Shown: piece after piece, positions 1 through 64,000 of the stretch
How positions within the stretch are numbered: position 1 is the first letter of the stretch
Layout of the letters: each line of letters opens with the position of its first letter
DNA from: Arthrobacter agilis
Lineage (GTDB): Bacteria > Actinomycetota > Actinomycetes > Actinomycetales > Micrococcaceae
Reading direction: 5' to 3'
Assembly (NCBI RefSeq): GCF_030816075.1
Contig: NZ_JAUSXO010000001.1
Span: 1,550,001 to 1,614,000, forward strand
Length of the DNA stretch: 64,000 bases
Program-made: the position numbers and the translations under genes
The notes under the pieces: model-generated
Told to the model about the DNA's origin: nothing
The model's input: only the letters and a program-made list of their open reading frames with translations
Database searches by the model: none

Positions 1-2
1 CG

Positions 3-365
3 TTCGAGGGGACGCCCGCGACCGCCCTCCCCCTGACGGCCTCCGAGGACCGCCAGTACGCCACGCTGGCACATTTCGGCGGGATCCTGGGGTTCATCCC
101 CTCGCTGCTGATCTACCTCATCTTCAAGGACCGTGGCCCCTTCACGGCGCAGGAGTCGAAGGAGGCGCTCAACTTCACGCTTCCGCCCACCATCCTGGCC
201 CTGGTCGCGTGGCTCCTGTCGCTCCTGCCGGTCATCGGCGGTGTCTTCGCCGTCGTCAATGCCCTCATCTGGGTCGTCATCGCGATCTTCTCGGTCAGCG
301 CGGGCATCCAGGTGAATCGCGGACGCCCGTACCGCTACGCCCTGAACCTGCGCCCGATCCGCTGA
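3..365 (+). CDS. DUF4870 domain membrane protein, C-terminal part
   Basis: The reading frame is open from base 3 and ends at TGA 363-365, so the N-terminus lies outside the window. About 120 residues are visible. They start with a short polar stretch (TASEDRQYATLAHFGG), then a hydrophobic segment (ILGFIPSLLIYLIF), a charged loop with ESKEALNF, and two further hydrophobic segments, ending in RPYRYALNLRPIR. The motif pattern 'LAHFGG...ESKEALNF' is characteristic of DUF4870 (Tic20-like) small membrane proteins. Their function is not established. Nothing in the window links it to a pathway, and it runs convergently towards hemW. Confidence 0.8.
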   Translation, partial: FEGTPATALPLTASEDRQYATLAHFGGILGFIPSLLIYLIFKDRGPFTAQESKEALNFTLPPTILALVAWLLSLLPVIGGVFAVVNALIWVVIAIFSVSAGIQVNRGRPYRYALNLRPIR

Positions 366-484
366 GCGGCCGGCACCCCTGACCCGGCGCGGCGCTCGCG
401 TCCCGCAGCGGGGGTGGCGGACCGGCCAGGCCTGGCCGGGACAGCACCCACCTCCTGTGGTCCGCACTGGATCCGCGCGGCGCC

Positions 485-1714
485 TCAGTCCGGCAGGAGC
501 CGGCGCACCACGGCGTCGGCGAGCAGCCTGCCGTTGAACGTCAGGACCAGGCGGCCGGCGAACGCGGCGGCCGGGTCGACCAGTCCGTCGGCGATCAGGC
601 CGGCGACGGCCCTGCGTCCGGTCGCCGTCAGGGACTGCGTGGACAGCCCCTCGCGCAGCCGCACGCGCAGCATGACGTCCTCGACGTAACGGTCCTCCGC
701 CGACAGCACCTCGCGGCCCGCCGCGGGTGACCGCCCGGCGCCCAGTGCGTCCGCGTAGGGACGGGGATGCTTCACGTTCCACCAGCGGGTCCCGCCCACG
801 TGCGAGTGCGCGCCCGGGCCGGCTCCCCACCAGTCGCTGCCCCGCCAGTAGGCGAGGTTGTGGCGGCACTCGTCCGCGGGCGTACGTGCCCAGTTGCTGA
901 CCTCGTACCAGTGCAGACCGGCGGCCGTGAGCATCTCCTCGGCGAGGGCGTACTTGTCCGCGTGGTCGTCGTCGTCGATGGGCGGGACCTGGCCGCGCCG
1001 GATGCGCGAGGCGAGCCTCGTTCCGTCCTCGATGATGAGGGCGTAGGCGGAGATGTGGTCCGGTCCGTAGGACAGGGCCGTGGCCAGGGTGGTGCGCCAG
1101 TCCTCCAGCGACTCCCCCGGCGTCCCGTAGATCAGGTCGAGGCTCACGGCCAGTCCGGCGTCGCGGGCCCACTGCACGGCCTGCGGGACGCGCTCGGGCG
1201 CGTGCGTGCGGTCGAGCACCGCGAGGACGTGCGGCACGGCCGACTGCATGCCGAAGGACACACGGGTGAAGCCGGCCTCCCGCAGGGTGCGCAGGGACTC
1301 GGGGGTGACCGAGTCGGGGTTTGCCTCGGTGGTGACCTCCGCGTCCGGGGCCAGCCCCCACGTGGCACGCGCCGCGCGCAGGATCGAGGCGAGGTCCTCG
1401 GCCGGGAGCAGGGTGGGGGTGCCTCCGCCGAAGAACACGGTGGACAGCGGGCGGGCGGGCACGCCGGAGGTCTCCAGCACGCGCGCGCCGAGCTCGATCT
1501 CGGCGAGCACGGAGCCCGCATAGGCGTCCTGGGATGCTCCCCCGCCGAGCTCCGTGGCCGTGTAGGTGTTGAAGTCGCAGTACCCGCACCGGACGGCGCA
1601 GAACGGGATGTGCACGTAGAGGCAGAAGTCGCGCTCGAGCGCACCATCTGCCGCCGTGGGCGGCAGGAGTCCGTCGTCGGGCGCCGGCAGGCCGAGCGGC
1701 AGCGCGCTAGGCAT
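485..1714 (-). CDS. hemW: Radical SAM heme chaperone HemW
   Basis: 409 residues, starting with ATG at 1714. Residues 32-48 contain the radical-SAM cysteine cluster (FCAVRCGYCDF, C39-x3-C43-x2-C46), followed by FFGGGTPTLL and the TTEANPDS and SFGMQS blocks of the HemN/HemW group. HemW binds heme and a [4Fe-4S] cluster and delivers heme to respiratory proteins. It is often misnamed coproporphyrinogen III oxidase. It lies 30 bases downstream of lepA on the same strand, an arrangement common in actinobacteria and consistent with cotranscription. Length and motifs are complete. Confidence 0.93.
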   Translation of the reverse strand: MPSALPLGLPAPDDGLLPPTAADGALERDFCLYVHIPFCAVRCGYCDFNTYTATELGGGASQDAYAGSVLAEIELGARVLETSGVPARPLSTVFFGGGTPTLLPAEDLASILRAARATWGLAPDAEVTTEANPDSVTPESLRTLREAGFTRVSFGMQSAVPHVLAVLDRTHAPERVPQAVQWARDAGLAVSLDLIYGTPGESLEDWRTTLATALSYGPDHISAYALIIEDGTRLASRIRRGQVPPIDDDDHADKYALAEEMLTAAGLHWYEVSNWARTPADECRHNLAYWRGSDWWGAGPGAHSHVGGTRWWNVKHPRPYADALGAGRSPAAGREVLSAEDRYVEDVMLRVRLREGLSTQSLTATGRRAVAGLIADGLVDPAAAFAGRLVLTFNGRLLADAVVRRLLPD

Positions 1715-1744
1715 GCCGGCTCGCCGCCTGGGAACCGTTCGGCA

Positions 1745-3598
1745 TCACTTCTTGGCTTTGTCCTTCGACTCGTCGGATGACAGGGCGGCGATGAAGGCCT
1801 CCTGGGGGACCTCGACGCGGCCCACCATCTTCATGCGCTTCTTGCCCTCCTTCTGCTTCTCGAGGAGCTTGCGCTTGCGGGTGATGTCACCGCCGTAGCA
1901 CTTGGCCAGGACGTCCTTGCGGATGGCCCGGATGCTCTCGCGCGCGATGATCCGTGCCCCGATCGCGGCCTGGATGGGCACCTCGAACTGCTGGCGTGGG
2001 ATGAGCTCGCGCAGCTTGCCCGTCATCATCACGCCGTACGCGTAGGCCTTCTCACGGTGGGTGATGGCACTGAAGGCGTCCACCTGCTCACCCTGCAGGA
2101 GGATGTCCACCTTCACGAGGTCTGACACCTGGTCGCCGTCGGCCTTCCAGTCGAGGGACCCGTAGCCACGGGTCTTGGACTTCAGCAGGTCGAAGAAGTC
2201 GAAGACGATCTCCGCCAGGGGCAGGCGGTACCGGATCTCGACCCGGTCCTCCGAGAGGTAGTCCATGCCCCCGAGGACACCGCGGCGCTGCTGGCACAGC
2301 TCCATGATGGCGCCGACGAACTCGGACGGCGCCAGGATGGTGGCGGACACCATGGGTTCGCGTACCTCGGCGATCTTGCCCACGGGGTACTCGCTCGGGT
2401 TGGTGACCTTGAGGACCCGCTTGTCTTCGAGCGTGACCTCGTACTCGACGTTGGGCGCTGTGGAGATCAGGTCGAGGTTGTACTCCCGCTCGAGGCGTTC
2501 GCGCGTGATCTCGAGGTGCAGCAGCCCGAGGAAGCCAACCCGGAAGCCGAAGCCCAGCGCTGCGGACGTCTCGGGCTCGTAGACGAGCGCGGCGTCGTTC
2601 AGGGTGAACTTCGCCAGGGCGTCGCGCAGCACGGGGTAGTCGGTGCCGTCGAGCGGATAGAGGCCGGAGAAGACCATCGGCTTCGGGTCCTGGTAGCCGC
2701 CGAGCGACTCCGAGGCGGGCTTGGCCAGGTTGGTGACCGTGTCGCCGACCTTCGACTGGCGCACGTCCTTCACGCCGGTGATCAGGTACCCCACCTCGCC
2801 GACGCCGAGGCCCTTGGACGGCTGGGGCTCGGGTGAGCTGACGCCGATCTCGAGCAGTTCGTGGCTCGCGCGGGTGGACATCATCTGGATGCGTTCGCGC
2901 GGGCTCAGCTTGCCGTCGACGACCCTCACGTAGGTGACGACGCCGCGGTAGGTGTCGTACACGGAGTCGAAGATCATGGCGCGGGCCGGCGCGTCCGGGT
3001 TGCCGGTCGGTGCGGGGAGGTCTCGGACGATCTTGTCCATGAGGGCCTCGACGCCCATACCGGTCTTGCCCGACACCTTCAGCACGTCCTCCGGCTCGCC
3101 GCCGATCAGGCTCGCGAGCTCCGCCGCGTACTTCTCGGGCTGGGCGGCCGGCAGGTCGATCTTGTTCAGCACGGGGATGATCGTGAGGTTGTTCTCCATC
3201 GCGAGGTACAGGTTCGCGAGGGTCTGGGCCTCGATCCCCTGCGCGGCGTCGACGAGCAGGATCGCGCCCTCGCAGGCCGCGAGCGAGCGGGAGACCTCGT
3301 AGGTGAAGTCCACGTGCCCCGGGGTGTCGATCATGTTCAGCGCATAGGCGGTGCCGTCGACCTCCCACGGCAGGCGCACGGCCTGCGACTTGATGGTGAT
3401 GCCGCGCTCGCGTTCGATGTCCATCCGGTCGAGGTACTGCGCCTTCATGTCACGCTGCTCCACGGCTCCGGTGAGCTGGAGCATGCGGTCCGCCAGCGTG
3501 GACTTCCCGTGATCGATGTGGGCGATGATGCAGAAATTCCTGATGATCGCCGGATCGGTGGCGGCGGGCACCGGCGCGGTGCGGGCCATGGGTGACAC
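1745..3598 (-). CDS. lepA: Elongation factor 4 (LepA)
   Basis: 617 residues, the usual length for the family. The G domain carries P-loop [10 protein letters not shown] near residue 25, then [16 protein letters not shown] and NKIDLP. It is followed by EF-G-like domains and the LepA-specific C-terminal domain with [16 protein letters not shown] near the end. LepA is a translational GTPase that acts on the 70S ribosome, with a proposed role in back-translocation or initiation-complex quality. The start is ATG 3598; a second ATG three codons later (MARTAPVP) is also possible. It heads the lepA-hemW unit and is divergent from the PemK/MazF-like gene. Confidence 0.95.
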
Positions 3599-3779
3599 GT
3601 AGGTTCCTCACTGTTACGGGACAGGGCCGGCATGCAGTCCACAGCCGCGCCGTCCTCTACGGCGACGGGGCTGGTCAGCGCCGTTTCACTTCCCTTAGTG
3701 TCCCACGTGGCCGGGTGGCACCGGGAATCACGGCGACGGGACGGACGACGGCGTCGAGGTACCCGATGGGCGGCTCGCC

Positions 3780-3785
3780 TAGGAT
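3780..3785 (+). promoter_or_regulatory. -10 box of a probable leaderless promoter
   Basis: TAGGAT fits the actinobacterial TANNNT -10 consensus and ends seven bases before ATG 3793. There is no Shine-Dalgarno sequence in between, so transcription is expected to begin at or next to the A of the start codon. No convincing -35 box is visible. Confidence 0.45.
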
Positions 3786-3792
3786 CACCTCC

Positions 3793-4326
3793 ATGGCCAT
3801 CACCCTGCGCTCCCTCCTGTCCCTGGCACGCCGCGTCGTCAGCGCCGCGGAGCGTGAACAGTCCAGGCAGGCTCCCGACCGCCGATCCCCGCGGAAATCC
3901 AGTGGTCCCACGGGCCGTGCGACTCCTGGCCGTCCGGCGGAGAGCCGCCGCCGGGCCGTCTCGCTGGCGTACTCCCCCTCGAGCGACGGGAATCCCGACC
4001 CGGGCGAGATCGTCTGGATGTGGGTGCCGTACGAGGACGATCCAGCGCAGGGCAAGGACCGCCCGGTCCTGCTGATCGGGCGGGACGGGCACGACCTGCT
4101 GGGCCTGATGCTCACCAGCCGCGACCGGAACAACACCCGCGAGCACGACGACCGGTACATCGACATCGGTACCGGTGCCTGGGACCGGCAGGGACGCCCG
4201 AGCGAGGTGAAGGTCGATCGGATCCTGCGGGTCGCGCCCGCCGGGATCCGGCGCGAGGGCGCCGTCCTTCCCCGGGACCGCTTCGAGCGGGTGGTCGCGG
4301 CGCTACCGGATCACCTGCTCGGCTGA
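3793..4326 (+). CDS. PemK/MazF-family protein, orphan toxin-like
   Basis: 177 residues. The first ~65 are a basic, Arg/Ser-rich extension with no known domain. From about residue 70, '[21 protein letters not shown]' followed by VLLIGRDG and VDRILRV matches the PemK/MazF fold (GEI(V/W)...P-x-KxRPVLVI). Classical members are ribonucleases that cleave mRNA and are paired with an antitoxin encoded just upstream. Here no antitoxin ORF exists on either side: lepA is divergent and rpsT is next. It may be a domesticated or regulatory homologue rather than an active toxin. The start at 3793 is supported by the promoter spacing. Confidence 0.75.
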
Positions 4327-4612
4327 CCAGCCGTCCGCTCTGACCGGACACCGACCCCGGCCCGGTGCACCGCTCGGCTCCGGCCCGTGTCCGCGCCCTC
4401 ACGGCGGCGGTCCCCCGCAGTCGTCGCGGAGCACCGGCAGGAGCCGTGCAGGTCCGGGTCTCCGGCTCTTTCTGGTAAGCTGTATAGCTGTGTGTCCGCG
4501 CAGGTCTTCGGGCACTTTGGCCGATCGCCACACGGTATCCCCACGCCGTTCAGTCTCTGGTCGGCCGAAATACCCTCACGACCAGTCCGCAATACAAAGA
4601 AAGTTCTCATAC

Positions 4613-4873
4613 GTGGCAAATATCAAGTCCCAGAAGAAGCGCATCCTCACCAACGAAAAGGCGAGGCAGCGCAACAACTCGGTCAAGTCCGAGCTCAAGA
4701 CCGCCATCCGCGCCGTGAACACGGCCGTCGAAGGTGCTGACAAGGACGCTGCTGCAACGGCTCTCCAGACCGCCAGCCGCAAGCTCGACAAGGCCGTCAG
4801 CAAGGGCGTGCTGCACAAGAACAACGCAGCGAACCGCAAGTCCGCGATCTCCAAGAAGGTCAACGCGCTCTAA
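4613..4873 (+). CDS. rpsT: 30S ribosomal protein S20
   Basis: 86 residues from a GTG start at 4613 ([20 protein letters not shown]). This is the canonical S20 N-terminus, followed by Lys/Ala-rich helices and a [16 protein letters not shown]-type end. S20 binds 16S rRNA at the bottom of the small subunit. The purine-rich AAAGAAAG stretch ten bases upstream is the likely ribosome binding site. The long 5' region (4327-4612) has a weak -10 candidate near 4480-4495 and imperfect complementarity between 4516-4524 and 4561-4570, which may form leader structure. Confidence 0.96.
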
Positions 4874-4890
4874 GCTGCGAACCCTTCATC

Positions 4891-4922
4891 GAAGGGCCGG
4901 CTCCTCCGGGGGCCGGCCCTTC
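4891..4922 (+). terminator. Terminator hairpin after rpsT
   Basis: An 11-bp perfect GC-rich stem (4891-4901 with 4912-4922) and a 10-base loop lie 17 bases after the rpsT stop codon. The T-tract is poor, as is common in actinobacteria. Confidence 0.8.
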
Positions 4923-4945
4923 GGCGTTTAAGCCACTGCCGCAGG

Positions 4946-5085
4946 TCGGCCGTGCGGCGGCCCCGCGGTTCGGCCGTGCGGCGTCGCGGCGGTTCGGCCG
5001 TGCTGCGGCTCCGCGGCATTTCGGCGCTACGGCAGTGCGGCGCTACGGCAGTGCGGCGCGACGGCGGCGAAGAGGCGGTACGGCG
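4946..5085. repeat. 8-bp-periodic tandem repeat block
   Basis: Three 24-base units begin at 4946, 4970 and 4994, each opening with TCGGCCGTGC. They are followed by two exact 16-base units at 5022 and 5038 (CGGCGCTACGGCAGTG). Both unit lengths are multiples of eight, with CGGC recurring every 8 bases. The block fills the space between the rpsT terminator and the holA stop codon and is probably noncoding. Confidence 0.7.
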
Positions 5086-5087
5086 GC

Positions 5088-6095
5088 TCAGCCGTCGCCG
5101 AGGGCGATGACCGTCACGGCCCGCTCGACGGCGTACACCGGGTCCCGTGCCTCGCCCTTCACCTGGGCGTCCGCTTCGGCGAGCGCACGGATACAGCGTG
5201 CCAGGGCGTCCGAGCTGAACCGCTGGGCTTCCCTGCGGGCCTGGTCCACCTGCCAGGGCGCCATCCCCAGGTCCTTGGCGAGCTGCATGGACGAGCCCCT
5301 GACCCCGTGCACCTTCGCGACGGCGCGGACCTTCATGGCGAGGGCGGCGACGATGGGGACCGGGTCCGCCCCCGTGGCCAGGGCGTGCCGCAGCATCGAC
5401 AGGGCCTGGGCGGTGCGTCCTGCCAGGGCCGCGTCGGCGACCTTGAAACCTGTCGCCTCCACCCGCCCCCCGTAGTACTTCTCGACCGTCTCGACGGACA
5501 CGTCGCCCGCGGTATCGGACATGAGCTGCTGGCAGGCTGCCGCGAGCTCCGGCAGCTGCGAGCCCACGGCGGCGACGAGGGCGCGCACCGCGTCGGCATC
5601 GATCCGGCGTCGTGCCAACCGGAACTCCGTGGTGACGAACTCGGCCTTCTCGCCGTCCTTCTTGAGCGGCTGGCAGTCGACGATCGTGGCCTTCGAGGCC
5701 TTGACGGCGTCGAGCAGCTTCTTCCCGCGGTTGCCGCCGGAATGGCGCATCACCAGGACGACGTCGGGCGCCGGGTCGGTGAGATAGGAGAGGGTCTCCA
5801 CGAGGAAGGCGTCGTTCATCTGCGCCAGTCCCGCCACCTCGATGATCTTCCAGTCGCCGAAGAGGGAGGGGCTCGCATGCATGGTGAGCGTGCCGGCCTC
5901 GTAGGAACCGGCGTCGAAGCGGATGAGTTCGGCATCGGGCTGTGCCGCGCGGACCTGGCCGCGGATCGATTCGGCCGCCCTCGACGCGAGGTAGTCCTCC
6001 GGACCCGACAGCAGGACCACCGCCGCCGGCGTGACCTCCCGCCAGGATGCGGGGGCGGGACCGCTGGTGCGGGCGGCCGAAGATTTTGTTGCCAC
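5088..6095 (-). CDS. holA: DNA polymerase III subunit delta
   Basis: 335 residues beginning MATKSSAARTSG. The core begins VVLLSGPEDYLASRAAESIR, the usual HolA nucleotide-binding-like N-terminus. It continues with a lid domain and a helical collar domain ending in YAVERAVTVIALG. Delta is the wrench subunit of the clamp loader; it opens the beta sliding clamp and loads it onto primed DNA. The gene follows comEC by 86 bases on the same strand, completing the comEA-comEC-holA order often seen in Gram-positive bacteria. Confidence 0.93.
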   Translation of the reverse strand: MATKSSAARTSGPAPASWREVTPAAVVLLSGPEDYLASRAAESIRGQVRAAQPDAELIRFDAGSYEAGTLTMHASPSLFGDWKIIEVAGLAQMNDAFLVETLSYLTDPAPDVVLVMRHSGGNRGKKLLDAVKASKATIVDCQPLKKDGEKAEFVTTEFRLARRRIDADAVRALVAAVGSQLPELAAACQQLMSDTAGDVSVETVEKYYGGRVEATGFKVADAALAGRTAQALSMLRHALATGADPVPIVAALAMKVRAVAKVHGVRGSSMQLAKDLGMAPWQVDQARREAQRFSSDALARCIRALAEADAQVKGEARDPVYAVERAVTVIALGDG

Positions 6096-6181
6096 GGGGC
6101 GGGCTTCCTTCCGTCAGGTGCACTCCTACTGTGTCACGACCCCGAGGCGCCTCAAAGCTGCGGCACCTCCTCCTGAAGGCC

Positions 6182-8728
6182 TCACCGCAGGGTCCGGGCC
6201 TCGAGGGTGTCGCCGACCACGTCCACCAGGACGGTGCCCAGCTCGTCCGTGCGGGCGGTGGCGATCCGCGAGCGCTCGAGGGCGTCGAGGATGGTCGGGT
6301 GCGGGTGGCCGTAGTCGTTGCCCTCCCCCACCGAGATGAGGGCGAGGCGGGGGTGCACGGCCTCGAGGAGCGCGGTGCCGCCGTTCCTGGCACCGTGGTG
6401 GGCAATTTTGAGGACTTCCACTCCCTTCGTGCTCAGTGAGGGCGTCGCGGTGAGCAGGGAGGTCGCGGCGTCCTCCTCCAGATCTCCCAGGAGCAGGATC
6501 GTGATGGATCCAGCGGTGGTCGGCGCCACGACCTCCAGGACGGCGCTCGCGTTGTTCTCCTCCGGCGGTGCCGCGTCCTCCGGGGGCCACAGGACGTCGA
6601 TGCGGAGCGGAGGGAGGTGGAGCGCCGACCCGCTGTCCAGCCGCGCGGCCCGCACACCGGCTGCTGCCGCTGCCTTCTCCACCTCGCGTGGCAGGTGGTC
6701 CTCCCCGGTGGAGTAGTAGAGCGCGGACAGCACGCGCCCCCGGACGGCGCCCTCGACACCGCCGTAGTGGTCGTCGTGCAGGTGCGTGATGACGAGCGCG
6801 TCGATCACCTCGATGCGCAGGGCGTCCAGGCACCGGTCCAGCGCCTCCGGATCCGGTCCGGCGTCGACGACGAGCGCGTGGCCGGGCGTCGTCCTCACCA
6901 CCACGGCGTCGCCCTGGTCGACGTCGCACATCGTCACGATCCAGGAGCGTCCCTCCGGCACCCGTGCGCGGCCGGCGAGAGCGGCCACGGCCGCGAGGCA
7001 CACGATGGCGCCGAGGACGGCGAGGATCCAGGCCCGGGGGCGACGCGGACAGGATCGGGTCGGGGTCGGCGCGGTGTCCTCGTGATCTGCCTGGACGCGG
7101 CTCGCCCGCCGGGTGCGCCCCCACCGGGCCACGAGGGCATCCCGCCGGATCAGGAGCAGGAGCGCCACGGAGACCAGGCCCGCGACGATGGCCCCGGGTA
7201 CGCCCGGCAGCCAGGGCAGAGATGCCGCCGGTGCCGCGGACAGGGTGTCCGCGATGCCCGCCACCCACCGGGTGCCCCATTGCGCGGCGATCACGAGAGG
7301 GTGTGCCACCACCGGCGCGACGATCAGTGCGAGGACCGCCAGCATGCCCAGCAGGGTGATCCCGGGGACGACGGGCGAGGCGAGGATGTTCGCCGGTAGT
7401 GCATAGACCGGCAGGGAGGGTTGGATGAGGACCAGGATGGGCGTGCAGAAGAGCTGCGCTGTCAGGGGGATGGCGAGCAACTGGGCGAGGATGCGTGGCA
7501 TCACCCGTTCGAGGGTCTCCACGACCGCCGGACCTGCAGTGACGAGTCCCAGGGTCGCCGCGACCGACAGCATGAACGCGAAGGACACCGAGAGCCAGGG
7601 GTCCGCGGCGAGCAGGATGATGACGGACAGCATCAGCAGGGTCAGGGACACCCTGCCCCGCCCCGAGAGGACGGCGGCCACGCCGATGGCACCCATGACC
7701 GCCGCGCGGAGGACGCTCGGTTCCGGCCGGACCAGCATCACGAAGCAGATGAGGGCTCCTACCGCGCCGACGGCCGCGGGGAGGCGAGGCAGGCGGACCG
7801 TCCGCAGGCCGAGGAAGGCGAAGGCCACCACATAGGAGCAGTTGGCGCCGCTCACGGCGGTGAGGTGGGTCAGTCCGGTGGTCCTCATGTCCGCTTCCAG
7901 GTCGGGCTCGAGTCCGATCCGGTCACCCAGCGCCATCCCCGGGAGCAGGCCGCCGTCACGGTCGTCGCGGGTTGCCAGGTCGCGGAAGCGTGCCCGGAGG
8001 TCCTCGGTGTAGCCCAGCCAGCCCTCGGCTTCCTCGATGCTCGGGCTGCTCGCCGGCAGGAAGACCGCCGCGGCTCGGCCCACCCGGTCCGCCGGTTTCG
8101 CGGTGCCCAGCACCCGCACCGTGTCACCCGTGCCGACCCCGCTCCACGGTTCCGGGCCGAGGACCACCACGGGGGTGGCCGAGGCGAACGCCTGGCCGCG
8201 CAGCACCCCGCCGACGACGTCCGCCTCGACGAGGTAGCGGGTGCCGCTCCCGAACGGGCCGGGCGCGAGCGGCGAGGGTTCACCGGCGATACGGAGGACG
8301 GCGGTGAATCGGGCGCCGGAACGGACCGCGTCATCGACCGGTCCTGCCTCCGCCCGCGCGAGGCTCCCACCCGCGGCGAGCAGCACCAGGGTCAGCGCGG
8401 CCACCGGGGGGAGAACCTGCACGGGCACCAGCAGCCAGGCCGGACGAGGCCCCGCCGGCACGAGGGCGACCAGGCAGGCCAGGGTCACGCCGACCGAGGC
8501 GGCGATGAGGCCCGCTGCCGTCACCCCGACCGCTCCGCCGTGGATCACGGCGGCGGCGGCCGCGGCCCACGCCGTTGCCGCCGACGGCACGAGCCGCAGA
8601 TCCCGTCGGTGTCGGTCCCGGTCGCCGGCGGACAGAGCCGGGGAAGGAGCGGCGTCGGCCACGCCGCCTGCCCGGCGGCGGGAATTCCCGCCCGGCCTGC
8701 ACCCGGTACGGCCCGATACGACCCTCAC
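6182..8728 (-). CDS. comEC: ComEC/Rec2 DNA-uptake channel
   Basis: About 848 residues. Hydrophobic helices begin near residue 40. The competence domain carries GMALGDRIGLEPDLEADM and LTHLTAVSGANCSYVVAF, followed by many transmembrane segments. A C-terminal metallo-beta-lactamase-like domain has THLHDDHYGG and AHHGARNG metal-binding motifs. ComEC is the inner-membrane channel for transforming DNA, and the hydrolase domain is thought to degrade the non-transferred strand. The GTG at 8728 overlaps the comEA stop by four bases (GTGA), suggesting translational coupling. A GTG at 8662, giving 826 residues, is a plausible alternative start. Confidence 0.9.
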   Translation of the reverse strand: MRVVSGRTGCRPGGNSRRRAGGVADAAPSPALSAGDRDRHRRDLRLVPSAATAWAAAAAAVIHGGAVGVTAAGLIAASVGVTLACLVALVPAGPRPAWLLVPVQVLPPVAALTLVLLAAGGSLARAEAGPVDDAVRSGARFTAVLRIAGEPSPLAPGPFGSGTRYLVEADVVGGVLRGQAFASATPVVVLGPEPWSGVGTGDTVRVLGTAKPADRVGRAAAVFLPASSPSIEEAEGWLGYTEDLRARFRDLATRDDRDGGLLPGMALGDRIGLEPDLEADMRTTGLTHLTAVSGANCSYVVAFAFLGLRTVRLPRLPAAVGAVGALICFVMLVRPEPSVLRAAVMGAIGVAAVLSGRGRVSLTLLMLSVIILLAADPWLSVSFAFMLSVAATLGLVTAGPAVVETLERVMPRILAQLLAIPLTAQLFCTPILVLIQPSLPVYALPANILASPVVPGITLLGMLAVLALIVAPVVAHPLVIAAQWGTRWVAGIADTLSAAPAASLPWLPGVPGAIVAGLVSVALLLLIRRDALVARWGRTRRASRVQADHEDTAPTPTRSCPRRPRAWILAVLGAIVCLAAVAALAGRARVPEGRSWIVTMCDVDQGDAVVVRTTPGHALVVDAGPDPEALDRCLDALRIEVIDALVITHLHDDHYGGVEGAVRGRVLSALYYSTGEDHLPREVEKAAAAAGVRAARLDSGSALHLPPLRIDVLWPPEDAAPPEENNASAVLEVVAPTTAGSITILLLGDLEEDAATSLLTATPSLSTKGVEVLKIAHHGARNGGTALLEAVHPRLALISVGEGNDYGHPHPTILDALERSRIATARTDELGTVLVDVVGDTLEARTLR

Positions 8729-9765
8729 CGCGCCACGATGAGGGGAAGGATCCCCTCGAGCAGTGCCGGCCCGATCCCGGGCACCGCATCGATGTCGGAC
8801 GCCTGGGCGAAGGGCCCGTGCTCGTCCCGCCAGTCGACGATCCGCTGCCCCAGGACGGGCCCGACGCGCGGAAGGGAGTCGAGCTCGGCCAGGCCCGCGG
8901 TATTGATGTCGAGGGCTCCGCCCGAGCCGACGCCACCTGACCCACCGACAATCCCTCCGAGTCCTTCCGACCCCGCTGCGGGCAGGGGTCCTTCCGCCTC
9001 CGGTTGATCCGGTCGCGGTGCCTCGCCGACAGCCAGGAGGTGGATGTGCTGGCCATCCCCGGGGACGGCCGCGAGGTTGATCCCGTCGAGATCCGCCTCG
9101 GGAAGCGCTCCGCCCGCCTTCGTGATGATCTCGAACAGCCGCGTCCCCGCCGGCACCGTGACGACGCCGGGCGACGCCACCGCGCCGGTCACGTAGACGA
9201 CGACCGGTCCGCCCCCGCCGCCAGCGGGTACGGAGGGCCCGCCGGTCACCCGACCGGGCGGGTCTCCACCCGACGGATCGTGTCCCGACGACGCCCCACC
9301 GGGTGGCCGGCCCGACGAATCCCCGCCGGGCTCCTGCCCGGGCGGTTCCTCCCCGGAGGATGTCCCACCCGCCGTGTCCTCCGCAGCTCCGCCGTCGCCG
9401 GCTCCCTCGGCCGGGGTACCGCCGTCCAGCTGCACCGACACGGCGGCGGCCGACGGCTCCGAGCTGCGCATGAGGAAGAGCGCTGCGCCGACGGCGAGGG
9501 CCACGCCGAGGAACACCAGCGCCGCGGTCCGCGCCACACTCCAGCGCACGGCACGGAGTCGGGACGGTGGGATCCCCTGATCCCGTCCCGCCCACCGGGT
9601 TCCCGCAGCCTGCGGCGGGCACAGATCGGTAGTGGAGCCGTCGCCGTCCTCCCGGTCGGCCCCGGTGAGGCCCTCACCCGCGGAGGGATCCGAGCGCGGT
9701 GCCCCGAACGTGGGGGCGGGCGGCTCCCAGGCGTCCCCCGTTGTCGGCCATCGGTGCTTTCCCAT
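8725..9765 (-). CDS. comEA: ComEA-family DNA-binding competence protein
   Basis: 346 residues. Order: a polar cytoplasmic N-terminus, one transmembrane helix near residues 75-97 (TAALVFLGVALAVGAALFLM), and a long Gly/Pro/Ser-rich extracellular linker. Then come an SLBB domain (VVVYVTGAVASPGVVTVPAG) and two helix-hairpin-helix motifs (LDINTAGLAELDSLPRVGP and IDAVPGIGPALLEGIL). The protein is a membrane-anchored receptor that captures double-stranded DNA and passes it to ComEC. The linker contains a repeated PPG-(x)n-SSG pattern. It is the first gene of the comEA-comEC-holA unit. Confidence 0.92.
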   Translation of the reverse strand: MGKHRWPTTGDAWEPPAPTFGAPRSDPSAGEGLTGADREDGDGSTTDLCPPQAAGTRWAGRDQGIPPSRLRAVRWSVARTAALVFLGVALAVGAALFLMRSSEPSAAAVSVQLDGGTPAEGAGDGGAAEDTAGGTSSGEEPPGQEPGGDSSGRPPGGASSGHDPSGGDPPGRVTGGPSVPAGGGGGPVVVYVTGAVASPGVVTVPAGTRLFEIITKAGGALPEADLDGINLAAVPGDGQHIHLLAVGEAPRPDQPEAEGPLPAAGSEGLGGIVGGSGGVGSGGALDINTAGLAELDSLPRVGPVLGQRIVDWRDEHGPFAQASDIDAVPGIGPALLEGILPLIVAR

Positions 9766-9854
9766 GGCTCCACGCTAGGAGCCGGCATCGGCCACCGGAG
9801 GGCGGTGGAGGCTATGTGGATATCCCGGTCGGGAGCGACCTGCCGGAGAGCTGC

Positions 9855-10709
9855 CTAGTCGGCGCTGACGGTGACGGCCACGACGCCGAGTCCCGCGTGC
9901 GCGGCCAGCACCGAGGGGCAGGGCGCCGTCGTGACCACGCCGGACCCGGCCATCGTCTGCAGCCGGTCCGCAAGGGCGAGGGCGACGTCCTCGTTGCCGA
10001 AGTGATGGACCGTCAGGTGGACGCCGCCGCTCCGGGTCGCCACGTCGGCCTCGACGAGCTCCTGGAGCCGCTGCATGCCGCGCGCCGCCGACCGCATCCG
10101 TTCGAGCGGCACCAGCCGTCCGCCCTGCACGCGCAGGATCACCCGCACGGACAGGAGCGTACCCAGCCACGCAGCAGCGGCGGTGATCCTCCCGCCGCGC
10201 CGCAGCTGCTCGACGCTCGGGACGTAGAAGTAGAGGCTGGAGGCGCGGGCCGCCATGGCGGCGGCCGCGGCGGAGGCCTGCAGGTCCCCTCCCGAGGCGG
10301 CCGCGTCCTTCGCCGCGAGGGCGGCGCGGCCCTGGGCCATGCCGGCGGTCCGGGTGTCGATGACCTCGACCGGGACCGGTGCGCGCGATGCCGCCAGGCG
10401 CGCCGCCTCCACGGTCCCGGACAGCAGCCCGGACAGGTGGACCGAGACGATCCCGTCGTAGCCCTCGTCCGCCAGCCGCGCGTAGACGCGGTCGAACTGG
10501 CCCGGCGACGGCCTCGAGGTGCGCACGTCGGATCCTGCAGCGAGGGCCAGCATCAGCGGGGCCGTGACGTCGTCGTGCTCCCCGGTGAGGATGTCGTCGC
10601 CCACGAGGACCGGCATCGCGACCACGTGCACACCGTCCGCCGGGCCGCCGGGTGCGCTCCATCCCGGAGCGAACCCGGCGGCCGAGTCGGTGACGACGGC
10701 TACCCGCAC
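9855..10709 (-). CDS. DegV family protein
   Basis: 284 residues. The N-terminus MRVAVVTDSAAGF, then TSRPSPGQF, VSVHLSGLLSGTVEAA and VIDTRTAGMAQG are the standard DegV signatures; the Ser of TSRPSP and the SGLLSGT loop bind a fatty-acid headgroup. DegV/FakB proteins hold fatty acids, and in Firmicutes FakB presents them to FakA kinase. No fakA is visible here, so the partner is unknown. The gene lies 40 bases downstream of leuS on the same strand and may be partly cotranscribed with it. Confidence 0.88.
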   Translation of the reverse strand: MRVAVVTDSAAGFAPGWSAPGGPADGVHVVAMPVLVGDDILTGEHDDVTAPLMLALAAGSDVRTSRPSPGQFDRVYARLADEGYDGIVSVHLSGLLSGTVEAARLAASRAPVPVEVIDTRTAGMAQGRAALAAKDAAASGGDLQASAAAAAMAARASSLYFYVPSVEQLRRGGRITAAAAWLGTLLSVRVILRVQGGRLVPLERMRSAARGMQRLQELVEADVATRSGGVHLTVHHFGNEDVALALADRLQTMAGSGVVTTAPCPSVLAAHAGLGVVAVTVSAD

Positions 10710-10749
10710 GAGGAGCTCCCCGTCCGCGTGACCGTCGATCCCCTGGTCA

Positions 10750-13248
10750 TCAGGCCGGCACGATGTTGACCAGCTTCGGCGCCCGCACGATCACTGTGCG
10801 GATGCCGCGACCGTCCAGCACGCGCTGCACCTGGTCGCTGGCCAGCGCGAGTTCGCGCAGTTCGTCCTCGGCGATGTCCGGGGACACCGTCAGGCGGTCA
10901 CGCACCTTGCCCTGCACCTGGACGACGGCGACGACGCTCTCCTGCGTCAGCAGGGCGGGATCCACGACGGGCCAGCCCGCCGTGGCGACCGTCGCCTCGT
11001 GGCCGAGGCGGTTCCACAGGTCCTCGGCCGTGTACGGCGCGAATAGGCTCAGGAGGACGGCGACGGCCTCCGTTGCCTCACGGACGGCAGGATCCGCTCC
11101 CCCGGCACCGGAGTCGATGGCCTTCCGCGTCGCGTTGACCAGCTCCATGAGCTTCGCGATGACCACGTTGAACTTGTTGGCCTCCATCAGCTCGGCGGCG
11201 TCGGAGACCGTCCGGTGCGTCACCGACCGCAGCGCGCGGTCCCCCGTCGCCGGGTCGGTACCGACGGCGCTCGTCACGTCGTTCCCCAGGCGCCAGGCGC
11301 GTGCGAGGAACTTCGCGGAGCCGGACGGCGAGACGTCCGCCCAGTCGACGTCGTCCTCGGGCGGCGACGCGAACACCATGGTGAGGCGCACGGCGTCGAC
11401 CCCGAAACGGTCCAGCTGCTCGCCGAGGTCCACGCCGTTGCCGAGGGACTTGCTCATGGCCTTGCCCCCGTTGAGGACCTGGCCCTGGTTCAGGAGGGCG
11501 CTGAAGGGCTCGGTGAAGCCCACCATGCCGAGGTCGAAGAGCACCTTGGTGAAGAACCGGCTGTAGAGCAGGTGCAGGATGGCATGCTCCACGCCGCCCA
11601 CGTACTGGCCCACGGGCAGCCAGCGGTTCACCGCCTCCGGATCGAACGGCGCCGTGTCCAGGTGCGGGTTCACGAAGCGCAGGTAGTACCAGGACGAGTC
11701 CACGAAGGTGTCCATGGTGTCCGTGTCGCGGGTCGCCGCGCCGCCGCACGAGGGGCACGGCACGTTGACCCATTCCTCGACGGCGGCCAGCGGCGAGGTG
11801 CCCTTGGGCGCCAGCGCCTCGCCGCGCAGGCCCTCGGGGAGCGTGACCGGCAGCTGGTCGTCCGGGACCGGCACCTCGCCGCAGGACGGGCAGTGGATGA
11901 TCGGGATGGGGGTCCCCCAGAAGCGCTGGCGGGAGAGCAGCCAGTCGCGCAGGCGGTAGTTGACGGTGTGCGTGCCCGTCCCCTGCTCCTCGATGAGTTC
12001 GACGGCGCGGGCAATGGCCGTCGCCTTGTCCAGGCCGCTCAGTTCGCCGGAGTTCACGAGCGTGCCCGCGCCGGTGGTCGCGATACCCGTCTCCGCGGCG
12101 TCCTCCGCGCCCGTGTCGACGACGGTGCGGACCGGCAGGTCGAAGGTCCGCGCGAAGTCGAGGTCGCGCTGGTCATGGGCAGGGACCGCCATGATGGCGC
12201 CGGTGCCGTAGTCGGCCAGCACGTAGTCGGCGGCCCACACGGGCAGCTTCTCGCCGGTGAGCGGGTTCACCGCGTAGCGCCCGGTGAACACGCCGGTCTT
12301 CTCCCGCTCGGTGGCCTGCCGTTCGATCTCCGACAGCCCCTTGACCTGTTCGCGGTACGCCTCCAGGGCGTCCCGGTGCTCGGCGGTGACCAGCTCGAGG
12401 GCCAGGTCCGCGTCCGCGGCGACGACGAAGAAGGTCGCCCCGTACAGGGTGTCCGGGCGCGTCGTGAAGACCGTGACGTCCGACTCCGGCGCGCCGTCGG
12501 TCGCCTCGATGCGGAAGCGGACATGCGCTCCTTTGGAGCGGCCGATCCAGTTGCGCTGCATCGCGAGGACCCGCTCGGGCCAGTGCCCCTTGAGCTGCTC
12601 CATGTCGTCCAGCAGGCGGTCGGCGTAGTCGGTGATCCTGAAGTACCACTGGTTGAGGTTCTTCTTCGTGACCATGGTCCCGCAACGGTCGCAGGCCCCG
12701 TTGATGACCTGCTCGTTGGCGAGGACGGTCTGGTCCTTCGGGCACCAGTTCACCGGCGAGTTCCGGCGGTAGGCGAGGCCCTTCTGGAAGAACCGGACGA
12801 ACAGCCACTGCGTCCAGCGGTAGTACTCGGGGTCGGAGGTGTGCAGCCGGCGGCTCCAGTCGGCGCTGATCGCGTAGCGCTTGAAGGAGTGGGCCTGCGT
12901 CTCGATGTTCGCGTACGTCCACTCCGCCGGGTGGGCGTTGCGCTTGATCGCGGCGTTCTCGGCGGGCAGGCCGAACGAGTCCCAACCGATCGGGTGCAGG
13001 ACGTCGAAGCCCTTCTGGCGGTAGTACCGCGCGGCGACGTCGCCCATGGCGAAGGCCTCGGCGTGCCCCATGTGGAGGTCACCCGAGGGGTAGGGGAACA
13101 TGTCGAGCACGTAGCGGCGCTCACGGCTGCCGTCGTCGGCAGGGGCGAATGCCTGGAGCCGGTCCCACACCGCGGGCCACTTCGCCTCGATGGCGGAGAA
13201 ATCGTAGGTGTCCTCGTCCGGCTGCGCGGCCTCGGGATTGATGCTCAC
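10750..13248 (-). CDS. leuS: Leucyl-tRNA synthetase
   Basis: 832 residues from GTG 13248 ([17 protein letters not shown]). The class I HIGH-type motif is in [15 protein letters not shown]. The editing (CP1) domain contains [17 protein letters not shown] appears as [11 protein letters not shown]. The C-terminal anticodon-binding region ends [18 protein letters not shown]. The enzyme charges tRNA-Leu and edits mischarged products. In-frame codons upstream of 13248 are open but belong to the leader, so the GTG preceding the conserved N-terminus is chosen. Expression is likely controlled by the attenuator at 13332-13417. Confidence 0.95.
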
Positions 13249-13331
13249 TGTGTCTTGACCTGTCCTGTCGGTGGAACGTTGCTGCGGTGCTTCTTCGGGA
13301 CTGCCGTGCTGCCGTCCTGCGCCGGACATGC

Positions 13332-13354
13332 AAAAGCCCCTCACAGGGAGGGGC
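13332..13354 (-). terminator. Intrinsic terminator in the leuS leader
   Basis: On the minus strand a 7-bp stem GCCCCTC/GAGGGGC (13354-13348 with 13342-13336), with a 5-base loop, is followed at once by TTTT. It lies between the leader peptide and leuS, so read-through is needed to express leuS. Confidence 0.75.
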
Positions 13355-13355
13355 C

Positions 13356-13379
13356 GCCGCACGGAGGATACCGTGCGGC
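13356..13379 (-). promoter_or_regulatory. Pause/anti-terminator-control hairpin of the leuS leader
   Basis: A perfect 9-bp stem GCCGCACGG/CCGTGCGGC with a 6-base loop starts at the leader peptide stop codon and ends two bases before the terminator stem. A ribosome stalled on the Leu codons would cover its 5' arm. Confidence 0.65.
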
Positions 13380-13405
13380 TATGTAAGAAGGAGGGCGCGA
13401 GGCAT
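13379..13405 (-). CDS. leuS attenuator leader peptide (MPRALLLT)
   Basis: Nine codons including stop: ATG CCT CGC GCC CTC CTT CTT ACA TAG. Three consecutive Leu codons, two of them CTT (unusual in a GC-rich genome), lie directly before a hairpin and an intrinsic terminator, upstream of leucyl-tRNA synthetase. This is the classical layout of ribosome-mediated attenuation: poor charging of tRNA-Leu stalls the leader ribosome and changes the downstream fold. The ORF is far too short for routine gene calling. Its start is six bases after a -10-like TAAAGT, so it may be translated from a leaderless end. Confidence 0.72.
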
Positions 13406-13411
13406 GGCTTC

Positions 13412-13417
13412 ACTTTA
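13412..13417 (-). promoter_or_regulatory. -10 box of the leuS leader transcript
   Basis: TAAAGT on the minus strand ends six bases before the leader ATG at 13405. No clear -35 box is seen. Confidence 0.45.
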
Positions 13418-13461
13418 GCAGCGTGCGGCCGTGACCGCCCCGCGGGAGGCCCGATCATGCA

Positions 13462-13505
13462 GAGGGCACGTCCGGTCCGTCCTGCGACGGACCGGACGTG
13501 CCCTC
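13462..13505 (-). terminator. Strong terminator hairpin after glpK
   Basis: A perfect 20-bp stem (13462-13481 with 13486-13505) with a 4-base CTGC loop begins 30 bases after the glpK stop. No U-tract follows, typical of actinobacterial hairpin terminators. It insulates the glp genes from the leuS leader. Confidence 0.8.
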
Positions 13506-13534
13506 CCGGCACGGCCGGATACTGCCGGACGGTG

Positions 13535-15052
<1,518 letters not shown>

Positions 15053-15120
15053 GTCTTACTCCTTCATTGGATGACGACGTGGAAGAGGGCGCGGTGACGC
15101 GCCGCCCTACGTGGTGCTGC

Positions 15121-15864
15121 CTAGGCTGCGGCCGGGAACGAGAGGAACTGGATGACGATGCCTGCGAGCGCACCACCGACGATCGGTCCGACGATGGGGA
15201 CCCACGCGTACGCCCAGTCGCTGCTGCCCTTGCCCTTGATCGGCAGGAAGGCGTGCGCGATACGGGGGCCGAGGTCACGGTTCGGGTTGATGGCGTAGCC
15301 GGTGGGTCCACCGAGCGACGCGCCGATACCGACGACGAGCAGCGCCACCGCGAGGGGGCCGAGGCCCGACGGCGTGTTGCCGAAGGACAGGATGACCAGG
15401 ACGAGCACGAAGGTACCGATGATCTCGGTGACGAGGTTCCAGCCGTACGAACGGATCGCGGGACCGGTGGAGAAGACGCCGAGCTTGTTGGCGGGATCCG
15501 GCTCCTCGTCGAAGTGCTGCTTGTAGGCGAGCCAGCAGAGGACGGCGCCGAGGATGGAACCGATCATCTGGGCCGCGAGGTACGCCAGTGTGGTGGCGAA
15601 GGTCTTGTCGACGCCGGGCGCGTATTCGGCTGCGTCAGCGTTGAACAGCAGCCCCATCGTGACGGCGAAGTTGAGGTGGGCGCCGGAGAGGGCTGCCACG
15701 TAGACACCGGCGAAGACGGCGAGACCCCAACCGAAGTTGACCATGAGAAAGCCGCCGTTATTGCCCTTGGTCCTGGCGAGCGCGACATTCGCGACCACGC
15801 CCGTACCCAGCAACAGCAGCAGCATTGTGCCGAATGTTTCGGCCACAAACACTTCCAGAGACAT
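15121..15864 (-). CDS. glpF: MIP-family glycerol facilitator with altered NPA boxes
   Basis: 247 residues with six transmembrane segments and the duplicated MIP half-helix layout. The pore boxes deviate from the canonical pair: the first reads SGAHLNFAVT (NFA in place of NPA) and the second GYAINPNRDLGPR (NPN in place of NPA). The Arg after the second box and the GxRD-type context are kept, and the spacious glycerol-channel subtype is inferred from the adjacent glpK and glpD. A GAGGAG ribosome site precedes ATG 15864. Loss of the proline in box one might alter gating or selectivity; this is inference. Confidence 0.9.
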   Translation of the reverse strand: MSLEVFVAETFGTMLLLLLGTGVVANVALARTKGNNGGFLMVNFGWGLAVFAGVYVAALSGAHLNFAVTMGLLFNADAAEYAPGVDKTFATTLAYLAAQMIGSILGAVLCWLAYKQHFDEEPDPANKLGVFSTGPAIRSYGWNLVTEIIGTFVLVLVILSFGNTPSGLGPLAVALLVVGIGASLGGPTGYAINPNRDLGPRIAHAFLPIKGKGSSDWAYAWVPIVGPIVGGALAGIVIQFLSFPAAA

Positions 15865-15892
15865 CGTTGACTCCTCAATCTATTCATTTATT

Positions 15893-15923
15893 AACGGGTG
15901 CCGCCGCCTCGACGGCACCCGTT
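15893..15923 (-). promoter_or_regulatory. Hairpin in the glpF 5' leader
   Basis: A perfect 11-bp inverted repeat AACGGGTGCCG/CGGCACCCGTT with a 9-base loop lies about 30 bases before glpF. It could be a leader hairpin or an operator; there is no T-tract in either direction. Confidence 0.45.
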
Positions 15924-15985
15924 GATTCCCCCCGGCAACCACTGCCGTTGGCACTGCGCCACTGCCTCTCGGCAGCGGTTCGACC

Positions 15986-16007
15986 CCTAGCGGCGGGCGC
16001 CGCTAGG
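15986..16007 (-). terminator. Hairpin overlapping the glpD stop codon
   Basis: A 9-bp perfect stem CCTAGCGGC/GCCGCTAGG with a 4-base loop spans the glpD TAG at 16003-16005. It probably ends the glpD transcript and separates it from glpF. Confidence 0.55.
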
Positions 16008-17751
16008 CGGTCAGGCTTTTGACGTGCACCCTGTGGGCCTCGGCGAGGACCGTCTCGGCGAGCTTGACCTCCGCTGCGGATCGCGCAGCGTCCCATCCCA
16101 GCAACGGGGCGAGGGTATCGGCAAGCTCGGCAAGCAGTTCCCCGGTGACGAGTCCACGGAAGGCAAGTGATGTACGGCGGATCAGGACGTCGATCAGGTG
16201 GCCGACCTGCTCGTGCTCCACCATGTAGGCAAGCTCGCGCGTGCTCAGCTCCTTCGTGGAATTGAACAGCCTGTCGGGGCCTTCGGCAAGGTATTCGATG
16301 ACATCCGTCGCACGGGTCCCGTAGCGCGTGAGCAGGACCTCCACCCGCGCCTCGTCGACACCCGGGCGGACGGCCCGCTTGATCCAGGCACGCTCGGCGG
16401 CGGCGTCGGTCGGGAAGTCCTGGCCACCGCCGATGGCGACACCCGCCGTCGACGCCTTGCGGGGCTTGCCCAGGGCGGCGAGCGTGTCATTGGTGAGGTG
16501 CTCGGACAGGGCACGGAACGTGGTCCACTTGCCGCCGACGAGGCTCAGCGTGGTGACGGACCGGCCGCCCAGCTTCTCCTCGCGCTTCTCGATGCGGTAG
16601 TCGCGGGAGACGAACCCGGGCTGCGTGTCGTCGTGGCGGGGCAGGGGCCGGACGCCGGAGAAGCTGTAGACGATGTCGTCCTGCGTCACCTCGATATCGG
16701 GGAACACGTGGCCGATCAGCTCGAAGAAGTACTCGATCTCCTCGTCCGTGCAGACGGCCTGCTCATTGATGTCGACGTCGATGTCCGTGGTGCCGACGAG
16801 CACGCGGTCCCCCATCGGGTAGATCAGCACGATCCGGCCGTCGACGTGCTCGAAGAAGATCTCCGTGCCGTTGCAGGCCTTGAGCAGCTCGGGGTGGTCC
16901 AGGACGATGTGCGATCCCTTGGTGCCGCCCATGAACCGGGTCTCGGAGCCGAGCACCGCGTTGGTGTTGTCCGTCCACGCGCCGGTGGCGTTCACGACGA
17001 CGTCGGCCTGGAACGTGAAGGTCTCCCCCGTGAGTTCGTCGCGCAGGAGCACGCCGTCCTCACCGGTGCCGACCGCGCTGACGTAGTTGGCGGCACGGGC
17101 CTCGGGGTTGATCACCTGGCCGTCGCGCAGGACGTCGAGGGTGAGGCGCTCGGGGTTGTGGACCGAGGCGTCGAAGTAGGTCGCCGCCCACTTGATGTCC
17201 TTGCGGACGTCGGGCATGGCCGCGAGTGCCTTCTTGCGGCCCACGAAGGAGTGGCGGGGTACATTGCCGCCGTCGCGCGAGAAGAAGTCGTACATGGTGA
17301 GGCCGGCCTTGATGAGGACGGCGCCGCGCTCCACCTGCTTGCCCTGCTTGTGCGTGAGGAAGCGCATGGGGGCGGAGAGGATGCCGGAGAACGTCGTGTA
17401 GATCGGGATCGTGGTCTGGAGCGGCTTCACGTAGTGGGGGGCGATCTTCATGAGGGCGTTGCGCTCGATGACGGACTCGCGGACGAGGCGGAACTCGCCG
17501 TTCTCGAGGTAGCGGATACCGCCGTGGATCATGTGCGAGGACGCACCCGAGGCGCCCTGGCAGTAGTCGCCGCGCTCGACCAGGGCGACGTCGATGCCCT
17601 GGAGTGCGAGGTCGCGGAACGTGCCGACCCCGTTGATGCCGCCGCCGATGATGAGCACGGACGCCCGGGGCTTGTCCCTGAGCCTCTGCACCACGGTGCG
17701 GGTAGAAGTTGTCGTGCCTTCACCGTTGTTCCGGTCGACTGGAATGCTCAA
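16003..17751 (-). CDS. glpD: Glycerol-3-phosphate dehydrogenase (FAD, respiratory)
   Basis: 582 residues. The N-terminal FAD-binding Rossmann fold is VLIIGGGINGVGTFRDLALQ, followed by the GlpD hallmarks SSHMIHGGIRYLENGEF and GVRPLPRH, and a C-terminal DAO_C helical domain. The enzyme oxidises glycerol-3-phosphate to dihydroxyacetone phosphate and passes electrons to quinone at the membrane. The start codon is TTG at 17751 (TTG AGC ATT CCA), preceded by GGAG at a suitable distance; no ATG fits. It is divergent from the SorC-type regulator and heads the glp cluster. Confidence 0.95.
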   Translation of the reverse strand: MSIPVDRNNGEGTTTSTRTVVQRLRDKPRASVLIIGGGINGVGTFRDLALQGIDVALVERGDYCQGASGASSHMIHGGIRYLENGEFRLVRESVIERNALMKIAPHYVKPLQTTIPIYTTFSGILSAPMRFLTHKQGKQVERGAVLIKAGLTMYDFFSRDGGNVPRHSFVGRKKALAAMPDVRKDIKWAATYFDASVHNPERLTLDVLRDGQVINPEARAANYVSAVGTGEDGVLLRDELTGETFTFQADVVVNATGAWTDNTNAVLGSETRFMGGTKGSHIVLDHPELLKACNGTEIFFEHVDGRIVLIYPMGDRVLVGTTDIDVDINEQAVCTDEEIEYFFELIGHVFPDIEVTQDDIVYSFSGVRPLPRHDDTQPGFVSRDYRIEKREEKLGGRSVTTLSLVGGKWTTFRALSEHLTNDTLAALGKPRKASTAGVAIGGGQDFPTDAAAERAWIKRAVRPGVDEARVEVLLTRYGTRATDVIEYLAEGPDRLFNSTKELSTRELAYMVEHEQVGHLIDVLIRRTSLAFRGLVTGELLAELADTLAPLLGWDAARSAAEVKLAETVLAEAHRVHVKSLTA

Positions 17752-17833
17752 GGTACTACTCCGTAACGTCTATGTCTGGAAGGGGTGCTGCATCTCTCAT
17801 TCTTCGAGGACTGGGAATTGCAGTCAACCGCAT

Positions 17834-17847
17834 TGCACAAACGTGCA
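17834..17847. promoter_or_regulatory. Candidate operator between glpD and its regulator
   Basis: TGCAC-AAAC-GTGCA is a perfect 5-bp inverted repeat in the divergent intergenic region, 21 bases before the regulator start and 82 bases before glpD. Its position suits autoregulation plus glpD control by the neighbouring regulator. Confidence 0.45.
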
Positions 17848-17868
17848 CGAGAGGTCCAGACTGGCCGG

Positions 17869-18870
17869 ATGACGATCATGAGTGGTAGCCCCGGGGTGGA
17901 GGGGGCGGCCGGTGAGCATGCGCACGGGAACCGGTCCAGGGATGCCCTGCGGGCCGCGCAGATGTACTACCTGCAGGACCTGACGATGAACGCCATCGCG
18001 CGGGAGCTGCGGACCTCGCGCTCCACGGTCTCCCGCCTGCTGTCGATGGCCCGCGAGACGGGGCTGGTGCAGATCCAGGTGAACAATCCGTCCGAGCGGG
18101 CACCGGCGCTGGAGCAGCACATCCGCCGCCGGTTCGGGGTCGAGGCGCACGTGGTCCCCGTCGCGGACTCGGTCAGCGATTCGGACGTGCTCGACCGCGT
18201 CGCGATCCAGGCCGCCCGCACCATCGGACCGCTGGTGGATTCGAACGCGATCATCGGCGTCGCCTGGGGATCCACGCTCAGCGCGGTCAGCCACCACCTG
18301 ACGCGGAAGCAGACCCACGACAGCACGATCGTGCAGCTCAACGGGGCCGGGAACACGCAGACCACCGGCATCACGTATGCCAGCGAGATCCTGCGCCGGT
18401 TCGGACAGGCCTACGGGGCGCGCGTGGAACAGTTCCCCGTCCCGGCCTTCTTCGACCACGCCGCGACGAAGACCGCCATGTGGGACGAGCGCAGCGTCCG
18501 CCGCATCCTCGACCTGCAGCGCCGCATGACGATGGCGATCTTCGGCGTCGGCTCCATCGGCTCGGGGATCCCCAGCCACGTGTACAGCGGCGGGTACCTG
18601 GACGGCGAGGACCTCGAGGCGCTGGAGGGCGATGCCGTGGTGGGCGACGTCGCCACGATGTTCTTCCGCGCGGACGGTAGCCACCGGGACGTGGTGCTGA
18701 ACCAGCGGAGCACCGGCCCGGACCTCGACGAGCTGCGGAAGGTCCGCCGCCGCATCTGCGTGGTCTCCGGCGAGTCCAAGATCCACGGGCTGCGGGGAGC
18801 GCTCGCGGCAGGACTCGCGACAGATCTGATCCTCGACGAGGGCGCCGCCCAGCGGCTCGTCTACGCCTGA
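17869..18870 (+). CDS. SorC/DeoR-type sugar-binding transcriptional regulator
   Basis: 333 residues from ATG 17869; a -10-like CAGACT ends six bases before it. An N-terminal helix-turn-helix (LTMNAIARELRTSRSTVSRL, near residues 40-65) is joined to a sugar-phosphate-binding SorC domain with IIGVAWGSTLSAV and FGVGSIGSG. Members sense a phosphorylated metabolite through the C-terminal domain. Being divergent from glpD, the likely inducer is glycerol or glycerol-3-phosphate (inference). A functional name such as GlpR is not assigned because the family also serves other sugars. Confidence 0.85.
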   Translation: MTIMSGSPGVEGAAGEHAHGNRSRDALRAAQMYYLQDLTMNAIARELRTSRSTVSRLLSMARETGLVQIQVNNPSERAPALEQHIRRRFGVEAHVVPVADSVSDSDVLDRVAIQAARTIGPLVDSNAIIGVAWGSTLSAVSHHLTRKQTHDSTIVQLNGAGNTQTTGITYASEILRRFGQAYGARVEQFPVPAFFDHAATKTAMWDERSVRRILDLQRRMTMAIFGVGSIGSGIPSHVYSGGYLDGEDLEALEGDAVVGDVATMFFRADGSHRDVVLNQRSTGPDLDELRKVRRRICVVSGESKIHGLRGALAAGLATDLILDEGAAQRLVYA

Positions 18871-18944
18871 CCGGGTTGCGGCGCCGGGCGCGGCCCAGCT
18901 GCCCGGGCCCTGCGCGCCGCGTGTGGTGCCGGGCCGGGTGAGCG

Positions 18945-19955
18945 CTAGACGGCGAGGACCACCTTCCCGCGAACCCGGCCCGCCTCCAGATAGGCGAGGG
19001 CCTCGGAGGCCTGCTCGAGGCGGAACGAGCGGTCGATGCTCGGCATCACGGCACCCTCCCCCATCAGGGCGACGAGCCGCTCCAGGCTTTCGGCCCGGAC
19101 GAGCGCTATCACCATGGCCAGTCGCTGGCGCACGAAGGGGGACAGCGCGGCAGCACCGAGCTGCCGGTGCATGCCGCCCGAGAGGCGTTCACCGCCCTCC
19201 CCTCCGACGATCACGGCCGTGCCGCGGGGCGCGAGCGCGCGGCGCAGGTGGCCCACGGAGGGACGACCGCCGATGTCGAGGACGAGGTCGTAGGCGGGCG
19301 ACCCGGCGGCGAAGTCACCGGCGGCGTGGTCGATCACGCGGTCGGCGCCCAGTGAGAGCACGAAGTCGCCCTTCGCCGCGCTGCACACCCCGGTGACGCG
19401 TGCCCCGGCGGCCTTGGCCAGCTGTACGGCGAAGCTGCCGACGCCGCCCGAGGCGCCGAGGATCGCGACGTGCTGGCCCGCGGTGACCCGCCCGACGTCG
19501 TGCAGTGCCTTGAGCGCCGTCACGGCGGACACCGGGACGGCCGCCGCCTGCTCGAAGGTGAGGCCGGCGGGCTTGCGGACCAGCGTGTCCTCGGGGGCGG
19601 CCGCGAATTCCGCGAACGACCCTCGCCCGCTCCCGAACACCTCGTCACCGACCGCGAAGCGCGAGACCCGTGCGCCGACGGCTTCGACGACGCCCGCGAG
19701 GTCCTGGCCCGGCACCACGTTCCGGGGCCTGCGCACCCCGACGGCCAGCCGCGCCAGGTACGGGGTGCCCGTCATGAGGTGCCACACCCCGCGATCGACG
19801 CCGGCGGCGTGGACCCGCACGAGGACCTCGTCCGGCTTCACCTCCGGTACGGGCACGTCCCCCACCCGCAGTACGTCGGGGCCGCCGTACTCGTACCGGG
19901 TCACGGCCCGCATGGTGGCCCCGGCCGTCGTCGCCCTGCTGTCCTCGTCCTGCAT
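18945..19955 (-). CDS. NAD(P)-dependent alcohol dehydrogenase, quinone-oxidoreductase type
   Basis: 336 residues. A GroES-like N-terminal domain (MRAVTRYEYGGPDVLRVGDV) is followed by a Rossmann fold with HVAILGASGGVGSFAVQLAK. It lacks the Cys/His set of zinc enzymes, as in the zinc-free quinone oxidoreductase branch. It probably reduces an alpha,beta-unsaturated carbonyl or quinone with NADPH. ATG 19955 is chosen because GAGGAGG lies at proper spacing; a second ATG at 19913 starts the conserved domain. The gene is divergent from a TetR regulator, with one clean operator between them, so it is likely the target of that repressor. Confidence 0.88.
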   Translation of the reverse strand: MQDEDSRATTAGATMRAVTRYEYGGPDVLRVGDVPVPEVKPDEVLVRVHAAGVDRGVWHLMTGTPYLARLAVGVRRPRNVVPGQDLAGVVEAVGARVSRFAVGDEVFGSGRGSFAEFAAAPEDTLVRKPAGLTFEQAAAVPVSAVTALKALHDVGRVTAGQHVAILGASGGVGSFAVQLAKAAGARVTGVCSAAKGDFVLSLGADRVIDHAAGDFAAGSPAYDLVLDIGGRPSVGHLRRALAPRGTAVIVGGEGGERLSGGMHRQLGAAALSPFVRQRLAMVIALVRAESLERLVALMGEGAVMPSIDRSFRLEQASEALAYLEAGRVRGKVVLAV

Positions 19956-20008
19956 GACCGCCTCCTCGGGGGACGCGCTCCCTGCGCGGGCCCGTGCGGC
20001 ACACGGTA

Positions 20009-20023
20009 TCGTACAGTGTACGA
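20009..20023. promoter_or_regulatory. TetR-type operator
   Basis: TCGTACA-G-TGTACGA is a 15-bp perfect palindrome with 7-bp arms in the divergent promoter region between the alcohol dehydrogenase and its TetR regulator. Length and symmetry are typical of TetR operators. Confidence 0.7.
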
Positions 20024-20054
20024 AACAGCTAGGGGTCATCACCCAGGGGGCCGG

Positions 20055-20708
20055 ATGCACGCACGACCGACGACCGATCGGGTGCCGCTCACACGCGAGC
20101 GGGTCCTCCGCTGCGCCGTCGCCCTCGCCGACGCGCACGGCCTCGCCGGGCTGAGCATCCGGACGCTCGCCGCGGAACTCGGGAGCAAGCCGATGAGCCT
20201 GTACTACTACGTGGCCAACAAGGAGCAGATCCTCGACGGCATCGTGGACCTGGTCTTCGCCGAGGTGTACCTCCCCGTCATCGGGGAGCCGTGGCGGCAG
20301 GAGATGCTCTCCCGTGCACGCTCCCTGCGCGCGGTGCTGCGCCGACACCCCTGGGCCGTGGGGTTGCTCGAATCGCGCAGGAATCCCGGACCGGCGACCC
20401 TCCGGCACCACGACGCGACCCTGGGAACCCTGCGCCGTTCCGGCTTCACCCTGCAGGCGACGGCCCACGCGTATGCGCTGCTGGACAGTTTCATCTACGG
20501 GTTCGCGCTGCAGGAGGCCGCACTGCCGCTCAGCGGTGCGGAGTCCGTGCCCGAGGCGGCCGCGCCCATCATGGAGCACTTCGCGGGCGGCGAGTACCCC
20601 TGGATGATGGAGATCGCGACGGGGGTCGTCCTCCAGCCGGGCTACGACTTCGCCGACGAGTTCGACCACGGTCTCGCCCTGGTCCTCGACGCGCTGCAAC
20701 CGGGCTGA
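20055..20708 (+). CDS. TetR/AcrR transcriptional regulator (TetR_C_1 type)
   Basis: 217 residues. The DNA-binding helix-turn-helix lies near residues 30-60 (LSIRTLAAELGSKPMSLYYY). The ligand-binding half contains TAHAYALLDSFIYGFALQE, a pattern of the tetracycline-repressor C-terminal subclass. It presumably represses itself and the divergent alcohol dehydrogenase through the palindrome at 20009. It is closely similar in architecture to the broken TetR gene at 23985-24714. The inducer is unknown. Confidence 0.87.
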   Translation: MHARPTTDRVPLTRERVLRCAVALADAHGLAGLSIRTLAAELGSKPMSLYYYVANKEQILDGIVDLVFAEVYLPVIGEPWRQEMLSRARSLRAVLRRHPWAVGLLESRRNPGPATLRHHDATLGTLRRSGFTLQATAHAYALLDSFIYGFALQEAALPLSGAESVPEAAAPIMEHFAGGEYPWMMEIATGVVLQPGYDFADEFDHGLALVLDALQPG

Positions 20709-20756
20709 GCAGCGCCCGGCGCCGGGACGACCCGCCACCCGGCGGGCGCCGGTCGG

Positions 20757-20785
20757 CGTCGACGATGCCGTGCGCTCGGTAGAGT
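20757..20785 (+). promoter_or_regulatory. Promoter of the aldo/keto reductase operon, leaderless
   Basis: GTCGAC (20757-20762) and TAGAGT (20780-20785) are separated by 17 bases. TAGAGT ends six bases before ATG 20792 and there is no Shine-Dalgarno sequence. Confidence 0.5.
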
Positions 20786-20791
20786 TCCCCC

Positions 20792-21625
20792 ATGAGCACC
20801 TCCGTACCCCGCGCCGCGCTCGCCGACGGCACCACCATCGACGTCCTCGGGTACGGCGTGTACAAAGTGCCGCCCGAGGACACCGCGGAGCTGTGTTCCA
20901 CCGCCCTCGATGTCGGGTACCGGCTGCTCGACACCGCCGCGCTCTACGGCAACGAGGCCGGCGTCGGCGCTGCCGCACGCACCTTCCTCGAGACCGGGAA
21001 CCGGCAGGACCTCTTCGTCACGTCCAAGGTGTGGAACGACGACCACGGCTTCGACGCGACGCTCCGCGCCTTCGACACGACGATGGGCCTGCTAGGCCTG
21101 GACCAGCTGGATCTGTACCTGATCCACTGGCCCTGCCCGTCCCGGGACCTGTACGTCGACACGTGGCGTGCTCTCGAGAGGCTCCGCACCGAGGGCAGGG
21201 TCCGGTCCATCGGCGTCTCCAACTTCCAGCAGCCGCACCTCGAACGCCTGATCGCCGAGACCGGCGTCGTCCCGGTCCTCAACCAGATCGAGCTGCACCC
21301 CTATCTCCAGCAGCGCGCGCTGCGTGCCTTCCATGCGCAGCACGGCATCGCCACGCAGGCCTGGAGCCCGCTCGGCCGGGGCCACGTCCTCCAGGACCCG
21401 GCGATCGGGCGCATCGCGGCCGAGCTCGGGCGCACACCCGCCCAGGTGATCCTGCGGTGGCACCTGCAGCAGGGCATCCTGACCATCCCGAAGGCGAGCT
21501 CCCGCGAGCGCATCGGCTCCAACCTGGACATCTTCGGGTTCACGCTCGACGACGCGCACCTCGCCGCGCTCGACGCCCTCGACCGCGACCAGCGGTTCGG
21601 GTCGCACCCCGACCGGGTGGGCTGA
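20792..21625 (+). CDS. Aldo/keto reductase
   Basis: 277 residues with the complete catalytic set of the AKR superfamily: Asp and Tyr in LLDTAALYGNEAGVG, Lys in FVTSKVWND and His in LYLIHWPCP. Cofactor-binding segments IGVSNFQQPHLERL and ILTIPKASSRERIGSN are present. It is most like the AKR5 2,5-diketo-D-gluconate reductase group and reduces small aldehydes or ketones with NADPH. It starts a tight operon: its TGA overlaps the next ATG by one base (TGATG). The substrate is not predictable. Confidence 0.9.
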   Translation: MSTSVPRAALADGTTIDVLGYGVYKVPPEDTAELCSTALDVGYRLLDTAALYGNEAGVGAAARTFLETGNRQDLFVTSKVWNDDHGFDATLRAFDTTMGLLGLDQLDLYLIHWPCPSRDLYVDTWRALERLRTEGRVRSIGVSNFQQPHLERLIAETGVVPVLNQIELHPYLQQRALRAFHAQHGIATQAWSPLGRGHVLQDPAIGRIAAELGRTPAQVILRWHLQQGILTIPKASSRERIGSNLDIFGFTLDDAHLAALDALDRDQRFGSHPDRVG

Positions 21626-22494
21626 TGCGCCAGGGCACCGTCACGACCCTCGCTTGGGAGGGCACCCGGCAGCGGGTCTGGGACTACCCGGCGCTCGGCA
21701 CCGACGGGGAGGCAGGCGCGACGATCGTGATGGTGCACGGTTTCCGCGGCGACCACCACGGCCTGCTGCGGTTCGTCGAGGAACTGCCCCGCCACCGCAT
21801 CCTCCTCCCCGACCTGCCGGGCTTCGGCCAGGGCGGCGAGCTGCCCGGTACGCACGACGTCGCCACCTACGCACGCTTCATCGACGACATCGCGCGCCGC
21901 TTCGCCCCGGAGCCGCGCGTCCTGCTCGGGCACTCCTTCGGCTCCATCGTCGCGGCCGAAGCGGCGGCGCTGGACCCGGACCTCGCCGAGACCCTGGTGC
22001 TGGTGAACCCCATCAGTGCCCCAGCCCTCGAAGGGCCGAGCCGGCTGGCGTCGCGGGTCGCGGAGGCCTACTACGTCGCAGCCGACCGCCTGCCCGAGCG
22101 GGCCGGCCGTGCCCTGCTGGCCAACCCGGTGATCGTCCGCAGCATGAGCGTGTTCATGGCGAAGACCCGGGACAGGTCGCTGCGCCGCTGGATCCACGGG
22201 CAGCACGCGGCCTACTTCAGCTCCTTCGCCACGCGCCGGGTGGTGCTCGAGGCGTTCCGGGCCTCCATCTCGGGCACCGTGCGGGACCGCGCGCACGAAC
22301 TGCTGATGCCCGTGCTGCTGATCGCCGCCGAACAGGACGACATCGGCTCCGTGGAGAGCCAGCGCGGACTGGCCGCCCTCGTCCCGGACGCCACGCTCGC
22401 CGTCCTGCCCGACGTCGGGCACCTCGTGCACTACGAGAAGCCGCGCGAGGCGGCCCTGCTGATCGAGAACTTCCTGGAGAGAGCACCCGTATGA
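21625..22494 (+). CDS. Alpha/beta hydrolase
   Basis: 289 residues. The oxyanion-hole region VMVHGFRGDHHG, nucleophile elbow GHSFGSIVAAEA and terminal catalytic His in LPDVGHLVHYEKP give a complete triad, with acid Asp in AAEQDDIGS. It is translationally coupled on both sides: TGATG with the reductase and ATGA (22491-22494) with the glycosyltransferase. The substrate is unknown. The coupling to a GT4 enzyme suggests a role in building or trimming a glycosylated lipid or small molecule, which is inference only. Confidence 0.87.
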   Translation: MRQGTVTTLAWEGTRQRVWDYPALGTDGEAGATIVMVHGFRGDHHGLLRFVEELPRHRILLPDLPGFGQGGELPGTHDVATYARFIDDIARRFAPEPRVLLGHSFGSIVAAEAAALDPDLAETLVLVNPISAPALEGPSRLASRVAEAYYVAADRLPERAGRALLANPVIVRSMSVFMAKTRDRSLRRWIHGQHAAYFSSFATRRVVLEAFRASISGTVRDRAHELLMPVLLIAAEQDDIGSVESQRGLAALVPDATLAVLPDVGHLVHYEKPREAALLIENFLERAPV

Positions 22495-23621
22495 GGATCC
22501 TGTTCGACGCGCGCTTCACGCGCACCGACCACCACGACGGCATCAGCCGCTACGGGGCGAGCCTGATTGCCGCGCTCGCCCGGACGGACGACGTCGTGAT
22601 GCTCATCAGCGACCCCCGGCAGCTCGCGCTCCTGCCCGACGTGCCCTTCGTACGCATCACCAGCCCGCTCTCCCCCGCCGAGCTGTTCGTCGCGCGGCGC
22701 ATCAACCGCCTGAAGCCCGACGTCGTCGTGTGCCCGATGCAGACCATGGGCTCCTGGGGCCGCCGGTACCCGCTCGTCCTCACCCTGCACGACCTCATCT
22801 ACTACGAGAACCCGACGCCGCCGTCGTTCCTGCCCCTGCCGGTGCGCCTGCTCTGGCGGCTCTACCACCTCGCCTACTGGCCCCAGCGGCTCCTGCTGAA
22901 CCGCGCCGACGTCGTCGCCACGATCTCCGCCACCACCGCCGGGCTCATCGCGCGGCACAGGCTCACGCGCCGGCCTGTGCTGCTCGTCGGCAACGCACCC
23001 CAACCGGCGGAGCGCCGCCGTGACCCGGACGCCCCGCGGTCGGCGTCGCTGCTCTACATGGGGTCCTTCATGCCCTACAAGAACGTCGAGACGCTCGTCC
23101 GGGCCGTGGCACTGCTCCCCGGCCACACGCTGCACCTGCTGAGCCGCATCACACCGGCCCGGCGTGCCGAACTGACGGCGCTTCCCGCGGCGGAGGAACG
23201 GGTGAGATTCCACGACGGCGTGAGCGACGCCGAGTACGAGGACCTGCTCCTCGACGCGACCGCGCTCGTCACGCTCTCCAGGGCTGAGGGGTACGGCCTG
23301 CCGATCATCGAGGCGATGGCCACCGGGACGCCCGTCGTCGCGAGCGACATCCCCATCTTCCGGGAGGTCGGGGGCACGGCGGCCCTGTACGTGGACCCCG
23401 ACGATCCCCACGCGGTGGCCGCCGCGGTCCGCTCCCTCGACGAGCCCGGATGCTGGGCCGAGGCCTCCCGTGCCGGGGTGGCGCAGGCTGCCACGTACAC
23501 GTGGACGGCGTCAGCCGAGCAGCTGCGCCAGGCGTGCCGGCGGGCGATCGACGAATACGGACGACGGCGCTTCGTTCGGCTCACCGCGGAATCGGTCGGC
23601 CGACGGGACCCCTCGGCGTGA
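22491..23621 (+). CDS. GT4-family glycosyltransferase
   Basis: 376 residues with a GT-B fold. The N-terminal acceptor domain begins MRILFDARFTRTDHHDGISR. The C-terminal nucleotide-sugar domain has LLYMGSFMPYKNVETLVRAV and the donor-binding E-x7-E motif in RAEGYGLPIIEAMATG. It transfers a sugar from an activated donor, retaining anomeric configuration. The four-base overlap with the hydrolase gene indicates a single transcription-translation unit. No signal peptide or membrane helix is evident, so it is cytosolic or peripheral. Acceptor unknown. Confidence 0.9.
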   Translation: MRILFDARFTRTDHHDGISRYGASLIAALARTDDVVMLISDPRQLALLPDVPFVRITSPLSPAELFVARRINRLKPDVVVCPMQTMGSWGRRYPLVLTLHDLIYYENPTPPSFLPLPVRLLWRLYHLAYWPQRLLLNRADVVATISATTAGLIARHRLTRRPVLLVGNAPQPAERRRDPDAPRSASLLYMGSFMPYKNVETLVRAVALLPGHTLHLLSRITPARRAELTALPAAEERVRFHDGVSDAEYEDLLLDATALVTLSRAEGYGLPIIEAMATGTPVVASDIPIFREVGGTAALYVDPDDPHAVAAAVRSLDEPGCWAEASRAGVAQAATYTWTASAEQLRQACRRAIDEYGRRRFVRLTAESVGRRDPSA

Positions 23622-23658
23622 GCGGCATCGGCGGCATGGTCCTCGGAGGACGCGGAGC

Positions 23659-23955
23659 ATGACGGATCTCCAGTGCGTTGCCACGGCTGTGCTGCTCGAT
23701 GCCGCTGCCGCACCTCCTGCGTGGCTGACGCGCCTTCCGGTCGCCGCCTGGTTCGACCTCCAGGACACGCAGGACCTGACCGACCTCCTCGAGGAGACGG
23801 CGGACCGGTTCCGCGGCGAGACGTTCGTCGTCACCGCATCCGCGGACGCCGTGACGCGGGCCCTGCATCGGCAAGCCGTGGAGGGCACGGCACCTGTCGT
23901 CCTCGAGATCGACTCCGAGGGCTGGCACCTCGCGGCGATCCCCGACCGGACGTAG
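23659..23955 (+). CDS. Hypothetical small protein at the end of the GT4 operon
   Basis: 98 residues from ATG 23659 with a GGAGGA ribosome site 14 bases upstream and GGAG closer. No family is recognised. The sequence has an Ala-rich N-terminus, an acidic middle (QDTQDLTDLLEETADRF) and a VVTASADAVTRAL segment, and looks like a compact soluble alpha/beta domain. It lies 37 bases after the glycosyltransferase on the same strand, so it is probably the last gene of that operon. Confidence 0.6.
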   Translation: MTDLQCVATAVLLDAAAAPPAWLTRLPVAAWFDLQDTQDLTDLLEETADRFRGETFVVTASADAVTRALHRQAVEGTAPVVLEIDSEGWHLAAIPDRT

Positions 23956-23984
23956 TCCGGCCACCCGCAGGATCCGGGCGTGGG

Positions 23985-24714
23985 CTACGAGCCCGTCCGC
24001 AGCCCCGCGGACGACCAGCCGCTGGCACGCGGGTCCTCGATGCCGTCGAGCAGCAGGTCGAGCGCGAACTCGAACTCGAACTGGTCGTCGCAGCCGCGAC
24101 CGACGACGCCCTCGCCGTCGTGCGAGGAGGCCATGGCGATGCGGAGGACGTTGGGGAAGAGCGCTGCCATCTGCTGCAGGGCGGCCTGCTCGGCCGCGCC
24201 GTCCTCCACTGCCGCAGGCCCGGCGGGTCCGGCCTCGGGATCGTCGAAAAGTTCCTGCGTGAAACCCCACATACGGCTGCCGATGGCGTGCATGACATGG
24301 TGCGTCAGGTCCGCCGAGAACCCCCGCTGGAGGAACATGCCGATGAACGAATCCATGTAGGCGAGCACCCCCGCGGTCCTCCGGGTCCGCGTCTCGAGCA
24401 CCCTGCGGGCCCACCGGTGCCGCTGGAGCACACTCCGCGCCGAGAGGACCCGATGCCGGACGACGTCCTTCCACTCCGGTGCATCGATCGGGGGGGTCGA
24501 TCTCCCCCACGATGACATCGAGCATCCCGTCCAGGAGATCGTCCTTGTTCGCCACGTGCTTGTACAGCGCCATCGGCACGACGCCGAGCGCCTCGGCCAG
24601 GGGGCGCATGCCCAGGCGTCCGATGCCCTGCTCGTCGGCAAGGGCGATGGCGGCCCGCAGCACGGTATCCCTGCTCAGGCGTGCTCGCGGCACGGCCCGC
24701 ATCCTCTCCTCCAT
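23985..24714 (-). pseudogene. TetR regulator broken by a homopolymer frameshift
   Basis: The N-terminal half reads from ATG 24714 (MEERMRAVPRARLSRDTVLR, with a GGGAGGAG ribosome site) through a TetR helix-turn-helix (LGMRPLAEALGVVPMALYKH) to VIVGEIDPP. The rest of the protein (IDAPEWKDVVRHRVLSARSV to GLRTGS) continues in a different frame and ends at TAG 23985. The break is exactly at seven consecutive C on the minus strand (24490-24496); six would restore one 242-residue TetR protein. Two palindromic operators lie directly upstream, and DUF2306 is divergent. It could be a true pseudogene, a slippage site or a consensus error. Confidence 0.8.
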
Positions 24715-24751
24715 GTGCTCCTCCCTGTCCGTCACGTCACCCACTTGACGA

Positions 24752-24766
24752 GTGTACGCCGTACAC
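24752..24766. promoter_or_regulatory. TetR-type operator 1
   Basis: GTGTACG-C-CGTACAC is a perfect 15-bp palindrome upstream of the frameshifted TetR gene. Confidence 0.65.
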
Positions 24767-24781
24767 CTACTGTGATCCTCA

Positions 24782-24802
24782 GAGGTGTACAGAGTACACC
24801 TC
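24782..24802. promoter_or_regulatory. TetR-type operator 2
   Basis: GAGGTGTAC-AGA-GTACACCTC is a perfect inverted repeat with 9-bp arms, 33 bases centre to centre from operator 1. Both share the GTGTAC/GTACAC core. It lies 57 bases before the DUF2306 start. Confidence 0.7.
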
Positions 24803-24858
24803 AAGGCTCCGCCCCCTAGCTTCACCCCACGCCCCAGGGCTCGAAGAACAGGACGCCG

Positions 24859-25533
24859 ATGGACACTCCAGGACTGACGACGCCCGCCCGGGCCCACCCG
24901 GCCGGCACCGGCCGCTCGGCACCGGCGTGGCTCGTGCCGGCAGGACTGATCCTGCTGAGCCTCATCCCCGTCCTCGCGGGCGCCGTGCGGCTGACCGAAC
25001 TGACCGGCGGTGCCGGCATCACGCAGCGGAACGCCCGGTTCTTCGACTCTCCCGTCCCGGTGGTCCTGCACATCGTCGGCGCGACCGTCTACACGCTGCT
25101 CGGAGCGTTCCAGTTCGTCCCCGCCCTGCGCCGCCGGGGGCGCCGCTGGCACCGGATCTCCGGCCGGATCCTCTTCCCTGCCGGGGTGACGGCAGCAGCG
25201 ACCGGCCTCTGGATGGCACTGTTCTACCTCCTTCCAGCCAGTGATGGTCCGCTCCTGCTGACCTTTCGGCTCCTGTTCGGCGGGGTGATGCTCCTCAGCC
25301 TCGCTCTCGGCGTCCGCGCCGTGATGCACGGGGACATCGCAGCGCACGGCGCATGGATGACCCGGGCCTACGCGATCGGACTCGGCGCAGGGACACAGGC
25401 CCTGATCCTCATCCTGCCGGAGCTCCTCTCGATGCCGCCCGGCCAGACCGCCCGGGCACTGCTGATGGGTGCGGCGTGGGTCATCAACCTCGCCGTCGCC
25501 GAGTTCCTCATCCGCCGGCGGCATCACGCCTGA
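24859..25533 (+). CDS. DUF2306 membrane protein
   Basis: 224 residues. After a ~25-residue polar N-terminus there are about six hydrophobic segments. Conserved features are the histidines in VVLHIVGATVYTLLGAFQF, RRGRRWHRISGRIL and AAHGAWMTRAYAIGLGA, which is the DUF2306 pattern of membrane-embedded His residues. Its function is unknown; heme binding or electron transfer has been suggested for His-rich proteins of this type, but nothing here proves it. It is divergent from the TetR gene and probably controlled by the two palindromes between them. Confidence 0.8.
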   Translation: MDTPGLTTPARAHPAGTGRSAPAWLVPAGLILLSLIPVLAGAVRLTELTGGAGITQRNARFFDSPVPVVLHIVGATVYTLLGAFQFVPALRRRGRRWHRISGRILFPAGVTAAATGLWMALFYLLPASDGPLLLTFRLLFGGVMLLSLALGVRAVMHGDIAAHGAWMTRAYAIGLGAGTQALILILPELLSMPPGQTARALLMGAAWVINLAVAEFLIRRRHHA

Positions 25534-25556
25534 CGGCCGTCCCGTCGGCCGCCCCC

Positions 25557-25586
25557 TTGAGGCGGCTGACCCACCTGGCCTACGGT
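25557..25586 (+). promoter_or_regulatory. Promoter of the VOC gene, leaderless
   Basis: TTGAGG (25557-25562), an 18-base spacer and TACGGT (25581-25586), which ends seven bases before ATG 25594. No ribosome binding site is present. Confidence 0.45.
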
Positions 25587-25593
25587 GGCCTCC

Positions 25594-26307
25594 ATGTACC
25601 TGGAGAATCTCGTCGTCGACGCCGTGGAACCCCAGCGACTCGGCCGCTTCTGGGAGGCGGTGGTCGGCGGCGAGACGCTCACGGACGAGCCTGACGTGTA
25701 CGAGACCCGACTCACCATCGAGGGTGGTCCGGTGCTGGATCTGTGCTTCCAGCGCGTGCATGAGCCGTCCTCCCCGCCCCGACTCCACGTCGACCTGCGG
25801 AGCGGCCCCGGCCACGCGGAGGAGGTCGACCGGCTGCTCGCGCTCGGTGCCCGGCACCTCGACGTCGGTCAGGGGCGCGTGCCGTGGGTGGTGCTCGCCG
25901 ATCCGGAGGGAAACCCCTGCTGCGTCATGGACGAGCGGACGGAGGACTACCTGACAGGACCCATCGCGGCGCTCCCCCTCGACTCCTCCGGCGTGGAGCG
26001 CGACGCGCGGTTCTGGTCCTGGCTCACCGGCTGGACCCGGGTCCCGGGAGGGGTTCCTACATTGCGCCACCCGTCGCAGCGGGGACCGCTCCTCGAGCTG
26101 TGCCCTGAGCCGGCGCCGAAGGGCGCCGGGAAGAACCCGCTGCACCTGGACGTGCGGCTCGAGGCCGGGGACGACCCCGACGACGTCGCAGCGGGCATCA
26201 TCGAACGGGGCGGCCGCGAACTGCGCACCGGCTGGGGCGACCTGCCGTGGCGCATCTATGCCGACCCCTCGGGCAACGAGCTGTGCGTCCTGCCGGCACG
26301 CTCCTGA
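25594..26307 (+). CDS. Two-domain VOC (glyoxalase-like) protein
   Basis: 237 residues made of two glyoxalase-like halves. Repeat one starts MYLENLVVDAVEPQRLGRFW and ends VPWVVLADPEGNPCCVMDER. Repeat two ends LPWRIYADPSGNELCVLPAR. The 'DPxGNxxCV' endings mark the VOC fold used for metal-dependent enzymes and antibiotic-binding proteins. The substrate is not predictable. ATG 25594 is preferred over GTG 25585 because of the leaderless promoter spacing. The gene runs convergently to a small membrane protein with a shared terminator hairpin between them. Confidence 0.82.
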   Translation: MYLENLVVDAVEPQRLGRFWEAVVGGETLTDEPDVYETRLTIEGGPVLDLCFQRVHEPSSPPRLHVDLRSGPGHAEEVDRLLALGARHLDVGQGRVPWVVLADPEGNPCCVMDERTEDYLTGPIAALPLDSSGVERDARFWSWLTGWTRVPGGVPTLRHPSQRGPLLELCPEPAPKGAGKNPLHLDVRLEAGDDPDDVAAGIIERGGRELRTGWGDLPWRIYADPSGNELCVLPARS

Positions 26308-26328
26308 CCTTCTCCCGGGCAGGTCAGG
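26303..26328. terminator. Bidirectional terminator between convergent genes
   Basis: CCTGACCT/AGGTCAGG, an 8-bp perfect stem with a 10-base loop, overlaps the stop codons of both the VOC gene and the convergent membrane-protein gene. Confidence 0.6.
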
Positions 26329-26617
26329 CACTCCAGCCGAGGACGGTGCCACCGATCACCATCGCGCCGAACCACGTGGCCACCGCGACGACAGGCACGA
26401 GAAGCACCCGATAGGACCGGCGTAGCACCAGTTTCACGCCGACACGGGTCAGCACCAGCCACCACGCGAGGAACAGTGCCAGGGCCCAGAGCGGGGCGAC
26501 GAGACCGCTGGTCAGATAGAAGTACCCCGCCACGAAATGTGCGGCTGCGGCAAGAACGGCAGCCACCGCGTAGAGCGCGAGGCCCCCCTGCCTGAGTGCG
26601 GGCTCGGGAAAGTGCAC
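26324..26617 (-). CDS. Small integral membrane protein
   Basis: 97 residues from GTG 26617. Three hydrophobic segments are visible: LALYAVAAVLAAAAHFVAGY, LVAPLWALALFLAWWLVL and LLVPVVAVATWFGAMVIGG. They are separated by short basic loops such as KLVLRRSYR. No family was recognised. Its hydrophobic pattern is coherent and the frame is bounded by a terminator hairpin, which supports a real gene. It stands alone between the VOC gene and the GAF-ANTAR gene. Confidence 0.65.
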   Translation of the reverse strand: MHFPEPALRQGGLALYAVAAVLAAAAHFVAGYFYLTSGLVAPLWALALFLAWWLVLTRVGVKLVLRRSYRVLLVPVVAVATWFGAMVIGGTVLGWSA

Positions 26618-26626
26618 ACCCGCAGT

Positions 26627-27568
26627 CTAGTCAGGGAGCTCACGGCCGGGTCTGCGCGGAGCCGACTCGTCTCCGTGCACCCGTGGGTGCCAACGTGCTC
26701 CTCGATGAATCTCTTCCAGGCCACGTGTTCTCGAATGCGCGTTCGGTGTCGGTGGTTCCCTGCTGGGCAGAGGACTTCTCGTGGGTGAAGTTTGTGACGA
26801 GGAGGCGACTGTGCTGCGGTGGTTCCTTTCACCGGGGGGGGTTTGCACGCTGTTGATGATCACCTCGACCAGGGCATGCATCTTCATGTTGCGGTGACTG
26901 GCGGCTGACTGCAGTATCTCGATCGCTTCGGCATGGGAGCACCTGCTCTGCTCCATCAGGATCCCGGCGGCAATGTTGATGCGGGTGCGACTGGCGGAAG
27001 CCGCGACCAGGTCCTCGCTGCGGCCGGAGAGCAGCGATAAGCGGACACCGAACGCAAGAGCGGTCCGTGCGACGTCGTGAAGCGCAGCGATGTCGGCCGC
27101 GACCTGCGGCAGCAAGGGACCCCATCGTGACGGCCGGGACGGATACAGGCAGATCCCGAGGTGACTGTCCTCACCGATGGGGCGAATCTGTTCAAGGACC
27201 GACTGGACACCCGGACCCATCCGCTCCCGCTCGGGGTACTCATCCACGTCGACGGCATCCGGCCGGCCGGCCGGTGCTGCATCCTGATCAAGTGTGGTGC
27301 GCCGTTGCACGGCTGACGCCCGGCGCCGGGCGAGGTTGGCCGCATCTGTGGTACTGGCGACGACCAGGGGTCTCTTGCGTGGTCGCAGGAGAAACACCCC
27401 GCACTCGGCGGTACCGGAAGGGACCGTGCGCAGAGCATGCTCGGTGAGTAGGTGAAGACACGCTTCGAGCGGTTCATCGGCGAGAACGAGCGAGAGCAGG
27501 GCATCTGCTACGCCCGCGAGCGGGTGGGACATCGCCTGAGACTCGGTGTGAGATGTGGGGTGAGGCAT
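26627..27568 (-). CDS. GAF-ANTAR regulator with a suspicious C-terminal extension
   Basis: 313 residues as read. A GAF-like sensor region (about 15-170) is followed by an ANTAR RNA-binding domain (RINIAAGILMEQSRCSHAEA, then AIEILQSAASHRNMKMHALV). ANTAR proteins bind paired hairpins in nascent RNA and prevent termination. The family normally ends just after ANTAR. Here a run of eight C on the minus strand (26834-26841) continues into ~70 Ser/Pro/Arg-rich residues of random appearance. With nine C the frame would end at once (VQTPPR-stop). The functional protein is therefore probably ~245 residues. Confidence 0.78.
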   Translation of the reverse strand: MPHPTSHTESQAMSHPLAGVADALLSLVLADEPLEACLHLLTEHALRTVPSGTAECGVFLLRPRKRPLVVASTTDAANLARRRASAVQRRTTLDQDAAPAGRPDAVDVDEYPERERMGPGVQSVLEQIRPIGEDSHLGICLYPSRPSRWGPLLPQVAADIAALHDVARTALAFGVRLSLLSGRSEDLVAASASRTRINIAAGILMEQSRCSHAEAIEILQSAASHRNMKMHALVEVIINSVQTPPGERNHRSTVASSSQTSPTRSPLPSREPPTPNAHSRTRGLEEIHRGARWHPRVHGDESAPRRPGRELPD

Positions 27569-28160
27569 GGGGTCGTTTTCTGTCGGGTACGCCGGCGCCC
27601 GGACGCTCGTCGGCTCTGCGGGTTCGACCTTTGCTTAGCGCACTCCGCAACCCAACCCTACAAAGCAGCCACCCGCAGCGGAAGCACCAGATAACGCCTA
27701 CTATCCGCGATACCCACGCAACTGGCCCTGTGCTGTCGAGGGATTGAGGAGTTGCTGTCACTTCAACGCCCCGGACCGTTCCGGAGTCGCCTCGGAGTCA
27801 TCTCGGAGTCATCTCGGAGTCGTCCCGGAGTTATCTCGGAGTCGTCCGGGGTGTGAACTTCTGGAAGCGCCCATGCGCGCGGGCAAGGACTCTTCCAGAA
27901 GCCCGAAAGCTGCCCACTGCTCAGCAACCCGGTCGAAACATCAGGGCCCGCCCCTGACAGTCCCGTCGGGAGGGACGGCGTATCAGACGCCCACACCCGC
28001 AGCGCACATGCTGGGACTAGTCGGTGAGCCATGATCCGAGCAACCTGCCTGCTCCTCGCTCAACCAGGACGTGATCGGCTGCTGACCGTCGTCGGTTCCA
28101 CAGGAACAGACAATCGGACACTCCACCATGTACGAGGAGTACGCCGGTAGGCCGATGCTG
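27569..28160. other. 592-base region without a convincing gene
   Basis: It lies between the divergently read starts and ends of the GAF-ANTAR and DUF2254 genes (both minus strand). Its only clear structure is the 11-bp tandem repeat at 27780-27845. Open frames here are short and low in complexity. Confidence 0.6.
27780..27845. repeat. Six tandem 11-bp repeats
   Basis: Six uninterrupted 11-base units follow the consensus CTCGGAGTCAT, with variants such as TCCGGAGTCGC, CTCGGAGTCGT and CCCGGAGTTAT. The period is close to one DNA helical turn, so GGAGT lies on nearly the same helix face each time. The block sits about 210 bases upstream of the GAF-ANTAR start. Confidence 0.8.
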
Positions 28161-29513
28161 TCAGACTGATCTGGTTTCGCCGGCCCGGTCCCGGTATGCG
28201 TCATCAGCGTTCCCCTGCAATGCCAGGTCCACGCGGGCAGCGAGGTCATGGACAGCGTCAGCGTCGTAGGGAAGCATCGAGGGGTCCATCGCATCGAGGA
28301 TCAGTCCGACCTGAGCGCGAATGCCCTTGCCTTGGGTGTCGTCCCGGACATTGATCGCGCAGTCCCGGAGCAGGCGCAGCAATGCAGAGAGCACCAACGG
28401 CTCGGAACACCCGAACCGGCGCACGGGTGCACACACCAGGTCCAGATAGTAGCGGTGATCCCGGTCTGGGGTGATCACCCGTGGCGTACCGTGGACGTCG
28501 TTGTGCTGCTGGGAGCCGAGCTTGCAGCCCTGCAACTGCACGAGTAGGTCCGCGCAGTGACCCACCGCGTGGACTGCTGTGATCGGATCGTTGATCGCCG
28601 GTGAGATGGCTTTCACCGCGATGTCGGTCAGCTGGCGCAGCCCCAGAGCGGGGTCCTGCTCGAGCGTGCGTTCAAAGCCCATCTCGACCGCCACTGCCAG
28701 AGCCTCGGACATCTGCTCTGCCACGGGACCGGTCACGTCCCGGCCATCGTCCGTCGAGAAGCTTCCGAGAGGGGTGCCGACCGTCACCCGATCCCCCGGT
28801 CTGACACCTACCCGGACGACCACACGAGATTCAGTGGCCGCCTGCACCAGAACCTGGGGCCGGACGGCCTTGACGAACCCGCTGCGCGCTGCCATGACCA
28901 GGGTCCCGCCTTTGGGGCTCGAAAGGCTCGAGCTGAGGTCCCTGGAGTGGTCCTCGTACTCCGGGTATGCCTGCCGAGCCGCTCGTGAGGCTTCCTGGTG
29001 AACGGCGAGCATCATCGTGTCCACCCGCAGGGACTTCACGATGTGGCCGACATAGAACAGCAGGGCTCCGGCGGATCCGAGCCCCATCACGAACACCAGG
29101 GCCGGCACCAGCACCGGTAGCGGGCGCTCCGCATCCATTCCCCGCAATCCGGTCACCGATACCACGAACGTCGACATCAGAATGCCCAGAACCGTCTGGG
29201 TCACCCGGTCCCTGGCGAACTCGCGCAACAACCGCGGAGAGAACTGCTGAGACGCCACCTGCAACGCAAGCACGGTCAACGAAAAGATCAGGGTCGTGGC
29301 CGTCATGATCGAACCGGCCACCACCTGCAGCAGCGCCATCGCGGCGTCGGTACCGCTCGGCCACAACCATGTGGCCCACGCGGGGCTAGGATCCGGGCGG
29401 ACCGTCAAGAGGAGGATCGTCACCCCCAGGGACACGACAGCGGCAAGGAACGGCCAGAACCACAAGGTTGCACGCAAAACCCAAGTGAAACGTGACCTCG
29501 TACCCGCACTCAT
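28161..29513 (-). CDS. DUF2254 membrane protein
   Basis: 450 residues. Four hydrophobic segments occupy roughly residues 12-160, including FWPFLAAVVSLGVTILLL and LVPALVFVMGLGSAGALLFY. A large soluble C-terminal region contains SPAINDPITAVHAVGHCADLL, the hallmark of DUF2254. The function is unknown; it is predicted to be an inner-membrane protein with a cytosolic domain. A 22-residue ORF ends four bases upstream and shares its ribosome-binding region, suggesting reinitiation. The Shine-Dalgarno GGAG lies immediately against the ATG, which is unusually tight. Confidence 0.85.
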   Translation of the reverse strand: MSAGTRSRFTWVLRATLWFWPFLAAVVSLGVTILLLTVRPDPSPAWATWLWPSGTDAAMALLQVVAGSIMTATTLIFSLTVLALQVASQQFSPRLLREFARDRVTQTVLGILMSTFVVSVTGLRGMDAERPLPVLVPALVFVMGLGSAGALLFYVGHIVKSLRVDTMMLAVHQEASRAARQAYPEYEDHSRDLSSSLSSPKGGTLVMAARSGFVKAVRPQVLVQAATESRVVVRVGVRPGDRVTVGTPLGSFSTDDGRDVTGPVAEQMSEALAVAVEMGFERTLEQDPALGLRQLTDIAVKAISPAINDPITAVHAVGHCADLLVQLQGCKLGSQQHNDVHGTPRVITPDRDHRYYLDLVCAPVRRFGCSEPLVLSALLRLLRDCAINVRDDTQGKGIRAQVGLILDAMDPSMLPYDADAVHDLAARVDLALQGNADDAYRDRAGETRSV

Positions 29514-29517
29514 CTCC

Positions 29518-29586
29518 TTACCCGGACCGGTTCGGCTTCTGATCCTTACCCGGCGCAGTCGGGACAGTACTCTCGTTCTGGTTCAT
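29518..29586 (-). CDS. 22-residue upstream ORF before DUF2254
   Basis: ATG 29586 is preceded by GGAGAG at good spacing. The peptide begins MNQNESTVPTAPGKDQ and ends KPNRSG, with a TAA stop four bases before the DUF2254 start. It is polar, with no signal sequence and no skewed run of one amino acid. Its position and ribosome site suggest translational coupling or a regulatory leader peptide. It may also be a non-functional remnant. Confidence 0.45.
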   Translation of the reverse strand: MNQNESTVPTAPGKDQKPNRSG

Positions 29587-29611
29587 CGGCGTCAACTCTC
29601 CGGAGTTAGTC

Positions 29612-29638
29612 AGTCTACTTACTAAGTAAACGTGCCAA
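29612..29638 (-). promoter_or_regulatory. Promoter with palindromic operator upstream of DUF2254
   Basis: On the minus strand TTGGCA (29638-29633) and TAGACT (29617-29612) are 15 bases apart. The perfect palindrome TTACT-A-AGTAA (29619-29629) lies between them, in an unusually AT-rich patch. Confidence 0.45.
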
Positions 29639-29936
29639 GTCTCCAGCGGATGCGTCAATGACAAACATGCACCTCCTGCTCGCCACAGATGTGCAACAGG
29701 CAGAGGGCCAGGGGCTTGATCAGCAGGAGCCCCCGGAGGATCCTCCAACGGACGGCCAGGGCGCTTCGTCACGACCTCACGTGGCCGAACAGGCCGACTG
29801 CCGGGAACGCTGCTGGCGGATCCGTTATCGGGACGGACGGCCAAGACGCTTCTCGGCTTCGAGTTGCTCACGGACAGGGGCGTGGGCAGGCTTGCAGCCA
29901 CCGAGTTCCAGGAGCCTGTCGCAGCCCGTCGACAGG
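29639..29936. other. 298-base region with nothing recognised
   Basis: It lies between the DUF2254 promoter and the end of the HAAS-domain gene. No supported ORF, hairpin or repeat was seen. Confidence 0.5.
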
Positions 29937-30392
29937 TCAGAGGGCGTGCACGAGGTGACTGATGAACAAACAGGCCGAGAACACGACCGACACAGCGGAC
30001 ACCCAGCAAGCAGCGCGCTGCAGCGCCCGGTTCCCTGAAGCCTGTCTCAGCCGCACGATCGCCCAGACGAGGATCGCGAACGCGACGAAGGGGAAGACGT
30101 AGAACACCAGACTCACTATGGAGCCCACGAGCAGCCAGACGTCCACCCAGGAGCGGGCCGCGATGGGTGCCGACGTGGCGGCGGCGGCGACCTGCTCGAC
30201 CGGCCCGAAATCGGCGACGATGCGTTCAGCGGTGTTGTCCGACGCTCCATCTCGGGTGAGCATCTCGGCGGCATGTTCGCGCATCGCCTGGATCGTCTCA
30301 GCGCGCTCCCGGGCGTCAGTGCCGATCAGCGCGCGATCGAGATCGGCGAAGTATGCCTCCAGAAGTGCCGGCAGCGGTTCGGTGGTGGTCAT
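29937..30392 (-). CDS. HAAS-domain membrane protein paired with PadR
   Basis: 151 residues. The N-terminal half (LLEAYFADLDRAL, REHAAEML, ADFGPVEQVAAA) matches the HAAS/DUF1700 signalling domain. It is followed by two hydrophobic segments (VWLLVGSIVSLVFYVFPFVA and WVSAVSVVFSACLFISHLV). Genes of this type commonly follow a PadR regulator and affect membrane or antibiotic-stress responses. The ATG overlaps the PadR stop by four bases, so the two are translated together. Confidence 0.75.
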   Translation of the reverse strand: MTTTEPLPALLEAYFADLDRALIGTDARERAETIQAMREHAAEMLTRDGASDNTAERIVADFGPVEQVAAAATSAPIAARSWVDVWLLVGSIVSLVFYVFPFVAFAILVWAIVRLRQASGNRALQRAACWVSAVSVVFSACLFISHLVHAL

Positions 30393-30730
30393 GAAGATTC
30401 CTTGATCATGGTTGTGACATCCGCAGCGAACACGCTCCAGGTCTCCATGAAGACCTGCAGAGCGTTCTCGCCCGTGTCAGTGAGGTGGTAATAGCGGCGG
30501 GGCGGACCGACCGGTGATGGCTCCAGCGTGGTGGTCACCCATCCCTGCTGCCGTAGACGTGAGAGCAGCGGATAGAGCGTGCCCCCGCTGGCGAACAGGA
30601 CCTTCCCCTCGCCGAGACGATCGGCGATCTCCAGCCCATACGCCGCCCCGGAGCGCAGGCAGGCAAGCACGCAGTAGTCCACTGTGCCTTTGCGGAGTTG
30701 CGTCAGGACCGAATCGGGGGAAGGTGCCAT
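30389..30730 (-). CDS. PadR-family transcriptional regulator
   Basis: 113 residues from ATG 30730. The winged helix contains DYCVLACLRSGAAYGLEIAD and the PadR wing signature GTLYPLLSRLRQQGWV followed by PPRRYYHLTDTG. It lacks the long C-terminal coiled coil, so it belongs to the short PadR-s2 type. It is probably a self-repressing regulator of the PadR-HAAS operon. A long inverted repeat (30730-30761) overlaps its start codon and would block transcription. A second ATG three codons upstream (30739) is possible. Confidence 0.85.
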   Translation of the reverse strand: MAPSPDSVLTQLRKGTVDYCVLACLRSGAAYGLEIADRLGEGKVLFASGGTLYPLLSRLRQQGWVTTTLEPSPVGPPRRYYHLTDTGENALQVFMETWSVFAADVTTMIKESS

Positions 30731-30761
30731 GCACTGCATGCTACCGGTACCCTGCAGTGCA
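30730..30761 (-). promoter_or_regulatory. Candidate PadR operator
   Basis: TGCACTGCA (30730-30738) and TGCAGTGCA (30753-30761) form a perfect 9-bp inverted repeat with a 14-base spacer at the PadR start. Confidence 0.55.
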
Positions 30762-30962
30762 AGCAACCGGATGGTGGATGACGGCACGCTAACGGTGCCC
30801 GACCTCGAGGCGGGTCTGGGCTTCTCCATCGACGGTCTCGGACATCGACTGAGCCGGCGGAACGACGAGATCGGACAGGCGGGAGCACACGCCGACCGAG
30901 CTTGATCGCCGATCCCCTTCTGGTCCTTCGTGGTGATGGCTGGACTCCGGCGCGTGTGCTGC

Positions 30963-30968
30963 TAGCGT
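30963..30968 (+). promoter_or_regulatory. -10 box of the SGNH hydrolase gene
   Basis: TAGCGT ends six bases before GTG 30975. The same hexamer and spacing recur before 39848 and 48809. Confidence 0.45.
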
Positions 30969-30974
30969 GTGCCG

Positions 30975-31589
30975 GTGACCATCAGGATGGGGATCTACGG
31001 GGACAGTATCGGCACCGGATGGCGGGGCATCTCGGACCGCAGCAAACGCTGGACGAGCATCACGTGCGCCACCCTGAACCTCGAGGAGCACAACTTCTCG
31101 GTGGACGGCCTGGGCTTCATCCGCCGACGCGACACGGACGCTTTTCCGTTGCACCCCTTGCAGATGGTCATCAGCGCCCAGCCTCACCTTGCTCTGATCG
31201 CACTGGGCCAGAACGACTACGAGTGCATCCCCGAGCGGAAGAGTGAACTCCGCCGCATGATCATTCAGGACATGACCACCCTCCGGGACGCCTTACCCAC
31301 GTCCCAGGTGCTCGTCGTGGAGCCGTACTGGCCATCGACACTCCAGGAACCACCGAGGGGCCGGGATCTCTTCGACCTGCACGGTGAGTGCGCCCAGGAA
31401 GCTGAATTGCCGTTCATCAAGGGACAGCGCGGCGTTTTCGGCGAGGACTACCTGCCGTACCTCTACCCTGAAGAGGGCCAGCTCCACCCCAACGATCAGG
31501 GCCACGCGGTCCTCGCCGCCGCCATGATTGCGGCTCTTTCCCCCTACGTTGAACAAGCCCTCCTCCAGCAAGCCTCCCGAACCCGGTAG
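30975..31589 (+). CDS. SGNH/GDSL hydrolase-like protein
   Basis: 204 residues from GTG 30975; GTG 30969 and ATG 30987 are alternatives. Block I is MGIYGDSIGTG with the nucleophile Ser. IALGQNDYECI supplies the Asn of block III. The C-terminal LHPNDQGHAVLAAAMI carries the catalytic Asp/His pair. This gives a complete SGNH esterase/lipase core. There is no signal peptide, so it is probably cytosolic. The gene is monocistronic, with a leaderless-type promoter in front and a terminator hairpin about 50 bases after its stop. Confidence 0.8.
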   Translation: MTIRMGIYGDSIGTGWRGISDRSKRWTSITCATLNLEEHNFSVDGLGFIRRRDTDAFPLHPLQMVISAQPHLALIALGQNDYECIPERKSELRRMIIQDMTTLRDALPTSQVLVVEPYWPSTLQEPPRGRDLFDLHGECAQEAELPFIKGQRGVFGEDYLPYLYPEEGQLHPNDQGHAVLAAAMIAALSPYVEQALLQQASRTR

Positions 31590-31640
31590 AGGGTGGTTGA
31601 TCGTGGGCGACGAGGATCCCGCAGAGGACTGCCGGCCTGG

Positions 31641-31660
31641 AGGTGCCGTGATTGGCACCT
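31641..31660 (+). terminator. Terminator hairpin after the SGNH hydrolase
   Basis: AGGTGCC/GGCACCT, a 7-bp perfect stem with a 6-base loop. Confidence 0.5.
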
Positions 31661-31869
31661 GACCTGTTCCACAGCCGCCGTACGATCGCCGTATGCCGTA
31701 AGGCCGTTCTCCTATCGTGACCCGCTGGCCTACGCGGGATTCACCCTTCTCACCACGGGCGTCGTCAGGCGTGCATATCTATGGCTGGGGCACGCGACCA
31801 GGAGAACACAGTGACGGATCGGCCGGCCCCGCAGTCGCTCCTGCTCCCAACGACCAGCCGGGGCGGGTC

Positions 31870-31898
31870 TTGACGTATCACTTGCATTTTGCAAGTAT
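31870..31898 (+). promoter_or_regulatory. Promoter with embedded HxlR-type operator
   Basis: TTGACG (31870-31875) and AAGTAT (31893-31898) are 17 bases apart; the -10 ends six bases before ATG 31905. The perfect palindrome ACTTGCA-TTT-TGCAAGT (31880-31896) covers the spacer and most of the -10, so a bound dimer would exclude RNA polymerase. Confidence 0.72.
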
Positions 31899-31904
31899 AG
31901 CCGC

Positions 31905-32309
31905 ATGAGCCTCTTCATCACTTGCCCCGTCGAGAGCGTCGAGCGTGCGACAGCCTTCTATACCGCCCTTGGCTGGACCCTGAACACTGAGATGTCCGAT
32001 CACAACGTGTCGTGCTTCGCGATCGCGCCCGAGCAATACGTCATGCTCGGTAGCCGAGAGATGTACGCAAGCATTGGTGGGGCCGAGGAGCTGGTCGGCG
32101 GACCCGGCACGCCCTCGAAGGTGACTGTCTCGTTCGACCTCGGCAGCCGCGAGGCGGTTGACGAGCTCACCGCACGCGCCGGCGCCGCCGGCGGACGGAT
32201 CGGCGACACCGACGACTACCCCTTCATGTACCAGCGCCAGTTCGACGACCCGGACGGCTACCACTACTCGCCGTTCTGGATGAAACCGGACGTCGATCCG
32301 ACCGCATGA
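31905..32309 (+). CDS. VOC family protein (glyoxalase-like)
   Basis: 134 residues, one VOC unit pair. It starts MSLFITCPVESVERATAFYT with a typical ATAFYTALGW motif and ends FDDPDGYHYSPFWMKP. The family is often annotated as lactoylglutathione lyase-like. It is the first gene of an operon with an HxlR regulator (ATGA overlap at 32306-32309) and follows a promoter carrying a palindromic operator. A role in handling a reactive electrophile that also serves as the inducer is plausible but inferred. Confidence 0.85.
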   Translation: MSLFITCPVESVERATAFYTALGWTLNTEMSDHNVSCFAIAPEQYVMLGSREMYASIGGAEELVGGPGTPSKVTVSFDLGSREAVDELTARAGAAGGRIGDTDDYPFMYQRQFDDPDGYHYSPFWMKPDVDPTA

Positions 32310-32587
32310 GCGACCTGGCCGCGGCTCTCGACATCGTCGGAGCGCGGTGGGCCCTGCTCGTCGTCGAGCAGCTACTCGACGGGCCACAGCGCTACAGCGA
32401 TCTGCAGCGCGAACTCGGCGCGCCGACGAACATGCTCGCGACCCGGCTACGCGAGCTCGAAGCGGCCGGCGTACTGTCGCGCCTGCCACTCCGGCACAAC
32501 ACCCGGGCCTATGCGCTGACCGACCGGGGGCTTGCCCTGCGCGAGGCGATCGTCGCGCTCGCACGTTGGGGCGCGCAGGAGGTCTAG
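32306..32587 (+). CDS. HxlR-type winged-helix regulator
   Basis: 93 residues. The compact winged helix contains ALDIVGARWALLVVEQLLDG, then RYSDLQRELGAPTNMLATRL and GVLSRLPLRHNTRAYALTDR. These are the HxlR signatures, although the usual N-terminal Cys is absent. It probably represses the operon through the palindrome at 31880-31896. It is translationally coupled to the VOC gene. The short length is typical for this branch. Confidence 0.85.
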   Translation: MSDLAAALDIVGARWALLVVEQLLDGPQRYSDLQRELGAPTNMLATRLRELEAAGVLSRLPLRHNTRAYALTDRGLALREAIVALARWGAQEV

Positions 32588-32778
32588 ATATCGCGAGTAC
32601 ACGCACCGCATCATGCACAGTCCGGTAGAAGGGTCCCCTCGCGGGCGACCACCCTGCATCTGGTTCGGCGCGGCTCTCGCAAACCCTGGAGATTCGCGAC
32701 GTCCCGTCGACCGCAGGCCCTCCTCGGGCTACCGTCTTGCCCCTCTCCCGAGCGCGGTGCGCCCTGTGCGTGCTGTCC

Positions 32779-33527
32779 TCAGGCGGAGACCGCACTGACA
32801 GCGACGACCCCGCCCCAGGGGTCCCGGATCACCGCGCTCCTGAATCCCGGGGTATTCGAGGGTGGCAGCAGGAGTCCGCCCCGAGATCCACCGCCCTCTC
32901 AGCGATTTCGTCCGCACTGCCGACGGAGAAGTTGATACTCCAGTGCGCCGGAATATCGGTGCCGTCGGTGGTGGTAGCTACTGCCACTATCCGGTCGTCG
33001 CGAACCCATCGTGAGAAGGTACCTTCCGGCGAAGACTCCAGTTCCCAATCGAACATCGTCCGGTAGAACTCTTGGGCCTTCTCCAGGTCCGGAGTGTGCA
33101 GCGAACTCATCGCCCAACTATTCGGCTGATCGACGAGCTCGACGCGGTGGTCTTCTCCCGCTTCTCGCAGGCAGAACATGACTCCGGAGGAGTCGGCGAT
33201 CAATGCCGCGCGCGTCGAGGCCCGATATTCGGCGAGCCCGCGGCCGCCCGCCTGCTCAGCATGGGCCAATGCTTTCCCGACATCATCCACACGGACATGG
33301 GTCAGCCATCCAGCCGGTGACCGCGGAGGAGCCTGCCCGACGCCGGCCACCAACCGCCCGTCGAGACGGGCCAGGTAGTACTCGCCGCTGAAACCCGACA
33401 TCCGGATCGGTGCATCGAAGTCCCAGCCGAACAGGGCGCCATAGAACTGTGCAGCGGCCGGCGGATCCGGCTGCCAGGTGTCCACCCAACAGGGTGCGCC
33501 TATCGAGGAAACATCCCGCGTGGACAT
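32779..33527 (-). pseudogene. Two-domain VOC protein with a C-terminal frameshift
   Basis: From ATG 33527 (GAGGTG ribosome site) the frame encodes CWVDTWQPDPPAAAQFYGAL, a first glyoxalase unit, and a second starting WAMSSLHTPDLEKAQEFYRT. The reading frame ends early at 32829 after an unrelated tail. Adding one G at the GGGG run on the minus strand (32879-32882) restores the expected ending: DLGGGLLLPPSNTPGFRSAV followed by IRDPWGGVVAVSA, to TGA 32779. The restored protein matches the normal length of this VOC type, so this is a -1 frameshift or a base-calling error. Confidence 0.8.
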
Positions 33528-33800
33528 ACACAGCACCTCACTCGATGTCGCTGACCGACCCCGAACCAGGATGGGTCAGGTAAGCATACTTTTGGGAACG
33601 ATCGCAGCGGTGGCAGAAGACGGCTGAGTGGAAGCCTCGAGTGCGAAGCAGAATCCCGCTCGTGAACGGTCGGTTGCGCTCACCCACCACGCTGGTCCAC
33701 CGGCTTCGGCAGCTGCCCGGACGGTGACGTGATCCGATTGGACCGCGAGAGTAGCGTGCCGATCGCGACGACGCGGAAGTGTGGGTGGTGAAGGGGCGCG

Positions 33801-33893
33801 ATGATCGCGCAGTCGAACAGACTGCTCGAGCTGGTTGAGGATCGTCTGGACGACGACATCGATGTGCCGTCCATGGCGGCCATGCTGGGCACT
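33801..33893 (+). pseudogene. N-terminal relic of an AraC-type regulator
   Basis: MIAQSNRLLELVEDRLDDDI and the following DVPSMAAMLGT look like the first helices of AraC regulators that carry a GyrI-like effector domain. After about 31 codons the similarity stops and the frame runs without a stop into poxB. The helix-turn-helix and effector parts are missing. Identification rests on remembered family patterns, not on an alignment. Confidence 0.5.
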
Positions 33894-34004
33894 GGGCTCT
33901 CCCGCTGCGCCAAGCACACGGATGCACTCGAAACAACCATGGAACTGCCCGATCCCCGCCGCTTAGACTGGCCGAGCCGCCTGCAGGCCCTACGGAGGAG
34001 CAGC

Positions 34005-35723
34005 ATGACCACGATCGCCGAGACCGTCGTCCACAACCTCGCCGCCAACGGGATCCAGCGTGTCTGGGGCGTTCCCGGCGACTCCCTGAACGCGGTGACC
34101 GAGGCCATCCGCCGGGAAAAGGGCATCGAGTGGATGCTCGTCCGGCACGAGGAGGAGGCTGCGTTCGCTGCTGCCGGGGAGGCGGCGCTGACGGGCGACC
34201 TCGCGGTGTGCGCGGGCAGCTGCGGCCCCGGCAACCTGCACCTCATCAACGGGCTCTACGACGCGCACCGGAGCCGGGTACCCGTGCTCGCGATCGCATC
34301 CCACATCCCGACGGACGAGATCGGCAGCCAGTACTTTCAGGAGACGCGGCCCACCGAGCTGTTCCGTGACTGCACGGTCTTCTGCGAGATGGTGCTGAGC
34401 CCTGAGCAGATGCCACGGCTGTTGGAGATCGCAATGCGGACGGCCATCGAGAAGAGGGGCGTCGCGGTGCTCGTGATCGCGGGCGACACCGCGCTTCAGG
34501 CCGCCTCGGACGAGCGCGTCTTCACGGTCCGTCGCACCGACCCGGTCATCGTGCCCTCCCCGTCGGAGCTGCAGGACGCAGCCACCACACTGAACTCCTG
34601 TGAGAAGGTCACGATCCTCGCGGGCGGCGGCGTGGCGGGGGCGCGCGATGAGGTCCTCGCCCTTGCCGACGTACTCGGAGCGCCGATCGTGCATGCCCTC
34701 CGCGGGAAGGAAATCATCGAGCACGACAACCCGTTCGACGTCGGCATGACCGGGCTCCTCGGCTTCGCGTCGGGATACCGCGCCATGGAGGACTGCGACG
34801 CGCTGCTGATGCTCGGTACCGACTTCCCGTACCAGCAGTTCTACCCGAAGAACGCAAAGATCCTGCAGGTCGACGTACTGGGCGAGCAGCTCGGGCGCCG
34901 GGTGCCACTTACCCAGGGCATGGTCGGCGGTGTGCGCGCGACGGCGGCGGCGTTGCTGCCGTTGCTCGAGCGGAAGCAACAGCGCACCCACCTCGAGAAG
35001 TCGCTTGACCACTACCGCCGCACCCGCGCGCAGCTCGACGACCTCGAGAAGCAGGGCTCAGGCGCCATCCATCCGCAGCACCTGGCCCACCTGATCGACG
35101 AGCTCGCGGACGACGACGCGGTCTTCCTGCCCGATGTCGGCACTCCGGTGATCTGGGCGTGCCGGCACCTGCGCATCGGCCCGAAACGGCGCCTCATCGG
35201 CTCCTTCTGGCACGGCACCATGGCGGCGGCGACCCCGCTCGGCATGGGTGCCCAGGCTGTGGACCGGAACCGGCAGGTCGTGGTCCTCGCCGGCGACGGC
35301 GGCCTGGCGATGATGCTTGGCGAGCTGCTGACGGCTGTGCAGCACGAGCTTCCGATCAAGATCGTCGTGTTCGACAACGCGGCGCTGAGCTTCGTGGAAG
35401 TGGAGATGAAGGCGGCCGGCATCGTCAACTTCGGCACCGGACTCCAGAACCCCGACTTCGGTGCGGTCGCTCAGGCGGTGGGAATGCACGGCGAGAGTGT
35501 GACGCGCCCGGAGGACCTCGAGGGTGCCCTGCGCCGCGCGTTCGCACACCACGGCCCCGCGCTCGTCTCCGTCGCAGTGGAGCGGCAGGAGCTCTCAATA
35601 CCGCCGAAGATCGAGGCGAAGCAGGCCACCGGCTTTGCGGTCTACGCGCTGCGCACTGTGCTCGCCGGCAACGGCCGCGAACTCATCGACCTCGCCCGAG
35701 CCAACGCTCGCCAGCTGCTCTGA
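34005..35723 (+). CDS. poxB: Pyruvate dehydrogenase (quinone) / pyruvate oxidase, ThDP-dependent
   Basis: 572 residues from ATG 34005, chosen for its GGAGGAG ribosome site; the longer frame upstream is a gene relic. The N-terminal ThDP (PYR) domain has RVWGVPGDSLNAVTEAIRR and the catalytic Glu in VRHEEEAAF, then CAGSCGPGNLHLINGLYDAH. The FAD-binding middle domain follows, and the C-terminal PP domain has VLAGDGGLAMMLGELL with DNAALSF. The enzyme oxidises pyruvate to acetate and CO2 and passes electrons to quinone at the membrane; it is typically active in stationary phase or overflow. Confidence 0.92.
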   Translation: MTTIAETVVHNLAANGIQRVWGVPGDSLNAVTEAIRREKGIEWMLVRHEEEAAFAAAGEAALTGDLAVCAGSCGPGNLHLINGLYDAHRSRVPVLAIASHIPTDEIGSQYFQETRPTELFRDCTVFCEMVLSPEQMPRLLEIAMRTAIEKRGVAVLVIAGDTALQAASDERVFTVRRTDPVIVPSPSELQDAATTLNSCEKVTILAGGGVAGARDEVLALADVLGAPIVHALRGKEIIEHDNPFDVGMTGLLGFASGYRAMEDCDALLMLGTDFPYQQFYPKNAKILQVDVLGEQLGRRVPLTQGMVGGVRATAAALLPLLERKQQRTHLEKSLDHYRRTRAQLDDLEKQGSGAIHPQHLAHLIDELADDDAVFLPDVGTPVIWACRHLRIGPKRRLIGSFWHGTMAAATPLGMGAQAVDRNRQVVVLAGDGGLAMMLGELLTAVQHELPIKIVVFDNAALSFVEVEMKAAGIVNFGTGLQNPDFGAVAQAVGMHGESVTRPEDLEGALRRAFAHHGPALVSVAVERQELSIPPKIEAKQATGFAVYALRTVLAGNGRELIDLARANARQLL

Positions 35724-35793
35724 GCAGAACGACCGGCCGCGGACCCTTCACCGGTGCGGAAGAGGCTCGGCGTAGGCCGGCGGGCGTACGCCG

Positions 35794-36003
35794 TCATGCG
35801 GCATCGTTCGTGCTGTTGATGGATATGAGGTTCATGCCCAGGTCGCCTACGCGTCGAATCAGCCCGTGGAGGGCGGCTTGGTCGATGACGGCACCGGTGA
35901 GGAGGGTGTGCTGCTCCGCATCTAGTGTGAGCGTGAAGCCCTCGAACCATTCGCTCCATCCCGGGTCGAGTCGCCCCTCGAGCCGTATCTGGTAGCGGTT
36001 CAT
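35794..36003 (-). CDS. Small conserved-type hypothetical protein
   Basis: 69 residues: MNRYQIRLEGRLDPGWSEWF, then TLTLDAEQHTLLTGAVIDQA and ALHGLIRRVGDLGMNLISIN. The pattern 'Y.IR..G.L...WS.WF.G......G.T.L.G...DQAALHGLL.R..DLG..L' is familiar from small proteins found beside DUF4386-like membrane proteins, but no function is known. Its ATG overlaps the stop of the upstream membrane-protein gene by four bases, so the two form an operon. Confidence 0.72.
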   Translation of the reverse strand: MNRYQIRLEGRLDPGWSEWFEGFTLTLDAEQHTLLTGAVIDQAALHGLIRRVGDLGMNLISINSTNDAA

Positions 36004-36695
36004 GCCGCTGGACCGAGGCGGGCCTCATCCGCTCGCGCCTGCTGGGCTGCGGTGTCTGCGGTGTTAGAGCGCTCGTCGGACCAGAGGGAGTAGCCGAGCC
36101 AGATCAGGGCGAGGCCCATGGGAACGGCGGCCAGGCGTTCGAGCGTGTGGGGCAGGAGCGCGCCCGCGACGGGCGTGATGGCTGCTGCTGCGATCAGCAG
36201 GATGCCGGCTCCTCGTGACAGAACCCGGGCGCGGAGGACGGCGATGCCGAAGAGCAGTGCGCCGACCACGTAGAGCAATGCTCCGAGGTTGGGGAGTGCG
36301 GCTAGTGGACCCAGATCGGTGACGGCCTCGTACCGGCCGAAGAGTCCGACGACGTCGACGGAGACCTGGGGTGCGTCGGTGACGAACAGGGGGGCGATGA
36401 TCGCTTCGGCGAAGTTGAAGGCGGCTTGCAGGATCAGGAAGAAGCCGAACATCAGGTACCCGATCAACCCAAGGACCCCGAGTTGCCGTACCTGCCGGAG
36501 ATAGATGCCGGTGATTCCCATGAGTGCGAGTACCGCCTCGGCGAAACTCAGGAGGTGGACGAACTGCCATCGTTGTGTCGTCAGCGAAGCGACCACGTCG
36601 GCTGGGTGGATGAACTGGATGACGATGTAGGCGAGGCCCGCGAGGGCCGCGGCGGCCGCGGCTCCGCGGGTGAGGGTGGATGTGGTGATGCTCAT
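36000..36695 (-). CDS. Multi-pass membrane protein (DUF4386-like)
   Basis: 231 residues from ATG 36695 with a GAGGAG site. Six hydrophobic segments are visible, including AAAAALAGLAYIVIQFIHPA, LLSFAEAVLALMGITGIYL, LGLIGYLMFGFFLILQAAF and VPMGLALIWLGYSLW. The FIHPAD and LPHTLERL motifs resemble DUF4386-type proteins, with no known function. It sits between the MalT-like regulator gene and the 69-residue protein, on the same strand as both. An inverted repeat (36761-36783) lies 66 bases upstream. Confidence 0.7.
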   Translation of the reverse strand: MSITTSTLTRGAAAAAALAGLAYIVIQFIHPADVVASLTTQRWQFVHLLSFAEAVLALMGITGIYLRQVRQLGVLGLIGYLMFGFFLILQAAFNFAEAIIAPLFVTDAPQVSVDVVGLFGRYEAVTDLGPLAALPNLGALLYVVGALLFGIAVLRARVLSRGAGILLIAAAAITPVAGALLPHTLERLAAVPMGLALIWLGYSLWSDERSNTADTAAQQARADEARLGPAA

Positions 36696-36760
36696 GATGC
36701 GCTCCTCTGGTTCCGATGCGCCGGATGATCGTCCGGGCACATTCGAAAGCTACGCAGCCG

Positions 36761-36783
36761 TGTGGTGACACGGCATCACCACA
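36761..36783. promoter_or_regulatory. Inverted repeat upstream of the membrane-protein operon
   Basis: TGTGGTGA-CACGGCA-TCACCACA is a perfect 8-bp inverted repeat with a 7-base spacer. The 11-mer ACGGCATCACC inside it recurs at 39701-39711, upstream of the LuxR-type regulator gene. Confidence 0.5.
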
Positions 36784-36819
36784 TTTCTTGATCGGATGGT
36801 GATTCTTGTGGAAGTGCCT

Positions 36820-39513
36820 TCAGATCAGGCCCAGCGATTCGGCGCGGCGGACGGCGGCGGCCCGGCTGCTCACGTCGAGCTTGAGGAAGATGTGCTTCGT
36901 GTGGGTCCGCATCGTGTTGAGTGAGACGTAGAGTTCGCGGGCGATTTCCGGCCCTGACAGCTCTGTGGCGAGAAGCCTGAGCACGTGGAACTCACGTTCA
37001 CTGAGCGTTTCGTAGGGTTGGTCCGGGGACCCGGCGTCGCCGGTGTCGCGGAGGGCCTGGCTGAGCCGACGCACGAAGGCCGGGCAGATGCCCGCGCCGG
37101 CGGCGTGGCGCAGGAGTGCCAGCATCGGTGCGCCCTCGTCGATGAACAGTCGGGCATAGCCTTCGGGCTCGGTGTCCGTCAGGGCTCGTTCCAGGGGCAC
37201 GAGTGCCAGGGATATCTGGCCCTGCGCGTGGAATGCCAGAGCCTGCAGCACCCGGATCTCGCTCATGCTCCCCGTACGTCCGCCGGCTTCGGCTGCAACG
37301 AGCAGGCGACCGAGTAGCTCGTGTGCCTGGTCGAGAGAGTGACTCAGGGGGTATTCGCGGTGCTCTGCGATCAGCAGCCGAGCGAGAGTGATATGGCTGA
37401 ATTCGGAGTGGTAATCGAGCATCCCGCAGGGTGTCAGTGTCTGCTCGTCCACCCACGCTCGTGCTTCCCGAAGGTGCCCCTGGGCGATCAGGATGCGGGC
37501 GCGCAGGCCGCCGATCGGTCTGACGTCGGGGAAGAAGCCCCGCCGGTAGTGCTGTTCGGCGCCCGTGAGAGCTTCGAGGGCGAGCTCGGGTTGCCCGAGG
37601 GCTTCGTGCACTCTGGCCATCGCCACGAACCACCGGTAGCGATGTTCGTGCGAGAGCGCGCCTTCGCCCAGTTCGGTGCTTGCCGCCAGGTGCTCCTGGG
37701 CGAGCGACAGCTCGTTGCACTCCCGATACAGGTCACTGAGCCCTGCATGGAGGTCCGCTGTCGGTGGGCCACCGTTGCCGTGGTCGATGGACTGCTGCAG
37801 CGCGGCCTCATAGATCGTCCGGGCTTCCCGCAGTCGACCGAGCGGCAGCAGCATGTCGGTGATCACCATGGTGGTGCTCAGCGCATCGGTCAGGTTGCCG
37901 GCGAGGCGAAGGCTTGCCGCAGAGTTCCTGAAGGCCACGACGCCGGCCTCGAGATCGCCGCCGGCCCACAAGGCAAGGCCCAGCAGGCCGGCCGCCGCGC
38001 CCCGCCCCAGGTGGTCTTCGGGCCTCGCCGAGTCGAACGCGCGATGAGCGTGAATCGCGAAGCCGGCTTGGTCTCCCCGGGCCAGGGCGAGGGAGGCGCG
38101 GTAGAGCTCGATCGTGACGGGCAGGTTCCGGAGTTCCTCGCCGGGCTCGGAATCATGGGCGGGATCTTCGCCGTCATCGGACATCGCGAGGAGACGTTCT
38201 GCTGCGGTGAGTTGATGATCGGCGGAGAAGATGTCCCCGGCGACGAGTGAGGACCACGCGGAGAACACCCTCAGCACTGGCCTGCGGTTCCTGGCATCAT
38301 CCGGCAGCCTCGCGAGCCAGCCGAGGAGGGTTGCGTCCTGTCGGCTCTTGCGGACACCGGGGATGGCCGCTTCGATCAAGCGCGCGGCCCCCGGGAAGTC
38401 GGCTGCTTCGAATGCGTGCCTGACCGCTTCGTCGGGCGCGTCGTTGTTCTCGTACCACGCACTGGCCGCCCTGTGGAGGGCCGCAACGTGCGCCGTGCCG
38501 TGCGTGAGCAGCCTCGAACGCAGAACCTCGGCGAAGAGGTGATGGTATCGGTACCATTGCCGCTTGTCGTCCAGGGGCACGATGAACAGGTTGGCGCGCT
38601 CAAGGGATTCCAGGATCTGGGTGCTGTCGGTCCGTCCGGTCACCGCATCACACAGCGGCCCGCTGAGCCGGTCAAGGACTGCCGTCTGGAGGAGGAACTC
38701 GCGCAGGTGGAGCGGTGCCCGGCGGAGAACCTCCTCGGAGAGGTAGTCGATGACGAAGCGGTTGCTGCCGGTGAACGCGTCGATGAAGGCCGGGACATCC
38801 GTACTTTCGCGCATGGACAGCGCGGCGAGTTGGAGTCCGGCGATCCAGCCCTCCGTGCGGGTCTCGAGCGCAGCGAGGTTCTCCTGGGTCAAGGCCAGGC
38901 CCATGACCTGGTTGAGGAAGGCGGTCGCTTCATCCTGGGTGAAACGCAGGTCGGCGGCGCGTAACTCGGTCAGGCGGCCGCCTGCTCGCAGCCGCGCCAG
39001 GGGAAGGAGCGGATCAGAACGGCTCGCGATGGCGACGTGCATCCCGGGTGGCAGGTGATCAAGCAGGAAAACGACCGCGTCACGGACCGACGTGTCCTCG
39101 ATGACCTGGAAATCGTCCAGGAAGAGGATCATCGGCCGCGCGCTGCGCGTCATGTCATTGATCAGCGGGGTGAGGGCCGCTTCGGCCGGCAGTCGCACCT
39201 CTGGATCCTCCGAGCCGACGTCGGGGTCGGCCCGATGAAGTGCGGCAGTCAGGTAGGTGAGGAAGCGGACAGGATCGTTGTCGCTCTCTTCAAGGGACAA
39301 CCACGCGATGCACATGTCCGGGTTCTGCCGGCGCAGCTGCGCTATCCACTCCCCCAGGACGGTGGTCTTGCCGAACCCGGCCGGTGCACAGACGAGCGCG
39401 AGTCGTCGTCCCGACCGGAACCCGGCGACCAGACGCTCCACCAGACGAGGACGGGACACCGACTCAGAGCGCTGCGACGGAACGAAGAACTTCGTACTCA
39501 GCACCGCCATCAT
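36820..39513 (-). CDS. MalT-like LuxR-family regulator (STAND ATPase)
   Basis: 897 residues from ATG 39513; GTG 39516 and ATG 39510 are alternatives. The N-terminal NTPase domain has Walker A CAPAGFGKTTVLGEW and Walker B MILFLDDFQVI. The middle is made of helical repeats of the TPR/MalT type. A C-terminal LuxR helix-turn-helix is LSEREFHVLRLLATELSGPE followed by LNTMRTHTKHIFLKLDVSSR. Such STAND proteins bind an inducer, oligomerise with ATP and activate transcription. The likely targets are the operon immediately downstream and itself, given the shared 11-mer on both sides. Confidence 0.88.
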   Translation of the reverse strand: MMAVLSTKFFVPSQRSESVSRPRLVERLVAGFRSGRRLALVCAPAGFGKTTVLGEWIAQLRRQNPDMCIAWLSLEESDNDPVRFLTYLTAALHRADPDVGSEDPEVRLPAEAALTPLINDMTRSARPMILFLDDFQVIEDTSVRDAVVFLLDHLPPGMHVAIASRSDPLLPLARLRAGGRLTELRAADLRFTQDEATAFLNQVMGLALTQENLAALETRTEGWIAGLQLAALSMRESTDVPAFIDAFTGSNRFVIDYLSEEVLRRAPLHLREFLLQTAVLDRLSGPLCDAVTGRTDSTQILESLERANLFIVPLDDKRQWYRYHHLFAEVLRSRLLTHGTAHVAALHRAASAWYENNDAPDEAVRHAFEAADFPGAARLIEAAIPGVRKSRQDATLLGWLARLPDDARNRRPVLRVFSAWSSLVAGDIFSADHQLTAAERLLAMSDDGEDPAHDSEPGEELRNLPVTIELYRASLALARGDQAGFAIHAHRAFDSARPEDHLGRGAAAGLLGLALWAGGDLEAGVVAFRNSAASLRLAGNLTDALSTTMVITDMLLPLGRLREARTIYEAALQQSIDHGNGGPPTADLHAGLSDLYRECNELSLAQEHLAASTELGEGALSHEHRYRWFVAMARVHEALGQPELALEALTGAEQHYRRGFFPDVRPIGGLRARILIAQGHLREARAWVDEQTLTPCGMLDYHSEFSHITLARLLIAEHREYPLSHSLDQAHELLGRLLVAAEAGGRTGSMSEIRVLQALAFHAQGQISLALVPLERALTDTEPEGYARLFIDEGAPMLALLRHAAGAGICPAFVRRLSQALRDTGDAGSPDQPYETLSEREFHVLRLLATELSGPEIARELYVSLNTMRTHTKHIFLKLDVSSRAAAVRRAESLGLI

Positions 39514-39847
39514 CACTGGCTCTCCTCACGATCGCACGGACTGGGCGGCCAGCATCTCCTCAGGGCGGACCGGGGATCCAGGACGTCCCCAGTGACCGCT
39601 TGCGAGTGCCGGTGGATGACGTGCTCGGCCACCGCCAGGCTGATTATCCATGATGCCCCGGTGCGGACGTGGCTGCGGGCCGATCAGCGGGTCTGTCGCA
39701 ACGGCATCACCGCTGAATCACCACCAGAACCTGGAATCAGCCGTCGAGCGACGTGAGGACAGAAACCATGATTCGACGCAACAACGTCCCGATAACGAAG
39801 TCCTGACCAAAGGGTAGATCGGTAAACCACCCTGCTAGCGTCGATAG
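39514..39847. other. Divergent intergenic region of the MalT-like gene and a lipoprotein gene
   Basis: 334 bases without a supported gene. It contains ACGGCATCACC at 39701-39711 followed by ATCACCACC, echoing the inverted repeat at 36761-36783, and the lipoprotein -10 box at 39836. Confidence 0.5.
39836..39841 (+). promoter_or_regulatory. -10 box of the lipoprotein gene, leaderless spacing
   Basis: TAGCGT ends six bases before ATG 39848, with no ribosome binding site. Confidence 0.45.
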
Positions 39848-40291
39848 ATGAACCAACACCGCGTACTGGGCGTATCACTATCGGCACTTGTTACGGCCGG
39901 CCTCCTCGCAGGGTGCACTGCTCAAGATCCAGAGCGCCTTGAAGAGCTGCCCTCACCCGGATCGACTGACAATCAGCCGTCACCTCGCTCCACAGGTGTC
40001 ACGTCCGACGCAACGGCAGCACCGATTTCCGGTACTTACACGGGTGACCACACGTTCGAACTGGGCACCCCGCCCTCCGGCGCCACACACATCAGAGTGG
40101 AACTCACCTGCGGTAGTCCCGGAACTCTCTTCCTGCCGGGTGGTGCGAAGATGGACTGCGCGGACGCTGCCGCGCAGTCCACGACGGGTGTGTGGTCACT
40201 TCCCCTGGCAGCCGGTCAGGACTCCCTCGAGGTCCGTGCCAGTGAAGCCGACCTCAGTTATGAGGCGAGAATGGCGTACGAGGCCGAGTAG
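39848..40291 (+). CDS. Small secreted lipoprotein, function unknown
   Basis: 147 residues. The signal peptide LGVSLSALVTAGLLAGC ends with a clear lipobox (LLAGC). A Ser/Thr/Pro-rich linker follows, then a compact domain (TYTGDHTFELGTPPSGATHI to LSYEARMAYEAE) that looks beta-rich, with two Cys that may pair (VELTCGSPG and AKMDCADA). It is anchored to the outer face of the membrane. It is divergent from the MalT-like gene and no partner is evident. Confidence 0.75.
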   Translation: MNQHRVLGVSLSALVTAGLLAGCTAQDPERLEELPSPGSTDNQPSPRSTGVTSDATAAPISGTYTGDHTFELGTPPSGATHIRVELTCGSPGTLFLPGGAKMDCADAAAQSTTGVWSLPLAAGQDSLEVRASEADLSYEARMAYEAE

Positions 40292-40422
40292 ATGCGTCAG
40301 GCGCCTGCGTCGGCCGGCCATTCTCGCTGAAGGATCGTTTCACGGGCTGAAGGGCGCCCCGGTCCGTCGCTGGCGGGCATGCTCGCCGAGGGTGCCACCC
40401 ATGAGCCCGGCTGTATCCGGCC

Positions 40423-40539
40423 GAGGATCGCCGCCGCTGGTTCATCCGCACCATCCCCGAGCTGCTCATCGTCACGTTACCGATGCTGCGCCCCCTTCGT
40501 CTGCTGCGCCTGGTCACCCTGCTACGCACCCTTCACACG
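40423..40539 (+). pseudogene. Relic of a voltage-gated K+ channel S4 region
   Basis: The frame from 40423 encodes EDRRRWFIRTIPELLIVTLP and then MLRPLRLLRLVTLLRTLHT, the arginine-every-third-residue pattern of a voltage-sensor S4 helix. There is no start codon, no pore loop (TxGYG) and no extension. The surrounding 510-base gap (40292-40801) has no other gene apart from an inverted repeat at 40713. Judged a gene fragment from the pattern alone. Confidence 0.55.
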
Positions 40540-40712
40540 GTAGGCGGGCACCCCCTCCTTCCACCCTGTCACCGTCTCTGTACAGCGAGACGACACCTGC
40601 CGCCTTCACGGCTGCTTCCTCAACCGTCGCAGCGTGCAGCAGGGGACGTGACCGCCGCCTCCAAAGCAGCAGGAGTCCCGAGGAAGGGGTGAACCGTTTT
40701 TCGTCCTCTGAG

Positions 40713-40730
40713 ATGAGGCAGATGCCTCAT
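40713..40730. promoter_or_regulatory. Inverted repeat upstream of the DUF4242 operon
   Basis: ATGAGGCA-GA-TGCCTCAT is a perfect 8-bp inverted repeat with a 2-base centre, 71 bases before the DUF4242 start. It is a candidate operator. Confidence 0.5.
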
Positions 40731-40801
40731 GACCCGGACCAGTTGGCGGAGCACAATCGAACCATCTCCCCGCCGACGAAAGCCGATGAAAGGAGCCAGC
40801 A

Positions 40802-41056
40802 ATGACTCTCTATATGGATGTACACGAGACACTTCCCGAGGGAATCGGAGCACAGGACGTGGCCGGTGCTCATGCCCGAGACCTGGAGACCCAGGACAAG
40901 TACGACGTGAAGTACCTGCGCTACTGGGTCGATGAGCAGCACGGGAAGGTGTTCTGTCTGGTCGAGGCACCAGATGCCGCGGCCGCGATCACTGTTCATC
41001 GCGAGGGTCACGGGCTCGTCGCGGACCGCATCTTCCCCGTGATCGAGGGGTCGTGA
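40802..41056 (+). CDS. DUF4242 (nickel-binding-like) small protein
   Basis: 84 residues from ATG 40802 with an AAAGGAG ribosome site. The sequence MTLYMDVHETLPEGIGAQDV, RYWVDEQHGKVFCLVEAPDA and AITVHREGHGLVADRIFPV matches DUF4242, a ferredoxin-like small fold with conserved His/Cys/Glu that may bind metal. The role is unknown; members are often next to HD or cyclase regulators. The TGA overlaps the next gene start, and an HD-LuxR gene follows, so it is the first gene of a three-gene operon. Confidence 0.8.
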   Translation: MTLYMDVHETLPEGIGAQDVAGAHARDLETQDKYDVKYLRYWVDEQHGKVFCLVEAPDAAAAITVHREGHGLVADRIFPVIEGS

Positions 41057-41796
41057 TGACTACTCCTCGTGCCGGCGCCGAGGCAACCCCGATCCTGCCT
41101 CCCGGGGGTGACGAGCGTATTGCCGGCTCGGGCATCGTGGGTCTGTCGTTCTCCTCCGGCGACTATCTCGCGACGCGTCGTATGGCCTCGAGCTTCGGCC
41201 CCGACTACACGGCGGTCTGGCACCGCAGTCCCAGTGGTGACTGGACGGTGTATTCGACCACTGATCCGCAGCACAGCTGCGAACGGTACATCGGCTCGGC
41301 GTGCACTCGCCCGTCGGTCCGTGGACCGATCGATGCCGACTGGCTCGACGAACGCACCCTGCACATCTCCATCGGTGGAACGCTCGACTGGACCATTGCT
41401 CTCACGAGCACCCCTGTCACGCGGATGATGAGCCGCATGTGCAGGCTCATGCCCCTGTGGATGTGGACCAGCCCGGCCGTGCTGTCACTCATGGGGCGGA
41501 TGTCAGGCCCGGTGCTGGGCGTGGGCAGGGTCCGGCTGAGGGGGGTGATGCCGAACGGCCAGCACTTCGCCATGGCGCCCCTGCAGATCTGGGCTGTCGA
41601 GGAAAGCCGCGCGACCCTCGACGGGAGCGATTTCGGCGTCCCCCAGGCCCTTGCCACCCAGACCCGTCTGGGTGGGTTCTGGTTGCCCCAGCGCGGCCTC
41701 TTCATGACCGGCTTCGTGCACTTCGACACGTTCGATGCAGCCGAACACCTCTCGGCCGCGGACCACGACAGGAGGCTCCGGGAGACCGCTTCCTAG
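41056..41796 (+). CDS. Hypothetical protein of the DUF4242 operon
   Basis: 246 residues from ATG 41056 (GTG 41053 possible). No family is recognised with certainty. Visible features are FGPDYTAVWHRSPSGDWTVY, SCERYIGSA, and a central hydrophobic or amphipathic helix (TRMMSRMCRLMPLWMWTSPA). The rest is beta-rich with RLRGVMPNGQHFAMAPLQIW. It resembles uncharacterised actinobacterial proteins seen next to LuxR regulators. It is translationally coupled to DUF4242 and lies 28 bases before the HD-LuxR gene. Confidence 0.6.
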   Translation: MTTPRAGAEATPILPPGGDERIAGSGIVGLSFSSGDYLATRRMASSFGPDYTAVWHRSPSGDWTVYSTTDPQHSCERYIGSACTRPSVRGPIDADWLDERTLHISIGGTLDWTIALTSTPVTRMMSRMCRLMPLWMWTSPAVLSLMGRMSGPVLGVGRVRLRGVMPNGQHFAMAPLQIWAVEESRATLDGSDFGVPQALATQTRLGGFWLPQRGLFMTGFVHFDTFDAAEHLSAADHDRRLRETAS

Positions 41797-41824
41797 ACGG
41801 TCACAACCGCGAGAGGATGAGCGC

Positions 41825-43372
41825 ATGCCCCATGGAGCCATCGCCACAAGGCGCACAGAGCTCTTGGCAGCCCTGTCGATCGCGATCGACCTCGGACTCG
41901 GCCAACCGACCGAGCACGTCCTGCGCTCATCGGTCATCGCAACGCGACTCGCGGACCGGCTCGGGCTCGACCGCGAGGAGCGTGAGACCACCTTCTACCT
42001 CACCTTGATGATGTGGATCGGGTGCCATGCCGAATCCCACGAGTACGTCCGCTGGTTCGGCGACGACATCACCGTCAAGCAGCAGGCCTTCCTCGTCGAT
42101 TGGGCGGGCCTGCCGTACATGCGCTTCCTGCTGGGCAACATCGCTCATGGCGCTCCGCTGCCGGAACGGCTCAAGGTGATCGCACAGCTCATGCACGATC
42201 CGAGGCGACAGCTCGGGGAGATGATCCATTCGCACTGCGCCTCGGCCTCCCTGCTCTGTGCGGAGATGGGACTCCCCGAGCGGGTGCAGAAGGCGCTCGC
42301 CGCAACATTCGAGAGGTATGACGGGCAGGGCAGTCCGATGGGCCTCGAGGGCGAGGCGATTCCCCTCGAGATGCACATCGCCCACCTCGCCGATCTCGTC
42401 GAGGTCCATGATCGCACCTACGGTCCAGGCGGAGCAGAGCACATGGTGCGGTCCCGCCGCGGCGGCCAGTTCGATCCGGGGGTCGCCGATGCCTTCCTTG
42501 CAGCGCCGGGCGAGATCCTCGCCCCGCCCGCGGGCCAGACGCATTGGGACGAGGTGCTGCGCGAGGCACCTGATCGAGACCGACCGATGAGCCCTGTCGA
42601 ACTGGATCGAATACTCGTTGCGATCGGCGACTTCGTCGATTTGAAGTGTCCGTTCACTCTGGGGCACTCCCGAGCGGTCGCGGACCTCGCCGCGAGGGCA
42701 GCCGTTGCGTCCGGCCTCGACGCGGACGACGTCGCGGCCGTGCGACGCGCCGGCCATGTGCACGACATCGGCCGGATCGGTGTCTCGAACCGGATCTGGG
42801 AGCAGGGCGGTCCGCTCTCCGAGGTGCAGTGGGAGCGCGCCCGCCTGCACCCGTACCTCACCGCGCGCATCCTGGAACGCGTGGAGGGTCTCGGAGACGT
42901 TGCGCGCATCGCCGCGAACCACCACGAGCAGCCCGACGGCCGCGGCTACCCCCGCTCGCTCACAGCGGCAGCACTTCCCACACCGGACAGGATCTTGGCG
43001 GCCGCGGTCGCCTACGAAGCCGCCCTCGAGCCCCGGCCCTATCGCACGGAGCTCCTCCCCGACCAGGCCGCAGACAGGCTGCGGAAGCGCGCGGCGACCG
43101 GTCGGCTCGACCCCGCCGCGGTCAGCGCTGTGCTTTCGGTGGCCGGACACCGCCAGGCGAAGACCGCTCAGCGGATCGATGGCCTCACGCCCCGCGAAAC
43201 GCAGATCCTGGTGCACGTCGCCCGTGGTGAATCCAACCGGCAGATCGCCGAACGCTTCACGCTCTCGGAGAAGACGGTCCGCAACCATGTCGAACGCATC
43301 TACGGCAAGCTCGGCGTGGGGAACCGGGTCGGCGCCAGCCTGTACGCCCTGGCGCACGGCCTGGCCGGCTGA
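41825..43372 (+). CDS. HD-GYP-type phosphohydrolase fused to a LuxR DNA-binding domain
   Basis: 515 residues. An N-terminal HD-like region (about 20-200) is partly degenerate. The second unit has GHSRAVADLAARA, AGHVHDIGRIGVSN and IAANHHEQPDGRGYP, the full HD-GYP metal-site pattern for hydrolysing c-di-GMP or a related nucleotide. A LuxR helix-turn-helix (LTPRETQILVHVARGESNRQ, LSEKTVRNHVERIYGKLGV) ends the protein. It thus joins a putative cyclic-dinucleotide hydrolase with direct transcriptional output. It is the third gene of the DUF4242 operon. Confidence 0.85.
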   Translation: MPHGAIATRRTELLAALSIAIDLGLGQPTEHVLRSSVIATRLADRLGLDREERETTFYLTLMMWIGCHAESHEYVRWFGDDITVKQQAFLVDWAGLPYMRFLLGNIAHGAPLPERLKVIAQLMHDPRRQLGEMIHSHCASASLLCAEMGLPERVQKALAATFERYDGQGSPMGLEGEAIPLEMHIAHLADLVEVHDRTYGPGGAEHMVRSRRGGQFDPGVADAFLAAPGEILAPPAGQTHWDEVLREAPDRDRPMSPVELDRILVAIGDFVDLKCPFTLGHSRAVADLAARAAVASGLDADDVAAVRRAGHVHDIGRIGVSNRIWEQGGPLSEVQWERARLHPYLTARILERVEGLGDVARIAANHHEQPDGRGYPRSLTAAALPTPDRILAAAVAYEAALEPRPYRTELLPDQAADRLRKRAATGRLDPAAVSAVLSVAGHRQAKTAQRIDGLTPRETQILVHVARGESNRQIAERFTLSEKTVRNHVERIYGKLGVGNRVGASLYALAHGLAG

Positions 43373-43570
43373 GACATACTCAGGAGCGCCGCCAAGGGGT
43401 AGCCCCGAGTACGTCCACAGAGGGCTCTGCCCTGCGTAGGTCGTGGCCAGATCTCGTTGTAGACAGGGCCTGACCGTGTCCCGAAGAGGCGGGACGGGTT
43501 TCGGGGTGCCCACGCTTATACTCCTCTCAGTCGGCACCGCATCCGCTGGGCCGTGTCTTGGGGGTGCGGT

Positions 43571-44119
43571 GTGAGTCGAGGCTTGAAGTCTGTCGTTGTG
43601 CGAGGTGCCGTCGGGCTGTCGGTAGCGCTGTTTCTCTTCGGAGCTACCGGGTGCGCCATACTCGAGCCCGACCTGCCGGCGCCTGATCGGGATCAGGCAG
43701 GTGATCTCGTTGCCGAGTCGGAGACGAATGCTGCTGCTCTCCTGGTCGGTGACTGCACCTCGACCCTGGCATCTGCTGAACAAGCAGAAGCCGCGGCTTC
43801 CGGTGAAAGTTTCGACGTCTACGAGGTGACCGCTATTCCGTGCGAGGACGAACACGTCTTCGAGGCCTTTGCTGTCACGACGCTGCCCGATGGTGAGTAT
43901 CTGGGCGAGTCATGGGCCATCGACTTGGCCGACGAGTTCTGCACCACCGAGTTCGAGGAGTTCGTCGGGCTGGCCTATGACGAATCCGAGCTGTGGTTCA
44001 GCTACATCTACCCCAACAATGAGGGCTGGACGTGGAAGGACGACCGCCAGATCCTCTGCTTCATCTCCATGACGGACGAGGCTCCCACGACCGGCACCCT
44101 CGCCGGAGCCAAGCGCTGA
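43571..44119 (+). CDS. Septum-formation-domain lipoprotein
   Basis: 182 residues from GTG 43571 (GTG 43553 possible). A hydrophobic leader with lipobox FGATGC is followed by a domain with GDCTSTL, VTAIPCEDEHVFEAFAVTTL, FCTTEFEEFVGLAYDES and DRQILCFIS. The conserved Cys pairs and the PCxxxHxxEV-like motif are typical of the actinobacterial Septum_form domain (PF13845 type). Its precise role is unclear. A TATACT -10 candidate lies at 43517-43522. Confidence 0.75.
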   Translation: MSRGLKSVVVRGAVGLSVALFLFGATGCAILEPDLPAPDRDQAGDLVAESETNAAALLVGDCTSTLASAEQAEAAASGESFDVYEVTAIPCEDEHVFEAFAVTTLPDGEYLGESWAIDLADEFCTTEFEEFVGLAYDESELWFSYIYPNNEGWTWKDDRQILCFISMTDEAPTTGTLAGAKR

Positions 44120-44208
44120 CCACCGGTATCGTGGCCACCAACCCTCCGTGACCTGGCGCGGGGGAACAGCCCCCTTCTCGTGCTGACGCGCCACACCCAC
44201 TGCCGTGG

Positions 44209-45171
44209 TCAGGGTCCGTTCTGCGGGTGGAGAGTTCCACGGTGGATCTCGTAGGAGCGGGAGTGCCCGGGCTCATCAGGATTGTCGACGATCGGTTCAT
44301 CTGACATGAACTGGCTGATGACGTGAGCCAGTTCGCCGGGATTGCTGAAGTTGATAGCGTGCGCCGCCCCCTCGATGATCACCATCAAGACGTTGTTGTC
44401 CGTGCGGCTCGCGACCTCGCGGATCCGAGCGGGGCTCGGCATCAACGGATCCCGGTCGCCGATGACCACCAGGGTCGGACTCTTCAAGGCCAGCAAACGA
44501 TCAAGGGACGGGTACCGCGTGAGAGCGCGAAACATCCTGACGGTGCTGGGGACACCGAACCTGAGGTAGTCCGGGGCGGCCACGCGCATCATCCCGATCG
44601 GTTCGCGCGCACCATCGCGGGCGAGTTGCCGCAGGGCGCGTCCTAACGGCTGATTGTGCACTCCCCCGGCCGGCGAGACGAGGACTGCCCGATCCAGGCG
44701 CTCAGGATGACTGTAGGCGAATTCGCAGATGACCGGACACCCCATGGAATTGCCGACAAGGGTGGCCGACGCGATATGACGATCGTCGAGGAACCTGGCG
44801 GCTGCGTCGGCGAGATCGGGCACGTCGAGGGGATTGAGCGCCTTCCCGCTGCGTCCGAATCCCGGAAGATCCGGGACCAACGTGTGGAACTCGTCCCGGA
44901 GACGTTCCGCCGTCGGCAGGAGGTACCGGCCGGAAAGGCCGAAGCCGTGCAGGTGCATCATGACTGGCGAATCGGTCAGGGCGGACGATTCCCGGTAGAA
45001 GACATCGACGCCGTCGATCCTCGTCCAACGTTCTGCCAACGCTGAGGCCGCCCGCCTGGGCAGCCGGCGCCTCCTGGGTCGAGACCCGGGCAGACCTGGC
45101 ACCTCGTCGGTCGTCACCACAACTCTGATCGGTCGTGCACCGGCCGCTTCGTGCCAGGTGCGCCGGTCCAC
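44209..45171 (-). CDS. Alpha/beta hydrolase
   Basis: 320 residues. After a basic ~45-residue N-terminal stretch, the core shows MMHLHGFGLSGRYLLP (oxyanion hole), VGNSMGCPVICEFA (nucleophile Ser), VIGDRDPLMP (acid Asp) and EGAAHAINFSNP (His). This is a complete triad of the proline-iminopeptidase/esterase-like branch. The start is uncertain: GTG 45171 gives the longest frame, while internal GTG codons near 45117-45120 would remove most of the basic stretch. No operon partner is seen. Confidence 0.82.
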   Translation of the reverse strand: MDRRTWHEAAGARPIRVVVTTDEVPGLPGSRPRRRRLPRRAASALAERWTRIDGVDVFYRESSALTDSPVMMHLHGFGLSGRYLLPTAERLRDEFHTLVPDLPGFGRSGKALNPLDVPDLADAAARFLDDRHIASATLVGNSMGCPVICEFAYSHPERLDRAVLVSPAGGVHNQPLGRALRQLARDGAREPIGMMRVAAPDYLRFGVPSTVRMFRALTRYPSLDRLLALKSPTLVVIGDRDPLMPSPARIREVASRTDNNVLMVIIEGAAHAINFSNPGELAHVISQFMSDEPIVDNPDEPGHSRSYEIHRGTLHPQNGP

Positions 45172-45311
45172 TCCCGATGGTCATCGCTCGGAAAGGGACC
45201 CTGGGCCGAGAACTGGGTGCAACGGCGAGCGCGACGATCGGCCATCGGTCGAGAACCCACGATTCTTCGGACAGCAATGATCGGGTCGGGCCCCGGATCC
45301 ATGGGTAGCAC

Positions 45312-45833
45312 CTAGGTCAGCGAGTCGATGGCGACGGTGATCGACAGGATGAGCGGTACGTCCTCCCCCTGGGCCACGTCGATGCCGTAGGACTCACGCA
45401 TCCGGAACCATCTCTTCGAGATCGTCGCAATCACGCGTCCGTCACGCTCGATCTGGTACTCGTGACCTATGAAATTCCCTGACGCTCTCATCGGTGCGCC
45501 GTCTTCCACATCGATGGTGAACCGGGCTCGGAGCCCGATCAGCGCCTTGTAGACAGTGACTGCCGTGCGACCGCCGCGCTCGACGGCGACTTTGTCGCGA
45601 ACCGAAAGCTTGCGCTCCTGGATGCGTGCCACCTCATTCCCGGAGGCGTCCTCCAGGACAAAGGTGTCCCGGACCCGCAGGGCCTTGCCGTTGACCCTGT
45701 AGACCCGCTGACCCGCGTCGTCCTCGATCCAGTAGTCATCCCCGAACGAGGCAAGCTTCTCGCGCATCTGGAACCGCTGTCCCCCGAGAGCGTCAGGTCG
45801 GCTTCGTTCGGGCCGGTTTCGTAGTAGTCGCAT
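45312..45833 (-). CDS. LURP-one-related (tubby-fold) protein
   Basis: About 173 residues from ATG 45833; ATG 45767 would begin right at the conserved domain and ATG 45851 is also open. The sequence MREKLASFGDDYWIEDDAGQ, YRVNGKALRVRDTFVLEDA and GHEYQIERDGRVIATISKRW is a clear LOR/tubby-like beta-barrel. Related proteins bind phospholipid headgroups in scramblases, but the bacterial function is unknown. It is monocistronic and convergent with nothing nearby. Confidence 0.78.
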   Translation of the reverse strand: MRLLRNRPERSRPDALGGQRFQMREKLASFGDDYWIEDDAGQRVYRVNGKALRVRDTFVLEDASGNEVARIQERKLSVRDKVAVERGGRTAVTVYKALIGLRARFTIDVEDGAPMRASGNFIGHEYQIERDGRVIATISKRWFRMRESYGIDVAQGEDVPLILSITVAIDSLT

Positions 45834-46037
45834 GCCTGACCGTAGATCCATGTCGTCAACTCTTGCTTCACCCGGAGCGGATGATTGCGGCCCGGAGTCG
45901 ACCGACCTGGACCGTCGTGAGGAGCCCCACGGGAGCATCTCCCGGTCTGGAAATCCCGCCCGGGATCGTGCGCCCGACCCCGCTAGTCACCCCGATCAGG
46001 TGATACCGAGATCCGAACCCGGATCTAACCTGAGGAA

Positions 46038-46442
46038 ATGCGCATCGAGGCATTTGTGGGCACTGTTCCCGTCGCCGTCCTGCTGACCGCTCTGACTGGT
46101 TGTGCGAGTCCGGCACCCGAACCGACCGCACCAGCCACGACAGCCGGCACGGTCACGCCGACCGCAGATCCGGAGGTGTTGTCCGGCTTCCTGTGCGCGG
46201 CCTATGAAGGCAACGTATGGCGGGGTAAGGCCCTCCTGACGAACATCGGCACCACAACCAACTCCTATACGGTCCGGTTCTCCGTTCTGCGCGCTTCCGA
46301 CGGCGGATCGGTCGGCTTCGCCGAGGACAGGTTCACCTTGGCAGGGGGCGAGTCCACGGACATCACGTTCCCGGATATCCATACTGGCGACCCGGCCGGT
46401 CTCCGATGCGTCCCCGAGGTCTCGGCCATGCCCGCCGGATAG
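46038..46442 (+). CDS. Small lipoprotein with a FxLYD-like domain
   Basis: 134 residues. The leader VGTVPVAVLLTALTGC has a lipobox. A Thr/Pro/Ala linker precedes a beta-rich domain (WRGKALLTNIGTTTNSYTVR, ESTDITFPDIHTGDPAGLRC) resembling surface proteins with FxLYD-like sandwiches. TAACCT (46026-46031) lies six bases before the ATG, suggesting a leaderless transcript. The function is unknown; it is likely exposed on the cell surface. Confidence 0.68.
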   Translation: MRIEAFVGTVPVAVLLTALTGCASPAPEPTAPATTAGTVTPTADPEVLSGFLCAAYEGNVWRGKALLTNIGTTTNSYTVRFSVLRASDGGSVGFAEDRFTLAGGESTDITFPDIHTGDPAGLRCVPEVSAMPAG

Positions 46443-46732
46443 AGGACCCCGGTATCTCGGGTGTCCTGCAGTGTGCGCCATGGCTGTGCGTTGGACGGCG
46501 GTCCGGTGGACACCGCGGCATCGGTCAGTGATCGAACTCAGCACTGGCCATTCTGCCGGCCCGCTGGCGCTCTAGCCTGATGCCACGTTCAGCGTTGGGG
46601 ACAAGCGAGTCCGCGGCTGCCCCAGATTTGTCCACCATCATCAGGGCGACGTTCGGGATGATCCCCTACCTGCTTGCACCACGCAGGACATGCGCCGCTG
46701 CCGGATCTGCTCATACCTTCCAGGGAGCTCAA

Positions 46733-47518
46733 ATGACCGACCTCGTTCCCAGTACCCCTCGCCGCCTGTGGGCCACGGCCTCGGGCGATTCCTCCCGTCA
46801 GGTGCTCACCTGCGCGGCGGCTGCCGCACAGGTACTCCTCCCCACGTTCTACGGTCCGCGGTTCCGAGGTGGGGATGCACCGCCGAACGTGATCCAGCCG
46901 GCCGCCTTCAGCTTCACCATCTGGTTCCCGATCTTTGCCTCCTCCATCGCCTTCGCGATCCACCAGGCCCGCGGTTCCGCCCGCTCCCAGGACATCTGGC
47001 GTGCAGCGGGATGGCCCCTTGCCGGAGCCTTCGCTGCCGCCGGTATCTGGGCGCCGCTTGCACGCTCCGGCCGGTCCTGGAGCGCCCAGGCGGCGCTCGC
47101 CGCGCTCGCCGTTCTGGCCGAGGCGGGACGGCGTCGGATTGCGCAGGCTGAGCGGAAGGATCAGTTGAGCACGGCCCAGGTTGCGGCGGTCGCCCCGGCG
47201 GCGGGAATGCTTGCCGCATGGGGACAGGCAGCCTGCGGAGTGAACCTGGCCGCCGTGCTCGTCGCCAAGGACCTCGTCCCCGCCGGGCCGAAGGCCTCGA
47301 CGGCGGGAGCGGCCCTCCTCGCGGCGCTCGGCGCGCTCGGCACCAGCGCCGTCGCCGCTCCCGAACGTTCCACCGTCTCCTCCCGGTTCTACGCCGGCAC
47401 CCTGCTGTGGGCGTTCGCCGGCGTCATGATGGGGCAACGCCGACGCTCACGGTCCGCCGTGACAACAGCAGCCGGCGCTGCGCTCACAATGCTGGCCGTC
47501 GCAGCCGGCAAGCGATGA
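46733..47518 (+). CDS. Multi-pass membrane protein, TspO/MBR-like
   Basis: 261 residues from ATG 46733 with a GGGAG site. The segment NVIQPAAFSFTIWFPIFASS is reminiscent of the Pro/Trp motif of tryptophan-rich sensory (TspO/MBR) proteins. Several Ala-rich hydrophobic segments follow, and the protein ends near LTMLAVAAGKR. The match is weak and based on one motif. It could be a porphyrin- or cholesterol-binding type membrane protein or simply an unrelated transporter. It is convergent with the EamA transporter gene. Confidence 0.55.
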   Translation: MTDLVPSTPRRLWATASGDSSRQVLTCAAAAAQVLLPTFYGPRFRGGDAPPNVIQPAAFSFTIWFPIFASSIAFAIHQARGSARSQDIWRAAGWPLAGAFAAAGIWAPLARSGRSWSAQAALAALAVLAEAGRRRIAQAERKDQLSTAQVAAVAPAAGMLAAWGQAACGVNLAAVLVAKDLVPAGPKASTAGAALLAALGALGTSAVAAPERSTVSSRFYAGTLLWAFAGVMMGQRRRSRSAVTTAAGAALTMLAVAAGKR

Positions 47519-47728
47519 CATCAGACTGACCATTGACGGCACCGCACCGCATTCTCAGTGCCAGGGCGCGATGATGAGAACCGCGGCGGCAAGGGCAATA
47601 GGGCTATGGCTACCGGGATGGAGCGTTTGACGGTTCCCGGCGAAAGTCGGCCCGCCACTGACCGGTGACCCGGCACGTCGAACTCGGTTGCCGCAGGTTC
47701 CGGGATCGTGTTGCCTGATGATCCCACT

Positions 47729-48754
47729 TCAGGCAGGGGTGTCGTGACGTGCGTGCAGGAGCGCGGGTTCCTGTAGATCTCGGTGGCGGGTTTCGGCTCG
47801 TAGTCCGAGGTAGGTGCCGGTGATGATGAACCCGGCGCCGAGGAGCCCGAGGAGCCCGAGGGTGTCCTGCCCGATGGTGACTCCGATGAGGACGGCCCAG
47901 ACGGGTTCCGTGCCCATGAGGAGGCTGGCCCGTGACGCAGACGTCTGTTGGATCGCCCAGGTTTGTACGAGAAACGCGAAGACGCTGCAGGCCAGGCCCA
48001 GATAGAGAACACCGAGCCACTGTGCGGGATCGAAGATGCTGATGGCGTCGAGGACACCCGTATGGTCGGCGGCGGTGTAGACGACGGCGCAGACGGCACT
48101 TTGCACCAGCGTCAGAGTCAGCGGACTCTGGTCCCGTCCTCGGGTGAGACCGGAGACCGCGGTGACGTGGATGGCGCGGACAACCGCGGCGGCGAGCATC
48201 AGGGTGTCCCCAGGAGTCGGGGTCACGAGTCCCTCCTCGGATACCAGCAGGCACACCCCGACGACGGCGATCACGCCCGCACCGAGCACCATGCGTGGCA
48301 GTTGGACCCGGAAGGCGACGCTCTCCGCAATCGGGGTGAAGACGACGACGAGGCTGATGATCAAGCCGGCATTCGTGGCACTGGTGCCGGCGATCCCGTG
48401 GGTCTCAAGGAGCAGGACGGCCGCTTGAGTGAGGCCGAGTGCGGCGCCGGTGGCAATCTCGCGCGGTCCCGCCTTGCGCCGGGTCCGGATCAGCGCAATC
48501 ACGACCAGAACCGCGGTGGTGATGAGGAACCGGAACGAGAGAATCACGGTGACACCGACGGTGTCGGTGAGGACCTTCGCCACGAGGTAGCTGCTACCCC
48601 ACACCAGGGCGACCAGCAGGAGAAGGACATCGACGCGGCGTGCAATCAGGGAGGAGAGGACGGGATGGTGCCGGCTGTTTCCTAGGCGCCGGTCGAAGGA
48701 GTCCGGTGAGGTCGGAGATGAGAGGGAGGAGGGCACTCCTAGAGCTTGGCGCAT
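47729..48754 (-). CDS. EamA/DMT-family exporter
   Basis: 341 residues with ten predicted transmembrane helices in two EamA halves. The first begins VDVLLLLVALVWGSSYLVAK with FRFLITTAVLV. The second has YLGLACSVFAFLVQTWAIQQ and SRASLLMGTEPVWAVLIG. DMT exporters pump out amino acids, metabolites or toxic compounds by proton exchange. It is divergent from a LysR regulator with a 54-base gap, an arrangement typical for a LysR-controlled efflux gene. The substrate is unknown. Confidence 0.88.
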   Translation of the reverse strand: MRQALGVPSSLSSPTSPDSFDRRLGNSRHHPVLSSLIARRVDVLLLLVALVWGSSYLVAKVLTDTVGVTVILSFRFLITTAVLVVIALIRTRRKAGPREIATGAALGLTQAAVLLLETHGIAGTSATNAGLIISLVVVFTPIAESVAFRVQLPRMVLGAGVIAVVGVCLLVSEEGLVTPTPGDTLMLAAAVVRAIHVTAVSGLTRGRDQSPLTLTLVQSAVCAVVYTAADHTGVLDAISIFDPAQWLGVLYLGLACSVFAFLVQTWAIQQTSASRASLLMGTEPVWAVLIGVTIGQDTLGLLGLLGAGFIITGTYLGLRAETRHRDLQEPALLHARHDTPA

Positions 48755-48796
48755 TCTGGATGGTTAGACGAGAGGGCAGTTTGTGAAGTGATGGTT

Positions 48797-48802
48797 TAGC
48801 GT
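48797..48802 (+). promoter_or_regulatory. -10 box of the LysR gene, leaderless spacing
   Basis: TAGCGT ends six bases before ATG 48809. The divergent gap also has two ATGGTT(T)AG copies at 48760 and 48791. Confidence 0.4.
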
Positions 48803-48808
48803 TCTCTT

Positions 48809-49789
48809 ATGGATGTGCATCACCTGCGGCTACTCAGAGAGTTGGGCGAACGCGGGAGCCTGGCTGCTGTGGCGCGGGCGTTCCACGTTTCGCCGTCTGC
48901 TGTGTCCCAGCAACTCAGCGCGTTGCAGCGCCGGATCGAGGTGCCCCTGACCGAACGCCGAGGCCGAAACCTGGTCCTGACCGGAGCCGGGCAGGCGTTG
49001 GCCGAAGCCGCCACGCAGATCAGTGTCGCGATGAGCTCCGCGGAGCAGGCTGTGAGCCGGTATGTGCAGGACCCGACCGCGACGGTCAGCATCTGCGCGT
49101 TCAACAGCGCCGGACTGACCTACTTCGGACCGCTTCTGGGAGACCTTGCCGGTGAGGGGAATCCACGCCTGGTGTGTCACGACCGGGACGTCGGGCAGGA
49201 TGCTTTTCCCGCCCTCGCAGCTGACTATGACCTCGTCATCGCTCACCGCCTCGAGCACAGCGCGCCCTGGCCGTCGTCCCTGACAGTGCTGCCCCTGGTG
49301 CGTGAGCCCTTGGACGTGGCCATGTCGGATCAACACCCTCTGGCCGCTCACCCCACCGTCGGCGTCGCAGAGCTGATCGATGAGGAATGGGTGTCCGTCC
49401 AGGACGGATTCCCGCTGGTATCAGCTCTGCACAGCATTGCCGTACACGCAGGAAGACCGCTGAACATCACGCACCGGATCAACGAGTTCTTCGTCGCCGC
49501 CGCGATCATCGCGAACAGTCCCGCCGTGGCGCTTATGCCCCGCTACACAGCCGCGCCTCAACCCGGCAGCCGCATCGTTCTCAAACCACTGCGCGATGTA
49601 CACCTCAGCAGACGCGTCGACATCCTCTGCCGTCCCGAAAGCCTGCACCGAACAGCCGTACAGAAAGTCGTCAGGACCCTCCAGAACCGCGCTGCGCCCC
49701 CTCCCCGGACGGCAACGACACACGCCCGATCACCTGAACAAAACCCTGAATCGCCGGTAGAGCATCCGTCAGCCGATCCTTCATCGTGA
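48809..49789 (+). CDS. LysR-family transcriptional regulator
   Basis: 326 residues. The N-terminal winged helix (MDVHHLRLLRELGERGSLAA, AFHVSPSAVSQQLSALQRRI) is followed by a periplasmic-binding-like effector domain. A short Pro/Ser-rich tail ends at 49789. It likely controls the divergent EamA exporter and itself in response to a small ligand. The stop overlaps the stop region of the convergent ABC permease by nine bases (49781-49789). Confidence 0.88.
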   Translation: MDVHHLRLLRELGERGSLAAVARAFHVSPSAVSQQLSALQRRIEVPLTERRGRNLVLTGAGQALAEAATQISVAMSSAEQAVSRYVQDPTATVSICAFNSAGLTYFGPLLGDLAGEGNPRLVCHDRDVGQDAFPALAADYDLVIAHRLEHSAPWPSSLTVLPLVREPLDVAMSDQHPLAAHPTVGVAELIDEEWVSVQDGFPLVSALHSIAVHAGRPLNITHRINEFFVAAAIIANSPAVALMPRYTAAPQPGSRIVLKPLRDVHLSRRVDILCRPESLHRTAVQKVVRTLQNRAAPPPRTATTHARSPEQNPESPVEHPSADPSS

Positions 49790-51319
49790 AGGCGGGGTCG
49801 AGACCTGCACGATGATCGCCGTCGCGCTGGCGATGATCTGGGCGAGAATCAGCCACGGATGAACCACCCCCACGTAGAGCGCGAGGAGGACCGGGACCAT
49901 GGCCAGGACGGTCATGTCCGTCCCGCGCAAGAGTGAGGACAGTTGGCCCCGGGGTACTGACCCGAAGGGCGTCTCCACCGGCGGCGTGGTCCAGTCGGTG
50001 GCGGGGCGGGTAGCTGCGCGGACAGCTCCGGCTCCCATGCCGAAGCCCGCGAGAGCGCCAAGGAGTACGAGGCTGGGAGGACCGGCTCCCAGCACTGCCA
50101 GTGCTGCAGTCAGGGCGCCCATCCAGGCCGCCATGGCAAGGGCGGGCATGAGGGTCCGGCTGCATCGCACCAGGACCGGGCTGACGGGCAGGAGCACGTC
50201 GAGCTCGGGGATGACGGCTGTCCGTCGGGCGACGGTTCCGGTTCCTGCTGTCGTGACGCATCCTGCGATGAGGATCACGGTCAGCTGGAGGAACACGGGA
50301 AGGGCCGGGGTGACCAGAGCGACGCCGACGCAGATCCCCTGCCACACCAGTGCCGCGGTGGGCGGAGGCTGCAGGCGGAGGAACGCAGCGACGTCGGCGC
50401 GTACCACGGCCGTGAGGGCCCTTCGAGGGGGGCGCGCGTAGTAGCGCGAGCCGCGTCGGCTGACGCCCGAAGCTCGTTCGGCCACCAGGGAGCGGCGCAA
50501 CTCGTTGACGTCGATGAAGAAGATGGACGCCACGGCATGCCCCGAGACGGCGCCGCCGCGTTGCAGCTCGGATCCGCGCACGGCACCGGCGCGATGGAGC
50601 ACGTACGCGACGAGCATCGTCGCTGCGACGCCCACCAGGACGAGCGGCCAGATGGCGGCGGCCACGAACGGCAGGACGGCCACGGGGACGAGTCCCACGA
50701 AGATGCTCGCCCGGAGTGCACGGGACGCTGGTGCCAGCTGCAGGACCGCGGCGCCGGCGACAGCCAGAACAGTTCCACCTCCGAAGGTCGCCGCCGCGCC
50801 CACATGTGCCGAGGGGGAGCGATCGAGCGCGGTCAGGAGGCTGAACGGCACATAGGACACGGAAGCTACGACACCGACGGCGCCCAGTCGCCGGAGGAAC
50901 GACGGAAGAACCATCGGTCTGCGGTCGATCGGCAGCGGCAGCCACCACGCTCCCTCTGCCTGGCCGACGGTGACAGGTCCAAGCCGGCGGGCCACCACGA
51001 CGATCCCCACGAAGGCCAGGTAGGTCAGAGCCATCCAAAGGATGCCGGCGGGTAGTACCTGCCAGCGCATGGCCACCAGGCTCGTCTCGTGGATACTTCT
51101 CGCTGCGATCTCATTCCGGAGGGCCACGACGAGCGACGCGACCATCATCACGACGCAAGCACCTGCCAACGCGTTCGAGTACACGTCGACGAAGAGATCC
51201 CGCGCCGACGAGCGGACCCTGTTGTACTGTCGGGCCGAACGCCGCGTGAAAATGACGACGTCCCTCGCCAGGCGCACCGGATCACGGTCCGGTGCCACCC
51301 ACCCTGTCGTCGCGCCCAC
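49781..51319 (-). CDS. ABC transporter permease, large multi-pass protein
   Basis: 512 residues from GTG 51319, four bases after the ATPase stop. The longer frame would overlap the ATPase by 173 bases and is rejected. It has about twelve hydrophobic segments, such as GACVVMMVASLVVALR, LPAGILWMALTYLAFVGIVV and MTVLAMVPVLLALYVG, with a basic middle section. No classical ABC2 or FtsX motif stands out, but coupling to an ABC ATPase defines the role. It is probably an exporter of unknown substrate. Similar actinobacterial proteins are labelled DUF6297. Confidence 0.75.
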   Translation of the reverse strand: MGATTGWVAPDRDPVRLARDVVIFTRRSARQYNRVRSSARDLFVDVYSNALAGACVVMMVASLVVALRNEIAARSIHETSLVAMRWQVLPAGILWMALTYLAFVGIVVVARRLGPVTVGQAEGAWWLPLPIDRRPMVLPSFLRRLGAVGVVASVSYVPFSLLTALDRSPSAHVGAAATFGGGTVLAVAGAAVLQLAPASRALRASIFVGLVPVAVLPFVAAAIWPLVLVGVAATMLVAYVLHRAGAVRGSELQRGGAVSGHAVASIFFIDVNELRRSLVAERASGVSRRGSRYYARPPRRALTAVVRADVAAFLRLQPPPTAALVWQGICVGVALVTPALPVFLQLTVILIAGCVTTAGTGTVARRTAVIPELDVLLPVSPVLVRCSRTLMPALAMAAWMGALTAALAVLGAGPPSLVLLGALAGFGMGAGAVRAATRPATDWTTPPVETPFGSVPRGQLSSLLRGTDMTVLAMVPVLLALYVGVVHPWLILAQIIASATAIIVQVSTPPSR

Positions 51320-51323
51320 CGGG

Positions 51324-52010
51324 TCAGGTACCTGCAATGATCTGAGCCCCCCGCTCCGTGTCGACCGTCGTGACGACCTCATCGATGACCAAGCATGATG
51401 TCGCCGTCCGTACCAGCAGCCGGGGATCGTGGGTGACCAGGACGATGGCGGTTCCCGCCCCGGCACGTTCCAGGATCCGCCCGGACAACGCGTCACGCAT
51501 CACGGGGTCGAGGCGCTGCTCGGGCTCGTCGAGGAACACCAGTGAAGACGGTCGGATGAACCCTGCGGCCAGGAGCAGGCGCCGGCGCTGCCCTGAGGAC
51601 AATGCGTCCGGGACCACATGCGCCCTGTCCGCGATCCCGAAGAATTCCAGCTCGGCCTCCACCGCGTTCTCAGGATCGTCCAGCGAATGCCCCCGGGCAA
51701 CCAGAAGTAGATGTTCCCGCACCGTCAATGACGGAAAGAAGACGTCCTCATCGAACACTGCGGCGACCTGTCGCCGAAACATGACCGCATCGAGCGCCAC
51801 CGGTAGGCGATGGACGCGCACATCCCCGGCCAGTGGGTCCTGGCGCCCCGCCAGCGTTCGAACAACTGTGGACTTACCGGCACCGTTGAAACCCACCACC
51901 GCAAGAACCTCGCCGGCAGCGACGCTGAAGGACACCTCCCCGCAGACGGGAGTACCTGCGTACCCGACCAACAGCCGATCAGCCTCAAGCACTTCCCCCA
52001 CGGCAGCCAT
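51324..52010 (-). CDS. ABC transporter ATP-binding protein
   Basis: 228 residues with all nucleotide-binding motifs: Walker A GFNGAGKST, signature LSSGQRRRLLLAAG, Walker B SLVFLDEPEQRLD and switch His in VLVTHDPRLL. It energises the permease encoded directly downstream on the same strand, forming a two-gene exporter. It has the compact length of drug- or bacteriocin-exporter ATPases. No regulator is adjacent. Confidence 0.9.
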   Translation of the reverse strand: MAAVGEVLEADRLLVGYAGTPVCGEVSFSVAAGEVLAVVGFNGAGKSTVVRTLAGRQDPLAGDVRVHRLPVALDAVMFRRQVAAVFDEDVFFPSLTVREHLLLVARGHSLDDPENAVEAELEFFGIADRAHVVPDALSSGQRRRLLLAAGFIRPSSLVFLDEPEQRLDPVMRDALSGRILERAGAGTAIVLVTHDPRLLVRTATSCLVIDEVVTTVDTERGAQIIAGT

Positions 52011-52147
52011 CCTCCAACCCTAGACGGGAACCACCAACCGCCCGTGCCCACCGCACAAGGGTGTCTTCAAGCGGCGCACGGCTGGTCCGCCCGGCTGGAC
52101 GCCCCCGCCGGGCGCCGTGAGCCGGCACACGGGTGGAGCCGCGATCG

Positions 52148-52162
52148 TGCTTCGATGAAGCA
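52148..52162. promoter_or_regulatory. Small palindrome at the acetyltransferase start
   Basis: TGCTTC-GAT-GAAGCA, 15 bases, overlaps the first base of ATG 52162. It could be an operator or a 5' hairpin. Confidence 0.35.
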
Positions 52163-52584
52163 TGACCACGATCGAGGTAGTGAAGGCCCAGGACCTAGCG
52201 CTGGATGATGTTCTCGCTCTCTATGGCGCCGTGGAATGGCTTGCCTACACCAGGGAGCCGGCTGCCCTCCAGAGGGCCCTCGAAGGATCATCCACCCTCG
52301 TGACTGCCCGCGACGGTCGGATGTTGGTCGGACTGGCGCGAGTGATCTCCGACGGTGCTTCGATCTGTTACCTCCAGGACATCCTCGTCCGGCCGTCCCA
52401 CCAGAGGCGCGGTGTAGGACGTGCCCTCGCTGAGCGAGCCCTCGAGCAGTACCCCCACGTGCGGCAGAAGGTCCTCATCACCGACGATGAGCCACGGCAG
52501 AAGGCATTCTACGAAGCCCTCGGCTACACGCAGACGGACGAATTCCCCGGAGGGACCATCCGAGCTTTCGTGAGGTTCGACTGA
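52162..52584 (+). CDS. GNAT acetyltransferase
   Basis: 140 residues. The acetyl-CoA binding motif A is ILVRPSHQRRGVGRALAERA and the C-terminal beta5-alpha4 element is KAFYEALGYTQTDEF. The N-terminal part (DLALDDVLALYGAVEWLAYT) is typical of small-molecule GNATs. The acceptor is unknown. The gene is divergent from the ABC ATPase and appears monocistronic. Confidence 0.87.
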   Translation: MTTIEVVKAQDLALDDVLALYGAVEWLAYTREPAALQRALEGSSTLVTARDGRMLVGLARVISDGASICYLQDILVRPSHQRRGVGRALAERALEQYPHVRQKVLITDDEPRQKAFYEALGYTQTDEFPGGTIRAFVRFD

Positions 52585-52788
52585 AAGCTGCGGACGACCG
52601 CCGGCACCACCGGCTCGACGTTGACGCCCACCGAGAACGAGATCATCATGAACACTCCAGCAGCTCCTCGCTGCGTGACTCCACACCTCACCTATCCGCG
52701 CAGCAGACCTCCGGTGTCGGCTGGCGGGTGCGCAGTTGCTGTAGGAAAAGGGTGGGGTGAAGGTGCAACGAGGCTGTGGAGGAACACA

Positions 52789-53577
52789 ATGGGAAACTCT
52801 CGCCGCGGGACCGGCATCAGGCGTCAGGCCGTGAAGTCCACGCTCCTGGTGACCCTGGCCGTGACAACTGCCGCATGTTCGCCGCCCACCCTCGAGCCGT
52901 CGGCACGCGCTGTACTGGCCGACAGCGGGAAGTACCCCTGGCACACGAACATCGTGGCCACGACTTTCTGGGTCGGCGAGATCTTCGATCCACAGGCACA
53001 GGACGGCAGCCAGGCGTATTCGACCTACGATTCTGCATGGATACAGAGCTACGGCGGGTGCGACGGGATTTCAGCCGGAGGGGTCTGCACAACGGAAGTC
53101 CGCGTGCAGTCCAACGGCTACGCTCCCACCAGGATGACACCCAGCGAGAACCCGTTCTACCTGGACCTGCCGTACGACGACATCAACAATGCCGCAGCCT
53201 TTCGAGAGCGGGCTGGGGTCATACCCTGGGCCAACGAGGCGGCATACGCCGGCAGGGGACCAGACGCCTCTTTCAGTTATATGAAGAACCGATGGGTCAG
53301 GATGCGCAACGGCGACCGCGAATGTTACGGACAGATCCAGGATGCCGGACCCGGCCAGTACCAGGACAAGGCCTACGTATTCGGTGCCAATGACACACGA
53401 CCGGCCAACAAGGATTTCAATGGAGCCGGCATGGACGTTTCACCGGCCCTGAACGGCTGCCTCGGGTTCAAGGAACTCAACGGCCGGGATGACCGGGTGA
53501 ACTGGCAGTTCGTGGACGACAAGGATGTCCCGTCAGGGCCCTGGAAGACCATCGTCACCACTCGGCAGGTGCGCTGA
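52789..53577 (+). CDS. Secreted protein with lipobox-like signal, possibly double-psi beta-barrel
   Basis: 262 residues from ATG 52789 (GGAGGAACAC site). The longer frame from 52648 places the signal peptide internally and is rejected. The leader STLLVTLAVTTAAC ends in a lipobox-like Cys. The mature part is rich in Trp/Tyr/Asn, with WHTNIVATTFWVGEIFDPQA, SYMKNRWVRMRNGDRECYG and NGAGMDVSPALNGCL; the last segment resembles the DGAGIDVS-type motif of double-psi beta-barrel proteins. It is probably exported and acts on or in the cell wall, but this is inference. Its 3' end overlaps the convergent gene by 45 bases. Confidence 0.72.
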   Translation: MGNSRRGTGIRRQAVKSTLLVTLAVTTAACSPPTLEPSARAVLADSGKYPWHTNIVATTFWVGEIFDPQAQDGSQAYSTYDSAWIQSYGGCDGISAGGVCTTEVRVQSNGYAPTRMTPSENPFYLDLPYDDINNAAAFRERAGVIPWANEAAYAGRGPDASFSYMKNRWVRMRNGDRECYGQIQDAGPGQYQDKAYVFGANDTRPANKDFNGAGMDVSPALNGCLGFKELNGRDDRVNWQFVDDKDVPSGPWKTIVTTRQVR

Positions 53578-54579
53578 GGCATTTCCGGTGGAGTAGCCGA
53601 ACGATGGCCTGCTACCCCTGGGGACGAGTTCGCCGGCGGGGCTGACGTGGAACCAGGCGGCCCGGACATGACTCCTGCGATGAGCCGTGCCCGCCGCCTC
53701 GCCCTCCATGTCGCCGAGGTCCGCACCGGTCCATTGCGGATGGGTGAAGTAGACGACGGCAGCGTGATCCTCCTGAACCACGACGTCAGCATGCCGGGCC
53801 ACGACAGGGAGGCCCCTGAAGGTTTCCGGTGCCGTCAGGATGAGTCCGCCGTCGCGCTTCTGCCGCTCCCATCCACCTGCACCATCACGTGACCGGTAGA
53901 CAGCCAGGCCCCGCCACTCGTCGGTGATCATCCAGTACCACTGGCCCAGCACGAAGACCTTCGGTCCCTCGTGCGGCCTGCCATCGATCACCAGGCCCTC
54001 CACACGCCAGGTGGAGGGCAGGCTCGGGGTGGCTGTCACCGCGGCATAGGTGCGAGACCCCTGCGTCTCGTCCTTGTACCAGAGGCGGAAAAGGCCATCA
54101 CCGCACTGCGTCACGGCCGCATCGATGACCCGCTCGGAACGGAGGTCGAGATAGGCCTGGAACTCCCACATCTGCAGATCGGCGCTGGTGTACTGGGCGA
54201 TCCGCGCCGGACCGGTCCAGTCGGTCCGCTCACCGCCCAGCAACGTCAGGAACATGAGCCAGCGGTCCCCTACCCGGACGATGTCAGGCGCCCACCGGGT
54301 AAGGGGCCCCACGAGACCCGGTGGGGTGAGGCCCTCGACGATGCCCTGGTAGATCCAGGTCAGACCGCCGTCGCTCGAGCGTGCGACACCGATGTCGGAC
54401 TCGTGCACCCAGGCCACGCCGTCGAGCCTGACCTGCGTAGCGCGGCGCTGCGTGTAAAACATCAACCAGGATCCCGTGACGGGATCGGGGACCAGGACCG
54501 GGTCGGTCGCACCGTCGTGAACCGGATCGCGGTAGGGGACGGCAAGGAGCCGGTCCGAGAGGACAGGAAGGTCGGTCAT
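53533..54579 (-). CDS. Five-bladed beta-propeller glycosidase-like protein (GH43/32 type)
   Basis: 348 residues from ATG 54579 (ATG 54588 possible). Repeated blade motifs are DPVLVPDPVTGSWLMFYTQR, DIGVARSSDGGLTWIYQGIV, RWAPDIVRVGDRWLMFLTLL and FRLWYKDETQG, with candidate acids in the first blades. There is no signal peptide, so it is likely intracellular. It may hydrolyse an imported plant-derived oligosaccharide. The 3' end overlaps the convergent secreted-protein gene by 45 bases. Confidence 0.75.
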   Translation of the reverse strand: MTDLPVLSDRLLAVPYRDPVHDGATDPVLVPDPVTGSWLMFYTQRRATQVRLDGVAWVHESDIGVARSSDGGLTWIYQGIVEGLTPPGLVGPLTRWAPDIVRVGDRWLMFLTLLGGERTDWTGPARIAQYTSADLQMWEFQAYLDLRSERVIDAAVTQCGDGLFRLWYKDETQGSRTYAAVTATPSLPSTWRVEGLVIDGRPHEGPKVFVLGQWYWMITDEWRGLAVYRSRDGAGGWERQKRDGGLILTAPETFRGLPVVARHADVVVQEDHAAVVYFTHPQWTGADLGDMEGEAAGTAHRRSHVRAAWFHVSPAGELVPRGSRPSFGYSTGNASAHLPSGDDGLPGP

Positions 54580-54675
54580 CTGATGCATCCTGTCACGAAA
54601 GGATCAGTGTCGAGGCAGACCTCCCCCAGGCGCTTCTCGGTGTCGGTCCGGGCGCTGCCGTGGAAGACTGCTGGC

Positions 54676-55908
54676 ATGGAGGCCCCAGCGCGCGACCACG
54701 ACCTCGTCCTCTTCGGTGCCACCGGCTTCGTCGGTGAACTGATCGCCGGATATCTCGCGGACCACGCTCCGGCGGACCTCCGCGTGGGGCTCGCGGGGAG
54801 GTCAAGGGAGAAGCTCGAGGCGGTACGGTCCAGGCTCCCTCCCGCAGCACGCGGCTGGTCCCTCATCGAAGCCGATTCGGATCACCCTGGAACGCTCGCT
54901 GCGCTGGCCGCGGGCACCAGGGTTCTCTTCACCACTGTCGGCCCCTACGCCAAGTACGGACTACCTGTCGTCGAAGCATGTGCCCGCGCCGGCACGCACT
55001 ACGGGGACCTGACGGGCGAGGTGTCCTTCGTCCGTGACGCCATCGACCGCTCCGACGCCCTGGCGAAAACCACCGGCGCGCGGATCGTGCATGCGTGCGG
55101 CTACGACTCCGTCCCCTCGGACCTCGCGGTGCTCCTCCTGCACCGGACCGCGGAGGCCGACGACGCCGGCGGGCTGACCGAGGTCCAGCTCGTCGCCACG
55201 GCCAAGGGTGGCTTCAGCGGCGGCACCATCGAGTCGATGCGCGGGCAGCTCGACGGCATGCGGTCGGATTCCGTGCTGCGAACGCTCGCGGGCGATCCCT
55301 TCTCCCTCGGCCCGGACCGGGCAGCTGAGCCCTCGACGCGGCAGCCGTCGGATCTGGGGTGGGTCGGCCGTTCGGAGGACGGTCTGTGGACCGCGCCCTT
55401 CATCATGGCGTCGGCGAATACGCGCATCGTGCGTCGCAGTAATGCCCTGCAAGGGTGGGCCTACGGCAGGTCCCTCCGGTACGGCGAGGTGATGGGTACG
55501 GGACGGGGGCCCGCACGCGCGCTCCTCGCCGGAGCGATGGCGCTGGGTCTGCGGGTGTTCGGGGCTGCAATGGCCTTTCCTCCCACGCGTAAGCTGCTGG
55601 ACCGCGCCCTTCCTGCCCCGGGCACCGGACCGACCGAGGCCGCGCGGCGCTCAGGCTGGTTCCGTTCGGAGGTGACCGCCTCCACGGAGAGCGGACGGCG
55701 GTACCGGGCCGTCGCAGCCGGGCCGGGAGACCCCGGGTACGCCGCCACCGCCGTCATGGCCGGTGAGACAGCGCTCTGTCTTGCCCTCGACGGCGACCGC
55801 CTGCCACCCGCCGCAGGATCGCTGACCCCGGCGACCGCCCTCGGCGATGTCCTGGTGGAGCGACTGCGTGCGGCAGGCCATACCTACGAGGTCACCTCCC
55901 TTACCTGA
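54676..55908 (+). CDS. Saccharopine dehydrogenase-like / trans-acting enoyl reductase family protein
   Basis: 410 residues. It starts with an NAD(P)-binding Rossmann motif (DLVLFGATGFVGELIAGYLA), then TTVGPYAKYGLPVVEACARA and IVHACGYDSVPSDLAVLLLH. These match the saccharopine-dehydrogenase-like enoyl reductases related to mycobacterial Rv2449c/Rv2953. The substrate is unknown, possibly a lipid intermediate. The -10-like AAGACT (54664) lies six bases before ATG. It is convergent with the SRPBCC gene, nine bases apart. Confidence 0.82.
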   Translation: MEAPARDHDLVLFGATGFVGELIAGYLADHAPADLRVGLAGRSREKLEAVRSRLPPAARGWSLIEADSDHPGTLAALAAGTRVLFTTVGPYAKYGLPVVEACARAGTHYGDLTGEVSFVRDAIDRSDALAKTTGARIVHACGYDSVPSDLAVLLLHRTAEADDAGGLTEVQLVATAKGGFSGGTIESMRGQLDGMRSDSVLRTLAGDPFSLGPDRAAEPSTRQPSDLGWVGRSEDGLWTAPFIMASANTRIVRRSNALQGWAYGRSLRYGEVMGTGRGPARALLAGAMALGLRVFGAAMAFPPTRKLLDRALPAPGTGPTEAARRSGWFRSEVTASTESGRRYRAVAAGPGDPGYAATAVMAGETALCLALDGDRLPPAAGSLTPATALGDVLVERLRAAGHTYEVTSLT

Positions 55909-55916
55909 CTCTGCGG

Positions 55917-56417
55917 TCAGGGCCGGACCTCTTCACTCGTGGGAACGGCCTCGGCGATCCGCTTTATCGCGGCCAGAGTCCTCGGGATGCCTCCGAGCGC
56001 CTGTTGGGTGCGGTCGGCGATCTGAGCAGACGCCCCGTCACCGTACTTCTCCTCGAACATGGCGATCCCGGCGGGTAGGAATTCCCACGACTCACGGAGG
56101 GTCGTGCCGGTTTGTTCTCGAGTCAGCGTGAAGCCCCAGCGGACGAAGCTACCGCCCACTACCCAGGCGAACTCGCGTCCGCGATCGGCAGCCACCACCT
56201 GCGACCGGGTTTCCCAGGAGCGATCCGGGAGCTCATTCCGCCCAGTGAACCAGGCACCGAGCCGGCCGGCCTCGACCTCGTCGTCGCACCAACACGAGGT
56301 ACAGACCGGACTCCACTCCCCCGTGCACGCAACATCGGACACCAGGTCATAGAGCGCCTCGGCCGACGCCTGAACCAGAATGGACTCCTGGTGATGACGG
56401 ATGCTTGTCTGACTCAT
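55917..56417 (-). CDS. SRPBCC (polyketide cyclase/START-like) protein
   Basis: 166 residues from ATG 56417 with an AGGGG site. The start pattern ILVQASAEALYDLVSDVACT and the central GEWSPVCTSCWCDDE are typical of SRPBCC proteins, which form a hydrophobic-ligand cavity. The motif CTSCWCDDE contains three Cys, which is unusual. The function is unknown; the protein may bind or modify a small hydrophobic molecule. It is followed upstream (higher coordinates) by a DsbA-like relic on the same strand. Confidence 0.75.
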   Translation of the reverse strand: MSQTSIRHHQESILVQASAEALYDLVSDVACTGEWSPVCTSCWCDDEVEAGRLGAWFTGRNELPDRSWETRSQVVAADRGREFAWVVGGSFVRWGFTLTREQTGTTLRESWEFLPAGIAMFEEKYGDGASAQIADRTQQALGGIPRTLAAIKRIAEAVPTSEEVRP

Positions 56418-56438
56418 AAGCCCCTTCTCACGCATCCC

Positions 56439-56675
56439 TCACTTCTTCTGGCGCCGACTCCCGCCGTGCCAGAGCGACCACATGGTCCCAGAGCTCGGCA
56501 GCCGAATCCTGCGCCGGCAGCCTGCTGATGACCGGCCCGAAGAAGGTCACACCGGCGGGCGGCTCGAAGTGGATGATGGGCGTGCCCACATCCTTCCCCG
56601 TCAGTGCCAGTGCCTCGTCCGTCTCCTCGCCGATCTCACGGTCCCAGGAATCGTCGTCGACACGTCCACGCTCGC
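56439..56675 (-). pseudogene. C-terminal relic of a mycothiol-dependent nitroreductase (Rv2466c/DsbA-like) protein
   Basis: Read on the minus strand, the stretch encodes DDDSWDREIGEETDEALALT, GKDVGTPIIHFEPPAGVTFF and GPVISRLPAQDSAAELWDHV, ending EEVR and TGA 56439. The VGTPIIHF...FFGPVISRLP pattern is the end of the Rv2466c family. No start codon or thioredoxin CxxC part remains, so only the last quarter of the gene survives. Upstream frames to 56842 show no continuation. This is based on remembered family sequence, without an alignment. Confidence 0.6.
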
Positions 56676-56842
56676 ACCGGTTGACGAACCACGTCCAACC
56701 AGTCGAGGATCCATCCCTCGAGCGGGAACTCGTGCCCGGACCCAGCGACGCAGGAAGTCGACGTTCACGAGGCGTCAGAGGCGCGGGAGCAGCCGAGCGC
56801 AGTCAGCCCTTGTTCGGCAGTGCTGAAGAGCAGGGCTGAGTG

Positions 56843-57250
56843 CTAGGTGAGCCAGTCGCTACGGTTCCGGATCTCCTGTACGGCCCACCCGTTGCCGTCC
56901 GGATCCGAGAAATAGATGAACGCGGCTGCGTCCCCCTCTCCCATTCTCGTGACGGGCTCGACGTCGATGCCGCGCTCCAGCAACTCCAGGCGGGCTGATT
57001 CGACATCCCGCACCACGAGCTGGAGACCGGAGATCGGCGCGCTCGCACCGGACCCCATGCCCTCGGTGAAGACCACCGAGCAGGATGATCCCCTGGGCGT
57101 GAACTGGACGACCCGGACTCCCGGCACCGGGGACACGTCATGGTCCAGGACGAAACCGACGCTGTCCCGGTAGAACTCGATGGACCGGTCGATGTCGCTG
57201 CTGGGCAGAACGATTACTTCGAGTTTCCATTCCAAGGACGTTTCGGGCAT
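56843..57250 (-). CDS. VOC family protein
   Basis: 135 residues. MPETSLEWKLEVIVLPSSDI, DRSIEFYRDSVGFVLDHDVS and YFSDPDGNGWAVQEIRNRSD are typical of single-chain glyoxalase/bleomycin-resistance family members. The conserved His and Glu metal ligands are not all obvious. The substrate is unknown. It lies in a cluster with a second VOC gene 220 bases away on the opposite strand. Confidence 0.82.
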   Translation of the reverse strand: MPETSLEWKLEVIVLPSSDIDRSIEFYRDSVGFVLDHDVSPVPGVRVVQFTPRGSSCSVVFTEGMGSGASAPISGLQLVVRDVESARLELLERGIDVEPVTRMGEGDAAAFIYFSDPDGNGWAVQEIRNRSDWLT

Positions 57251-57470
57251 ACCGGAACCCTACAGCCACGACGACCGCTTCACCCGCAGGATGCAGGAGG
57301 GACTTCGGCCCTGATCAAGAGAGGTGGCATTCGCCCCCAGGGAGACGTGGAACTGCCCCGCTGGGCCCTCGCGCTCTTTGTCCGGATCTTCACGGTGGTT
57401 CCGGTTGTTGAAGGGCTTCATATACTTCAGTCCCTGTCGGTTATTGCGCCGCAGTGGCACACTGGGCCGC

Positions 57471-57842
57471 ATGATCGATCAGACGAAGGCGTTCAGTGGT
57501 TTCTCAGTGCGGGACATCCAGGAGGCGAGGGCGTTCTACGAGGATGCGCTCGGGCTGTCCGTCGCGGAGGAACATGGGATGCTCTCGATCGATCTTGGGA
57601 GTGGTCACCACGTGCTCGTCTACCCGAAAGGGTCCGCCCACGAACCTGCGACGTTCACCGTCCTGAACTTCCCCGTCCCGGATGTCGACGCGGCCGTCGA
57701 TGAACTCGGGGCCAAAGGGGTCGTCTTTGTTCACTACGAAGGGATGACGGACGACAAGGGAGTGAACCGGAAGGGTGGCCCCCTCATCGCCTGGTTCACC
57801 GACCCGTCGGGCAATGTCATGAGTGTCATCGCGACGCAATAG
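57471..57842 (+). CDS. VOC family protein
   Basis: 123 residues from ATG 57471. [40 protein letters not shown] and [16 protein letters not shown] are typical VOC. The family includes glyoxalase I, dioxygenases and antibiotic-binding proteins. CACACT lies seven bases before ATG and may be a weak -10 box. It is divergent from the VOC gene ending at 56843. Confidence 0.85.
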
Positions 57843-58182
57843 CGGCGAGCGGGTGCCGAGCGTCGAATGGACGCAACGTACTCCTTCGCCGAGGTCCAGA
57901 TCCCTTGTCGAGATCCTCGCCGCACGACGCTGACATCAAGCACTCACCTGCGTCCACTGAGCGATCGCGATCGGCACAGGATGAAGGATGGACATGATCA
58001 ACGACTGGCGACGCGCTCCGGACTCGAAGAGGACGACGACAGGGAGCAGACCGGGCTGCTGATCAACGGCCATGCGGCCGCCGATCAGCCCACGGCAGTC
58101 ACTGTCGACACCCCGTCCGGTCAGACGGGATGACGTCGGAACCCATCCCGCAACGCGTCGGAACTCCCGTGTCAGGCAGGCG
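57843..58182. other. 340-base region without a supported gene
   Basis: It lies between a VOC gene and a small acidic protein, convergent. Short open frames here show no family features. No repeat or hairpin of note was seen. Confidence 0.5.
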
Positions 58183-58473
58183 TCAAGCTTCCTTCGCCGC
58201 GCTGTGAGAGTCCACGTCGGCCGCGGCCTCGGCCTTGTCGGTGGCCGAGCCGGTGTCCCGGATTGTCTGGCGGCGGTCGAGCTCTTCCCGTAGGTCGTGG
58301 TGCTGACCTTCGGTTTCGGCGTCGACTTCACCGTCACGGATGTACTGCGCATCCCTCGAGCGGTGGTTCCTGCTGTTCAGGATGTCCAGGTCATCCCGAT
58401 CGACTGACGTCAAGTCCTCCGGGAAGGTCTTTTCCGGATCCAGCCTGCTGCTATCACTCACGAAGTTCCTCAT
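58183..58473 (-). CDS. Small acidic hydrophilic hypothetical protein
   Basis: 96 residues from ATG 58473. The composition is rich in Asp, Glu, Arg and Ser: SSRLDPEKTFPEDLTSVDRD, NSRNHRSRDAQYIRDGEVDA and DTGSATDKAEAAADVDSHSA. It has no hydrophobic core and is predicted to be largely disordered. It resembles small stress-induced Arthrobacter-type proteins in composition only. No function is assigned. Confidence 0.55.
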   Translation of the reverse strand: MRNFVSDSSRLDPEKTFPEDLTSVDRDDLDILNSRNHRSRDAQYIRDGEVDAETEGQHHDLREELDRRQTIRDTGSATDKAEAAADVDSHSAAKEA

Positions 58474-58612
58474 TCACGTACCAACAACCCAATGGCCCCG
58501 CTTCTAGAGGCGAAAGAGACACTACCGTAGCTTCCACCCGTCGGCGCCACGACTCGATGTGAAGCCGCAGGACCTTCATCGTCGGAGGGGGAGACCGGTT
58601 GTCGGGCCGGCG

Positions 58613-60034
58613 TCAGGACGCACGGTTGTCCTCCTCTTTCCCTCCAGCACCGAGGGCGCCGGTATGTGGTGCTGGATGGACGGTCGCCGTAGCCGTCGGT
58701 GGCTGGGGCCGGCTGTAGGACGCGGCTTCCTCGAACGTCGCCCGTGGAGTCTCGAGGCCACGGAGGCCTGCGGTGTCGCGCCCGAGCCAGAAGTTGTTCC
58801 ACCACCCCCAGAGAACCCGCCACTTGCGTTCCCAGGTGGGAATGGCAAGCACGTGGTACCCGCGGTGCATCAGCCAGGCCGGGAAGCCCTTGATGACGAG
58901 AGGCCCGGACTGGAAGACACCGGTGCCCAGGCCGAGGGTCGCGACGGCGCCGAGGTTGTGGTGGCGGTATTCCTGCGCCTCACCGCCACGCAGCGTGTCG
59001 CGGATGCTGCGGGCCAGGAGCTTGGCCTGCCGGATGGCGTGCTGGGCGTTGGGCACGGTATAGCCACCCACCCCTCCGCCCGTGAGGTCCGGAATGGCCG
59101 CGTTGTCTCCTGCCGTCCACGCGTCGGCGACCGGTGTGTCCGGGCCGCCGATCCGGAGGTCGGCGCGGGCGATGATGCGTCCCCGCTGGTCGATCGGCAG
59201 GTCCGTGTTCCTGGTGATCATCGGGTTCGCGATGACGCCGGCGGTCCAGATGAGCAGGCCCGCATCGAAGGATTCGCCCGTGGACAGGCTGATGCGTCCG
59301 CCGATCGCGGACGTCACCTGGGTATCCAGATGGATACTGGCCCGCCGCTCCGCGAGGTGGCGGAGGACCCAGCGGCTGGTCTTCTCGGATACTTCCGGCA
59401 GGATCCGGCCCGTCGCCTCGACGAGGTGGAAGTGGGTCTCGGCCAAGGACAGCTCGGGGTATTTCTTCAGGGTGGCTGTCACGAGCGCCCGAAGCTCGCC
59501 GAACGACTCGATGCCGGCGTAGCCGCCGCCGACGAAGACCACGGTCAGGAGTTTCTCCCTTTCGGGGCCGGGAGGCAGGGACGCTGCGGTGTCGATGTTG
59601 CGCAGCATGGTGTCTCGGATGTAGACGGCCTCTTCGATGTTCTTCACCCCGATCGCCTGCTCGGCGACGCCCGGGATGGGGAAGGTCCGGGTTGTGGCGC
59701 CGGCGGTGACCACGACGATGTCGTATGTCTCGCGTTCCTCGCGTTCCTCGCGTCCGTCGGGGAGCTTCAGCGTCGCTGTCTTCGCTGAATGGTCGATGTA
59801 GGTGACCGTCGCGGTGATCAACCGGGTCTTCTTCAGGTGCCGGCGGTGGACGATGACGCTGTGGCGGGCTTCGATGGACCCGGCGAGCACTTCGGGCAGG
59901 AACGGCTGATAGGTCATGTACGGGACGGGATCGACCAGGGTGACCTCCGCTTCCCCCCGCCGGAGGTATCTCTCCAGCCGCCAAGCGGTGTAGAAACCTG
60001 CATAGCCGCCGCCGATGATGAGGATCTTGCGCAT
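58613..60034 (-). CDS. Type II NADH dehydrogenase-like FAD oxidoreductase
   Basis: 473 residues. It has two dinucleotide-binding folds: FAD at MRKILIIGGGYAGFYTAW and NADH at LLTVVFVGGGYAGIESFGEL, plus the FAD-closing motif VADAWTAGDNAAIPDLTGGG. A hydrophobic C-terminal region (WRVLWGWWNNFWLGRD) probably attaches it to the membrane. NDH-2 oxidises NADH and reduces quinone without proton pumping. A polar tail of about 60 residues follows. An AhpD gene lies 64 bases upstream on the same strand. Confidence 0.88.
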   Translation of the reverse strand: MRKILIIGGGYAGFYTAWRLERYLRRGEAEVTLVDPVPYMTYQPFLPEVLAGSIEARHSVIVHRRHLKKTRLITATVTYIDHSAKTATLKLPDGREEREERETYDIVVVTAGATTRTFPIPGVAEQAIGVKNIEEAVYIRDTMLRNIDTAASLPPGPEREKLLTVVFVGGGYAGIESFGELRALVTATLKKYPELSLAETHFHLVEATGRILPEVSEKTSRWVLRHLAERRASIHLDTQVTSAIGGRISLSTGESFDAGLLIWTAGVIANPMITRNTDLPIDQRGRIIARADLRIGGPDTPVADAWTAGDNAAIPDLTGGGVGGYTVPNAQHAIRQAKLLARSIRDTLRGGEAQEYRHHNLGAVATLGLGTGVFQSGPLVIKGFPAWLMHRGYHVLAIPTWERKWRVLWGWWNNFWLGRDTAGLRGLETPRATFEEAASYSRPQPPTATATVHPAPHTGALGAGGKEEDNRAS

Positions 60035-60098
60035 GTGGATGCGTCTCCAGACTTTCTCTTGGTACTACGTGGTGGTGGCATCGCCCCGGACAGAAGGG

Positions 60099-60566
60099 TC
60101 AGGGGGCGACGCGGTAGGCGCCGCTGATCGCGATGCGGTTGTACGTATTGATGATCAGCACCACCCAAGTCACCGCGGACATCTGGCCGGAGGTGAGGTG
60201 CGCGGCCGCCGCTTCATAGAGGCCCGCGTTGCGGTGGGAGTCCTGGATGAGCGTGAGGTACTCCGTCAGGGCGAGGGCTGAGCGTTCCGCTTCGTCGAAA
60301 TACTCACTCTCCCGCCATGCGGAGAGCACATTGAGCCGCACGGGGCTCTCCCCCTTGTCCAGGGCATCCTGTGAATGGGTGCGCAGGCAGAACGCGCACC
60401 CATTGAGTTGGGACGCACGGAGCTTCACGAGCTCGATCAGCAACGGGGACAGGCCCTCCTCCAGGGCTGTCATGTCCGCCAGCCGTGCGACCGGGGTCAG
60501 CGCCCGGTAGAGCTGCGGGTGCCTGCTGCCGACGTTCGTCCGTGCGGTCTTTTCCTTGGTGATCAT
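60099..60566 (-). CDS. Carboxymuconolactone decarboxylase/AhpD-family protein
   Basis: 155 residues from ATG 60566, with GGAGG ten bases upstream. The active-site motif is NGCAFCLRTHSQDA (CxxC followed by His), as in AhpD alkylhydroperoxidases, in a helical bundle. AhpD-type proteins use the thiol pair to reduce peroxides or to relay electrons. It is probably cotranscribed with the NADH dehydrogenase downstream. The longer frame upstream (to 60701) lacks features and is not used. Confidence 0.88.
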   Translation of the reverse strand: MITKEKTARTNVGSRHPQLYRALTPVARLADMTALEEGLSPLLIELVKLRASQLNGCAFCLRTHSQDALDKGESPVRLNVLSAWRESEYFDEAERSALALTEYLTLIQDSHRNAGLYEAAAAHLTSGQMSAVTWVVLIINTYNRIAISGAYRVAP

Positions 60567-60714
60567 GGCCTGCATACCTCCGGTGAGTGGTGATCCGCGC
60601 TTGTTCCTGCGCTGATTCCACGATCCCGCGATGACCCGGGTGTGGGGGAAGGAATGGGACGAAACGGCACCGATCGTCCCATCAGCACGGAGGGCCGCCA
60701 ACGGACGGTACCGG

Positions 60715-61395
60715 TCAGGTCCGAGCGCGATACGTCTCGCGGTAGGACGGGGTCGCGACGCCGTCGACGGCGAATCTTGTCAGGTTCCGCAAGAACGAGC
60801 CGTCGATGGTCTGGCCTGTGGCGACCAGTCGGTGATGAACCGAGCCGTACACCGCATCGATCACGACCGCGAGGTCGACGTCGTCGCGCACCTGTCCGCG
60901 GCGCTGGCCGCGCGCCATGATCGCAAGGAACCCCTGGCGTCGCTCCCGCAGCAGGGTGTGGCGGAAGTGGGCGGCGAAGTCCTCGCTACGGATCGCCTCG
61001 GCCAACAGGTTCGCCACAGTGGAGCCGGCACCGCCGATGTGGAGGCAGTACGTCAGCGCCACGAGGTAGGCGTGCAGGTCCCGTGCAACATCGCCGGTGT
61101 CCTCGACGTTCGTCAGGAGATTCGTCTTGTAGGTGAAGGCCTCCAACACAAGCAGCTGGCGCGATGGCCAGTGCCGGTACAGCGTCGACTTGCTCACCCC
61201 CGAGGCTCTCGCCACCGCTTCGATGGTCACCGCGTCGTAGGTGAGCCGGTCGACCAGCACGCTGGCGGCCTTCAGAACCCGCAACCGCACCTCGGCCTCA
61301 TGAGACGCGATCAGGGGATGGGCTGGATCAGCCCTGCTCCGGGGTTTGACCCGCACCGTCGATACAGGCCCGGCACCGCCGCCAGACCCCTCCAT
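60715..61395 (-). CDS. TetR-family transcriptional regulator
   Basis: 226 residues from ATG 61395 (AGAGGTG site); ATG 61428 is an alternative. The DNA-binding part (VTIEAVARASGVSKSTLYRH) is a standard TetR helix-turn-helix. The C-terminal part has a TetR_C_11-like pattern with RSEDFAAHFRHTLLRERRQG. It lies just upstream of the AhpD and NDH-2 genes on the same strand and may regulate them. No clear palindrome was found in the gap. Confidence 0.85.
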   Translation of the reverse strand: MEGSGGGAGPVSTVRVKPRSRADPAHPLIASHEAEVRLRVLKAASVLVDRLTYDAVTIEAVARASGVSKSTLYRHWPSRQLLVLEAFTYKTNLLTNVEDTGDVARDLHAYLVALTYCLHIGGAGSTVANLLAEAIRSEDFAAHFRHTLLRERRQGFLAIMARGQRRGQVRDDVDLAVVIDAVYGSVHHRLVATGQTIDGSFLRNLTRFAVDGVATPSYRETYRART

Positions 61396-61568
61396 CACAC
61401 CTCTAGACGCACCGTCAGACGCACCCATAGCACCGTGGATCCTTGCCGTTCGGTTTCTGTAGCCGCCGAGCCTACACCCCTCACGCGCGAGCCGGCAGGT
61501 GTCCTTCACTGACCGAAGGCCCGACGCGGACCTTCCAGCCCCGTCCGGGGCGTCACCAGGGGTCGGTC

Positions 61569-62801
61569 CTATCTGCCGACGATGTGGGCGTCGCCGTGCT
61601 GCAGTGCATAGCGGCGCCCGAGAGGACCGGCCGATACTCCGTGGAGTATCACGCTGAGCAGGACGGTGAGACTGACGACGGAGATCGCCTGTCGGACCGG
61701 GCCCGAATCTCCGAGCTCTTCGATCGCCAACAACGCGAACACGATCGAGGCAAGGCCGCGCGGCCCGAACCATCCCACGAAGATGACCGTCGACCTGTCC
61801 AGCCCTGTTCGCGGTAGCGCCAGTGCCACGGGAATCATGCGGATGACAGTCAGGCTCGCTACCGCGTAGAGCAGGGTCCACGCCGAGAAGAGCTCGAAGG
61901 CAACCGGCACGAGCGCCGCGCCGAACAGGAACCATACGGCGAACGCGAGCAATTCCCCGAACAGTTCCGGCAGTTCACTCAATTCGTGCTGTTGCTCGGC
62001 GCCCTCTCCAAGGGCGGCACTGAACGCGATTCCCGCGACGAAGGCGGCGATGAATCCGTTGCCGCCGAAGGTCACTGCGCCGGCGAAGCTGCCGAGCGCG
62101 GCAGCCAGAGTTGCCAGTCGTCGACCACCGGAACTCACCCAGTCGCGCTCCGAAGCGAACGCGATGAGCTTGGCGCTCCCCCACCCGACGGCGACACCCA
62201 CAACGATCCCGATACCCAGTTCGAGCAGCGGACGGATTCGGGCGTCGTCATGGCCACCATCGGTGCCGAGCTGACCCGCCACCAGCGCGAGCGCGAAGAC
62301 GACGATCGGAGTGACGATCCCATCGTTGAGCCCGCTCTCGACGGTGATCACGCGGCGCATCCGCGAGGGGATCCGCTTGTCGTTGATCACCTGGGCACTC
62401 AGCGCAGCATCAGTAGGGGCGAGGGCGGCGCCGACGAACAGCGCGAGAGCCCAGCTGAAGTCATCGAAGAACACGACAGCGGCGACGGTGCCGAAAAGCA
62501 GAGTGAGTGGAAGGCCGATCCCCAACAGACGCGCAGGCACCCGGAGATCGTGCCTCAAGTCTGCGACATTCACCCTCACCGCGTCGGAGAACAGCAGCAT
62601 CGCAAGCGTCAACTCGGCGAGAAGGTGAACCGACGGCGCCTCGACATCGATCGGAACCGGGCCCCAGTATCGGTTCCCGAGCAGGAAACCGGCAAGCATG
62701 AACACCAGCGGACCGGTGATATTCCATCGACTCAAGCGATTCGAGGTCACTGCCCATCCAAGGATGAGCACCATCAGGAGGGCGAACGCCGCATCAGTCA
62801 T
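61569..62801 (-). CDS. Na+/H+ antiporter (CPA1/NhaP type)
   Basis: 410 residues with 12-13 transmembrane segments. Key signatures are ALFVGAALAPTDAALSAQVI and the central VESGLNDGIVTPIVVFAL with the ND pair expected to bind and exchange cations. GWFGPRGLASIVFALL near the end is a conserved CPA1 element. It exports Na+ or K+ in exchange for protons for pH and salt control. It lies on the same strand as the DUF2252 gene, 90 bases away. Confidence 0.9.
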   Translation of the reverse strand: MTDAAFALLMVLILGWAVTSNRLSRWNITGPLVFMLAGFLLGNRYWGPVPIDVEAPSVHLLAELTLAMLLFSDAVRVNVADLRHDLRVPARLLGIGLPLTLLFGTVAAVVFFDDFSWALALFVGAALAPTDAALSAQVINDKRIPSRMRRVITVESGLNDGIVTPIVVFALALVAGQLGTDGGHDDARIRPLLELGIGIVVGVAVGWGSAKLIAFASERDWVSSGGRRLATLAAALGSFAGAVTFGGNGFIAAFVAGIAFSAALGEGAEQQHELSELPELFGELLAFAVWFLFGAALVPVAFELFSAWTLLYAVASLTVIRMIPVALALPRTGLDRSTVIFVGWFGPRGLASIVFALLAIEELGDSGPVRQAISVVSLTVLLSVILHGVSAGPLGRRYALQHGDAHIVGR

Positions 62802-62891
62802 CAGTCCGACCTCCCCGGGTTCGAGGGCTACTGCGAAGCATCGCGACGCGATTCATGCGGTTCGACTTCCCTTCCAGATCGTGGACCGCCC

Positions 62892-64000
62892 CTAGCCGAC
62901 GCCGACGGCTTCCAGGCGTCCGGAACGGACTGCAGCGACGAAAGCCTGGAAGTCGCGTTCGTTCTGGTCGGCATAGTGCCCGGAGAAGTCGGCAATGGAG
63001 CGGTCGAATGTGTCGCTGCTACCCAGGTAGGCGGCCAGCGCGACGGGGTCACCGGATCGGGCATGCGCCCGTGCCAGGGTCCATCCGCAGGCATTGGCAT
63101 AGAACGTCATGCCGAGCGGCCTCATCCCCTCCACAACGGCTGAACCCTTCATGTCACGCAACTGGCGCCAATACAGATACCTGTTCTCCTGTACGCCCTT
63201 CGTCCAGCCAAGAAAGATGTCGCTCGCGGCCTGCATCATCCGCTGCCCCTGCACCACCCGCTCGCCCGGCTGGCGGAACCGGCTCTTCGGCAGGTGGTCC
63301 TCGAGCACAGACCTCCTGGCTTCCTTGACCTGCAGGAACAACGGATCCTGTTGATCCCGGCCCTGAAGCAGAGCGATGAATGCCCGCGTGCCGACACTGC
63401 CGACACCCACGACTCTGCGGGCGACATCGACCACTTCGAAGCGCTCCAGCAAGTGACGCCGGTCAGCAGGGAGGGTGGCCCGGTAGGCGCGGAACTGCTC
63501 ATGAACCACCTGCTCCACCTCATCGGGCGACATGCCGAACGATCGACCCAGGTCCCGGGCAGGAATGATGATCGGAGGCTTGCTGACGATCCGGTACTTC
63601 CCGTCGACGCGCTCGGCGAGCTTGGAGAGTGCCTGCAGACTGTCACGGGTGCGAGCCTTGGCGATGTTCGTCCGCGCCGACTTGCCCACATCTTCGGCCC
63701 TCTTCAGGGCCTTGCCCTTCTGGGTCGCCACCGCCACATCGATGGCGTCCATCAGTTCCTCCTCGGACAGTCGGGCGTACCAGATGTCCAGAGTCCGCAT
63801 CTGCGCGAACCGGGCCATCGCTTCGCGGTATGCCCGCACCGCCGTGAGTGTCACTTCGAGCGCGTCGTCTTCGGCGAATGCGTTGTTCCTCGCCGCGATC
63901 ATGAAACTCGCGGCCATGCGCTTCACGTCGTACTCGAACGGCCCTGGAAGCGTTTCGTCGAAGTCGTTGAGGTCGAACATCAACCTCCGCTCCGGTGAGG
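62892..64000 (-). CDS. DUF2252 family protein, partial at the right edge
   Basis: 369 residues are visible; the frame remains open past base 64000, so the start is outside. The RRLMFDLNDFDETLPGPFEY motif, followed by DVKRMAASFMIAARNNAF and VGVGSVGTRAFIALLQG, is the core of DUF2252. The fold resembles aminoglycoside phosphotransferase-like kinases, with FDLNDFDET as a catalytic-type segment. The substrate is unknown. The C-terminus ends VRSGRLEAVGVG at TAG 62892. Confidence 0.87.
   Translation of the reverse strand, partial: SPERRLMFDLNDFDETLPGPFEYDVKRMAASFMIAARNNAFAEDDALEVTLTAVRAYREAMARFAQMRTLDIWYARLSEEELMDAIDVAVATQKGKALKRAEDVGKSARTNIAKARTRDSLQALSKLAERVDGKYRIVSKPPIIIPARDLGRSFGMSPDEVEQVVHEQFRAYRATLPADRRHLLERFEVVDVARRVVGVGSVGTRAFIALLQGRDQQDPLFLQVKEARRSVLEDHLPKSRFRQPGERVVQGQRMMQAASDIFLGWTKGVQENRYLYWRQLRDMKGSAVVEGMRPLGMTFYANACGWTLARAHARSGDPVALAAYLGSSDTFDRSIADFSGHYADQNERDFQAFVAAVRSGRLEAVGVG

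Follow-up and report, generated by a model that had tools for sequence, protein, structure and literature searches.

A short interval upstream of leuS in Arthrobacter agilis raises the question of whether this gene is controlled by a ribosome reading a leucine-rich leader peptide, and of how the two hairpins that follow the leader might act on each other. We analyzed the locus within a 64,000-nucleotide stretch of the genome (hereafter the window), by comparison of leuS upstream regions and by modelling of RNA folding with a ribosome placed on the leader. The analyses give good support for a real attenuator, and the puzzle it presents is how its two hairpins act on each other. Its parts are collected in Table 1. 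The order given in the original prediction, namely a TAAAGT box, 6 nt, an eight-residue leader, a 9-bp hairpin, a 7-bp hairpin, TTTT and then leuS, was confirmed in full at this place.

Table 1. Features of the leuS leader and neighbouring genes in the window.
Feature	Position	Strand	Basis or remark
-10-like box TAAAGT	13417-13412	minus	sequence; six bases before start codon
ATG start codon of leader	13405-13403	minus	sequence
Leader ORF including stop TAG	13379..13405	minus	sequence; eight-residue peptide
Regulatory Leu codons CTC CTT CTT	13393-13385	minus	last CTT at 13387-13385, near-invariant
Stop TAG of leader	13381-13379	minus	sequence
Hairpin P1, GCCGCACGG/CCGTGCGGC	13379-13356	minus	9 perfect pairs; folds and covariation
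Single-base linker between P1 and T	13355	minus	sequence
Terminator hairpin T, GCCCCTC/GAGGGGC	13354-13336	minus	7 pairs, 8 with a G-U
U-tract TTTT	13335-13332	minus	sequence; four T only
leuS, leucine--tRNA ligase (regulated gene)	10750..13248	minus	GTG start at 13248; leuS_bact TIGR00396, E 3.8e-290
Glycerol kinase (glpK), upstream neighbour	13535-15052

P1 of the window begins with the G of the TAG stop codon. Folding of the window leader revealed that P1 and T fold together and abut, with a free energy of -39.8 kcal/mol (z -4.06 compared with dinucleotide shuffles; as good in 1 of 200 shuffles). A Rho-independent terminator before leuS was predicted by sequence and fold from the stem and TTTT, the U-tract being weak. 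A full sigma-70 promoter was looked for at the leader and not found, only the -10-like box being present. The spacing of this box would match a leaderless transcript with its 5' end at the start codon, and on that basis transcription is predicted to start at the A of the ATG (13405). For the homologous leader of S. lividans, a leaderless start is reported from RNA-seq in the relevant passages of PMC8079986. No Rfam match above the gathering score was identified in the window and only sub-threshold matches lay near the site; the parts of the leuS element are nevertheless sharply defined. The leuS fragment of the window was 96% identical to that of Arthrobacter ruber, the nearest named species among the genomes found, and 92% identical to that of A. 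agilis. The interval between glpK and the leader also contains a long near-perfect hairpin without a T-run (at about 13460-13507), which is probably the glpK terminator.

A pattern search of leuS loci yielded 60 distinct elements, of which 57 were aligned and three outliers (L029, L050 and L076) were left out. Because the pattern fixes TAGCCG, CGG, CCCCT and GGGGTTT and limits the linker, the constancy of these features is in part a product of the search; the pattern sets no condition on the start codon, the -10 box, the Leu codons or the upper part of P1. An ATG or GTG start codon was positioned exactly 24 nt before the TAG in 55/57 aligned family elements, and a TANNNT box exactly 6 nt before the start codon in 50/57. 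The basal GCCGC/GCGGC of P1 was conserved in the aligned elements, while its upper part covaried and differed in length, and T was almost invariant across all 57. Five of the nine P1 pairs had changed on both sides, and 95.3% of cells were paired over both helices, a level reached in 0/500 shuffles (57 sequences). Alignment with leuS upstream regions of other Micrococcaceae, a check suggested for the original prediction, thus gave 57 elements that align with the layout kept.

A covariance model searched against the genome of the window returned one strong match (E 5.6e-19); the next two (E 3.3 and 5.3) look like ordinary terminators. Homologous loci without the Leu codons or the terminator had been named as evidence that would count against an attenuator, and here the answer was mixed. 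On the supporting side, 79 of 149 genomes of the family, in 18 of 32 genera, had a match (E<=0.01; window genome included), and each of these 79 elements precedes leuS on the same strand, at 38-162 nt from the leuS match. On the other side, 70/149 genomes had no match to the model at the same threshold, and leuS was found in 148 of the same 149. Judged from these matches, the element is common but not universal in the family. Within the class, 121/345 genomes and 49/127 genera had matches (E<=0.05), and a phylum-wide draw gave matches in 17/296 genomes (E<=0.001), including 3 that belong to other classes. The known range of this kind of leuS attenuator, so far a few Streptomyces, thereby extends to about half of the family genomes drawn and a third of the class genomes drawn. 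When 67 class loci were read one by one (68 examined; a subset of the class matches), the downstream region contained a leuS match in 49 and none in 17, with a contig end in 1 (tblastn, weakest E 6e-9). Among 42 pattern-negative leuS loci, 20 matched the covariance model at E<=1, including L009, L024 and L034, and 22 did not; the leuS loci examined from Kocuria, Rothia and Micrococcus had no model match at E<=1.

The position and identity of the leucine codons were analyzed in a set of 107 leuS elements. This set left out L176 and L163, which are without a full helix, and L112, which is the window itself; L150 was counted even though its contig ends before leuS, so 106/107 rest on a leuS match. 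The last Leu codon, two before the codon that enters P1, was CTT in 102 elements, CTA in 2, CTC in 2 and CTG in 1. It was held at a fixed distance from P1, which begins five bases after the CTT, and the two codons preceding it were mostly CTC or CTG. Within leuS genes, CTT made up 37/719 Leu codons (about 5%; 36 family segments), and 0/71 in the leuS gene of the window. One tRNA serves both CTT and CTC, reading CTT by wobble, and a slow codon at the decisive place fits the preference for CTT. The stop codon was a TAG at the foot of P1 in 68 of the 107 elements and lay inside P1 in the other 39, at the same place in 36 of these. With the stop at the foot of or within P1, a ribosome that finishes the leader would open P1. 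Five closely related leaders of Glutamicibacter type (L037, L040, L042, L043 and L046, two labelled Glutamicibacter and three Arthrobacter) were observed to have one Leu codon, the rarer CTA, at codon 7; their P1 and T sequences differ from the rest and the 1-nt linker is kept.

The same layout was also identified before other genes. Ten of the 17 non-leuS class loci were typed on protein fragments, as 4 ilvB, 4 cimA, 1 leuA and 1 without a family; L180 and L167 are partial matches with the leader outside the matched part. The codons of the ilvB (acetolactate synthase) leaders were a mixture of Ile, Leu and Val (ILVV, ILVL and ILLIV, among others), and the leuA (2-isopropylmalate synthase) leader had a Leu run. 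At the cimA (citramalate synthase) loci, assigned by TIGR00977 on fragments, three or four Ile codons stood shortly before the TAG in 3/4 (L162, L173 and L179), and the fourth, the partial match L167, starts too late for such codons to be visible. An in-frame start within the match was present in only 1 of the three Ile leaders (L173, GTG). We consider the elements with Ile runs a candidate isoleucine attenuator of cimA. The genome of the window itself has the same hairpin layout before ilvB (G000:C1, L186; ilvB 1905900-1907588, minus strand), with the leader MQPEPVVVVLIQRVA. This leader reads ...VVVVLI..., with CTT ATA as its last two regulatory codons, and P1 directly abuts a terminator with seven T; a -10 box at the expected spacing before it was looked for and not found. 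Before leuA, the same genome has a leaderless-looking leader with a GTG start, MRAQLTLLRCRGEAI. The regulatory codons thus change with the downstream pathway, and this observed match of codon to pathway is the best evidence that the codon run is the sensor. The comparison therefore strongly supports a leucine attenuator of leuS, as originally proposed, with the response to tRNA charging as its prediction.

Measurement of the spacing between the two hairpins revealed a P1/T linker of 0, 1 or 2 nt in 4, 87 and 16 of the 107 elements, respectively, with a P1 span of 19 to 63 nt. Among leaders picked without a hairpin rule, the longest upstream stem was positioned 0-2 nt from T in 56/66, or in 49/66 when ties with longer linkers were disallowed; shuffles reached the observed stem length near T in 405/3300 trials. 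In the window, P1 and T share no bases. Since P1 ends one base before T with no base in common, P1 cannot work through a classical exchange of partners.

To compare folding with and without the ribosome footprint, as had been suggested for the original prediction, a ribosome was positioned either at the last Leu codon or at the stop, with footprint offsets of 10, 12 and 15. This modelling used 106 elements, the set of 107 minus L147, which contains N. At offset 12, the median number of expected P1 pairs was 8.0 with the ribosome on the last Leu codon and 0.8 with the ribosome on the stop (n=106). The corresponding values were 10.0 and 2.5 at offset 10, and 5.1 and 0.0 at offset 15, where the wide footprint would already open about half of P1 from the last Leu codon. 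In the model, then, ribosome position changes the RNA structure, and P1 is the main structure to change. T folded with a mean probability of 0.99 and 0.98 in the two ribosome states (106 elements), and because T folds in both, equilibrium folding alone predicts no switch.

These data can be combined in a mechanism. The window element is probably a ribosome-mediated transcription attenuator of leuS in which P1 forms or does not form according to ribosome position and, when formed, blocks T by proximity. A 70S ribosome would load on the 5' end at the leader ATG. With ample Leu-tRNA(Leu), it would pass CTC CTT CTT to the stop and its front would cover the 5' arm of P1; P1 would then stay unformed, T would fold freely and transcription would end before leuS. 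With scarce charged tRNA(Leu), the ribosome would wait on the Leu codons, above all on the slow CTT at codon 7, its mRNA entry would lie at about the first base of P1, and P1 would form. We infer that P1, its helix separated from the foot of T by one base, could not enter the RNA exit channel, that T would fail to close its lower pairs in time, and that RNA polymerase would read on into leuS. The most likely direction of control is that leuS is on when charged leucine tRNA runs low.

Another way to couple the ribosome to T is a classical attenuator with a mutually exclusive antiterminator and terminator, as a 2005 survey described for Streptomyces leuS and as proposed for C. glutamicum ilvBNC. 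In the survey, the leuS leaders of Streptomyces are assigned to the classical attenuators, with an antiterminator and a terminator (PMC1262725); for C. glutamicum ilvBNC, transcription is reported to start one base from the leader ATG and mutants to support a two-hairpin overlap (PMC11857589). Despite these precedents, we regard this explanation as improbable for the window element, in which P1 and T have no common bases; the linker measures 0-2 nt in 107/107 aligned elements. Modelling pointed the same way. Capture of the T 5' arm, defined as its pairing with upstream RNA before the T 3' arm is made, was 0.67-0.71 at offset 12 in stalled E. coli trpL, leuL and hisL, used as positive controls, with the limits that hisL did not separate the stalled and stop states (0.54-0.68 at the stop) and that leuL separated them only partly at offset 12 (0.32). 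With the same script and the ribosome stalled at the last Leu codon, capture exceeded 0.5 in 0/106 leuS elements at offset 10 or 12 and in 2/106 at offset 15; with the stall two codons earlier, it did so in 0/106. Compared with the E. coli controls, the modelled leuS leaders thus lack an antiterminator that shares bases with the terminator; the original prediction had remarked on the apparent absence of an obvious antiterminator pairing, and the modelled elements bear this out. When the ribosome sits at the stop, capture of the T 5' arm by the freed P1 3' arm is weak (mean 0.20-0.21; above 0.5 in 7-10/106), and this modelled effect runs against the direction of control proposed above.

P1 could instead be mainly a roadblock or pause hairpin, delaying either the ribosome at the last Leu codon or RNA polymerase, so that timing alone decides the fate of T. 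A ribosome waiting on the CTT would have its mRNA entry close to P1, which starts five bases further on, in keeping with this reading, and a pause role has been proposed for the first hairpin of C. glutamicum ilvBNC (PMC11857589). Such a role would not account for the constant 0-2 nt between P1 and T alongside a P1 span that ranges from 19 to 63 nt, and we judge this reading unlikely, if the strongest of the alternatives. Less probable than either of the preceding readings is a double terminator, or a P1 that stacks on or helps T, with leucine sensed otherwise or the control reversed. In its favour, the two hairpins fold together side by side and might stack, T is slightly disturbed in the model once the P1 3' arm is free, and terminators of neighbouring hairpins are described (PMC8355165). 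Against this stand the fixed distance of P1 from the Leu codons and the stop codon that touches or lies in the 5' part of P1 in 107/107 elements, an arrangement that suits a structure meant for opening by the ribosome; for a synthetase gene, moreover, it would make little sense to terminate more often when leucine is short. An ordinary terminator region with a chance short ORF is extremely improbable. Short ORFs with Leu runs do arise randomly and the T hairpin resembles other terminator-like places of the genome, but the conservation across genera of the ORF, codon choice, start-to-P1 distances and leuS synteny already contradicts this explanation. Blocking of T by a neighbouring P1 accordingly remains our preferred reading. 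If this step is true, attenuation needs no base competition and a hairpin beside the terminator suffices, a simple design that is testable in vitro without ribosomes and that would apply to the ilvB and cimA leaders too.

Candidate antiterminators of other kinds were considered and set aside. Pairing of the Leu codons with the T 3' arm (CUCCUU/GAGGGG) was seen by eye to suit some codon choices only, and not CUUCUGCUU; no conservation was found either for P1 lengthened outward into T, checked by eye, or for a captured T 5' arm, checked by modelling. A possible extra element, the conserved GTGTGTCC that follows the U-tract, was also considered. Since GTGTGTCCGG or GTGTCCGGG occurs at two unrelated terminator-like sites of the genome, GTGTGTCC is tentatively read as a local terminator habit, and the count of sites of this type in the window was no more than chance.

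The closest published case is LeuL2 of S. lividans, described in PMC8079986 as a leaderless peptide, MRAVRLLLSEPR, followed by a hairpin and U-stretch before leuS. The window element resembles this Streptomyces leuS attenuator (S. lividans TK24, S. coelicolor and S. avermitilis) in its place directly upstream of leuS on the same strand, its predicted leaderless peptide, its run of three Leu codons, its hairpin and its U-stretch. Moreover, the model built from Arthrobacter-type elements finds the Streptomyces type too, with the exact LeuL2 peptide MRAVRLLLSEPR in L146, L151 and L154. The two types differ in that the window stop TAG lies at the foot of P1 after 8 residues, whereas the Streptomyces ORF is three codons longer and its TGA lies inside the P1 5' arm. 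The window element therefore belongs to the attenuator kind known from Streptomyces. Leaderless compactness is normal in this group; its description as unusual in the original prediction does not hold, since in Streptomyces lividans the leuS, leuA, trp and ilv genes are reported to be preceded by leader peptides of the leaderless type (PMC8079986). P1 and T do not overlap in the Streptomyces sequences either, which suggests that the label of 'classical attenuator' used for Streptomyces leuS in PMC1262725 is at odds with them.

More distant systems share single features. The three-hairpin attenuator of C. glutamicum ilvBNC (ilvB-II motif) likewise has a near-leaderless BCAA leader ORF, a terminator and an upstream hairpin controlled by the ribosome; there, however, the antiterminator takes three terminator bases (GCC), according to the part of PMC11857589 that treats it, and in the window element none are shared. 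The actinobacterial LEU element of leuA also has a Leu-rich leader, but its Leu codons pair with the leuA Shine-Dalgarno sequence and a typical terminator is absent, as far as the passages on it in PMC1262725 and PMC8079986 go. E. coli leuL, trpL and hisL have in common with the window element a leader peptide rich in the regulatory amino acid and a terminator before the structural gene; they differ in their longer leaders and in a computed antiterminator that captures the T 5' arm, which the window element is without. These E. coli leaders start at a Shine-Dalgarno sequence. E. coli leuL uses four CTA codons, and CTA is rare in E. coli.

New here are the CTT at a fixed place, the abutting of P1 and T without an antiterminator that sequesters T, and the same layout before ilvB and cimA. 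In the top-ranked, mostly non-subscription literature, which here included PMC10272879 and PMC13236596, neither a leuS attenuator from Micrococcaceae nor an isoleucine leader of cimA nor a non-overlapping antiterminator was found described. A wider reading, which we put forward tentatively and with less confidence than the mechanism for leuS, is that across much of the class Actinomycetes the BCAA genes and leuS may be under a second type of ribosome-mediated attenuator without base competition, in which the terminator would be blocked sterically, at the RNA exit channel, by a hairpin 0-2 nt away from it. Sensing in such a design would fall to one slow codon at a constant spacing, CTT in the case of leuS.

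Several individual loci departed from the common form. In L009 and L024, CAG stands in place of the TAG and the ORF continues into P1, with the element otherwise intact. The leader of L052, MKPQ, is four codons long and contains no Leu, and L041 has a leader and terminator with no comparable P1 in the fold; both are possibly decayed versions. A scaffold labelled Sporosarcina beigongshangi (L067) carries an Arthrobacter-like leuS (80% identity over the fragment) together with the element, a probable case of contamination or mislabelling. Finally, one actinomycete genome (G401) has two leuS-like genes, each with its own element (L147 and L148).
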